A stretch of 33,774 nt of DNA. Source: Cyanobacteriota bacterium (GTDB lineage: Bacteria > Cyanobacteriota > Cyanobacteriia > Cyanobacteriales > Microcoleaceae). Below, piece by piece: positions 1 through 33,774 of this stretch. The DNA lies in NCBI GenBank assembly GCA_025362325.1, contig JANYGO010000354.1, positions 1-33,774 on the forward strand, read 5' to 3'. The position numbers were made by a program, and so were the translations under genes. The notes below the pieces were generated by a model, which saw nothing but the letters and a program-made list of their open reading frames with translations, did no database searches and was not told where the DNA came from. Position 1 is the first letter of the stretch; each line of letters begins with the position of its first letter.

Positions 1-942
1 GGCGATCGGGAATTAATCAAACAGCACGGCGAAACCCAGTGGGTAGTGCAAATCAATCAAGCTTTAGAAGAGAATCGCTTTCGCTTGTACTCTCAGCCGA
101 TCGTACCTTTGCTCAACTCTCCCACCACCGGAGCCCACTGCGAAATCCTGCTTCGCCTCCAGCTTGCAACCGGTCAGTTGGTATCGCCGATGGCGTTTAT
201 TCCGGCCGCCGAACGCTACAACTTGATGCACGCGATCGATCGCTGGGTAATTCGCACTTTATTTAGTAATTTATCTAAAAACTTCACGGCTAATTTATTA
301 GTCCAAAACCCCGGGGCAGACAGCGATAAAATAGTTACCTTGCCTGCTTGCTGCCCCTTGTCTAATTCACAATCCTCATTTGACAAACATCCCAGCCTTT
401 ATGCAATCAACCTTTCTGGGGACAGCCTTAACGAAGAAAAGTTTATCGACTTTATTCAGGAGCAGTTTTCCATCTATCAAATACAGCCGGAAATAATTTG
501 TTTTGAAATTACAGAAACCGTGGCGATTGCTAATCTCAGCAAGGCAGCCAGCTTAATTTGGAAACTCAAGGAACTCGGCTGTCAGTTTGCCTTGGACGAC
601 TTCGGCAGCGGGATGTCTTCTTTTGCTTACCTGAAAAGCTTGCCAGTAGATTATCTTAAAATAGACGGCAATTTTATTAAGCATCTTGCCGACAATCCTA
701 TTGATTTCGCAATGGTAGAAGCTATTACCAAAATTGCTCACGTCATGGGAATTAAAACTATTGCCGAGTATGTGGAAAGTCAAGCAGTTATTGATAAACT
801 CAAGGAACTTGGGGTAGATTATGCCCAAGGTTATTATTTGGGAAAGCCTCAACCTTGTAATTTCGGCTATCCAAGTTTAGAGGAAGTTTTGGGAGAATTT
901 TCGGTTGATTCTTTGGCTTTTGAGGCCAAGCTGGCTTCTTGA
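1..942 (+). CDS. EAL-domain c-di-GMP phosphodiesterase-like protein (C-terminal part)
   Basis: The reading frame is open from the first base, so the true start and any GGDEF or sensor domains lie outside the window. The visible 313 codons form an EAL domain. The E-x-L element reads EILLRL (Glu at window codon 48), so the middle Ala of EAL is Ile. It is followed by SPMAFIPAAERY, AINLSGDSL, FEITETVAI, the metal-binding DDFGSG (first Asp at codon 199), VDYLKIDG, IAEYVE and QGYYLGKPQP. These are the usual catalytic-core elements, so c-di-GMP hydrolysis is plausible. About 30 polar residues (near NPGADSDK to DKHPSL) between the second helix and the INLSG strand look like an insertion relative to typical EAL domains. 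The stop lies a few bases before a heptamer repeat array. Confidence 0.9.
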   Translation, partial: GDRELIKQHGETQWVVQINQALEENRFRLYSQPIVPLLNSPTTGAHCEILLRLQLATGQLVSPMAFIPAAERYNLMHAIDRWVIRTLFSNLSKNFTANLLVQNPGADSDKIVTLPACCPLSNSQSSFDKHPSLYAINLSGDSLNEEKFIDFIQEQFSIYQIQPEIICFEITETVAIANLSKAASLIWKLKELGCQFALDDFGSGMSSFAYLKSLPVDYLKIDGNFIKHLADNPIDFAMVEAITKIAHVMGIKTIAEYVESQAVIDKLKELGVDYAQGYYLGKPQPCNFGYPSLEEVLGEFSVDSLAFEAKLAS

Positions 943-944
943 AG

Positions 945-1204
945 AGTTGACAGTTGACAGTTGACAGTTGACAGTTGAGAGAAGGAAGAGGAAGAGTTGA
1001 CAGTTGACAGTTGACAGTTGAGAGAAGGAAGAGGGAAGAAGGAAGAAGGAAGAGGGAGAATTTCCCAATTCCCAACTGTCAAGTGCCAACTAACAACTAA
1101 CAACTGCCAACTAACAACTGCCAACAGTCAACTGCCAACAGTCAACTGCCAACAGTCAACTGCCAACAGTCAACTGCCAACAGTCAACTGCCAACAGTCA
1201 ACTG
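945..1204. repeat. Inverted pair of heptamer (STRR) arrays
   Basis: Two blocks of tandem AGTTGAC units, each ending in GAGAGAAGGAAGAG, make a direct duplication with a step of about 50 bp. They are followed by a purine-rich GGAAGAA stretch. From about 1083 there is a long array of the complementary type, mostly a 14-bp unit CAACTGCCAACAGT. The two halves are inverse complements, so either strand could fold into a long imperfect hairpin. The unit matches the CAACAGT class of short tandemly repeated repetitive sequences known from cyanobacteria. The array separates two convergent gene ends and supplies the stop codon of the leftward gene. Confidence 0.9.
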
Positions 1205-1426
1205 TCAACTGATAGCAGCTTCAATGTACTGAGTGTCTAAGAGAAAAGCACCTTTTTCAAAGCGAATGCCCCAATAATTGCCGGGACGCCGATCGAGTAC
1301 AATACCCTCAGCGCCGATCGCAATTACATTCGCAGCCCGCAGCATCGGCATCGGTTCGGCAGTTTTGACGTATGGCGGCATCGCCACAACTCGGACTTTT
1401 TGACCGATCGTAAATTCTTTTTCCAT
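1205..1426 (-). CDS. sipA: SipA-like (DUF3148) small regulatory protein
   Basis: This 73-residue protein is nearly all one conserved block: IGQKVRVVAMPPYVKTAEP, PMLRAANVIAIG, EGIVLDRRPGNYWGIRF and EKGAFLLDTQYIE. I recognise this as the cyanobacterial DUF3148 family, which includes SipA, an SH3-like partner of the histidine kinase NblS (light, nutrient and high-light signalling). The family assignment is firm; that this copy binds NblS is inferred from the family. It starts with ATG and is transcribed away from rbfA. The last codons (AAIS, then TGA) run into the repeat array, so the stop is part of an AGTTGA unit and the C-terminus may have been trimmed or rewritten by repeat expansion. Confidence 0.75.
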   Translation of the reverse strand: MEKEFTIGQKVRVVAMPPYVKTAEPMPMLRAANVIAIGAEGIVLDRRPGNYWGIRFEKGAFLLDTQYIEAAIS

Positions 1427-1575
1427 AGGTTTTATGCTGTTGATTGGCGATCATGACACGGCTAGGGTAGTCAGAATTCATTGTGGCGCACTTTTGGCAG
1501 AACTTCCTCTGACAGCTTTGTGTCAAACTAAGAATTGATAGAAAATGGCTGATATGAAAGTAGGGGATAGTTGAT

Positions 1576-2025
1576 ATGGCTACAAGTCGTCGCATTGAGC
1601 GTGTAGCTTCAATGATTAAACGGGAAGTCAGCCTGATGTTGCTGAATGGAATCAAGGACGATCGCGTCGGTGCAGGTATGGTTAGCGTTACCGAAGTAGT
1701 TGTTTCGGGAGACCTTCAGCATACAAAGGTTTTTGTCAGTATTTACGGTACTGATGAGGCGAAAGCCGAGACTATGGAAGGTTTGAAATCGGCAACTAGC
1801 TATGTTCGTAACCAGTTGGGGCAGCGGTTGCAACTACGCCGGACACCAGGAGTGGCATTTCTAGAAGATGGTTCCCTGGAACGGGGTGATAAAATGGTGA
1901 TACTGCTGAATCAGCTTTCTGCCGATCGCAAACCAGGTATGTTTGACGACGAAGAATTGACGGATGATGGCGAAAAATTGACCAATGATGATGATGATGA
2001 TGATTTAGAAGCAGACGAGGATTAA
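1576..2025 (+). CDS. rbfA: 30S ribosome-binding factor RbfA
   Basis: RbfA is a single KH-fold factor that binds the 30S subunit and helps mature the 5' end of 16S rRNA, especially in the cold. The 149-residue product has the family start ([16 protein letters not shown]), the central [20 protein letters not shown] block and the [12 protein letters not shown] segment with the conserved Pro-Glu-x-x-x-Asp-like ending. About 40 C-terminal residues form a very acidic tail, with an Asp run encoded by a GAT/ATG trinucleotide tract near 1985-2003. The ATG is preceded by a purine-rich GGGGA about 10 bases upstream. The next gene, a GH3 hexosaminidase, follows in the same direction after an 80-bp gap filled by an STRR. 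Confidence 0.95.
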
Positions 2026-2043
2026 TTAGCATCTGAAGGCAAT

Positions 2044-2090
2044 CAACAGTCAACAGTCAACAGTCAACAGTCAACAGTCAACAGTCAACA
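2044..2090. repeat. (CAACAGT)n heptamer array
   Basis: Six and a half nearly perfect copies of CAACAGT fill most of the gap between rbfA and the GH3 gene. This is the classic cyanobacterial STRR heptamer and the same family as the array at 945-1204. It ends about 15 bases before the next ATG and leaves no clear Shine-Dalgarno sequence, so the downstream gene may be translated by coupling or from a weak site. Confidence 0.92.
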
Positions 2091-2104
2091 ATTCCAAATT
2101 ACCC

Positions 2105-3727
2105 ATGATTGACAATCTTTCCTTACCCGAACTGGTGGCCCAGATGTTCGTGGTGCGCGCTTCTGGCTGCTTGTTCGACCACCAAATTCGCTATCTTGAA
2201 TGGGAACCCACGGCCGACAAACTCCGCTATTATCTGGAAAAGTTGGGCGTCGGTGGGGTGATTTTGGTGGGGGGAAGTGCTGCGGAATTGGCGGTGCGAT
2301 CGCACCAATTGCAGTCTTGGGCCAAATTTCCGCTACTGCTGGCGGCTGATATTGAGGAAGGTGTCGGCCAGCGGTTCGCCGGGGCGACTTGGTTCGGGCC
2401 ACCGATGGCTATTGCTGAAATTGCGACACATGATCCAGGTAAAGCCGATCGCTATGCGGAACAAATGGGATCTGTGACTGCGATCGAAGCTAGGGCGATC
2501 GGTCTCAATTGGATTCTCGCACCGGTGGTTGATGTTAACAACAATCCTGACAATCCGGTGATTAACGTCCGCGCTTTTGGCGAGACATCGGAAATTGTCG
2601 GCAAATTGGCAAGTGCTTTTATTCGCGGCGCTCTCAAGCACCCGGTTTTGACTACAGCTAAGCATTTCCCCGGTCATGGAGATACGGCGGTTGATTCTCA
2701 CTTGGAATTGCCGGTTTTGCCGCATTCGCCAGCGAGATTGGCTGCTGTTGAGTTACCGCCTTTTGTTGAGGCGATCGCCGCTGGGGTCGATGCTGTGATG
2801 AGCGCCCACTTGCTGATTCCAGCTTGGGATGACGAGTTTCCTGCTACTCTTTCTCGCAAAATTTTGATTGGGAAGCTGCGCCAAGAGTTGGGATTTGATG
2901 GTTTGATCGTGACGGATGCTTTGGTGATGGGTGCGATCGCCAATAAGTACGGTGCTAAGGGCGCTGCTGTTTTGGCGGCCCAGGCTGGGGCTGATGTTTT
3001 GCTGATGCCGCTTGACCCGGAAGGGGCGATTTTGGCTGTCTGCGAAGCTGTCACTCAAGGGCGGATTTCTTCTTCACAAATTAAGGAATCTGTCAAGCGA
3101 ATTTGGAAAGCTAAAGCTAAAGTCGGTTTGTTAGTAAAGGAAAAGGAAAAAGCAGCAGATTCAACATCGATCGAGTCGATCAACTTAAGTTTGCTAGCAA
3201 ATCCAGAAGCAAGGGCAACGGCTGTCGATATTTTGCGAGATTCTTTGAAATTTGGTGGAAATCTGCCTTTAGTCGCGAAAAAGCCCTCAGAAAACCAGGT
3301 TTTGCGGAATTTGATTGTTGTAGATGATGTTTTGGGTTGCGAGTTTTTGGGCAAACACACTCCGGCGATCGCCCTTCCCCAACAGTTTGGTTACGAATTA
3401 CAACTAATTGACGATCGCACAGGCGCGATCGTTGATAATGCAGGTGCAGAGCATTTTTCTCCGACACTGCTGCAAATTTTCATTCGCGGTAATTGCTTCC
3501 GAGGCAGTGCTGGTTTGACCGAAGCAGCCCAAGATTGGTTTAAGAAATTATTAAGGACGCTCGAACTGCAAGCTGTGTTAATTTACGGCAGTCCCTACGT
3601 TTTAGAGCAATTCTTGCCGCACTTGCCTCCGAGTATTCCTTATGTATTTTGTTTCGGGCAGATGGCGACAGCGCAATCTCTGGCTTTAGAATTGCTGTTC
3701 GGCATTGACAAAACGGGCAATGCTTGA
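2105..3727 (+). CDS. nagZ: Glycoside hydrolase family 3, NagZ-type beta-N-acetylhexosaminidase
   Basis: NagZ-type enzymes remove beta-linked N-acetylglucosamine from muropeptides during cell-wall recycling. The 540-residue product has an N-terminal GH3 barrel (about 1-350) with AADIEEGVGQRF, NWILAPVVDVN and the diagnostic loop KHFPGHGDTAVDSH at 186-199, which carries the His/Asp acid-base dyad unique to NagZ-type GH3. The likely nucleophile is Asp271 in IVTDALVMGA. The last 190 residues form a second domain, making it longer than the single-domain E. coli enzyme (about 340 residues) and more like two-domain GH3 proteins. There is no signal peptide, so it is probably cytoplasmic. It follows rbfA in the same direction. 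The exact substrate is inferred from the motif. Confidence 0.9.
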   Translation: MIDNLSLPELVAQMFVVRASGCLFDHQIRYLEWEPTADKLRYYLEKLGVGGVILVGGSAAELAVRSHQLQSWAKFPLLLAADIEEGVGQRFAGATWFGPPMAIAEIATHDPGKADRYAEQMGSVTAIEARAIGLNWILAPVVDVNNNPDNPVINVRAFGETSEIVGKLASAFIRGALKHPVLTTAKHFPGHGDTAVDSHLELPVLPHSPARLAAVELPPFVEAIAAGVDAVMSAHLLIPAWDDEFPATLSRKILIGKLRQELGFDGLIVTDALVMGAIANKYGAKGAAVLAAQAGADVLLMPLDPEGAILAVCEAVTQGRISSSQIKESVKRIWKAKAKVGLLVKEKEKAADSTSIESINLSLLANPEARATAVDILRDSLKFGGNLPLVAKKPSENQVLRNLIVVDDVLGCEFLGKHTPAIALPQQFGYELQLIDDRTGAIVDNAGAEHFSPTLLQIFIRGNCFRGSAGLTEAAQDWFKKLLRTLELQAVLIYGSPYVLEQFLPHLPPSIPYVFCFGQMATAQSLALELLFGIDKTGNA

Positions 3728-3780
3728 GTTGTTGTACTCCTGAATCTTTCCTTTGCTGCGTCAGGACTTAAATTGATCGA

Positions 3781-3838
3781 CCCGGTTTCTCGCCAGAACT
3801 TTTGCCGATTGTAGCAAAGCATCCATCCAGAAACCGGG
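3781..3838. repeat. Dispersed inverted repeat with CCCGGTTTCT ends
   Basis: Perfect 10-bp arms CCCGGTTTCT and AGAAACCGGG enclose 38 bp. The same arms recur, in inverted pairs, at 5071-5132 and 7234-7301, so this is a dispersed element of about 60 bp. It is the main structure in the 358-bp gap after the GH3 gene. Apart from it I see only AT-rich promoter-like sequence just before the next gene. Confidence 0.7.
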
Positions 3839-4010
3839 AATCGGGGGTGGGTGTCTAAGTGGTGAAAGCTTTGCAGAAGCTGGGTCTGTTAGCCGGCAAA
3901 ATGTGCCACGTCTCAAAATCTAAAGACAGATCAATCACTGAGTAATCATTCCTATAACTTTTTTTTAATTTACGAGTGAATAGTATCTGTGTATACAGAA
4001 AAAAATTAAC

Positions 4011-4038
4011 TTACATATTCGGAAGTTTGGACTATATT
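4011..4038 (+). promoter_or_regulatory. Possible promoter of the DUF4327 gene
   Basis: TTACAT (4011-4016) and TATATT (4033-4038) are 16 bases apart and lie about 48 bases before the ATG. Just upstream, TCTGT and ACAGA arms (3986-3999) flank a 4-base centre and could be an operator. Both calls rest on weak sequence similarity only. Confidence 0.35.
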
Positions 4039-4085
4039 ATTAGCAGGGCCATAAATTTTTTTAAGTAAAACCTTGAGGGCGCATT

Positions 4086-4319
4086 ATGATTCAGTCAACT
4101 ATTCACCAACTCCACTACTCTTTAGATGTTATCCAGGATGAAGCGCGCCACCTCGTGCACGAGGGCATACTGAGCCGGCAACAGCCTATCTACACGCTTT
4201 GTCAGTTCATCCCGCCCCGAGAATGGTCTTGCGTCGAGGGAGAACTCGAAAAATGCGACTTCTTGCTGCGCGATCGCATCGCCGACCTGATCGGTACTGA
4301 AAACTGGGACAATGACTAA
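4086..4319 (+). CDS. DUF4327 family protein
   Basis: This is a 77-residue cytoplasmic protein with no membrane segment. The block SRQQPIYTLCQFIPPREW followed by CVEGELEKCDFLLRDRIAD and LIGTENWDND is characteristic of the cyanobacterial DUF4327 family, whose function is unknown. The length is normal for the family and the only in-frame ATG at this end gives the expected N-terminus. It stands alone between a long upstream gap and a convergent neighbour, so genomic context gives no functional clue. Several His and Cys residues are present but do not form a recognisable metal site. Confidence 0.85.
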   Translation: MIQSTIHQLHYSLDVIQDEARHLVHEGILSRQQPIYTLCQFIPPREWSCVEGELEKCDFLLRDRIADLIGTENWDND

Positions 4320-4382
4320 AGTTTGGTTCTTTTCAATAAGTTTGCAAGTAAACTCCGGCCGTGTTAAGGGATTCTTTATTCT

Positions 4383-4790
4383 TTAATCCTGGGAATTTTC
4401 AGCGCGCAAATTTTCCAATTCGGCCCTCAGCGCTGCCATGTGTGCAGTTAATTCTTGAATCTCTTTTACGTCTGGTTGTACAACCGACTCGGGAGGAGTG
4501 TCAGTTGCTGTATCCGATTGCTGATGCGAGACGGATTCGTCGCTGCGTGCATTCTCCCGATCGCCCGGTTGAGAGAAAATTGTATCGACAAAATTCCGCG
4601 CTTCTCGATCGGTCATTTCTCCTTTTTCCAGCAACTCATCCGCGAGTAGACTCAAATTTGGCTGTCGAAGTTTGTCCAGATTTTCTTCTCGCTTCTGGGC
4701 ATCTTGCAATGTCTCAATTAAAAAGGAAGTTGCACCTAAAGTTAGGTGAAATCCTGTTTGCAGCATTTGAGGCAGGTTGTCGGGATTCAT
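4383..4790 (-). CDS. Phasin-like helical protein of unknown function
   Basis: The 135-residue product begins with a weakly hydrophobic helix (LPQMLQTGFHLTLGATSFLI). A helical stretch with LLADELLEKGEMTDREARNF follows, resembling the cyanobacterial phasin-like (granule-associated) proteins. Residues about 75-105 are a polar, Ser/Thr/Asp/Gln-rich linker. The C-terminus (VKEIQELTAHMAALRAELENL) is a clear heptad coiled coil. A role on a polymer granule or as an oligomeric scaffold would be a guess from this architecture. An overlapping rightward reading frame exists over the same bases, but only this strand gives recognisable family-like sequence. A strong hairpin lies about 50 bases upstream of the start and would be in its 5' leader. 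Confidence 0.75.
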   Translation of the reverse strand: MNPDNLPQMLQTGFHLTLGATSFLIETLQDAQKREENLDKLRQPNLSLLADELLEKGEMTDREARNFVDTIFSQPGDRENARSDESVSHQQSDTATDTPPESVVQPDVKEIQELTAHMAALRAELENLRAENSQD

Positions 4791-4838
4791 CTAAAAAATG
4801 CCGCTAGAACGTTTTTCGGAGTTTTTGGTTCGCGAGTT

Positions 4839-4870
4839 GCCAAGAGGTGGCGGGCTTGCCACTTCTTGGC
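4839..4870. other. 13-bp hairpin upstream of the phasin-like gene
   Basis: GCCAAGAGGTGGC and GCCACTTCTTGGC pair over 13 positions with one G-T wobble around a 6-base loop. No T-run follows on either strand, so it is not a simple terminator. It lies 49 bases before the leftward start codon and may be part of a structured 5' leader or a protein-binding palindrome. Confidence 0.6.
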
Positions 4871-5070
4871 GTGAAGATGCGAAGTTGTCGATCGCGATCG
4901 CCCCGCTTCCAGAAAAATCAGCGTTTGGGGGGATGCTTTTTTTTCGAGCAATGCTTATTGTATCATTACTTCGCGAATTGAGAAATGTCAAGTGTAAAGT
5001 TTTGTAACGAGCGATCGAAACATCCCCACTCAACAAGTCAGTCATCAGTCCTGGACGGATGGGGGGCGAG

Positions 5071-5132
5071 AAACCCCGTTTCTCGGCAAAAATTGGGTCT
5101 GGAAACCAGAAATCTAGTCAGAAACCGGGGTT
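5071..5132. repeat. Second copy of the GAAACCGGG-type inverted repeat
   Basis: AACCCCGTTTCT (5072-5083) is matched by AGAAACCGGGGTT (5120-5132), the same arms as at 3781-3838 with one base missing. The left end also forms a tight local hairpin by itself: CGAGAAAC, three C, GTTTCTCG (5067-5085). The element lies in the 662-bp gene-free stretch 4791-5452, which otherwise holds a hairpin and two tandem duplications; I see no convincing gene there. Confidence 0.65.
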
Positions 5133-5188
5133 ATAAGGTCGCAAGCGCGTCCAATACTCTATATTCAAAATTTGAGATAGAATCCAAT

Positions 5189-5320
5189 TTACCAGAAAGA
5201 AGTGGTTTAAAGCCTCCACCCTTGTAGGGAGAAATTAAAACAAGACTATTCATTACCAGAAAGAATTTGTTTAAAGCCTCCACCCTTGTAGGGAGAAATT
5301 AAAATCAGACGATTCATTAC
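5189..5320. repeat. 64-bp tandem duplication containing a CRISPR-like 37-bp repeat
   Basis: Two copies of a 64-bp unit lie head to tail. Inside each is a 37-bp core (5205-5241 and 5269-5305) that starts GTTTAAAGCC, has CCCT and AGGG half-sites around TGT in the middle, and ends ATTAAAAC (ATTAAAAT in the second copy). Length, GTTT start, AAAAC end and a central dyad are all typical of CRISPR repeats. The intervening 27 bp is short for a spacer, and its ends match sequence outside the pair (TTACCAGAAAGAA before copy 1, GAC-ATTCATTAC after copy 2). A plain tandem duplication therefore explains it as well. No cas gene is visible. Confidence 0.7.
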
Positions 5321-5323
5321 TCC

Positions 5324-5455
5324 AATCCTCGGACTTCCAGGTAGAGGTCGCCCTCAAGCAGTCAACTGTCGAGCGGTCAACTGAATGAATCGAATCCTCC
5401 GACTTCCAGGTAGAGGTCGCCCTCAAGCGGTCAACTGTCGAGCGGTCAACTGTCA
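5324..5455. repeat. 69-bp tandem duplication
   Basis: Two copies of a unit starting AATCCTC and containing GACTTCCAGGTAGAGGTCGC, CCTCAAGC and two GTCAACTG words (GTCAACTGTCGAGCGGTCAA) follow each other with a 69-bp step and a few substitutions. The last GTCAACTGTCA extends over the stop codon of the leftward ABC gene. The GTCAACTG words relate it to the STRR heptamers elsewhere in the window. It directly abuts the 64-bp duplication, so the whole 5189-5455 stretch is repetitive. Confidence 0.8.
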
Positions 5456-6586
5456 AGGATACAGCGCCTCACCGGTGGATGGGTCAAATACGAATAGCCG
5501 ATCGAAGTCAAGTTGTACCGTCAGCCGATCGCCCGATCGCAAGCGGACACTCGCAGGTATTTGCAACTGTACAGTAGTTTCAGCACTCAACAAAGGCAAA
5601 CTCGCCCGAATTAAAGTTTCTCGCCCCAGAGGTTCCACTACTTTTACCTCTACATCGAGAGGAACTTTTTCTAAAGCCCAAACATCCCTGTTTAAATCAT
5701 CGGATTCTGGTGTTTTCGGCGTAAACATTTCGATATTTTCTGGGCGAATTCCCAAATCAAATCCTTGTCCTTCTCTCGCCTGCAATCTTTTCTGAATCGA
5801 GGGCGGACAAGCTAAAGATTGACTTCCTACTTGAAAGGATTCGTTAGCATAAATTGCGGGCAAAATGTTCATCGCCGGATCGCCTAAAAATGTGGCAACC
5901 ATCCGGTTGGCTGGTTTCGCGTAAATGCTTTGCGGGTCTCCAATTTGCTGAATTTTTCCCCCATCTAAGACCACAATCTTATCAGCTAAAGTCATCGCTT
6001 CCACTTGGTCGTGGGTAACGTAAACTGTGGTGATTCCTAGTCGTTGATGCAGTTGTTTTAGTTCGGCCCTAGTGTCGTCTCGCAGTTGGGCGTCGAGGTT
6101 GGAAAGCGGTTCGTCTAGGAGGAATACTTTCGGTTCGCGGGCGATCGCCCTTCCCAGTGCTACCCGCTGCTGCTGTCCGCCTGATAGCTGTTTGGGCTTA
6201 CGTTTGAGGAGGTGGTCGATCGAGAGCGATCGGGCTACTATTTCGACTCGTTCTTGAATTTTAGTCTGGTCAACATTCCGCATCCGCAATCCAAATGCCA
6301 GGTTTTCTGCGACAGTCATGTGCGGGTAAAGGGCGTAATTTTGAAACACCATTGCCACATCCCGCTGTCTAGCGGGAATGTTGTTAACTAAATTCTCTCC
6401 AATATAAAGATTGCCGGAAGTTGCGGTTTCCAAACCTGCAATTGTCCGCATAATTGTGGATTTCCCGCAGCCCGAAGGCCCGACTAATACCCAAAATTCC
6501 CCATCCGGAATTTTGAAACTAATGTTTTCGATCGCGGTGACGTTTTGGTAGCGTCGGGTAATATCTTCTAATCGAACATTTGCCAT
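5453..6586 (-). CDS. CUT1-family sugar ABC transporter ATP-binding protein (UgpC/MalK-like)
   Basis: This is the cytoplasmic ATPase that powers a carbohydrate (or glycerol-phosphate/osmolyte) importer. The 377 residues show Walker A GPSGCGKST (36-44), the Q-loop in VFQNYALYPHMTV, signature LSGGQQQRVALGRAIA (134-149), Walker B VFLLDEPLSNLDA (154-166) and the H-loop in VYVTHDQVEAMT. A C-terminal TOBE-type regulatory domain follows from about 240 (FLGDPAMNILPA, LGIRPENIEMF, VKVVEPLGRE). Length and domain order fit MalK/UgpC/MsmK. In cyanobacteria such ATPases are often encoded away from their permeases and shared by several importers; no permease or binding protein is adjacent here, so the substrate cannot be named. 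The stop codon lies inside a repeat unit. Confidence 0.93.
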   Translation of the reverse strand: MANVRLEDITRRYQNVTAIENISFKIPDGEFWVLVGPSGCGKSTIMRTIAGLETATSGNLYIGENLVNNIPARQRDVAMVFQNYALYPHMTVAENLAFGLRMRNVDQTKIQERVEIVARSLSIDHLLKRKPKQLSGGQQQRVALGRAIAREPKVFLLDEPLSNLDAQLRDDTRAELKQLHQRLGITTVYVTHDQVEAMTLADKIVVLDGGKIQQIGDPQSIYAKPANRMVATFLGDPAMNILPAIYANESFQVGSQSLACPPSIQKRLQAREGQGFDLGIRPENIEMFTPKTPESDDLNRDVWALEKVPLDVEVKVVEPLGRETLIRASLPLLSAETTVQLQIPASVRLRSGDRLTVQLDFDRLFVFDPSTGEALYP

Positions 6587-6636
6587 TTTTTGACTGTAAT
6601 TGGTAATTGATAGTTAGTGCTTTTTACCTTCAGTCT

Positions 6637-7206
6637 TCAACCTTCAGAAAACTGTTCTAATTCTAAAAATGTGCGTTCTAATTCTTCAATCAGAGGCGTT
6701 GATTCAGCTTGGCGGAATGCTTCTACCAAAGAACGATAGTACCAGAGAGAACCGTCTTTGCCACCTTTGAAGCGTTCCCAAACCGAGTCGCCCACTTGAC
6801 GGGAATCTTTCAGGATTGATCGCACGTTATAAAGTTTATCAGCCGCCGAGACCAATCTGACCGAACCCGAAGCTGTGAGAATGCGATCAATATAAGCTTG
6901 TTTGCGATCGCGCCAAGGGGGTTTCGGCGTAGCATCGCTGTCGGTACAGCCGTCTACAATCGCTGTTACAGTATCGCCAAAACGGCGGCGGATGGCTTCG
7001 CGGGTGGGCGCGCCGCCTTGATCTTCGATCGCATCATGAAGCAAAGCTGCGATCGCCTCATCTTCATTTGCCCCGTATTCCAAAGCTATACTAGCAGTAC
7101 CCAACAAATGAGCGATATACGGAACGCCTGAACCCTTACGGATTTGAGTTGCGTGCAATTCAGTGGCATAGGTGAGGGCTTCAGCAAAACGGTTTGAGAG
7201 TATCAT
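6637..7206 (-). CDS. HD-domain phosphohydrolase, MESH1/SpoT-hydrolase-like
   Basis: The 189-residue protein is a stand-alone HD domain related to the hydrolase half of RelA/SpoT. Metal-ligand candidates are His33 (PYIAHLLGTA), His57-Asp58 (ALLHDAIED) and Asp123 (VSAADKLYN), with spacing close to that of the small alarmone hydrolase MESH1. ATQIRKGSGVPYI and FGDTVTAIVDGCTD are further SpoT-type blocks. It could remove the 3' pyrophosphate of (p)ppGpp or act on NADPH or another nucleotide; sequence alone does not decide. No synthetase domain is attached. It starts with ATG and lies 50 bp upstream of the ABC ATPase on the same strand, so they may be cotranscribed. A dispersed inverted repeat lies just upstream. 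Confidence 0.88.
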   Translation of the reverse strand: MILSNRFAEALTYATELHATQIRKGSGVPYIAHLLGTASIALEYGANEDEAIAALLHDAIEDQGGAPTREAIRRRFGDTVTAIVDGCTDSDATPKPPWRDRKQAYIDRILTASGSVRLVSAADKLYNVRSILKDSRQVGDSVWERFKGGKDGSLWYYRSLVEAFRQAESTPLIEELERTFLELEQFSEG

Positions 7207-7233
7207 TGTTAGTTCGCGATCGCCTGAGTGGTC

Positions 7234-7301
7234 AGAAACCGGGTTTGATGGACGAAAATACTTAGTTCAAGCCCACAGATTCGGTAAAAAACCCGGTTTC
7301 T
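7234..7301. repeat. Third copy of the AGAAACCGGG inverted repeat
   Basis: Perfect 13-bp arms AGAAACCGGGTTT and AAACCCGGTTTCT flank 42 bp. It sits between two divergent genes, within the region expected to hold both promoters. The arms are the same as at 3781-3838 and 5071-5132 but in the opposite orientation relative to the centre. Confidence 0.75.
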
Positions 7302-7390
7302 TTAGCCTAATCTATAAGTTTCGATTGTAATTGAGCGTTTATTGAGTAAAAGTATTGATTTGAATATCTGAGTAAAGCGAGGTAATAACA

Positions 7391-7978
7391 ATGACAGCTA
7401 CTTTAATCTTACCAGAAACACCTGCAAAAATACCAGAAACATCTGCAAAAATACAACCAGAAAATGTTATATCTTTAGAAGAATTTCTGGTCAAACCGCC
7501 GGAGAGAATGGAATGGGTTGACGGTAACTTAGTGGAGAAAACAGGCATGACATTTAAACACGGTTTGGCTCAATCTAAGCTATCCACTTACTGGAGAATT
7601 TACAAAGACTCCAGCGGACAAGGAGGAGAAGTTATTAGCGAAACACTTTGCCGAACTGCCAAACAGGGCCGCCGTCCCGATGTCGCCTACATTACTCCCG
7701 AACTGCTGCCACACTCAGGCAATTTTACATCATTTTCCCAAAGTTTCCCCCTAATTGCGGAAGTTGCTTCGCCGGAAGACAGCGGCGAAGAGTTATTTGC
7801 GAAAGCTCAAGAATATTTGGAGTCTGGCTGTCAGGAAATCTGGCTGCTATTTCCAGAAGCGAGATTAGTATTTGTGAATGCAGGTCAAGGCTGGCGTTTG
7901 TTTAATGCGAATGAAGTTGTTAACACCCAAACTATTCTTGCGGGTTTAAGCATCGCAGTCAGCGAATTGTTGGCTTGA
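7391..7978 (+). CDS. Uma2 family (DUF820) restriction-endonuclease-fold protein
   Basis: Uma2/DUF820 proteins have a PD-(D/E)xK nuclease fold and are greatly expanded in cyanobacteria; their biological role is unknown. The 195-residue product has the family landmarks MEWVDGNLVEKTGM (40-53), RRPDVAYI with Asp97, LIAEVASPEDSGEELFAKAQEYL (Glu124 and nearby Lys) and GCQEIWLLFP. The acidic residues of the nuclease core are therefore present. The N-terminal 25 residues are low complexity, with a repeated PA/SAKI-P-ET pattern from a short DNA duplication. There is no partner gene; it is divergent from the HD gene and convergent with a methyltransferase. Many Uma2 copies lie in variable regions. Confidence 0.9.
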   Translation: MTATLILPETPAKIPETSAKIQPENVISLEEFLVKPPERMEWVDGNLVEKTGMTFKHGLAQSKLSTYWRIYKDSSGQGGEVISETLCRTAKQGRRPDVAYITPELLPHSGNFTSFSQSFPLIAEVASPEDSGEELFAKAQEYLESGCQEIWLLFPEARLVFVNAGQGWRLFNANEVVNTQTILAGLSIAVSELLA

Positions 7979-7995
7979 GGAATTTAAAGGGCATT

Positions 7996-8811
7996 TTATC
8001 CGTCTTTTCGGGCAACGTGAACAGCAGAAAGAAACGAGAGTTTTACGCGGTCTCCAAATGTCTCCAACTTTTCCCGCAATTCTGCAAATAGCAACTGCTT
8101 CGCCTGCGGTTCAAGCCTTCCAGAGGTGCTTACAAGATTCAGGTAGTTATCAATGCTATAGGTGACTTCACACGCGATTTGCTCTGTTACCAACTCCCGA
8201 AAACAACCAGAGTCTAAAACATCTTGTGCAAACCCCTTTAAAATCTCCGCTTGAATTTCGGCACCTTCATACCGGACAAGCGAGGGAGCATGGGCTTGAT
8301 AGACTTGCTCGATCGCGCGGTACACTTCATAGGGAGGTTCCGGAGTCAGGTTCCACAACAGAATCAGAAAACCGTTGTCTTGTAATGCCTCTGCTGCCTT
8401 GGAATACCGAATCTCTGGTGATATCCAGTGAAAGGCATTGGCGGATAAAACGGCGTTGAAGTGATTTGCTGACATTGCCCATTCTTCAAATGAGGTATTG
8501 CAAATCTCAACTTTTGGATATGGTGCACAGTTACGCTGTGCCAGACGACAGAAATCTTGGTTGGGTTCAATACAAGTTATTGAAAAGTCAAATTCAGCAA
8601 AAGCCACAGTTGCATTTCCCGGGCCGCAGCCCACCTCAAGAATCCTGGGCTCTGAGGAAAGTTCAGCCAAAGCTACAGCACGATTAATCAGTTCTTGAGA
8701 GTAGCCTGGTCTGGCATTGTAGTAAATATCAGCAACAGGAGAATACCAAGTTTTTCGCTGTTCCAAGTCTAGAGAAGACCTAGCATTTATTAGCTGTTTG
8801 GGGTCTTGCAT
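7996..8811 (-). CDS. Class I SAM-dependent methyltransferase
   Basis: The 271-residue protein has the Rossmann SAM-binding motif I RILEVGCGPGNATVAFAEF (about 56-74), motif II CIEPNQDFCRLA and the NAFHWISPEIRY segment with a post-motif ALQDNGFLILLWN. These are typical of the methyltransferase type 11/25 group acting on small molecules. The substrate is not evident. I chose the ATG that gives MQDPKQLINARSS before the conserved LDLEQRKTWYSPVAD. An upstream in-frame ATG at 8928 would add 39 residues encoded partly by HIP1-like DNA (GDRPQQQRKFGLRAIGSIG), which look non-conserved. Homologues of this type normally begin close to the LDLEQRK block. The gene converges on the Uma2 gene with an 17-bp gap. 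Confidence 0.85.
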   Translation of the reverse strand: MQDPKQLINARSSLDLEQRKTWYSPVADIYYNARPGYSQELINRAVALAELSSEPRILEVGCGPGNATVAFAEFDFSITCIEPNQDFCRLAQRNCAPYPKVEICNTSFEEWAMSANHFNAVLSANAFHWISPEIRYSKAAEALQDNGFLILLWNLTPEPPYEVYRAIEQVYQAHAPSLVRYEGAEIQAEILKGFAQDVLDSGCFRELVTEQIACEVTYSIDNYLNLVSTSGRLEPQAKQLLFAELREKLETFGDRVKLSFLSAVHVARKDG

Positions 8812-8982
8812 GAGAGATGCGTATAAGATTTTGAACTCAACTTGATTATACAGCTTTAGCGCGTCAACCCCTATACTCCCGATCGCCCTCAACCCAAATT
8901 TTCTCTGCTGCTGCGGGCGATCGCCCATTCAAACTGTCCGCAGTCTTGATATAGTAGTATCCGGTGCAAGTAACGGTAAACC

Positions 8983-10512
8983 ATGACAGCAATAACTCTC
9001 GAAAATAAATTTGAGTACAAACCCCTATACAAACCGAATCAATTAATTTGTGGCACCGGGCAAACAGCGATTGTCAGCGGCTGGACGGTCAAAAGTGCGG
9101 TGGGCAAAAACTTACAACCCAACGAATTTGCTGTCATCGGACAACTGTACTCCCCTACTCGCGGCATCAACTTCTTAATTAGAAACTTGCTGTGCAATCC
9201 CCACGTCCGCTTTTTAGTAATTCTCAACGCTACCAAAGAAGACCGCAACTCCGGCGCAGCAGAGTGCTTGATCGACTTTTTTCGCAACGGCTTTGAAGCT
9301 GGCAAAAGCGATACAGGCAGAGATTGCTGGCTGATTAAATCTGCAATATTTGGCTATATCGATATTGAAATAACCGCCGAAGCCTTAGAACTATTGCGTC
9401 ATTCCATCCAATGGCAAGAAGCTAAATCAATTTCAGAAACACTGACTTTTGTCAAGGATTTTTCGGAAAAAGAATCTGCTGAACCTTGGGGAGAACTCGT
9501 AACTTTTCCGATCGTCGAAATCGTGCCAACTGTACTCCCCGGCCAGAAATACGGACACAGAATCGAAGGCAAAACGATCGCCGAAACTTGGGTCAAAATC
9601 ATCCACCGAATTAAAACCACCGGAACACTGCGGCCGACTGGTTACGATGGACAGTGGCAAGAATTAATCGATTTGATGGCAGTGATTACCGATGAACCAC
9701 CGGAGTTCTATTTTCCCGAACCGAATTACTTACCAATAGACCGTTCTTTCCTCGAACAGTACAAACCGCAAATGCTGGAAGATTCCCCCTACAATGAAGG
9801 GATTAAATATACCTATGCACAACGAATGCGGTCGTGGTTTGGACGCGATCAAATCGAAGAAGTTATCGCCAAACTAATTAAAGAAATTGACGCGGCAAGT
9901 GCTGTAATTAGTTTGTGGGATGCTGGCGGAAATATTAACAGAAGACCCGATGGTTCCTCCGACCACCAACACAGCGGCAGTCCTTGTTTAAATCATATTT
10001 GGGTGCGAGTGGTGGACGCAGAACTATCGCTAACTGCAACTCTCCGCAGCAATGATATGTTTGCGGCTTGGCCGGCAAATGCCATGGGTTTGCGGGCTTT
10101 GCAGCAACACATTCGCGACGAAATTGCGAGGCGTTCCGATTACAATTTGACAATGGGCCCGCTGATCACGCTGTCGCAATCGGCTCACTTGTATGATGAT
10201 ACCTTTGAAAATGCCGATCGACTAATTCAAACCCAATATGCTAAAATCTGCCAAGAGCGAGACTTTTTCGATGCAGCGGGCAATTTTTTAGTTGAAGTAG
10301 CGGACGATCGGATAGTTGTCACGCAAACCACCCCCGGCAGCGGCGAAGCTGTCACCTGTTATTCGGGAAAAAACCCTCTCAAGTTAGTGCGAGAAATTTG
10401 TGCGGCTTCTCCGGCCATCCAACCGGATCATATTGGTTATTTGGGAATAGAATTGCAGAAGGCGGCCGAGTGCTTGAAAACCAGCAACCAATACATTCAG
10501 GATAGAAGATGA
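8983..10512 (+). CDS. Three-part protein: MtrA-like domain + thymidylate synthase-like domain + DUF4346-like tail
   Basis: Residues about 15-165 resemble MtrA, subunit A of methanogen tetrahydromethanopterin S-methyltransferase: VIGQLYSPTRGINFLIRNLL then NPHVRFLVIL and a RNGFEAG block. Residues about 190-420 follow ThyA: KYTYAQRMRSWF.DQI, then catalytic-type Cys335 in SPCLNHIW, RSND (355-358), PAN (Asn366) and HLY (His402, Tyr404). Their spacing fits E. coli C146, R166, D169, N177, H207 and Y209, apart from a 6-residue insertion before the His. Asn366 matches the residue that favours dUMP over dCMP. The last 80 residues (DAAGNFLVEV to YLGIELQKAAECL) resemble DUF4346. The Arg pair that binds dUMP phosphate across the dimer (E. 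coli R126/R127) appears as Ala-Ser. Folate-dependent dTMP synthesis is likely but not certain. The stop overlaps the next start (ATGA), an overlap typical of translational coupling to the deaminase. Confidence 0.8.
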   Translation: MTAITLENKFEYKPLYKPNQLICGTGQTAIVSGWTVKSAVGKNLQPNEFAVIGQLYSPTRGINFLIRNLLCNPHVRFLVILNATKEDRNSGAAECLIDFFRNGFEAGKSDTGRDCWLIKSAIFGYIDIEITAEALELLRHSIQWQEAKSISETLTFVKDFSEKESAEPWGELVTFPIVEIVPTVLPGQKYGHRIEGKTIAETWVKIIHRIKTTGTLRPTGYDGQWQELIDLMAVITDEPPEFYFPEPNYLPIDRSFLEQYKPQMLEDSPYNEGIKYTYAQRMRSWFGRDQIEEVIAKLIKEIDAASAVISLWDAGGNINRRPDGSSDHQHSGSPCLNHIWVRVVDAELSLTATLRSNDMFAAWPANAMGLRALQQHIRDEIARRSDYNLTMGPLITLSQSAHLYDDTFENADRLIQTQYAKICQERDFFDAAGNFLVEVADDRIVVTQTTPGSGEAVTCYSGKNPLKLVREICAASPAIQPDHIGYLGIELQKAAECLKTSNQYIQDRR

Positions 10513-11060
10513 ACTTAGAAGAAGAGAGACCGACTTGGGACGAATACTTTTTAATGCTGGCAAAATTAGCCGCTACTCGATCGACTTGTCTGGCTTTTCC
10601 GGTCGGCGCGGTAATCACCAAAAACAGGCAAGTTTTAGCCACGGGTTATAACGGTTCGCCGTCAGGTTCGGTACACTGCACGGCTCAAGGCTTCTGCTAT
10701 CCTGGTTTGAGCAGTTGCGACGCTAGCAAAATTTTGCCGTCGCGGGCCGTTCACGCTGAAGCAAATGCGATCGCCACCGCTGCAAAACACGGCATATCTA
10801 CCGCTGGATCTAGCATTTACGTAACATTAGAACCGTGCATTTATTGTTTGAAATTACTCATTTCCGCTGGCATTCGCGAAGTATTTTATGAAACTGTTTT
10901 TAACAGCGGAGAAAAAGCTGCTTTGAGAGATTCTTTTATCGCTGAAGGTATTGTCGAGTTCAAACAAATTAAGCTATCTGAAAGTACAGCAAACAGAGCG
11001 GCTTTATTTCTGCTGAATCCTACATCTGTGCCTAAAGACGATCGACCATTCGGTTCGTAG
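10509..11060 (+). CDS. dCMP deaminase (cytidine/deoxycytidylate deaminase family)
   Basis: This zinc enzyme should convert dCMP to dUMP, the substrate of thymidylate synthase. The 183-residue protein starts with the typical RPTWDEYFLMLAKLAATRS, then FPVGAVITKN and ATGYNGSPSG. Zinc ligands are His82 in HAEANA, with Glu84 as proton shuttle, and Cys110/Cys113 in EPCIYC. HCTAQGFCY and the Cys-rich loop before HAE fit dCMP deaminases of the ComEB type. Its ATG overlaps the stop of the ThyA-like gene by 4 bases, so the two are almost certainly an operon with linked pyrimidine functions. The stop TAG lies inside the first copy of the 68-bp palindrome array, so the last few residues (PFGS) may be repeat-derived. 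Confidence 0.92.
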   Translation: MNLEEERPTWDEYFLMLAKLAATRSTCLAFPVGAVITKNRQVLATGYNGSPSGSVHCTAQGFCYPGLSSCDASKILPSRAVHAEANAIATAAKHGISTAGSSIYVTLEPCIYCLKLLISAGIREVFYETVFNSGEKAALRDSFIAEGIVEFKQIKLSESTANRAALFLLNPTSVPKDDRPFGS

Positions 11061-11308
11061 TGAGGACTTTAGTCCTCAGAAATCAGGACTAAAGTCCTCA
11101 CTACAAACATTCTCTCTTGGGTTCGTAGTGAGGACTTTAGTCCGCAAAAATCAGGACTAAAGTCCTCACTATAAACATTCTCTCTTGGGTTCGTAGTGAG
11201 GACTTTAGTCCGCAAAAATCAGGACTAAAGTCCTCACTACAAACATTCTCTCTTGGGTTCGTAGTGAGGACTTTAGTCCGCAAAAATCAGGACTAAAGTC
11301 CTCACTAC
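11057..11308. repeat. Four-copy, 68-bp palindrome array
   Basis: Four copies of a 48-bp palindrome start at 11057, 11125, 11193 and 11261, exactly 68 bp apart. Each has 19-bp arms, GTAGTGAGGACTTTAGTCC and GGACTAAAGTCCTCACTAC, around a 10-base centre. Copies 2-4 share CGCAAAAATCA in the centre while copy 1 differs (TCAGAAATCA); copy 2 has one base change at its end (CTAT). The 20-bp linker AAACATTCTCTCTTGGGTTC is identical in all three gaps. The array fills the space between two convergent genes and provides the stop of the deaminase. It looks like a small non-autonomous hairpin element (REP/MITE-like) amplified in tandem, and might act as a two-way terminator. Confidence 0.95.
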
Positions 11309-11316
11309 AAACCAGC

Positions 11317-11823
11317 TCAATCAAACTGACTCACAGCTTGCAAATAGTCGATCGCCGCATCGATCCTCGAACCATACTTAAAAGCAAACTGATCGAACCA
11401 ATATCTCTCATCCGAATTCTTATCCAACTTTTTCAGCCAAACCTGAGCTTGCCTTACTTTTTGCCTGTGCGTTTGTACGTCCAACTCCGACTGCACAATC
11501 TTTTGTGCAGGTAGCGCTTCCTGTGCACTAACTTCCTGAGCTTTATTTTGTGCTGCACATTCAGCAGACAGCGGTTCCTGTGAAATCACTTCCGCAGGTT
11601 TATTTTGTGCTGCACATTCAGCCTTAATTTCAGCTAAATCCTTGTCTAAAGCACCAGCATACAAATTTATATCTGCTGTTTTAAATGTTGGATTTGACCG
11701 CACTGCTGTTGGTTGCAAAGGCGGTTGTGTTTGCACCGGCGGCTGACTTTTCAACTCAGCTTGTTTTTGAGATGCTTGATATTCTGCCTTAAGTTCAGCT
11801 AACAGGCGATCGATCGATTCCAT
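11317..11823 (-). CDS. Hypothetical protein with internal 19-residue repeat
   Basis: I do not recognise a named function. The 168-residue protein has a charged N-terminal helix (ESIDRLLAELKAEYQASQKQ), a Pro/Gln-rich linker, then two copies of a 19-residue unit beginning AECAAQNK (step 57 bp), so part of the gene arose by internal duplication. The C-terminal 45 residues (QAQVWLKKLDKNSDERYWF, then FAFKYGSRIDAAIDYLQAV) are the conserved part and resemble the ends of other cyanobacterial hypotheticals with a WLK-LDP-S-E-WFE-FA pattern. No signal peptide or membrane segment is seen. It lies 73 bp downstream of the vWA gene on the same strand, so the two may be cotranscribed. Confidence 0.75.
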   Translation of the reverse strand: MESIDRLLAELKAEYQASQKQAELKSQPPVQTQPPLQPTAVRSNPTFKTADINLYAGALDKDLAEIKAECAAQNKPAEVISQEPLSAECAAQNKAQEVSAQEALPAQKIVQSELDVQTHRQKVRQAQVWLKKLDKNSDERYWFDQFAFKYGSRIDAAIDYLQAVSQFD

Positions 11824-11896
11824 AACTTAAAACCCCTTAAATAATGCTTCCCAGCAACCGGGCACAAATATAATCGCGCGAAATTTGCCCACATCC

Positions 11897-12502
11897 TCAA
11901 TCAGTTATTGCATTCAGCAATACTTCCGTCAGGGTCATTTCTTCCATATCATCCATCGTCACAGTATCAACAATATCGAATTTAGCTCCGGCGCTTTGGA
12001 GTTCGTCATCCAATATCTTGAGAAACTTAGTAGCTTCCGGGGCATTCCCTACTTGAATGAAAGAAATCGCCAGCTCTTCATCTCGATCGAGCTGGCGCGA
12101 AGCCTCTATAATCGTTTTCATCACTTGTTTGCGATCGTCCGGTTCTCCGTCCGTCACCACTAATATTGTTTCCCCATTTTGCTTTGTCTTAGCGGATGCT
12201 TTGCGCTGAAAATAACTGTTGAGAGCGTCTTGCAGTACCGCAGCCAAATTCGTAGTCCCAGAAGGTTCGTTTTCTAGGAATATTTGCACCACTTTAGCTG
12301 CCGTTACATTTTCGTACCGTTTGAAGCGACCGGAAAACAAATAAACTGTGATGCCATCAGGGTCGAGTTCTTCGCATTTATTCGCCAGTGCGATCGTCGA
12401 TTCTTGCATCAGCGCCCACCGACTTTTACCGCCCATCTGGTCTTTGGTGTACATACTGCCGCTTTTGTCAATGATGATTGTATAATCCCGGTTCTGAAGC
12501 AT
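11897..12502 (-). CDS. vWA (MIDAS) domain protein
   Basis: The 201-residue protein is a single von Willebrand factor A domain. The metal-ion-dependent adhesion site is complete: Asp12-x-Ser14-x-Ser16 (IIIDKSGSM), Thr83/Thr84 in SGTTNL and Asp118 in VVTDGEPDD. There is no signal peptide or membrane anchor, so it is intracellular, like the vWA proteins that work with MoxR-type ATPases or in stress operons of the TerY kind. No ATPase or ter gene is visible nearby; the downstream partner is the repeat-containing hypothetical. The start ATG is preceded by the purine-rich GGAAAAATCCT region. A metal-dependent protein-interaction role is inferred from the fold. Confidence 0.9.
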   Translation of the reverse strand: MLQNRDYTIIIDKSGSMYTKDQMGGKSRWALMQESTIALANKCEELDPDGITVYLFSGRFKRYENVTAAKVVQIFLENEPSGTTNLAAVLQDALNSYFQRKASAKTKQNGETILVVTDGEPDDRKQVMKTIIEASRQLDRDEELAISFIQVGNAPEATKFLKILDDELQSAGAKFDIVDTVTMDDMEEMTLTEVLLNAITD

Positions 12503-12532
12503 AGGATTTTTCCTGTTAATTAAGTTTTTACC

Positions 12533-12593
12533 AAAAAGATCGAAAACCAGCGAGCATTAGCTGTGGAGCTTGAGTTGCTCGCTGCGTTTTTTT
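12533..12593. terminator. Probable bidirectional terminator downstream of ndhN
   Basis: CAGCGAGCA (12548-12556) and TGCTCGCTG (12576-12584) form a 9-bp perfect stem with a 19-base loop. On the plus strand it is followed by CG and seven T; on the minus strand by GTTTTCGATCTTTTT. It lies between the end of ndhN and the start of the vWA gene, both leftward, so it most likely separates their transcripts. Confidence 0.75.
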
Positions 12594-12622
12594 AGTTGAT
12601 TTGCGATCGCAAATACCGGAAT

Positions 12623-13099
12623 TTAAGCTGCAACTAAAGCATCTTTAAGCGGCTTCCAAGTAAAAGCTCGATCGCCCCCCATCTCCACTGCTATTTTAAC
12701 TCGCGGCTCTAACGTCGGCAAAACAGTCAAATACTCAATCTCCTGACTCGACAAAATCTGCCCCTCAATAATCCAGAGCACCAATCCTTTTGCTTTCGGC
12801 GGCAAATTGTCTAATTGAGTTTGCAGCATCGGCGGCAGGTAGTACGTATAACCCACAGCCCCTTCGTTGCCAATAGTTTTCTTGCCCAAATGCGGCGGCC
12901 GCACCCCGTGAACCCCCGTCAAATACATCGCCAAATCGCCCAAACCGCGCGCCGTAATCGTGTACGCACCGTAGCCCGCAGCCCGCAGCCGCCGCAGGTA
13001 GCGCCCCTCAAATCCTCCCTCTAAAGGAACGTACAGGGCCAGCGACCCCGACTTTTCCAAATCCCGAATCATATCCGAGCCCGTTGTAATCAGTCCCAT
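12623..13099 (-). CDS. ndhN: NAD(P)H-quinone oxidoreductase (NDH-1) subunit N
   Basis: NdhN is a peripheral subunit specific to the photosynthetic NDH-1 complex of cyanobacteria and chloroplasts, which carries out cyclic electron flow and respiration at the thylakoid membrane. The 158-residue product matches the family end to end: MGLITTGSDMIRDLEKSGSL, VPLEGGFEGRYLRRLRAAGY, ARGLGDLAMYLTGVHGVRPP, HLGKKTIGNEGAVGY and VLWIIEGQILSSQEIEYLTV, ending PRVKIAVEMGGDRAF. Length is normal. It is transcribed away from the ribosomal cluster, with a 431-bp region between the two starts, and a terminator-like hairpin follows it. The next gene on the same strand (vWA) is therefore probably a separate unit. 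Confidence 0.97.
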   Translation of the reverse strand: MGLITTGSDMIRDLEKSGSLALYVPLEGGFEGRYLRRLRAAGYGAYTITARGLGDLAMYLTGVHGVRPPHLGKKTIGNEGAVGYTYYLPPMLQTQLDNLPPKAKGLVLWIIEGQILSSQEIEYLTVLPTLEPRVKIAVEMGGDRAFTWKPLKDALVAA

Positions 13100-13200
13100 A
13101 AATTTGTCTTGCCTGTGGTTTTAAATTTGGTCGATCGCTCGTTGCGAGCTTAAAGTATTATAAATCCTAAAGCTGAGGCAAAAAGTTATCAAGAGCGGCC

Positions 13201-13230
13201 TTGACAAACGGCAAACACTTCATGTACTAT
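13201..13230 (+). promoter_or_regulatory. Promoter of the S10/spc ribosomal cluster
   Basis: TTGACA (13201-13206) is a perfect -35 hexamer and TACTAT (13225-13230) a good -10, 18 bases apart. The predicted start, near 13237, gives a leader of nearly 300 bases before rplC. It is the strongest sigma-70-type promoter match I found in the ndhN-rplC gap. Confidence 0.7.
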
Positions 13231-13236
13231 TGTGAG

Positions 13237-13530
13237 TTGTTGCCGTAAAAGATACTGAGTAGCTTGCCGCTCAAGTCTTGGCACAAATAAGCAAGACCGA
13301 GATCAAACTCGGAGATCGAACAGGTAAAAAGCCTCGAATCTCAACCCTTGCAAGACTTCCACAAGCTCGCTCCCAAATTTAAAACTCAAATTTTAAACAC
13401 AGAGGAAAGCTGTTGGTTGATAACAGTTAATTGCGGAAACACTGAAATAAATGTTTCTGCACAAGAGCAAGCGGATTGACGTAAACTTCGCAATCCGAAA
13501 CCTCTTGCGTAAATAAAAGGAAGAAAATTC
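13237..13530 (+). promoter_or_regulatory. Long structured 5' leader of rplC
   Basis: The leader holds the hairpin CCGAG-ATCAAA-CTCGG (13297-13312), complementary words GTCTTG and CAAGAC just upstream of it, and a GC-poor stretch before AAAAGGAAG, the Shine-Dalgarno sequence of rplC. No reading frame of note is present. In many bacteria ribosomal proteins such as L4 repress the S10 operon by binding its leader. Whether this leader does so is an inference from length and position. Confidence 0.45.
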
Positions 13531-14166
13531 GTGTCTGTAGGCATTCTTGGCACTAAACTAGGCATGACTCAAGTTTTTGACGCTGAAGGGAGAGCAATCC
13601 CCGTCACGGTCATCAAAGCAGGGCCTTGTACAGTAACTCAAATCAAAACAAAACAAACTGACGGCTACGGTGCCGTTCAAGTTGGATACAACGAAGTCAA
13701 ACCAAAGGCTCTCAACAAGCCAGAATTGGGACATCTTGCCAAGTCGGGGGCGAATCCATTGCGCCACTTGCACGAATACCGCTTGGAAGATACCAGTTCC
13801 TTTGAATTAGGCCAACAGCTAAACGCTGATGCCTTTACACCGGGACAGATAGTAGATGTCATCGGTACAAGCATCGGTAAAGGTTTTGCAGGCTTTCAAA
13901 AGCGCCACAACTTTAAACGAGGCCCCATGTCTCACGGTTCCAAAAATCACCGCGAGCCTGGATCGATCGGACCTGGAACTACTCCCGGTCGCGTTTACCC
14001 CGGGAAAAAAATGGCAGGACGTATGGGCAACGTTCAAGTAACCGTCCGCAAGCTAACAATTGTTCGGGTGGATGCAGAGCAGAATCTGTTGCTCATTAAG
14101 GGAGCCGTACCCGGCAAAGCTGGCGCCTTAGTCAATGTTGTGCCTGAGAAAAAAGTTGGCTGGTAG
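13531..14166 (+). CDS. rplC: 50S ribosomal protein L3
   Basis: L3 is an early-assembly protein whose long loop reaches towards the peptidyl transferase centre. The 211-residue product has the family start [16 protein letters not shown], the loop block [20 protein letters not shown], then [18 protein letters not shown] and the C-terminal [13 protein letters not shown]. The start is GTG, placed 9 bases after AAGGAAG. As in other cyanobacteria it heads the S10 cluster with rpsJ absent. The stop TAG is directly continued by TCATTAGTC, so it forms part of the heptamer array that fills the gap to rplD. Confidence 0.98.
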
Positions 14167-14285
14167 TCATTAGTCAGCAGTCATTAGTCATGAGTCATTA
14201 GTTATTAGCAGCAGAACGCCAATAACAACAGACAACAGACAAATAACCACAGACAACAGACAACTAACAACTAACAACAACATAC
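14164..14285. repeat. Heptamer arrays between rplC and rplD
   Basis: TAGTCAT-type units (14164-14205, with variants such as CATGAGT) begin on the rplC stop codon. They are followed by AACAGAC and ACTAACA units up to about 14285. The second part is only loosely complementary to the first. A short unrepeated stretch AAAGGACAAAAGAT then leads to the rplD start. Confidence 0.85.
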
Positions 14286-14299
14286 AAAGGACAAAAGAT

Positions 14300-14932
14300 A
14301 TGGTTAACTGTGTAGTGCGAAATTGGCAAGGCGAAGAAGTTGGAGAAACAACTTTAGAGCTGCGCGTAGCCAAAGAAGAAAATGCGTCTCACATCGTTCA
14401 CAGAGCATTGACGCGGCAATTGAACAACGCCCGTCAAGGTAATGCTTGCACCAAAACTCGATCGGAAGTTAGAGGCGGCGGCCGCAAACCCTGGCGTCAA
14501 AAAGGCACCGGCCGAGCCAGAGCAGGTTCTATCCGTTCTCCGCTGTGGCGGGGCGGCGGTGTCATCTTCGGGCCCAAGCCGAGAGACTTTGAAGTCAAGA
14601 TGAACAAAAAAGAACGCCGTCTCGCTCTGCGGACAGCATTCTTCAGCCGTACCGAAGACATCATTGTGGTTGAAGAATTTGCAGAGCAATTTCCGAGACC
14701 GAAAAGCAAAGAACTGCTGAGTGCGATCGCCCGTTGGGGAATCGAACCAACTAAAAAAGTTCTGTTAATCTTGCCAGAACCGCAACCAAACGTCTACTTG
14801 TCTGGACGCAACATCGAATTGATGAACGTCATCTTGGCAACTTCCCTGAATGTTTACGACGTTCTGGCGGCTGACAAAATTATCGTCACATCCACAGCCA
14901 TAGCAAAAATTCAGGAGATTTACGGTGAGTAA
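14300..14932 (+). CDS. rplD: 50S ribosomal protein L4
   Basis: L4 lines the peptide exit tunnel and in some bacteria also represses its own operon. The 210-residue product contains the tunnel-loop region [40 protein letters not shown] and [18 protein letters not shown], all strongly conserved. The C-terminal part ([34 protein letters not shown]) completes the fold. ATG follows AAAGGACAAAAGAT. The gene end overlaps the start of rplW by 8 bases, so the pair is translationally coupled. Length is normal. Confidence 0.98.
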
Positions 14933-15233
14933 AATCGACCCCCGCGACTACGCAGATTTGATCCAGCGTCCAATTCTCACCGAGAAAGCTACCCGAATGA
15001 TGGAATTAAATCAATTCACATTCGACGTAGCCCCAAAAGCGACCAAACCTCAAATCAAAGCTGCAATCGAAGAGCTATTTAAGGTTAAAGTCACCGCTGT
15101 CAACACCCAAAACCCGCCGCGCAAAAAGCGTAGAGTTGGTAAATTCGTCGGTTTTAAACCTTGTTACAAGCGAGCAACCGTCACTTTGCTAGACGGAGAC
15201 TCGATCCGCAAACTCCTATTCCCAGAAGTTTAG
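14925..15233 (+). CDS. rplW: 50S ribosomal protein L23
   Basis: L23 sits at the tunnel exit and is the docking site for trigger factor and SRP. The 102-residue product shows [20 protein letters not shown], then [39 protein letters not shown] and [13 protein letters not shown], as expected. It starts with GTG inside the end of rplD, with AGGAG nine bases upstream lying in the rplD coding sequence. It is followed by 160 bp of AT-rich repeats before rplB. Confidence 0.97.
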
Positions 15234-15392
15234 CCAATTTTGGATTTTAGATTTTAGATTAAAGAATTGCAGTTAGCTGGTGCAAATTCCTCATCTAGGA
15301 AACTGGCAAGTTAACTGACTAATCCCAAGTCTAAAATCTAAAACCGCAAAGTCCAAAATCCCAAGTCTAAAATCTAAAATCTAAAATCGATT
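15234..15392. repeat. Inverted pair of CTAAAAT-type heptamers between rplW and rplB
   Basis: The gap opens with GGATTTTAGATTTTAGATT and closes with AAGTCTAAAATCTAAAACC and three more CTAAAAT units just before the rplB ATG. The halves are reverse complements, so the transcript could form a long A-U-rich hairpin with the middle as loop. There is no clear Shine-Dalgarno sequence at rplB. Confidence 0.88.
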
Positions 15393-16256
15393 ATGGGCAT
15401 TCGTTCTTACCGACCTTATACCTCCAGCACCCGAGAAAAGACCGTCTCGGACTTTGCTGAAATTACGAGATCAGAACCAGAAAAGTCTCTAACCAGCAAC
15501 AAGCACACCAAACAAGGCCGCAACAACCGAGGCGTCATCACCTGTCGCCACCGGGGAGGCGGTCACAAACGGCTTTATAGAACGATTGACTTCCGCCGCG
15601 ACAAACACAGCATCCCTGCTACCGTCAGCGCGATCGAATATGACCCCAACCGCAACGCCCGCATCGCCCTCCTGTTCTACAAAGACGGCGAAAAACGGTA
15701 CATCCTGCACCCGCTCAACTTAGCCGTTGGTACAGTAATTGTCTCAGGCCCAGACGCGCCGATCGAAATCGGCAACGCCCTACCCCTGAAAAACATTCCC
15801 CTCGGTACCAGCATCCACAACGTCGAGCTAGTACCAGGTAAAGGTGGACAAATCGTCCGTTCCGCAGGCTCCAGCGCTCAGCTAATGGCAAAAGAAGGTA
15901 CCTACGTCACCCTCAAGCTGCCATCCGGCGAACAACGCAAAGTCCGCGCCGACTGCTACGCTACGATCGGTCAAGTTGGCAACACAGACGCCAGAAACAT
16001 CAGCCTCGGCAAAGCCGGTCGCACCCGCTGGAAAGGCCGCAGACCAACAGTTCGTGGTAGCGCCATGAACCCGGTAGATCACCCGCACGGTGGTGGCGAG
16101 GGCAGAGCGCCCATCGGGCGTCCAGGCCCCGTCAGTCCTTGGGGCAAACCAGCATTGGGTGCCAAGACTCGAACCAAAAACAAGCGCAGCGACTCTTTAA
16201 TCGTTCGGCGCCGTCGCAAGTCTTCCAAGCGTGGCAAGGGCGGCAGACAAAGTTAG
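15393..16256 (+). CDS. rplB: 50S ribosomal protein L2
   Basis: L2 is needed for subunit joining and peptidyl transfer. The 287-residue product has the family start [20 protein letters not shown], the RNA-binding [19 protein letters not shown] block and the C-terminal [17 protein letters not shown] with His230 and His232, next to the residue required for peptidyl transferase activity in E. coli. [12 protein letters not shown] and a basic tail ([17 protein letters not shown]) complete it. Start ATG lies directly behind the CTAAAAT array. Length is normal for cyanobacteria. Confidence 0.98.
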
Positions 16257-16345
16257 TTTAATGGGTAATGGGTAATGGGTAATTGGAAATAACAAATTAC
16301 CAATGCCCAATGCCCAATGCCCAATGCTCTTCGGCCCAATTCCCA
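16257..16345. repeat. Inverted pair of GGTAATG / CAATGCC heptamers between rplB and rpsS
   Basis: Three ATGGGTA units and GGTAATTGG are followed, after about ten bases, by AATTACCAATGCCC and further CAATGCC units. The arms are mostly complementary with some wobble. An ATG within the array is in frame with rpsS and gives a false 25-residue extension. Confidence 0.85.
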
Positions 16346-16357
16346 ATTAGCAAAACC

Positions 16358-16639
16358 ATGTCTCGATCGTTAAAAAAAGGCCCATTTGTCGCAGACCACC
16401 TGATGACAAAGATCGAAAAACTCAACGCCGCAGGCCAAAAACAAGTAATTAAAACTTGGTCGCGAGCTTCCACAATCCTGCCCCAAATGGTAGGCCACAC
16501 GATCGCCGTTCACAACGGCAGACAGCACGTCCCAGTCTACCTGACAGACCAAATGGTCGGTCACAAACTCGGAGAATTCTCCCCCACTCGCACCTTTAGA
16601 GGTCACGCGAAAAGTGGTGATAAAAAGGCCAAAAGATAG
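16358..16639 (+). CDS. rpsS: 30S ribosomal protein S19
   Basis: S19 binds the head of the 30S subunit near the decoding region. The correct start gives [20 protein letters not shown], the standard N-terminus, and a normal 93-residue length. An in-frame ATG 75 bases upstream would add residues translated from repeat DNA (for example [12 protein letters not shown]) and should not be used. [20 protein letters not shown] and the C-terminal [20 protein letters not shown] are diagnostic. It is followed by another inverted heptamer pair before rplV. Confidence 0.97.
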
Positions 16640-16642
16640 CCT

Positions 16643-16735
16643 AATTAGGTGACAGGTAACAGGTAATCGGAAAAACTTTTTCCCAATTACCAATTACCTT
16701 TTCCCCAATTACCATTTACCAATTACCCAAATCGA
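16643..16735. repeat. Inverted pair of GGTAACA / CCAATTA heptamers between rpsS and rplV
   Basis: AGGTGACAGGTAACAGGTAA is followed by CCCAATTACCAATTACC and three further CAATTAC-type units. The GGTAA and TTACC words are complementary. The array runs to within a few bases of the rplV ATG, so no Shine-Dalgarno sequence is visible. Confidence 0.85.
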
Positions 16736-16736
16736 A

Positions 16737-17096
16737 ATGGCTATAGATACCACATCTGAAATTAAGGCGATCGCCCGTTACATCCGGTCATCCCCCTTCA
16801 AAGTACGCCGAGTCCTCGACCAAATTCGCGGCAAAAGCTACCAAGAAGCGCTGATTTTACTCGAATTCATGCCCTACCGCGCCTGCGAACCAATTGTCAA
16901 AGTTTTGCGATCGGCAGTAGCCAACGCCGAACACAACGCAGGATTGGATAAATCCAAGCTAGTGGTTTCTCAAGCTTACGCAGACCAAGGCCCAGTCCTC
17001 AAGCGCTTTAGACCCCGCGCTCAAGGTCGCGCCTACCAAATCCGCAAGCCAACTTGTCACATTACGGTAATAGTTGCTCCGATCGTAGAAGACTAA
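16737..17096 (+). CDS. rplV: 50S ribosomal protein L22
   Basis: L22 lines the exit tunnel together with L4. The 119-residue protein shows [20 protein letters not shown], then [20 protein letters not shown] and [20 protein letters not shown]. The tunnel hairpin [19 protein letters not shown] and [10 protein letters not shown] close the family profile. ATG is placed after a CAATTAC array with no clear Shine-Dalgarno sequence, so translation may depend on an unstructured A-rich leader (CCCAAATCGAA). Length is normal. Confidence 0.97.
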
Positions 17097-17100
17097 ACCA

Positions 17101-17262
17101 GGGAAAAAGGTAATAGGTAACAAACAGCTTAAAGTAGAAAAAAATAGGTAATCACCAATTACTTTTCTTCAAGGCACGGAAATCAAGAGGCAGCAGATAG
17201 TTGTTTTTTACTTCTTCCTTCTTCCTTCTTCCTTCTTCCTTCAACATCCCTATTACCAATTA
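17101..17262. repeat. Mixed heptamer repeats between rplV and rpsC
   Basis: GGTAATA/GGTAACA words (17110-17120) and AGGTAATCACCAATTACTT (about 17146-17164) form a local inverted pair. A pyrimidine array of CTTCTTC/CTTCCTT units follows (about 17211-17242), the reverse complement of the GGAAGAA arrays elsewhere in the window. The rest of this 180-bp gap has no gene. Confidence 0.8.
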
Positions 17263-17276
17263 ACTCATCAAATATT

Positions 17277-18005
17277 ATGGGCCAAAAAATACATCCAATT
17301 GGTTTTCGCCTCGGCATTACCCAAGAGCACCGCTCTCGCTGGTTTGCTGACCCGAAAAACTATCCAGAACTCTTGCAAGAAGACTTTAAGATTCGCAAGT
17401 ACGTCCGCAAAACCCTCAGCAATGCTGGCATTTCTTCGGTCAGAATTGAGCGCAAAGCCGATCAAATCGACCTAGAAGTATTCACCGCCAGACCTGGCGT
17501 GGTCGTAGGCCGCGGCGGAGCAGGCATCGAAACTTTGCGCGTTGGTTTGCAGCAGCAACTCGGCAGCAACCGCCAAATCCGCATCAACGTCGTCGAAGTC
17601 CAGAAAGTAGACGCCGATGCCACACTGATCGCCGAATACATTGCTCAGCAACTAGAACGACGCGTATCTTTCCGTCGAGTCGTCCGCCAAGCAATCACCC
17701 GCGCCCAAAAAGTAGGCGTCCAAGGCATCAAAATTCAAGTCAGCGGACGGCTTAACGGCGCAGAAATCGCCCGTACCGAATGGACGCGCGAAGGCAGAGT
17801 CCCCTTGCACACACTGCGGGCAGACATCGACTACTCCTACTGCACCGCTCAAACCATCTACGGTATTCTCGGGATTAAAGTTTGGGTCTTCAAAGGCGAA
17901 ATTATTCCCGGACAGGAACAAGAAGCCGCACCAAATGCAGCCGTGCCCCGCACGAAAAACAAGCGCCGCCGTCAGAATTTTGAAGATCGATCGAACGAAG
18001 GCTAA
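17277..18005 (+). CDS. rpsC: 30S ribosomal protein S3
   Basis: S3 forms part of the mRNA entry channel. The 242-residue product begins [20 protein letters not shown] and contains the KH-domain signature [14 protein letters not shown], then ISVSG-type [17 protein letters not shown] and [15 protein letters not shown]. The C-terminal block [17 protein letters not shown] is followed by a short Ala/basic tail ending [16 protein letters not shown]. Start is ATG. Length is normal for cyanobacteria. The stop is followed within two bases by an STRR of the TTGACAG type. Confidence 0.98.
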
Positions 18006-18031
18006 CAGTCAATTGACAGTTGACAGTTGAC
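18004..18031. repeat. Short TTGACAG array after rpsC
   Basis: AACAGTCAATTGACAGTTGACAG consists of one CAACAGT-type half followed by two to three TTGACAG units, so even this short array contains a small inverted pair (CAGTCAATTGACAG). It starts next to the rpsC stop. Confidence 0.75.
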
Positions 18032-18102
18032 AGATGAGTGCGAAGGGCGAGTAAGTTCGTGCTTTCCGCTATACCGATTACCAATTACTGAATTCCCCAG
18101 TC

Positions 18103-18519
18103 ATGTTAAGCCCTAAAAGAACAAAATTCCGCAAACAACAGCGCGGGCGAATGAGCGGTATTGCCACCCGCGGCAATACAGTTAGCTTTGGCGACTTCGC
18201 ACTCCAAGCGATCGAACCAGCTTGGATCACTTCTCGCCAAATAGAAGCCGGACGGCGCGCCATGACCCGCTATATCCGCCGGGGCGGCAAAATCTGGATT
18301 CGGATTTTTCCCGACAAACCAGTCACCCAGCGCGCAGCAGAAACCCGGATGGGTTCTGGTAAAGGTGCACCTGAGTTTTGGGTTGCCGTTGTCAAACCCG
18401 GCCGGATAATGTTTGAAATTGGTGGTGTAACGGAAGAAACTGCTCGCGAAGCAATGCGTTTGGCAGATTTCAAACTACCAATTAAAACCAAGTTCATCAC
18501 CCGCGAAGATCAATCATAG
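18103..18519 (+). CDS. rplP: 50S ribosomal protein L16
   Basis: L16 organises the A-site region of the large subunit. The 138-residue protein starts [20 protein letters not shown] and contains [39 protein letters not shown] and [11 protein letters not shown]. All match the family in order and length. ATG lies 97 bp after rpsC with no strong Shine-Dalgarno sequence. The following 160-bp gap to rpmC contains no array; it holds AT-rich sequence and a GCCATTTAAAATC / CGTCAGAATTTTAAACGGC pair of partly complementary stretches. Confidence 0.97.
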
Positions 18520-18680
18520 TGATGATCGAAGGTAGAAGTAGGTCTGCATTCGTCAGAATTTTAAACGGCTAGAGCAATAGCCATTTAAAATCTGGGATTC
18601 ATAACTGTTTTTTCCTTCGGGCTTCAACCTAGATAATTCAGTCTTCACTAGACCGATCGCTCACGATAAAGCACACAATT

Positions 18681-18998
18681 ATGTCTTTGCCCAAGATTAA
18701 AGAAGCTAGAGAATTAAGCGATGCAGCACTAGCAGAGCAAATTTTAGCCGTCAAGCGCCAACTAATGGAATTGCGGCTTCAGCAAGCTACTGGCCGCATG
18801 GAAAAGCCTCACCTGTTCAAGCACGCCAAACACCGCGTTGCTCAATTGATGACAGTTGAACGCGAGCGTCAAGTCGTTGCTGAGGCACAAGCTACTGCTG
18901 AAAAATTAGCCGCAGCTACAGCAGCAGCCGAACAGCAGGCTGCAACCGCAGCAGTCAGCCCGGAGTCAGAAGCAGCCGAGCCGACGATCGCAGAGTAG
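18681..18998 (+). CDS. rpmC: 50S ribosomal protein L29 with Ala-rich tail
   Basis: L29 is a small two-helix protein near the tunnel exit. Residues 1-65 are the complete family domain: LPKIKEARELSDAALAEQIL, KRQLMELRLQQATGRMEKPH and KHAKHRVAQLMTVERERQ. About 40 extra residues follow, rich in Ala, Glu and Gln (TAEKLAAATAAAEQQAATAA), giving 105 residues against the usual 65-80. The tail is helical or disordered and low complexity, and probably lies on the ribosome surface. rpsQ follows after 38 bp with no repeat array, one of the few compact junctions of the cluster. Confidence 0.95.
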   Translation: MSLPKIKEARELSDAALAEQILAVKRQLMELRLQQATGRMEKPHLFKHAKHRVAQLMTVERERQVVAEAQATAEKLAAATAAAEQQAATAAVSPESEAAEPTIAE

Positions 18999-19036
18999 TT
19001 CAAAAAAACTCAATTGCATAACAAAAATAGGTAGGT

Positions 19037-19285
19037 ATGGCAATTAAAGAACGAGTTGGCGTAGTAGTCAGCGACAAAATGGACAAAACCGTCGTGGTAG
19101 CGATCGAAAACCGCTCCTCCCACACCAAGTACGGCAAAATCGTAGTCCGCACCAAGCGGTACAAAGCTCACGACGAAGAAAATAAGTGCAAATCGGGCGA
19201 TCGCGTCCGCATCACTGAAACTCGCCCCTTGAGCAAAACCAAACGCTGGGCGGTTGCTGAGATTTTCGGGACAAAAAACGGCTAA
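19037..19285 (+). CDS. rpsQ: 30S ribosomal protein S17
   Basis: S17 is a primary 16S rRNA binder of OB fold. The 82-residue protein has [40 protein letters not shown] and the signature [21 protein letters not shown] follows AATAGGTAGGT, with GTAGGT as a usable ribosome-binding site. After the stop, a gap with a HIP1 octamer and a CAACAGT array leads to rplN. Confidence 0.97.
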
Positions 19286-19332
19286 CAGTTAATTGCGATA
19301 TCGCGATCGCCCCATCGACAATTAACCATCAA

Positions 19333-19389
19333 CTAGCAGTCAACAGTCAACAGTCAACAGTTAACACTCAACAGTTAACACTCAACAAT
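19333..19389. repeat. CAACAGT array between rpsQ and rplN
   Basis: Seven or so CAACAGT-type units, the last ones varying as TAACACT, run up to within a few bases of the rplN ATG. It is the same family as the array before nagZ. No inverted partner is present in this gap, apart from short TTAATTG words upstream. Confidence 0.85.
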
Positions 19390-19393
19390 CACC

Positions 19394-19762
19394 ATGATTC
19401 AACCCCAGACATACCTCAATGTCGCCGACAATAGCGGAGCCCGCAAACTGATGTGCATCCGCGTATTGGGAGGCGGCAACCGCCGCTACGGCGGAGTCGG
19501 CGATGTGATCATCGCCGTCGTCAAAGACGCCATCCCCAATATGGCAGTCAAAAAATCCGATGTCGTCCGGGCCGTCATTGTCAGGACCCGCAAAGGCCAA
19601 CGTCGCGACAGCGGCATGAGCATTCGTTTTGACGACAACGCCGCCGTCATCATCAACGTAGACGGCAACCCCAAAGGCACTCGCGTCTTCGGCCCCGTTG
19701 CCCGCGAACTGCGCGACAAAAACTTTACTAAAATCGTTTCCTTAGCCCCGGAGGTACTTTAA
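19394..19762 (+). CDS. rplN: 50S ribosomal protein L14
   Basis: L14 forms an inter-subunit bridge. The 122-residue product has [20 protein letters not shown], then [20 protein letters not shown] and the [20 protein letters not shown] block, ending in [20 protein letters not shown]. Length is exactly typical. Only one base separates its stop from the rplX ATG, so these two genes remain tightly coupled. The CCGGAGG motif near its end serves as Shine-Dalgarno sequence for rplX. Confidence 0.98.
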
Positions 19763-19763
19763 A

Positions 19764-20126
19764 ATGTACGGAAAAAAGGGTAAACCAACTAGCGAACCGC
19801 AGCGCTATAGAATGCACGTCAAAGCAGGCGACACCGTGCAAATAATTACTGGCAAAGAGAAAGGAAAAGTCGGAGAAATCTTAAAGACATATCCTAAAGT
19901 CAGCAAAGTAATTGTTAAAGGCGTAAACATCAGAACCAAGCACGTCAAGCCTCAGCAAGAGGGAGAATCCGGGAAAATCGTCACATTTGAGGCTCCTATT
20001 CACAGCTCAAATGTCATGCACTATTCCGAAAAAGAGAAAATCGCCAGCCGCGTTTGCTATACATTTAGTGAAGATGGCCGTAAACTGCGACAACTCAAAA
20101 AAACCGGAGAGATCCTCGATAATTAG
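19764..20126 (+). CDS. rplX: 50S ribosomal protein L24
   Basis: L24 initiates large-subunit assembly. The 120-residue protein has the KOW motif [20 protein letters not shown] and the following [20 protein letters not shown]. The C-terminal part ([20 protein letters not shown]) is the cyanobacterial form. ATG is one base after rplN, with GGAGG eight bases upstream. The stop TAG is continued by TCATTAGT, as at rplC and rpsH, so the heptamer array begins on the stop codon. Confidence 0.97.
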
Positions 20127-20203
20127 TCATTAGTATCAGTCATCAGTCATGAGTCATCAGTCATTAGCTGACAACTGACAACTGACAACTAACCACTGAA
20201 AAG
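20124..20203. repeat. Heptamer arrays between rplX and rplE
   Basis: TAGTCAT/CAGTCAT units start on the rplX stop codon and are followed by four CTGACAA units. Further downstream, TCCCTG-ACCAAGCC-CAGGGA (20212-20231) forms a 6-bp hairpin ahead of the rplE start. Confidence 0.85.
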
Positions 20204-20253
20204 CGACAAATTCCCTGACCAAGCCCAGGGACAGTTAACGAAACACAAAAACT

Positions 20254-20799
20254 ATGCCGGACAAACTCAAAGTTCTTTATCAAGGGAAAATCGTTCCGAA
20301 ACTGATGGATCAGTTTCAATATACTAATATCCATCAGGTTCCCAAACTCGTCAAAGTCACCCTGAACCGGGGTTTGGGAGAAGCATCTCAAAATGCTAAG
20401 GCACTCGATTCGTCCATCAATGAAATTGGCATCATTACCGGACAAAAGCCGGTCGTGACGCGGGCGAAAAAGGCGATCGCAGGCTTCAAAATCCGTAAAG
20501 GAGTACCCGTCGGTGTCATGGTGACGCTGCGTGCCGATCGGATGTATGATTTTCTCGATCGACTGATCAACCTCGCACTCCCCCGCATCCGCGACTTCCG
20601 CGGCATCAGCCCCAAAAGCTTCGACGGTCGTGGTAACTACAGCTTGGGTCTGAGAGAGCAGCTCATCTTTCCAGAAATAGAATATGACAGCATCGATCAA
20701 ATTCGAGGCATGGACATTTCAATCATCACCACAGCAAATACCGACGAAGAAGGACGTGCCTTGCTTAAAGAAATGGGAATGCCGTTCCGGGACAACTAA
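20254..20799 (+). CDS. rplE: 50S ribosomal protein L5
   Basis: L5 binds 5S rRNA and contacts P-site tRNA. The 181-residue product contains [40 protein letters not shown], then [38 protein letters not shown] and [20 protein letters not shown]. These cover the whole family. A long reading frame on the opposite strand of the same bases is an artefact of codon bias. rpsH follows after 22 bp, without rpsN between them, as is normal in cyanobacteria. Confidence 0.98.
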
Positions 20800-20821
20800 G
20801 CACTAGAGTAAGAAGCAAAAG

Positions 20822-21226
20822 ATGGCAGCTAACGATACCATAGCAGATATGTTGACGCGCATTCGCAATTCTTGCATGGCGCGCCACCAAACCACACAAA
20901 TTCCAGCTACAAAAATGACCCGTAGCATCGCCCAAGTTCTCAAAAACGAAGGCTTTATCAGCGAATTTGAAGAAGCAGAACCAGAAGGGATCAAGCGAAC
21001 TATAGTGCTTTCTTTAAAGTACAAAGGTAAAACTCGCAAGCCCATTATCACCGCACTTAAGAGAGTCAGCAAACCAGGACTTCGCGTTTACTCGAACCGG
21101 AAAGAATTGCCCAGAGTATTAGGTGGAATTGGCATCGCCATTATCTCCACCTCCAGTGGCATTATGACGGATCGAGAAGCCAGACGCCAAGGTTTGGGCG
21201 GTGAAGTGCTTTGTTATGTTTGGTAG
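20822..21226 (+). CDS. rpsH: 30S ribosomal protein S8
   Basis: S8 is a central-domain 16S rRNA binder and, in E. coli, the translational repressor of the spc operon. The 134-residue protein has [20 protein letters not shown] and, near the end, [20 protein letters not shown] followed by [20 protein letters not shown] and the family terminus GEVLCYVW. Its TGG-TAG end runs straight into TCATTAGTC repeats, exactly as at rplC. The ATG follows a short AGAGTAAGAAGCAAAAG leader. Confidence 0.98.
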
Positions 21227-21341
21227 TCATTAGTCATTAGTCATTAGTCACTGGTCGTTGGCAACCTACTCCAAAATCAATCACTAAGGACTAATAACTC
21301 AAGACTAATAATCAAGGACTAATAACTAAAAACAAAGGACA
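21224..21341. repeat. Inverted pair of TAGTCAT / GACTAAT heptamers between rpsH and rplF
   Basis: TAGTCATTAGTCATTAGTC begins on the rpsH stop codon. After about 45 bases come four units of the type GGACTAATAACTCAAGACTA, the complement of the first half. This is one of the clearest examples of a forward array followed by a reverse array in one gap. A short AAAACAAAGGACAAAAAAAT stretch leads to rplF and carries its ribosome-binding site. Confidence 0.9.
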
Positions 21342-21348
21342 AAAAAAT

Positions 21349-21897
21349 ATGTCGCGAATTGGCAAGCGTCCGATTAGCATCCCGACCAAAGTCACCATCA
21401 CCCTAGACGGTCAAAAAGTAGCCGTCAAAGGCCCTAAAGGTGAACTTTCCCGAGTAATCCCAGCCGAAATCCTCATGGGACTCGAAGGCGAAACTTTACT
21501 CGTTACCCGCCGAGACGAATCTCGCGTCGCCAGACAACTGCACGGCTTGTGCCGCACCCTAGTCGCCAACATGGTCGAAGGTGTATCCGCAGGTTTTCAG
21601 CGTCGTCTAGAAATTATCGGTACAGGTTATCGGGCACAGGTTCAAGGACGGAACCTGATTTTAAACGTCGGTTACAGCAAGCCAGTTGAAATGCCCCCTC
21701 CAGAAGGCATCACAGTGGCAGTTGAAGGCAACACAAACGTCATTGTCTCCGGCATAGACAAAGAACTCGTAGGCAACACAGCAGCCCGCATCCGCGCGGT
21801 GCGTCCCCCCGAAGTCTACAAAGGCAAAGGTATTCGCTACAGCGGCGAAGTCGTCCGGCGCAAAGCTGGTAAAACAGGCAAAACAGGTAAGAAGTAA
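21349..21897 (+). CDS. rplF: 50S ribosomal protein L6
   Basis: L6 lies near the factor-binding site of the large subunit. The 182-residue product has [38 protein letters not shown], then [20 protein letters not shown] and [20 protein letters not shown]. The signature region [20 protein letters not shown] is near the end. A short lysine-rich tail has a threefold KTGK pattern. Only two bases separate its stop from the rplR ATG, another tightly coupled pair. Confidence 0.98.
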
Positions 21898-21899
21898 CA

Positions 21900-22262
21900 A
21901 TGAAGCTTACTCGCAAAGAATCAGTCCACCGCAGACACCGCCGCGTGCGGCGCAAGGTATTCGGCACCTCCGAACGTCCCAGACTAGCGGTATTTCGATC
22001 GGAAAATCATATCTACGTCCAAGTAATCGACGATACGACACAGCACACTTTGGCTGCTGCGTCAACCCTCGATCCAGAATTGAAAGCCGAACTCGGTTCT
22101 GGAGGCAATTGCACCGCCAGCACCAAAGTCGGTCAGTTGATTGCCAAACGCTGCTCCAGCGCTGGCATAGTCAAAGTTGTATTCGATCGCGGAGGCAACC
22201 TCTACCACGGTCGTGTTAAAGCCCTTGCAGAAGCAGCTCGCGAAGCCGGGTTAGACTTTTAG
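21900..22262 (+). CDS. rplR: 50S ribosomal protein L18
   Basis: L18 is one of the 5S rRNA-binding proteins. The 120-residue product shows [39 protein letters not shown] and [20 protein letters not shown] followed by the [10 protein letters not shown] terminus. The ATG lies two bases after rplF; a GGTAAGAAG stretch in the end of rplF can serve as ribosome-binding site. The stop abuts a purine-rich GGAAGAA array. Confidence 0.98.
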
Positions 22263-22309
22263 GAAGAAGGAAGAAGGAAGAAGGAATAAGGAAGAAGGAA
22301 GAAAGAAGC
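22262..22309. repeat. GGAAGAA purine array after rplR
   Basis: GGAAGAAGGAAGAAGG and variants (about six units) start directly after the rplR stop TAG. The arrays at 17211-17242 (opposite strand), 30979-31018 and 1022-1060 belong to the same family. The units resemble Shine-Dalgarno sequence (GGAAG), yet no start codon lies at a suitable distance. Confidence 0.85.
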
Positions 22310-22390
22310 AATAAAATTCTTAATTCCTAATCGTTAATTCCTCATTGCCGACTACCAGTTACTAATCCTCAATTCCCACAAGACAAAACT

Positions 22391-22939
22391 ATGGCAGAAC
22401 AAAAAGAACAGCGCAACAAGAAAAAAAGCAGCAGCAACAACAAAGGGCGCGAAAAAGAATCCGAATGGCAAGAACGGGTTGTTCAGATTCGTCGCGTTAC
22501 CAAAGTAGTCAAAGGTGGTAAAAAACTCAGCTTCCGCGCCATAGTCATCATCGGCAACGAACGCGGTCAAGTTGGAGTGGGAGTCGGCAAAGCTAGCGAC
22601 GTAATCGGTGCCGTTAAAAAAGGCGTCGCTGACGGCAAAAAGCACCTAATTGAAGTCCCATTGACTAAATCTAACTCCATCCCTCACCCCATCAACGGTG
22701 CAGGCGGCGGAGCCAAAGTAATGATGCGTCCGGCAGCACCCGGAACAGGCGTAATCGCAGGGGGAGCAGTCCGAACTGTTCTCGAACTAGCAGGAGTCCG
22801 CAACATCTTAGCCAAACAGCTAGGTTCCGGAAATCCCTTAAACAACGCCAGAGCAGCAGTCAATGCCCTCTCCACCCTCCGCACCTTGTCCGAAGTTGCT
22901 CAAGAACGCGGAATTCCAGTAGAAAACCTCTACGGTTAG
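22391..22939 (+). CDS. rpsE: 30S ribosomal protein S5
   Basis: S5 takes part in decoding accuracy and mRNA unwinding. Residues 1-25 are a charged Lys/Glu/Asn extension ([20 protein letters not shown]), common in cyanobacteria. The family core follows: [40 protein letters not shown] and the C-terminal [19 protein letters not shown], then [16 protein letters not shown]. Length is 182. rpmD (L30), which follows rpsE in many bacteria, is absent, as is usual in cyanobacteria. Confidence 0.97.
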
Positions 22940-23084
22940 GACATAGAGAATGGGAAACCGTCAGTTTTGAGTGTTAAGTGCTTGTGTTGAGAATCAAAAA
23001 TCCGCAACTCAAAACTCACGCACTCAAAACTACTGCGCACCCGCTCTCTTGCATACCAATTACCAACTACCAATTACTAAAACT

Positions 23085-23531
23085 ATGAGATTGCAAGACG
23101 CCCGACCCAAAGCAGGCTCCCAAAAGCGCCCTCGACGCTTAGGCCGAGGTATTTCTGCCGGTCAAGGCGCGAGCTCCGGCAAAGGGATGCGCGGTCAAAA
23201 AGCTAGATCCGGCAGCGGCACTAGACCCGGTTTTGAAGGTGGTCAAAATCCTCTTTACCGCCGCTTGCCCAAGCTAAAAAGCTTCCCTTTAGTGAACCGC
23301 AAAGAGTACACTATCATTAATGTAAGTAAATTAGCATCGCTGCCAGCAAACACAGAAGTTACTCTGACCTCTTTGATTCAAGCAAAAATTGTCACGACAG
23401 ACGATGGGCCGCTGAAAATCTTAGGAGATGGTGAATTGAATGTGGCTTTGCAAGTGCGCGCCAAGGCTTTTACCGCAGGTGCTCGCACCAAAATTGAAGC
23501 CGCCGGCGGAAGTTGCGAATTAATTGCCTAA
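23085..23531 (+). CDS. rplO: 50S ribosomal protein L15
   Basis: L15 assembles late into the large subunit. Starting at the ATG that gives [20 protein letters not shown], the protein has the normal 148 residues. An in-frame upstream ATG would add 38 residues from the repeat-containing gap and is rejected. Family blocks are [38 protein letters not shown] and the C-terminal [40 protein letters not shown] array lies just before the start and shows no Shine-Dalgarno sequence. Confidence 0.96.
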
Positions 23532-23532
23532 A

Positions 23533-23630
23533 GATTTGAGGTTTGAGAAGATGTCCAAATCTCAAATCCTCTCTTCTTGCTATCAGAAAATGATTTAGTC
23601 GAAAATCCCAAATCTAAAATCCAAAATCGT
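23533..23630. repeat. Inverted AAATCTCAAAT / CTAAAAT repeats between rplO and secY
   Basis: GATTTGAGGTTTGAGAAG is answered after a few bases by CCAAATCTCAAATCCTC, giving a compact hairpin. Further CCCAAATCTAAAATCCAAA units stand directly before the secY ATG. The arrangement is the same forward-then-reverse pattern seen in other gaps. Confidence 0.8.
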
Positions 23631-23634
23631 AACT

Positions 23635-24939
23635 ATGGACGTTAGTAGAGAGAAAGCGCCAACTGCACAAGAGACGTTCATGCAGATGGCTCAAGCTGCT
23701 GGTTTGCGAGGCCGTATCCTCGTAACCATTGGCTTATTGATTTTAGTGCGCCTGGGTGTCCACTTGCCAGTCCCCGGTATCGATCGAGTCGCCTTTGCCC
23801 AAAACGTCCAAAATAGCCCTTTAATTGGCTTTTTAGACTTATTTTCAGGAGGCGGTCTCTCAGCTTTGGGGATTTTCGCGCTGGGGATTTTGCCCTACAT
23901 TAATGCTTCAATTATTGTGCAACTTCTAACTGCGGCTCTGCCAAGTTTAGAAGACTTGCAGAAAAATGAAGGGGAAGCAGGGCGGCGCAAGATTTCTCAA
24001 ATTACTCGCTACGTTTCTTTGGGTTGGGCAATTCTGCAAAGCGTTGGCATTGCGATTTGGGTCAGCCCTTTTGCTCAAGCTCCGGCGCCTTTATTCATAG
24101 CACAAACTGCTTTGGCCCTGACGGCCGGGTCGATGTTTGTCATGTGGATATCGGAAGTGGTGACGGAACGAGGTATCGGGAACGGAGCGTCGCTGCTGAT
24201 CTTTATCAACATTGTGTCGGTTTTGCCACGTTCTTTGGGACAAACTTTTGAATTGGCTCAAAGTGGGGACACGCAAGTTGTCGGCCGTGTAGTCGTTCTG
24301 CTGCTGGTCTTTTTGGTGACAATTGTCGGGATTGTTTTTGTTCAGGAAGGTACTCGCCGCATTCCGATTATTTCGGCCCGCCGCCAAGTCGGCCGCAAAG
24401 TTTATCGGGAGAGTCGCAGCTATCTACCCCTGCGCTTGAATCAAGGCGGAGTGATGCCGATTATTTTTGCATCTTCGGTGTTGATTGTGCCTTCTTTCCT
24501 TGCTCAGTCTCTAAATCAGCCGTTTTTGGTTCAAGTTGCTAATGTTTTGAGTCCGAACGGCCCTGCGCCTTGGGCTTACGCGCTGTTTTATCTGACTTTG
24601 ATTCTGTTCTTCAGCTATTTCTATGCTTCGTTGATTGTCAACCCCGTAGATATGTCTCAGAACTTGAAGAAAATGGGCGCCAGCATTCCTGGGATTCGTC
24701 CCGGTCAGAAAACCAGCGATTATATAGAGAAGGTTTTGAACCGTTTGACTTTCTTGGGAGCGATATTTCTCGGTCTGGTAGCTATTGTACCAACTGCTGT
24801 AGAAAGTGCGATCGGCGTCCAAACTTTTAGAGGCTTTGGTGCAACTTCCTTACTGATTTTAGTAGGTGTGGCGATCGAAACTGCTAAGCAAATTCAAACT
24901 TACGTCATCTCCCAGCGATATGAAGGAATGGTGAAGTAA
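23635..24939 (+). CDS. secY: Preprotein translocase subunit SecY
   Basis: SecY is the ten-helix channel of the Sec translocon in the plasma and thylakoid membranes. The 434-residue protein has the first helix near 26-44 (ILVTIGLLILVRLGVHLPVP), the plug region with PLIGFLDLFSGGGLSALGIF, and NASIIVQLLTAALPSLEDLQ. Also present are the ISEVVTERGIGNGASLLIF signature, cytoplasmic loop RRIPIISARRQVGRKVYRES and the C-terminal YVISQRYEGMVK. It is the only multi-span membrane protein recognised in the window. It ends 5 bp before adk, so the two are cotranscribed. Confidence 0.98.
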   Translation: MDVSREKAPTAQETFMQMAQAAGLRGRILVTIGLLILVRLGVHLPVPGIDRVAFAQNVQNSPLIGFLDLFSGGGLSALGIFALGILPYINASIIVQLLTAALPSLEDLQKNEGEAGRRKISQITRYVSLGWAILQSVGIAIWVSPFAQAPAPLFIAQTALALTAGSMFVMWISEVVTERGIGNGASLLIFINIVSVLPRSLGQTFELAQSGDTQVVGRVVVLLLVFLVTIVGIVFVQEGTRRIPIISARRQVGRKVYRESRSYLPLRLNQGGVMPIIFASSVLIVPSFLAQSLNQPFLVQVANVLSPNGPAPWAYALFYLTLILFFSYFYASLIVNPVDMSQNLKKMGASIPGIRPGQKTSDYIEKVLNRLTFLGAIFLGLVAIVPTAVESAIGVQTFRGFGATSLLILVGVAIETAKQIQTYVISQRYEGMVK

Positions 24940-24944
24940 TCGCA

Positions 24945-25526
24945 ATGCAACTGATTTTTATGGGGCCTCCAGGGGCAGGAAAGGGAACTCAGGCTCAGCT
25001 CTTAGCCTCTCTCTGGAAAATACCCCACATTTCTACGGGTGATATCCTCCGCGCCTGCGTGGTAGCGAAAACTCCCTTGGGTTTAAAAGCCCAAGCCTAC
25101 ATGGATGCTGGTGATTTGGTTCCCGACCAGTTATTGATGGATATCGTACAAGAACGCATGAATGAACCAGATGCTAATGCAGGCTGGATTCTAGACGGCT
25201 TTCCCCGCACTGTGACACAGGCAATGTTTTTTGACAAACTAATCTGTGATGTTGGTACTGGGGGAAGTACGTCTGGTAAGGATTGCGTTCTGAGAGCTGT
25301 CAATTTGGATGTACCTGACAATGTTTTGGTGGCTCGCCTGCTGTCGCGGGGCCGCCAGGATGACAATGAGGAGACGATCCGCCGCCGGTTGCAAGTTTAT
25401 CGCGAACAAACTGAGCCTTTGATTGATTTTTACAGCGCCCGCCAACAGTTAGTTGCGGTTGATGGCGATCGCGACATGGAATTAGTCACCGCAGAACTGC
25501 AACAAGCGCTCTCTGGCGACTCTTGA
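24945..25526 (+). CDS. adk: Adenylate kinase
   Basis: Adk converts AMP and ATP to two ADP. The 193-residue enzyme has the P-loop GPPGAGKGT at 7-15, the AMP-binding ISTGDILRACV, the DGFPRTVTQA signature and the RRRLQVYREQTEPLIDFY segment. The lid is of the short type, without zinc-binding Cys, as in other cyanobacteria. There is a modest insertion (VGTGGSTSGKDCV) before the core strand with LDVPDNVLVARLL. It follows secY with a 5-bp gap. A terminator-like hairpin follows, and map, which often lies between adk and infA in other bacteria, is not here. Confidence 0.97.
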   Translation: MQLIFMGPPGAGKGTQAQLLASLWKIPHISTGDILRACVVAKTPLGLKAQAYMDAGDLVPDQLLMDIVQERMNEPDANAGWILDGFPRTVTQAMFFDKLICDVGTGGSTSGKDCVLRAVNLDVPDNVLVARLLSRGRQDDNEETIRRRLQVYREQTEPLIDFYSARQQLVAVDGDRDMELVTAELQQALSGDS

Positions 25527-25540
25527 ACCCTCTCAATCGA

Positions 25541-25563
25541 GCTGGTTATTCACCAGCTTTTGC
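25541..25563 (+). terminator. Possible terminator after adk
   Basis: AGCTGGT and ACCAGCT form a 7-bp stem around a 5-base loop, 14 bases after the adk stop. The stem runs directly into TTTT. The T-run is short, so termination may be partial. It marks the likely end of the S10/spc/secY/adk transcript. The remaining 255 bp before infA hold no gene or strong repeat that I can see. Confidence 0.6.
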
Positions 25564-25818
25564 TAAGATGTGTTAACTAGGAGCTTTTTGTGCTATCAGG
25601 TTTTGTAAGGGTTGCCAGAAACAGGATTGAACTCGATACTAATTGCCCCCAACTTTACTCAAGTAAAGCTTCAGCGAGCGGTTGGTTGAGTGTTTGAGTC
25701 GATCGAGTCGCCCGAATTCTTACCGCCGTTCCCCTTCGACTCCTACCAGTAAATAGGTTTTGAAGCAAACGCCGGACACTCCTAGTTAATCAAATGTAGA
25801 GTTGAGGTAAATACCAAA

Positions 25819-26043
25819 TTGTCTAAGCAAGATTTAATTGAAATGGAAGGGACAGTGACGGAATCACTGCCGAATGCGATGTTTCGCGTTGACCTAGATA
25901 ATGGGTTTAACGTGCTAGCTCACATTTCTGGTAAGATCCGCCGCAACTACATCAAAATTCTGCCTGGCGATCGCGTCAAAGTAGAATTAACTCCCTACGA
26001 CTTGACCAAAGGCCGGATTACTTATCGCCTTCGGAAAAAATAG
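25819..26043 (+). CDS. infA: Translation initiation factor IF-1
   Basis: IF-1 binds the 30S A-site during initiation. The 74-residue OB-fold protein reads [40 protein letters not shown] and [20 protein letters not shown], practically identical to other cyanobacterial IF-1 proteins. The start codon is TTG, as required by the conserved N-terminus; no ATG or GTG precedes the [10 protein letters not shown] block at a suitable place. TTGAGG lies about 10 bases upstream. A non-AUG start on infA could make its translation sensitive to initiation-factor levels (an inference; in E. coli infC uses AUU that way). Confidence 0.97.
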
Positions 26044-26093
26044 GCTTAGATAAAACTTTCTAAAAACTAATTCTAAGTTTAATTAGAGAGAAT

Positions 26094-26124
26094 TTGGTAA
26101 AAAGCTTCAAATTTATGCTATAAT
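26094..26124 (+). promoter_or_regulatory. Extended -10 promoter of the rpmJ-rpsM-rpsK-rpoA cluster
   Basis: TGCTATAAT (26116-26124) is a perfect -10 hexamer with the extended TGn motif. TTGGTA (26094-26099) is a moderate -35 at 19 bases. Transcription would begin near 26131, about 275 bases before rpmJ. It is the best -10 match in the window. Confidence 0.7.
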
Positions 26125-26130
26125 GCTACG

Positions 26131-26406
26131 TTTGTAGTGTTGCCGAGAAGGGCGTCAACAACCCACCGGCGTACCGGGTTAAGTCATTGCTACGCCGTAA
26201 AACGATCGCTCGCCAAGATTCTGGCACAGGCGAACTTTGACCCAGCAATGGGAGTGGGTGCAAGCGGGCTCCTTCATAAAACAACCCGCACTTTATACAA
26301 TTTAATCGAGGAGAGGCCTACACCTTGCCCAGCCTCTCCTCCCACCGCTCTACGGGCCAGCGTGCCTGCTCTCCGGTAGAGCGGGGTTCTCCAGGCAGGA
26401 AGAAAG
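26131..26406 (+). promoter_or_regulatory. Hairpin-rich 5' leader of rpmJ
   Basis: Three well-paired stems follow each other: CGGCGTA/TACGCCG (26167-26197), GAGGAGAGGC/GCCTCTCCTC with ten perfect pairs (26308-26341) and CCGCTCTAC/GTAGAGCGG (26345-26384). An alternative pairing, TGCCTG (26363-26368) with CAGGCA (26392-26397), or CCTGC with GCAGG (26396-26400), would break the third stem and cover the AGGAAG ribosome-binding site of rpmJ. No convincing reading frame lies here. This is the layout of a translational attenuator or autoregulatory site; the ligand is unknown. Confidence 0.55.
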
Positions 26407-26520
26407 ATGAAAGTTCGAGCATCTGTCAAAAAAATTTGTGAGAAATGTCGCGTCATCCGCCGTCGCGGTCGAGTGATGGTGATATGCACTAACCCGAAAC
26501 ACAAACAGCGCCAAGGTTAG
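26407..26520 (+). CDS. rpmJ: 50S ribosomal protein L36
   Basis: L36 is the smallest ribosomal protein, here 37 residues, starting [20 protein letters not shown]. Zinc ligands Cys11, Cys14, Cys27 and His32 are present, so it is the zinc-binding form. AGGAAG lies eight bases before the ATG. It opens the operon with rpsM, rpsK and rpoA, as in other cyanobacteria, behind a long structured leader. rpsM follows after 82 bp. Confidence 0.97.
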
Positions 26521-26602
26521 AAAACAGGAAGATTGGGCAACGCACGCAGGTGCCGCCTAATTCAACATTGTAGCCAAACAGGAAAACTAGGGAGACAAAA
26601 GT

Positions 26603-26986
26603 GTGGCACGGATTGCCGGGGTAGACCTTCCACGCGATAAGCGCGTCGAAATAGGTCTGACATACATTTACGGAATAGGCCTGTCGCGGGCCCAAGAAAT
26701 TATCGCTGCAACAGGCGTAAATCCTGACATTCGAGTCAAGGATTTAACAGAGGCCGACGTGACTACTCTGCGGGCTCATGTAGAAAGCACCTACCAAATC
26801 GAAGGAGACCTCCGGCGCTGGGAGTCAATGAACATCAAGCGCCTGATGGACATCGGAACTTATCGCGGTCGGCGTCACCGTTTGGGTCTGCCAGTGCGGG
26901 GACAACGAACCCGTACCAACGCCAGAACCCGTCGCGGCGTCCGCCGCACAGTTGCGGGCAAGAAAAAGGCACCTTCCAAGAAGTAA
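26603..26986 (+). CDS. rpsM: 30S ribosomal protein S13
   Basis: S13 contacts tRNA and forms bridges to the large subunit. The 127-residue product begins [20 protein letters not shown] after a GTG start that is preceded by [46 protein letters not shown] and the basic tail [20 protein letters not shown] identify it. It ends with KKKAPSKK. rpsK follows after 84 bp. Confidence 0.98.
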
Positions 26987-27070
26987 CTGCTTTTTGGGAA
27001 AAATACGCTGGGGGCTGCTGGCTCCTAGCGCTTCGGGACATTAGTTGAGAGAAACGTTAAAGAGACTAAT

Positions 27071-27469
27071 ATGGCGCGACAACAAACAGGCAAGAAATCT
27101 GGTGCAAAAAAGCAGAAACGAAATGTACCCAATGGGGTAGGCTACATCCAGTCTACCTTTAACAACACGATTGTAACTATTACCGACCTTAACGGCGAAG
27201 TAATATCTTGGGCATCAGCAGGTTCCAGCGGTTTTAAAGGAGCTAAGAAGGGCACTCCCTTTGCAGCTCAAACAGCAGCAGAAAGTGCAGCTCGCAGAGC
27301 AAATGACCAGGGAATGCGCCAAATAGAAGTAATGGTGAGCGGGCCCGGAGCAGGTCGAGAAACTGCAATTCGGGCACTGCAAGGGGCGGGACTAGAAATT
27401 ACCCTGATTAGAGATGTTACCCCAATTCCTCACAACGGCTGTCGCCCTCCCAAGCGGCGTAGAGTCTAA
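27071..27469 (+). CDS. rpsK: 30S ribosomal protein S11
   Basis: S11 lies on the 30S platform. The 132-residue protein shows [40 protein letters not shown] and the C-terminal [17 protein letters not shown] signature. The N-terminal 20 residues are Lys/Gln-rich. ATG follows AAAGAGACTAAT. The stop is followed by an inverted CTAAAAT-type repeat pair that extends to the ribosome-binding site of rpoA. Confidence 0.98.
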
Positions 27470-27473
27470 AACG

Positions 27474-27625
27474 ATTTGAGATTTTAGATTTTAGATTTTG
27501 GATAATGGCTAACTGCTTAAAGTCAAAAAAATCATGGTTCTAACTGTTGCCCCGTCCATCCAAAATCCGAAATCCGTTCAGGGGTATGCTCTGCAATCTA
27601 AAATCCAAAATCAAAAATCCAAAGT
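27474..27625. repeat. Inverted GATTTTA / CTAAAAT arrays before rpoA
   Basis: GATTTGAGATTTTAGATTTT and one more unit (to about 27502) are answered by ATCCAAAATCCGAAATCC (27556 onward) and CAATCTAAAATCCAAAATC (27594 onward). An ATG inside this stretch is in frame with rpoA and would add 37 repeat-encoded residues, so it misleads start prediction. Confidence 0.85.
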
Positions 27626-27644
27626 GGAAAAGGGAGGTCACTCC

Positions 27645-28589
27645 GTGGCGCAGTTTCAAATTGAATGTATAGAGTCTAACACTGACAAAGACCGGAGTCA
27701 GTACGGAAAATTTGTCCTCGAACCGCTCGATCGCGGTCAGGGAACAACTGTTGGGAACGCGCTTAGGCGAGTCCTGATGTCAAATTTGGAAGGAACGGCA
27801 GTAACTTCAGTCCGCATCGCGGGTGTCAATCACGAGTTTGCCACGATCGAAGGGGTACGGGAGGATGTTCTCGAAATCCTGCTGAACATGAAAGAGGTCG
27901 TCCTCAAAACTCATTCTCAGCAGCCACAAATCGGCAGGTTGCGGATTGAGGGGCCTGTCACAGTTACTGCCGATCGATTCGATTTGCCCTCTGAGGTGGA
28001 ATTGATCGATAAATCGCAGTACATTGCGACTCTCTCCCCGGGTTCTGTTCTGGAAATGGAATTCAGAATTGAAAAAGGCATCGGATACCGAGCAGTAGAC
28101 CGCACTCGCGATGATGGATCGGCTTTGGATTTTCTCCAAATCGACGCTATCTTTATGCCGATTCGCAGAGTCAACTACAGCGTTGAAGATGCTCGGCTGG
28201 GCGGCACTGTCGAAAAAGATCGGCTAGTGATGGAAATCTGGACTGATGGCAGTGTGACTCCTCAAGAAGCTCTGAGTCAATCTGCTCACATCCTGGTAGA
28301 TTTATTTGCCCCTCTCAAAGACATCACCCAAGATTCTCTCAAACCAGAGTATCCAGGTGAGGCAGATCCTACAAGCCAAATCCCGATCGAAGAATTGCAG
28401 TTGTCAGTCCGGGCTTACAACTGTCTCAAGCGGGCTCAGATTAACTCAGTTGCAGATTTATTGGATTATACCCAAGAAGACTTGCTTGAGATTAAAAACT
28501 TCGGGCAGAAGTCGGCAGAAGAAGTGATTGAAGCTTTACAAAAGCGCTTGGGCATTACCTTGCCGCAGGAAAAATCAGCTAAAAGTTAA
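27645..28589 (+). CDS. rpoA: DNA-directed RNA polymerase alpha subunit
   Basis: Alpha nucleates RNA polymerase assembly and contacts activators. With the GTG start, seven bases after GGGAGGT, the protein begins MAQFQIECIESNTDKDRSQY and has 314 residues, the usual cyanobacterial length. The N-terminal domain shows RGQGTTVGNALRRVLMSNLE and, later, LDFLQIDAIFMPIRRVNYSV. The C-terminal domain (from about 245) has the LSVRAYNCLKRAQINSVADL and NFGQKSAEEVIEALQKRL blocks. An upstream in-frame ATG (27534) would add 37 residues from repeat DNA and would bypass the good ribosome-binding site, so I reject it. Confidence 0.97.
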   Translation: MAQFQIECIESNTDKDRSQYGKFVLEPLDRGQGTTVGNALRRVLMSNLEGTAVTSVRIAGVNHEFATIEGVREDVLEILLNMKEVVLKTHSQQPQIGRLRIEGPVTVTADRFDLPSEVELIDKSQYIATLSPGSVLEMEFRIEKGIGYRAVDRTRDDGSALDFLQIDAIFMPIRRVNYSVEDARLGGTVEKDRLVMEIWTDGSVTPQEALSQSAHILVDLFAPLKDITQDSLKPEYPGEADPTSQIPIEELQLSVRAYNCLKRAQINSVADLLDYTQEDLLEIKNFGQKSAEEVIEALQKRLGITLPQEKSAKS

Positions 28590-28718
28590 TCAACGGGTAA
28601 CGGGTAAAAAAGTTGGGAATTTTAAGTGCGTGAGTTCTTAAGAACCAAGAATTAACCCCCTGAATTCGCAGACTATCTATCCCCGCGCCCAATTACCAAT
28701 TACCAATTACCAACTGCT

Positions 28719-29069
28719 ATGCGCCACCGCTGTCGCGTTCCTCAACTCAGCAAACCGGCTGACCAGCGCCGCGCCCTACTGCGCTCGCTGACCACCGAAT
28801 TAATCCGCCACGGTAAAATCACCACCACTCTCGCCCGCGCCAAAGCGCTGCGTTCAGAGGCGGACAGGATGATTACCCTGGCCAAAGATGGCTCCTTGTC
28901 CGCTCGTCGGCAAGCTATGGGCTATATCTACGACAAACAGTTAGTACACGCCTTGTTTGAGGCTGCCCAAGAACGGTACGGCTCGCGCAACGGGGGCTAT
29001 ACCCGCGTAGTGCGAACTGTCCCTCGTCAAGGAGACAATTCCGAAATGGCGATCGTTGAACTGGTTTAA
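28719..29069 (+). CDS. rplQ: 50S ribosomal protein L17
   Basis: The 116-residue product has [40 protein letters not shown] and the C-terminal [20 protein letters not shown] with [11 protein letters not shown], all diagnostic of L17. It follows rpoA after 129 bp, a gap that includes GGGTAACGGGTAA and then three CAATTAC units, another inverted STRR pair. The array runs to within ten bases of the ATG, so there is no evident Shine-Dalgarno sequence. Confidence 0.98.
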
Positions 29070-29098
29070 TTCAATTTTGGGTTGGAGATTTTTGATTT

Positions 29099-29941
29099 AT
29101 GACTAACAATCCAAAATCCCCAATCGAAAATCCCCAATCGATACAGCGTGTTGCTCTGGTGATCCAATACCTCGGCACTAACTTTCACGGTTGGCAGCGA
29201 CAGCCGAACCAGCGTACAGTACAAGAAGAAATTGAAACAACAATATCGAATGTGCTCCAACGTCCGGTAACGCTGTACGCGGCCGGGAGAACTGATGCGG
29301 GAGTTCACGCGGCTGCTCAAGTAGCCCATTTTGATGCTGACGGCCCAATTCCGGCTCACCGCTGGGCAAGCGTTCTCAACTCTCGACTGGCAAAAGATAT
29401 TTTAATTCGAGCTTCGGCAAAGGTGGAACCTACCTGGCACGCTCGGTTCTCAGCCAGTTGGCGGCGCTATCGCTACACCCTTTATACAGACCCGATTCCT
29501 AATTTGTTTGTGCGTCCTTTTGCTTGGCATTGCTACCGGGCGCCTGTGGATGAATCTTTGATTCAGGCAGCTTTGACACCGCTAATCGGGCGGCATCACT
29601 TGGCTGCTTTCCACCGCGCAGGCTCTGCCCGCCCCCATTCCTGGGTGGACGTACAGGCGGCAGAGTGTCACCGTTCTGGGCCTCTTATCTATATTGAAGT
29701 TCAGGCGAGCGGGTTTCTGTACGGGATGATGCGGCTGCTGGTGGGGTTGCTGGTGCAGGTGGGTCGCAGGGAAAGAGCGATCGACAATTTCACAGATATC
29801 TGGGTCAACGAACGCCGAGAAATGGTAAAGTACGCCGCTCCCCCTCAAGGTTTATGCCTGCTGCGGGTTGGCTATTCAGAATTTCCCTTTCCCCCAGATG
29901 TTTGGTACGACACTCAGCCAAAATTAGTCATTAGTCATTAG
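29099..29941 (+). CDS. truA: tRNA pseudouridine(38-40) synthase TruA
   Basis: TruA makes pseudouridine at positions 38-40 of the tRNA anticodon arm. The 280-residue enzyme has VIQYLGTNFHGWQRQPNQRT, the catalytic Asp in YAAGRTDAGVHAAAQVAHFD, then RWRYTLYTDPIPN-type SWRRYRYTLYTDPIPN and SGFLYGMMRLLVGLLVQVGR. Both ends touch repeat DNA. The first 15 residues (TNNPKSPIENPQSIQ) come from AATCCCCAATC-type repeats, and the last five codons (Leu-Val-Ile-Ser-His, stop TAG) come from TTAGTCATTAGTCATTAG. The original C-terminus probably ended slightly earlier. GGAG upstream of ATG may act as ribosome-binding site. Confidence 0.96.
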   Translation: MTNNPKSPIENPQSIQRVALVIQYLGTNFHGWQRQPNQRTVQEEIETTISNVLQRPVTLYAAGRTDAGVHAAAQVAHFDADGPIPAHRWASVLNSRLAKDILIRASAKVEPTWHARFSASWRRYRYTLYTDPIPNLFVRPFAWHCYRAPVDESLIQAALTPLIGRHHLAAFHRAGSARPHSWVDVQAAECHRSGPLIYIEVQASGFLYGMMRLLVGLLVQVGRRERAIDNFTDIWVNERREMVKYAAPPQGLCLLRVGYSEFPFPPDVWYDTQPKLVISH

Positions 29942-30101
29942 TCAGTGGTCAGTGGTCAGTGGTCAGTGGTCAGTGGGTAACTATGAATAAAAAACTAATT
30001 ACTGACAACTAAATAACTGACAATTGATAACAACTCAAAAATTGCCAACTGACCACTGCCAACTGCCAACTGCCAACTAACAACTGACAACTAACAACTA
30101 A
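29922..30101. repeat. Long heptamer arrays between truA and rplM
   Basis: The arrays begin inside the end of truA with TTAGTCA units and continue as five GTCAGTG units. After a short AT-rich stretch come ACTGACAACT, CCAACTGACCACTGCCAACTG and many CAACTGC/CAACTAA units up to the rplM ATG. The CAGTGGTCAGTGG and CCACTGCC/GACCACTG parts are complementary. At 180 bp this is the longest array in the ribosomal region. Confidence 0.9.
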
Positions 30102-30103
30102 CA

Positions 30104-30559
30104 ATGAACAAAACTTACGTCCCTACTAAAGACTCCCTAGAGCACAAGTGGTACGTGGTCGATGCCGCCGATCAGCGGCTGGGCCGTTTGGCAACTGAAG
30201 TTGCCACGCACCTCCGGGGGAAACACAAACCCACTTACACTCCTTCTATGGATACCGGCGACTTCGTAATTGTCATCAACGCTGAAAAAATCGTTGTTAC
30301 TGGCAAAAAACGCACCCAGAAAATCTACCGCCGCCACTCTGGCAGACCCGGCGGCATGAAAACAGAAACTTTTGCCAAACTGCAAGTACGTCTGCCGGAA
30401 AGAATTGTCGAAGAAGCTATCCGAGGAATGCTGCCCCACACTTCTCTGGGCCGACAACTGTTTACTAAGCTGAAGGTGTACGCTGGCCCTAACCACCCGC
30501 ACCAAGCTCAACAACCAGAAGAGTTAATTATTCACACGATTCCGGGAGGAAATGACTAA
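30104..30559 (+). CDS. rplM: 50S ribosomal protein L13
   Basis: L13 is an early assembly protein. The 151-residue product has [60 protein letters not shown] and [20 protein letters not shown], with [12 protein letters not shown] near the end. The ATG stands directly after a CAACTAA array. Its stop shares one base with the rpsI ATG (TAATG), so L13 and S9 are translationally coupled, the usual arrangement. Confidence 0.98.
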
Positions 30560-30972
30560 TGCAAGCAACAGATACATCCGGCCGCGCCGTGTACTGGGGT
30601 ACCGGTCGCCGCAAGTGTTCCGTAGCACGGGTACGTTTGGTTCCCGGCACTGGCATACTGACTGTCAACGGTAAAGAAGGGGATTTGTACCTGCAATTCA
30701 ACCCTACTTATTTGGCGCTCGCTAAGGCTCCTCTGGAAACTTTGGGTCTGGAAAATGAGTATGACATTTTGGTAAAAGTCGAAGGCGGTGGCTTGACAGG
30801 TCAGGCTGACTCGATTCGCTTGGGTGTCGCTAGAGCACTTTGTCAATTAGACCCAGACAACCGCAAGCCTCTGAAGACTGAGGGCTATTTGACTCGCGAC
30901 CCGCGGGCTAAAGAACGGAAAAAGTACGGTTTGCGGAAAGCTCGCAAAGCTCCTCAATACTCGAAGCGGTAA
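30559..30972 (+). CDS. rpsI: 30S ribosomal protein S9
   Basis: The C-terminal tail of S9 reaches P-site tRNA. The 137-residue protein has [40 protein letters not shown] and the terminus [18 protein letters not shown], whose last Lys-Arg contact tRNA. The start overlaps the rplM stop by one base, with GGGAGG nine bases upstream inside rplM. A purine-rich GGCAGAAGGAAG array follows the stop. Confidence 0.98.
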
Positions 30973-30978
30973 TCGAGG

Positions 30979-31018
30979 GCAGAAGGAAGAGGGCAGAAGG
31001 AAGAAGGAAGAAGGAAAA
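30979..31018. repeat. GGAAGAA purine array after rpsI
   Basis: GCAGAAGGAAGAGGGCAGAAG and following GGAAGAA units (about five) lie seven bases behind the rpsI stop. It is the same family as 22262-22309. The rest of the 210-bp gap to rpmE is AT-rich with no array. Confidence 0.82.
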
Positions 31019-31182
31019 GGCAAAAATTATCTATCCAGATTTTATATGCCTTTTTTTGAAGTTTATTTCCGATTTCTGCTTCCTGGTTCCAACAGATATT
31101 AAGGCAAAATTGCTGTTGTCGATGTAGAAGTCCTACGGCAGCTAAAATGGTTGTAAAGTCAAAAAATTAGAGAGTAAAGAAA

Positions 31183-31491
31183 ATGGCGAAAGATGGCATT
31201 CACCCTGAGTGGTATCCCGAATCTCAGGTCTATTGCAACGGCGAACTTGTGATGACTGTTGGTTCAACTAGACCAAAGCTTCAAGTTGATGTCTGGTCGG
31301 GAAATCATCCTTTTTATACTGGCACTCAGAAGATTATTGATACTGAAGGTCGTGTGGAACGCTTTATGCGCAAATATGGCATGACGGATGTAGAAATGCC
31401 CCAGGTAGATGCTTTGTCTGGGCCGCTGAAAATGGAAGAGCCGAAAGCAGATGCTGCTAAGGCTGCTGCTAAAGGCAAAAAGAAGAAGTAG
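31183..31491 (+). CDS. rpmE: 50S ribosomal protein L31, zinc-free type with Lys/Ala tail
   Basis: L31 bridges the central protuberance and the 30S head. Residues 1-70 are the family domain: IHPEWYPESQVYCNGELVMT, then NHPFYTGTQKIIDTEGRVER and RKYGM. Only Cys18 remains; the second CxxC before HPFYTG reads WSGN, so this is the zinc-independent (C-minus) form. About 30 residues follow as a low-complexity tail ending KADAAKAAAKGKKKK, making it 102 residues against the usual 70-85. C-minus L31 is often used under zinc limitation; here it is the copy in the main ribosomal cluster. Confidence 0.95.
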   Translation: MAKDGIHPEWYPESQVYCNGELVMTVGSTRPKLQVDVWSGNHPFYTGTQKIIDTEGRVERFMRKYGMTDVEMPQVDALSGPLKMEEPKADAAKAAAKGKKKK

Positions 31492-31555
31492 CCGGATTGT
31501 CATTTGTCCGCAGTCGGTTGGGAGTAGTTTTTTCTACTGGTAACTGACTGCTCTC

Positions 31556-31675
31556 GGATTTTGGATTTGAGATTTGAGATTGCTACGGCTGGCAGTTGAG
31601 GAAAAATCGCGATTTTTCCTCAACTGCTATTCAAATCTAAAGTCTAAAATCTAAAATTTAAAATCTAAAATCGAT
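31556..31675. repeat. Inverted GATTTGA / CTAAAAT arrays between rpmE and prfA
   Basis: GGATTTTGGATTTGAGATTTGAGATT (counting from about 31556) is answered by CAAATCTAAAGTCTAAAATC and more CTAAAAT units (31632-31675). A perfect 36-bp palindrome (31592-31627) sits in the middle, as if it were the tip of the larger hairpin. Confidence 0.88.
31592..31627. terminator. 36-bp perfect palindrome, possible terminator
   Basis: The sequence reads the same on both strands over 36 bases: GCAGTTGAGGAAAAATCG followed directly by its complement CGATTTTTCCTCAACTGC. As RNA it would fold into a stem of about 16 pairs with a minimal loop. The A5/T5 blocks are inside the stem, and no separate T-run follows, so it is not a standard intrinsic terminator. 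It could also be a protein-binding dyad or the tip of the surrounding inverted arrays. Confidence 0.5.
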
Positions 31676-31700
31676 CGACAACTGACGGAGGACATTTGAC

Positions 31701-32795
31701 ATGGCTGAATCTTATTTGCTGGATAAATTGAAGTCGGTGGAGCAAACTTTTCATGAGTTGACTCGTCGCATGGCTGACCCGGATGTCGCTAGGGACAATC
31801 AAGAGTTTCAACGGGTGGCAAAAGCTCGATCGTCCTTAGAAGCAGTGGTCGATACTTTTGATCTGTGGAAAGCCACTCAGGAAGATTTAGGGGGCGCGCG
31901 GCAAGTTCTGAAGGAAGCTGCGAGCGATCGAGAAATGCAGCTTATGGCTGGGATGGAAGTTGAGGAACTTGAGTCGAAGCTGGAGAATTTGGAAAGTCGT
32001 TTGAAGGTGTTGCTGCTACCGCGCGATCCGAACGATGACAAGAATATTATGCTGGAAATTCGTGCGGGTACTGGCGGAGATGAGGCTAGTATTTGGGCGG
32101 GTGATTTGCTGCGGCTGTATTCGCGCTACGCTCAAACTGAAGGCTGGCAGGTGAAGTTGGTGAGCGAGTCACTGGCGGACATGGGCGGCTTTAAAGAGGT
32201 GATTCTGGAAATTACGGGCGATAGCGTTTATAGCAAGCTGAAGTTTGAGGCTGGGGTGCACCGGGTGCAGCGAGTGCCGGTAACTGAGGCGGGCGGGCGG
32301 ATTCATACTTCGACGGCGACGGTGGCGGTGATGCCGGAAGTTGATGATGTGGAGATTCACATTGATCCGAAGGATATTGAAATGAGCACGGCTCGATCGG
32401 GCGGCGCTGGTGGTCAAAACGTGAACAAGGTGGAAACTGCTGCGGATTTGTTTCACAAGCCGACGGGTATTCGGATTTTCTGTACTGAGGAGCGCAGTCA
32501 GTTGCAGAATAAGGAGCGGGCGATGCAGATTTTGCGCGCGAAGCTCTATGACATTAAGTTGCGTGAGCAGCAGGATGAGGTGAAGTCGCGGCGTTTGGCT
32601 CAGGTTGGTACTGGTTCGCGATCGGAGAAGATTCGCACTTACAACTATAAGGATAATCGGGCTACTGACCACCGTTTGGGGGAGAATTTCTCGCTCAATA
32701 GTGTTTTGGAAGGGGATATTGAGGGGATTATTCAGACTTGCATTTCTCAGGATCAGCAGGAACGTTTGGCTGAGTTGGCTGCTTCTATTAATTGA
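31701..32795 (+). CDS. prfA: Peptide chain release factor 1
   Basis: RF1 recognises UAA and UAG and releases the finished peptide. The 364-residue protein has the acidic N-terminal helices ([20 protein letters not shown]), the tripeptide anticodon PVT at 193-195 in [20 protein letters not shown], and GGQ at 237-239 in [20 protein letters not shown]. The P-x-T rather than SPF motif makes it RF1, not RF2. ATG follows GGAGG-type ACGGAGGACATTTGAC, a strong ribosome-binding site. It closes the ribosomal region and converges on the next gene with a 15-bp gap. Many genes in this cluster end in TAG or TAA, both RF1 codons. Confidence 0.98.
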
Positions 32796-32810
32796 TGGAG
32801 TGATGGGGGG

Positions 32811-33248
32811 CTAGGCGCATTGTTTGCTCAGCCTCAGTTCCCTTGTTACGCGGGAGATTTGGTTGAGTAGGGCTTCCCAAATTGCGTCGGCGCTCTGGAC
32901 TGGATATTTGAAATGTTCGAGGTCGTATTGTACAATGATTTCTAGGGGCGCGAGGGTTTGCTGGTTTCTACAACTGGCGATCGCTGCGATCGTCTCTTTT
33001 TCCCATCTGGCAAACAGTCGGTAGCTGAAAAAGGAACTGCATTTTTGCCCTTTCTTGTTCAGGTAAACGACTATTACTTGGTGTTGTTTGGGGTAAACTT
33101 TGACGATGCGGTTGACGAAGATTTTCAGGGCTTCGGCGGCTTCCGTTTTGGAAATTTGCCAGCACTGGGGTTTGAGCCAACCGGAGGCGGTGAGGCTTTG
33201 ACGGTTGCGACGTGAGTTGTGGGTGTTTTGGCTGCGTCTTTTGGTCAT
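32811..33248 (-). CDS. Hypothetical basic protein
   Basis: I do not recognise this 145-residue protein. The first 20 residues are rich in Arg, Ser and Asn (TKRRSQNTHNSRRNRQSLTA) and look disordered and nucleic-acid-like. Residues 28-145 look folded, with alternating strands (VNRIVKVYPKQHQVIVVYLN) and helices (SADAIWEALLNQISRVTREL). Two or three Cys do not form a recognisable metal site. No membrane segment is seen. It converges on prfA and is divergent from the HTH gene on its other side, with 136 bp between their starts, so a functional link with the regulator is possible but unproven. Confidence 0.6.
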   Translation of the reverse strand: MTKRRSQNTHNSRRNRQSLTASGWLKPQCWQISKTEAAEALKIFVNRIVKVYPKQHQVIVVYLNKKGQKCSSFFSYRLFARWEKETIAAIASCRNQQTLAPLEIIVQYDLEHFKYPVQSADAIWEALLNQISRVTRELRLSKQCA

Positions 33249-33384
33249 TTTTGCTTCCCCTGACTTTCTAAAAATAGAATTATAATCACAAATCTATTTA
33301 CAAATTAACAGGTAAAATTTTTGCTGTCAAGCAAGAAAGACAATTTTGTTGGTAGATAAGTAAACTAGGAGTTGTGTTTATCTG

Positions 33385-33750
33385 GTGACTAATACTGTGG
33401 ACGCAGAAGCTAGGAAAAAACTGGTTGAGGTTGTGAAGCTAGCCCGTGGCGACCTGAGTTTTAGCGCTTTTGGTAGGCTATTGGGAGTCTCTGGGTCTGC
33501 TGTTCAGTATTGGGAGAAAGGTCAGGTACTCCCGGATACGAAAAATTTGACTCAGATTGCCACCAGAGCAGGCTTTACGATGGAAGAGCTAATGGCTCAT
33601 CTTGAAGGTAGGCCGGTGCAGGAACCTGTCAATACCAACGAGTTGCTTAAGAAAATTCAATGTATGCCGATTAGTGAGTTAGCCGTGGTTGGTAGAGCGG
33701 TGATGGACAGACTCGCGGCGGCTGCTGAGTCGTCTGGAAAATATAGTTGA
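33385..33750 (+). CDS. XRE-family helix-turn-helix regulator
   Basis: Residues 10-68 form a Cro/C1-type helix-turn-helix: LVEVVKLARGDLSFSAFGRL, the recognition part LGVSGSAVQYWEKGQVLPDT and LTQIATRAGFTMEELMAHL. A 50-residue C-terminal extension, with a helix near VGRAVMDRLAAAAES, could be for dimerisation. The start GTG is 13 bases after AGGAG, rather far, so a start a few codons later (GTG at 33397) is possible. A TATAAT box at 33281-33286 lies about 100 bases upstream. It is divergent from the unknown basic protein. It is complete and ends 24 bases before the window edge. Confidence 0.85.
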   Translation: MTNTVDAEARKKLVEVVKLARGDLSFSAFGRLLGVSGSAVQYWEKGQVLPDTKNLTQIATRAGFTMEELMAHLEGRPVQEPVNTNELLKKIQCMPISELAVVGRAVMDRLAAAAESSGKYS

Positions 33751-33774
33751 TCGGGTGGAATGCGCGATCGCCCT

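Follow-up and report, generated by a model that had tools for sequence, protein, structure and literature searches.

The window analysed here, a 33,774-nucleotide stretch of DNA from a cyanobacterial genome that is 94.9% complete, encodes a 509-residue protein that is very probably the thymidylate synthase of its host, a member of the ThyA superfamily whose core is of methanogen type and which takes the place of ThyX. We infer this activity from the exclusion between the gene and ThyX, from a predicted thymidylate synthase fold and from the conservation of the catalytic residues. The protein is a variant form of ThyA, and no account of an MtrA-like/ThyA/DUF4346 fusion was found in the open-access literature searched; within that literature, the suggestion of the initial annotation that the fusion was undescribed is borne out. 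Thymidylate synthesis is an essential step of DNA making, and the fusion swaps with ThyX inside genera, occurs in many uncultivated viral contigs and, in cells, is mostly unaccompanied by a strong FolA match. Its existence makes testable both the role of DUF4346, a domain of cyanobacteria and archaea, and the running of a ThyA without a recognised dihydrofolate reductase. Passages of PMC4531292 present the cyanobacteria described so far as ThyX users and two studied strains as lacking FolA. The features of the locus are the following:

8983..10512, + strand: fusion gene encoding the MtrA-like / methanogen-type ThyA / DUF4346 protein, 509 aa
9031..9477, + strand: MtrA-like N-terminal domain, about residues 17-165, modelled as strands alternating with helices and without the cobalt ligands of MtrA
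9550..10254, + strand: ThyA core, residues 190-424, of predicted methanogen type and without the canonical C-terminal segment
9985..9987, + strand: codon of the putative catalytic Cys335, which aligns with Cys146 of canonical ThyA
10270..10503, + strand: DUF4346 tail, residues 430-507, the same domain as the C-terminus of archaeal TIGR00284 proteins
10509..11060, + strand: dCMP deaminase, 183 aa, whose start codon overlaps the fusion gene's stop codon

Pfam places the 509-residue protein over the cut-offs for DUF4346 (PF14251; E = 6.6e-19, 68.9 bits against 29.6) and Thymidylat_synt (PF00303; E = 1e-10, 41.7 bits against 24.3) and under that for MtrA (PF04208; E = 0.016, 15.3 bits against 25). 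The best ThyA model in NCBIfam is the methanogen TIGR03283 (E = 2.5e-32, 112 bits, under its cut-off of 174.55), and a model named MtrA, NF002128, matches at 9e-12 (44.8 bits against a cut-off of 568), partly via the tail. Full-length copies of the architecture, 55-94% identical to the window protein, occur in 39 cyanobacterial genomes, and the fusion is therefore not a chance arrangement. Across these cellular copies 137 residues are invariant, and Pfam recovers DUF4346 and PF00303 in 39/39 and MtrA, at E <= 0.1, in 29/39. When 100 cellular and viral rows were scored, with a part taken as present if at least 70% of its length was covered, the N-terminal and ThyA parts were found in all 100 and the tail in 99. 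The three-part composition read from the sequence in the initial annotation is thus upheld by Pfam, NCBIfam and conservation in 39 genomes, the likeness to MtrA being a distant one.

A set of 292 cyanobacterial genomes was searched for the fusion, ThyX, PF00303, FolA and DUF4346. The fusion search lists 40 genomes, of which one (G137, with a 35-residue DUF4346 scrap) was dropped, leaving 39, and ThyX was found in 249. Only one genome (G127) has both, 38 have the fusion only, 248 ThyX only and five neither (Fisher P = 5e-41, a value that ignores shared ancestry); the corresponding counts in the order of the source genome are 1, 37, 44 and 1. A stronger form of the exclusion evidence is the alternation within genera, since four of them (g1, g3, g7 and g17) each contain genomes with the fusion and genomes with ThyX, and never both enzymes in one genome. 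The search for thyX proposed earlier found none in the source genome at E <= 0.001, where one fusion is encoded, and a ThyX hidden in that genome is accordingly rejected; 38 of the 39 carriers as a whole are without a ThyX match. PF00303 was detected in 42 genomes, corresponding to the 39 fusions, a canonical ThyA (G035), a separate ThyA-like ORF (G129) and a weak broken match (G204). As the fusion is the sole PF00303 match in each carrier, 38 of the 39 have no other recognised thymidylate synthase.

The fusion replaces ThyX in its host cyanobacteria. ThyX has a fold unrelated to that of ThyA. In genomic role it (PF02511) resembles the fusion, and the two are mutually exclusive. On the other hand, no recognised thymidylate synthase is encoded in four genomes (G016, G069, G173 and G245), where a profile search detected no fusion either, so that a genome without a recognised enzyme is not impossible, which counts against reading the fusion as a thymidylate synthase. 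The same profile detected no fusion in nine ThyX-only genomes. A table in PMC5954106 lists ThyA in 8 of 31 cyanobacterial genomes, and to that extent the presence of ThyA in cyanobacteria is by itself no novelty.

An early AlphaFold model built from 39 rows was poor (pLDDT 72) and was replaced by one from 100 rows (39 cellular, 61 viral; pLDDT 89.6, pTM 0.83). Foldseek comparison of the latter with the PDB returned 403 matches at E <= 0.001, the best of which (3.8e-11) is the CMP hydroxymethylase MilA, a thymidylate synthase-superfamily enzyme, with T4 dCMP hydroxymethylase ranking not far below. The best 50 of the 403 consist of thymidylate synthases (in part fused to DHFR) and CMP/dCMP hydroxymethylases, together with two further enzymes that bind dCMP, and single-domain thymidylate synthase chains among them have TMt values of 0.46-0.65. 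The window protein is thus predicted to have a thymidylate synthase fold, as had been proposed from its sequence. Also, PHROGs assigned four fusion copies to thymidylate synthase families only, and a search of a viral structure library gave no full-length match, TMq being at most 0.36 among the best 50 matches.

The residues singled out in the initial annotation lie where it put them, as Cys335, Arg355-Ser-x-Asp358, Asn366 and His402-x-Tyr404, and the Cys-Arg and Arg-Asn spacings (20 and 11, respectively) equal those of E. coli ThyA. Equivalents of C146, R166, S167, D169, N177, H207 and Y209 are found in 58/58 fusions (39 cellular, 19 viral) and in 33/33 methanogen ThyA sequences, in a comparison that excludes the misaligned columns of R21, E58, W80 and W83. 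In canonical ThyA, Asn177 selects uracil, Asp169 meets the pterin, and Arg126 and Arg127 are the partner-subunit arginines that bind phosphate. By analogy, Cys335 would add to C6 of dUMP, Asn366 would select uracil, His402 and Tyr404 would hold the deoxyribose and Arg355 and Ser356 the phosphate, and Asp358 would touch the pterin of methylene-tetrahydropterin, most likely methylene-tetrahydrofolate in cyanobacteria, with dTMP as the product. The canonical C-terminal segment, or lid, is absent from the fusion alignment; DUF4346 stands at its position and probably helps to hold the pterin.

Some properties of the core are counted against this assignment. Arg126 is lost in 58/58 fusions and Arg127 in 35/58, the window protein being without both, whereas methanogen ThyA keeps both in 33/33; and the best fold match in the PDB, a CMP hydroxymethylase, is another enzyme from within the superfamily. 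The loss of Arg126, the two hydroxymethylases at the head of the fold matches and the carriage of the fusion by viral contigs would suit a ThyA-fold enzyme of another reaction, namely hydroxymethylation or hypermodification of pyrimidine nucleotides instead of dTMP synthesis. Such an enzyme is nevertheless very unlikely, given that the uracil-selecting Asn366 occurs in 58/58 fusions, that 38 of the 39 cellular carriers are without a ThyX match and that each of the 39 has the fusion as its only PF00303 protein. The fusion shares with canonical ThyA (PF00303, matched by all 39 cellular copies) the predicted fold and the catalytic residues, and differs from it in lacking the C-terminal segment and Arg126, in its two extra domains and in the FolA that is mostly missing from its hosts.

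The closest resemblance of the core is to methanogen ThyA (TIGR03283), with which it aligns by hhalign at E = 1.7e-36 (28% identity, 206 columns) and has the motifs YTYGxRLR, PC, RSxD and HIY in common. A tree of 97 rows was built, taking in 19 of the 61 distinct viral ORFs at least 440 aa long that IMG/VR yielded. In this tree, whose bootstrap is unsettled, the fusions group in a single clade (100/99), and a 99/93 branch splits fusions plus methanogen ThyA from six rows that are canonical or odd, some with very long branches. Set against archaeal and bacterial ThyA in a phylogeny, as had been suggested, the fusion core therefore branches with methanogen ThyA. Yet the methanogen enzyme is standalone (frames of 209-290 aa among the matches listed from 100 Methanobacteriota genomes) and keeps the phosphate-binding Arg-Arg that the fusions do not; one methanogen row (L316) scores 289 bits with TIGR03283, under whose cut-off the window fusion falls. 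The fusion profile matched 99 of the 100 Methanobacteriota genomes, with a best E of only 1.1e-39, which indicates that no whole fusion is encoded in them, and among the matches listed ThyA lies in frames of the above size and DUF4346 in separate frames of 512-573 aa. On these grounds, descent of the complete fusion from an archaeal parent in Methanobacteriota is rejected.

Cellular and viral fusions are intermixed in the tree, with seven changes of label, at least five of which are forced by well-supported branches, suggesting that the gene has probably been exchanged between cells and viruses several times. A relative is encoded by 88 IMG/VR contigs, of which 80 were kept, with copies 69-44% identical to the window protein and some cut by contig ends. 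The flanks of a few viral copies contain phage-type genes, such as a terminase (L114), a DNA polymerase and a primase (L173) and a RecJ-like exonuclease (L107); a thymidylate kinase lies near copy L173 and a ribonucleotide reductase near copy L120, and one large ORF beside copy L147 matched nothing. The 50,697 records of isolated phages include none that reaches 80% coverage of the fusion protein, and plasmid records gave no match to it, so that a public phage or plasmid record with the whole fusion is rejected. PMC10343443 mentions, without giving its architecture, a thymidylate synthase identified by Pfam on contigs of Planktothrix phages.

By its sequence, the N-terminal domain is MtrA-like and not MtrA. 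Its likeness to the MtrA of methanogens (PF04208 / TIGR01111 / NF002126) is a distant one over about 100 residues, including an Asn-Pro that is kept in 51/51 fusions aligned against 76 MtrA sequences. Both end-domain alignments, N-terminal and C-terminal, were made from 51 of the 100 rows. By hhalign the N-terminus matched MtrA at 4.9e-5 with a probability of only 68%, and the N-terminal profile found ORFs in 20 of 100 methanogen genomes (1e-4 to 1e-2), three of which were examined and are MtrA-like with GHITG; a relationship to the archaeal DHPS-like protein gave no hhalign match and was rejected. The order of strands and helices in the model would fit a Rossmann-like fold such as that of MtrA, and with the whole protein as query no MtrA appears among the best 50 of the 403 PDB matches.

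According to PMC4915002, His84 of MtrA is a cobalt ligand with a hydrogen bond to Glu54, and the MtrA homologues of some bacteria mostly keep His84. The fusion differs from these homologues in that respect: both residues are present in 76/76 MtrA sequences, and in 0/51 fusions, where no His occurs within four columns of the His84 position. The initial annotation had proposed that the MtrA-like part might donate a one-carbon unit, which is not borne out for the known corrinoid chemistry of MtrA. A corrinoid carrier is rejected on account of the two lost ligands, and a role as corrinoid methyl donor is unlikely. Direct methylation of dUMP by a methyl-corrinoid carried on this domain would account for the missing FolA, and would draw on the matches of two NCBIfam MtrA models to 50/51 and 47/51 N-terminal pieces and on the joining of MtrA to DUF4346 elsewhere (NF002128, below). 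It is extremely improbable in view of the replacement of both ligands and of a PDB profile search that places an engineered repeat protein (1.1e-5) ahead of MtrA, itself reached only at E = 0.005. The domain has probably ceased to carry a corrinoid and may instead bind a nucleotide, the pterin or a partner, or stabilise the assembly.

The tail aligns with the C-terminus of 12 TIGR00284-type archaeal proteins (hhalign, 4.7e-19, 38% identity), and two of the long Methanobacteriota DUF4346 proteins are over the cut-off of TIGR00284 (dihydropteroate synthase-like). These proteins and standalone cyanobacterial DUF4346 proteins, the latter represented in the hhalign comparison by one sequence only, have the same C-terminal domain as the fusion (H..YLG.EL...A...Y.QD), in contexts that differ from it, after a DHPS-like domain or alone. 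DUF4346 matches occur in 138/292 cyanobacterial genomes and in 138 of the 139 genomes sampled from the cyanobacterial class. The name that Pfam gives to PF14251 refers to binding of a pterin; searching the PDB with the domain found no solved relative, the sole match being 4wjl at E = 0.53. The NCBIfam model NF002128, 390 positions long, is matched at positions 104-278 by a true MtrA (L364) and at about 268-369 by the tails of two TIGR00284 proteins, and the window N-terminus and tail match it separately (2.6e-7 and 1.3e-4). MtrA joined to DUF4346 is therefore an existing architecture. Unlike the fusion, NF002128 has no ThyA between the two, and the score of the window protein is far under its cut-off. 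From these matches, the fusion looks like an MtrA and DUF4346 pair with a ThyA between its members.

PMC9012536 states that ThyA yields dihydrofolate and ThyX does not, and that work on methanogen ThyA by labelling and biochemistry is lagging. A strong FolA (PF00186, E < 1e-20) is encoded in 7/39 fusion genomes against 4/248 ThyX-only genomes, or in 10/39 against 9/248 when weak matches are included, the weak match of the source genome being a RibD_C-type (RibD_C/DHFR-like) protein. This enrichment speaks for the ordinary dihydrofolate route, and the absence of a strong FolA from 32/39 carriers, odd for a dihydrofolate-producing enzyme and as such counted against the thymidylate synthase assignment, leaves room for a different one.

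Along the ordinary route, dihydrofolate would be released and re-reduced by FolA or by an unrelated reductase, of RibD_C-like or short-chain type, and the extra domains would only regulate or stabilise the enzyme. The retention of the key catalytic residues of ThyA and the RibD_C/DHFR-like protein of the source genome agree with such an economy, which we give slightly less than an even chance: besides the many carriers without a strong FolA, the conservation of the end domains in 100/100 and 99/100 rows, down to 44-47% identity, argues for their direct role. A bolder reading, and an unlikely one, is that the fusion is a self-contained thymidylate synthase assembled from three parts resembling those of archaeal tetrahydromethanopterin metabolism, which would keep or restore the pterin on the enzyme, or deliver the methyl group without net dihydrofolate, and so permit ThyA-type DNA synthesis without FolA; viruses may then have spread the fusion through cyanobacteria, replacing ThyX.

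The fusion and the dCMP deaminase share the ATGA at 10509-10512 as stop and start, respectively, in agreement with the overlap described in the initial annotation. The second ORF is well over the Pfam cut-off for dCMP_cyt_deam_1 (PF00383; 3.6e-25, 88.3 bits against 25) and its translation contains the zinc motifs HAE and PCxxC. In genomes having such a deaminase, it would supply dUMP to the neighbouring enzyme. A deaminase lies on the same strand within 3 kb in 16/39 fusion genomes (short flanks alone had given 9/39, a count superseded by this wider search) and adjoins the fusion in 4/80 viral loci, and is thus a frequent, though not obligatory, neighbour. Genome-wide, a dCMP deaminase (E < 1e-50) is encoded in 22/39 fusion genomes, which rejects it as an obligate partner, and in 12 of the 40 ThyX-only genomes covered among the 44 of the order; each of three ordinary phage thyA genes examined also stands beside one. 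These genome-wide counts and phage neighbours point to a normal pathway neighbourhood. The dCMP-to-dTMP module proposed in the initial annotation is partly upheld: that the two genes form one dedicated pathway, as the ATGA overlap and the same-strand and viral pairs might suggest, is possible but doubtful, seeing that 17/39 fusion genomes have no such deaminase and that ThyX genomes of the order have it too.

The surrounding genes also speak for a thymidylate synthase, as do the thymidylate kinase and the ribonucleotide reductase beside viral copies L173 and L120. Within about 4 kb of the 39 fusions, tblastn found, in addition to the 16 dCMP deaminases, a DCD-like gene (13 cases, three on the opposite strand), a thymidylate kinase (10 cases) and a deoxyribosyltransferase-like gene (nine cases), with seed proteins named from example family matches and contig ends truncating part of the regions. 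In 25 of the 39 fusion genomes, one or more of the four neighbour types are present (raw counts).

Matches to DUF4346, one part of the MtrA-like/methanogen-type ThyA/DUF4346 fusion protein, occur in 138 of the 292 cyanobacterial genomes sampled, mostly as standalone frames of about 125-190 aa, and are found irrespective of whether the genome encodes ThyX or the fusion. All 138 genomes belong to the cyanobacterial class, where a single sampled genome of 139 (G195) is the exception, and none of the 153 sampled cyanobacterial genomes outside the class yielded a match. DUF4346 is thus a conserved gene in the class. The final hundred positions of the NCBIfam model NF002128, named MtrA, are also DUF4346-like.

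One 99% complete genome, G245, is congeneric with eight fusion genomes and encodes the dihydrofolate reductase FolA (L187:1007-1513); genome searches, including a sensitive profile, found neither the fusion nor ThyX nor ThyA in it. Another genome, G129, harbors ThyX together with a 369-aa ThyA-like ORF of a kind other than the fusion (L183:1572-2681; Pfam ThyA, 1.3e-11). Among the ThyX-bearing genomes of the window's order, 18 of 45 gave the ThyX match in two pieces, the pattern expected if an intein or some other insertion interrupted the gene.

In the alignment, the thyA product of Pseudomonas phage PaMx74 (L360), annotated as a thymidylate synthase, carries Asp in place of the uracil-selecting Asn and is perhaps a dCMP enzyme.

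Directly 3' of the dCMP deaminase gene lie repeats with a spacing of 68 bases (window 11052-11313); four of these repeats are inverted and nearly perfect, each arm being 23-24 nt long.
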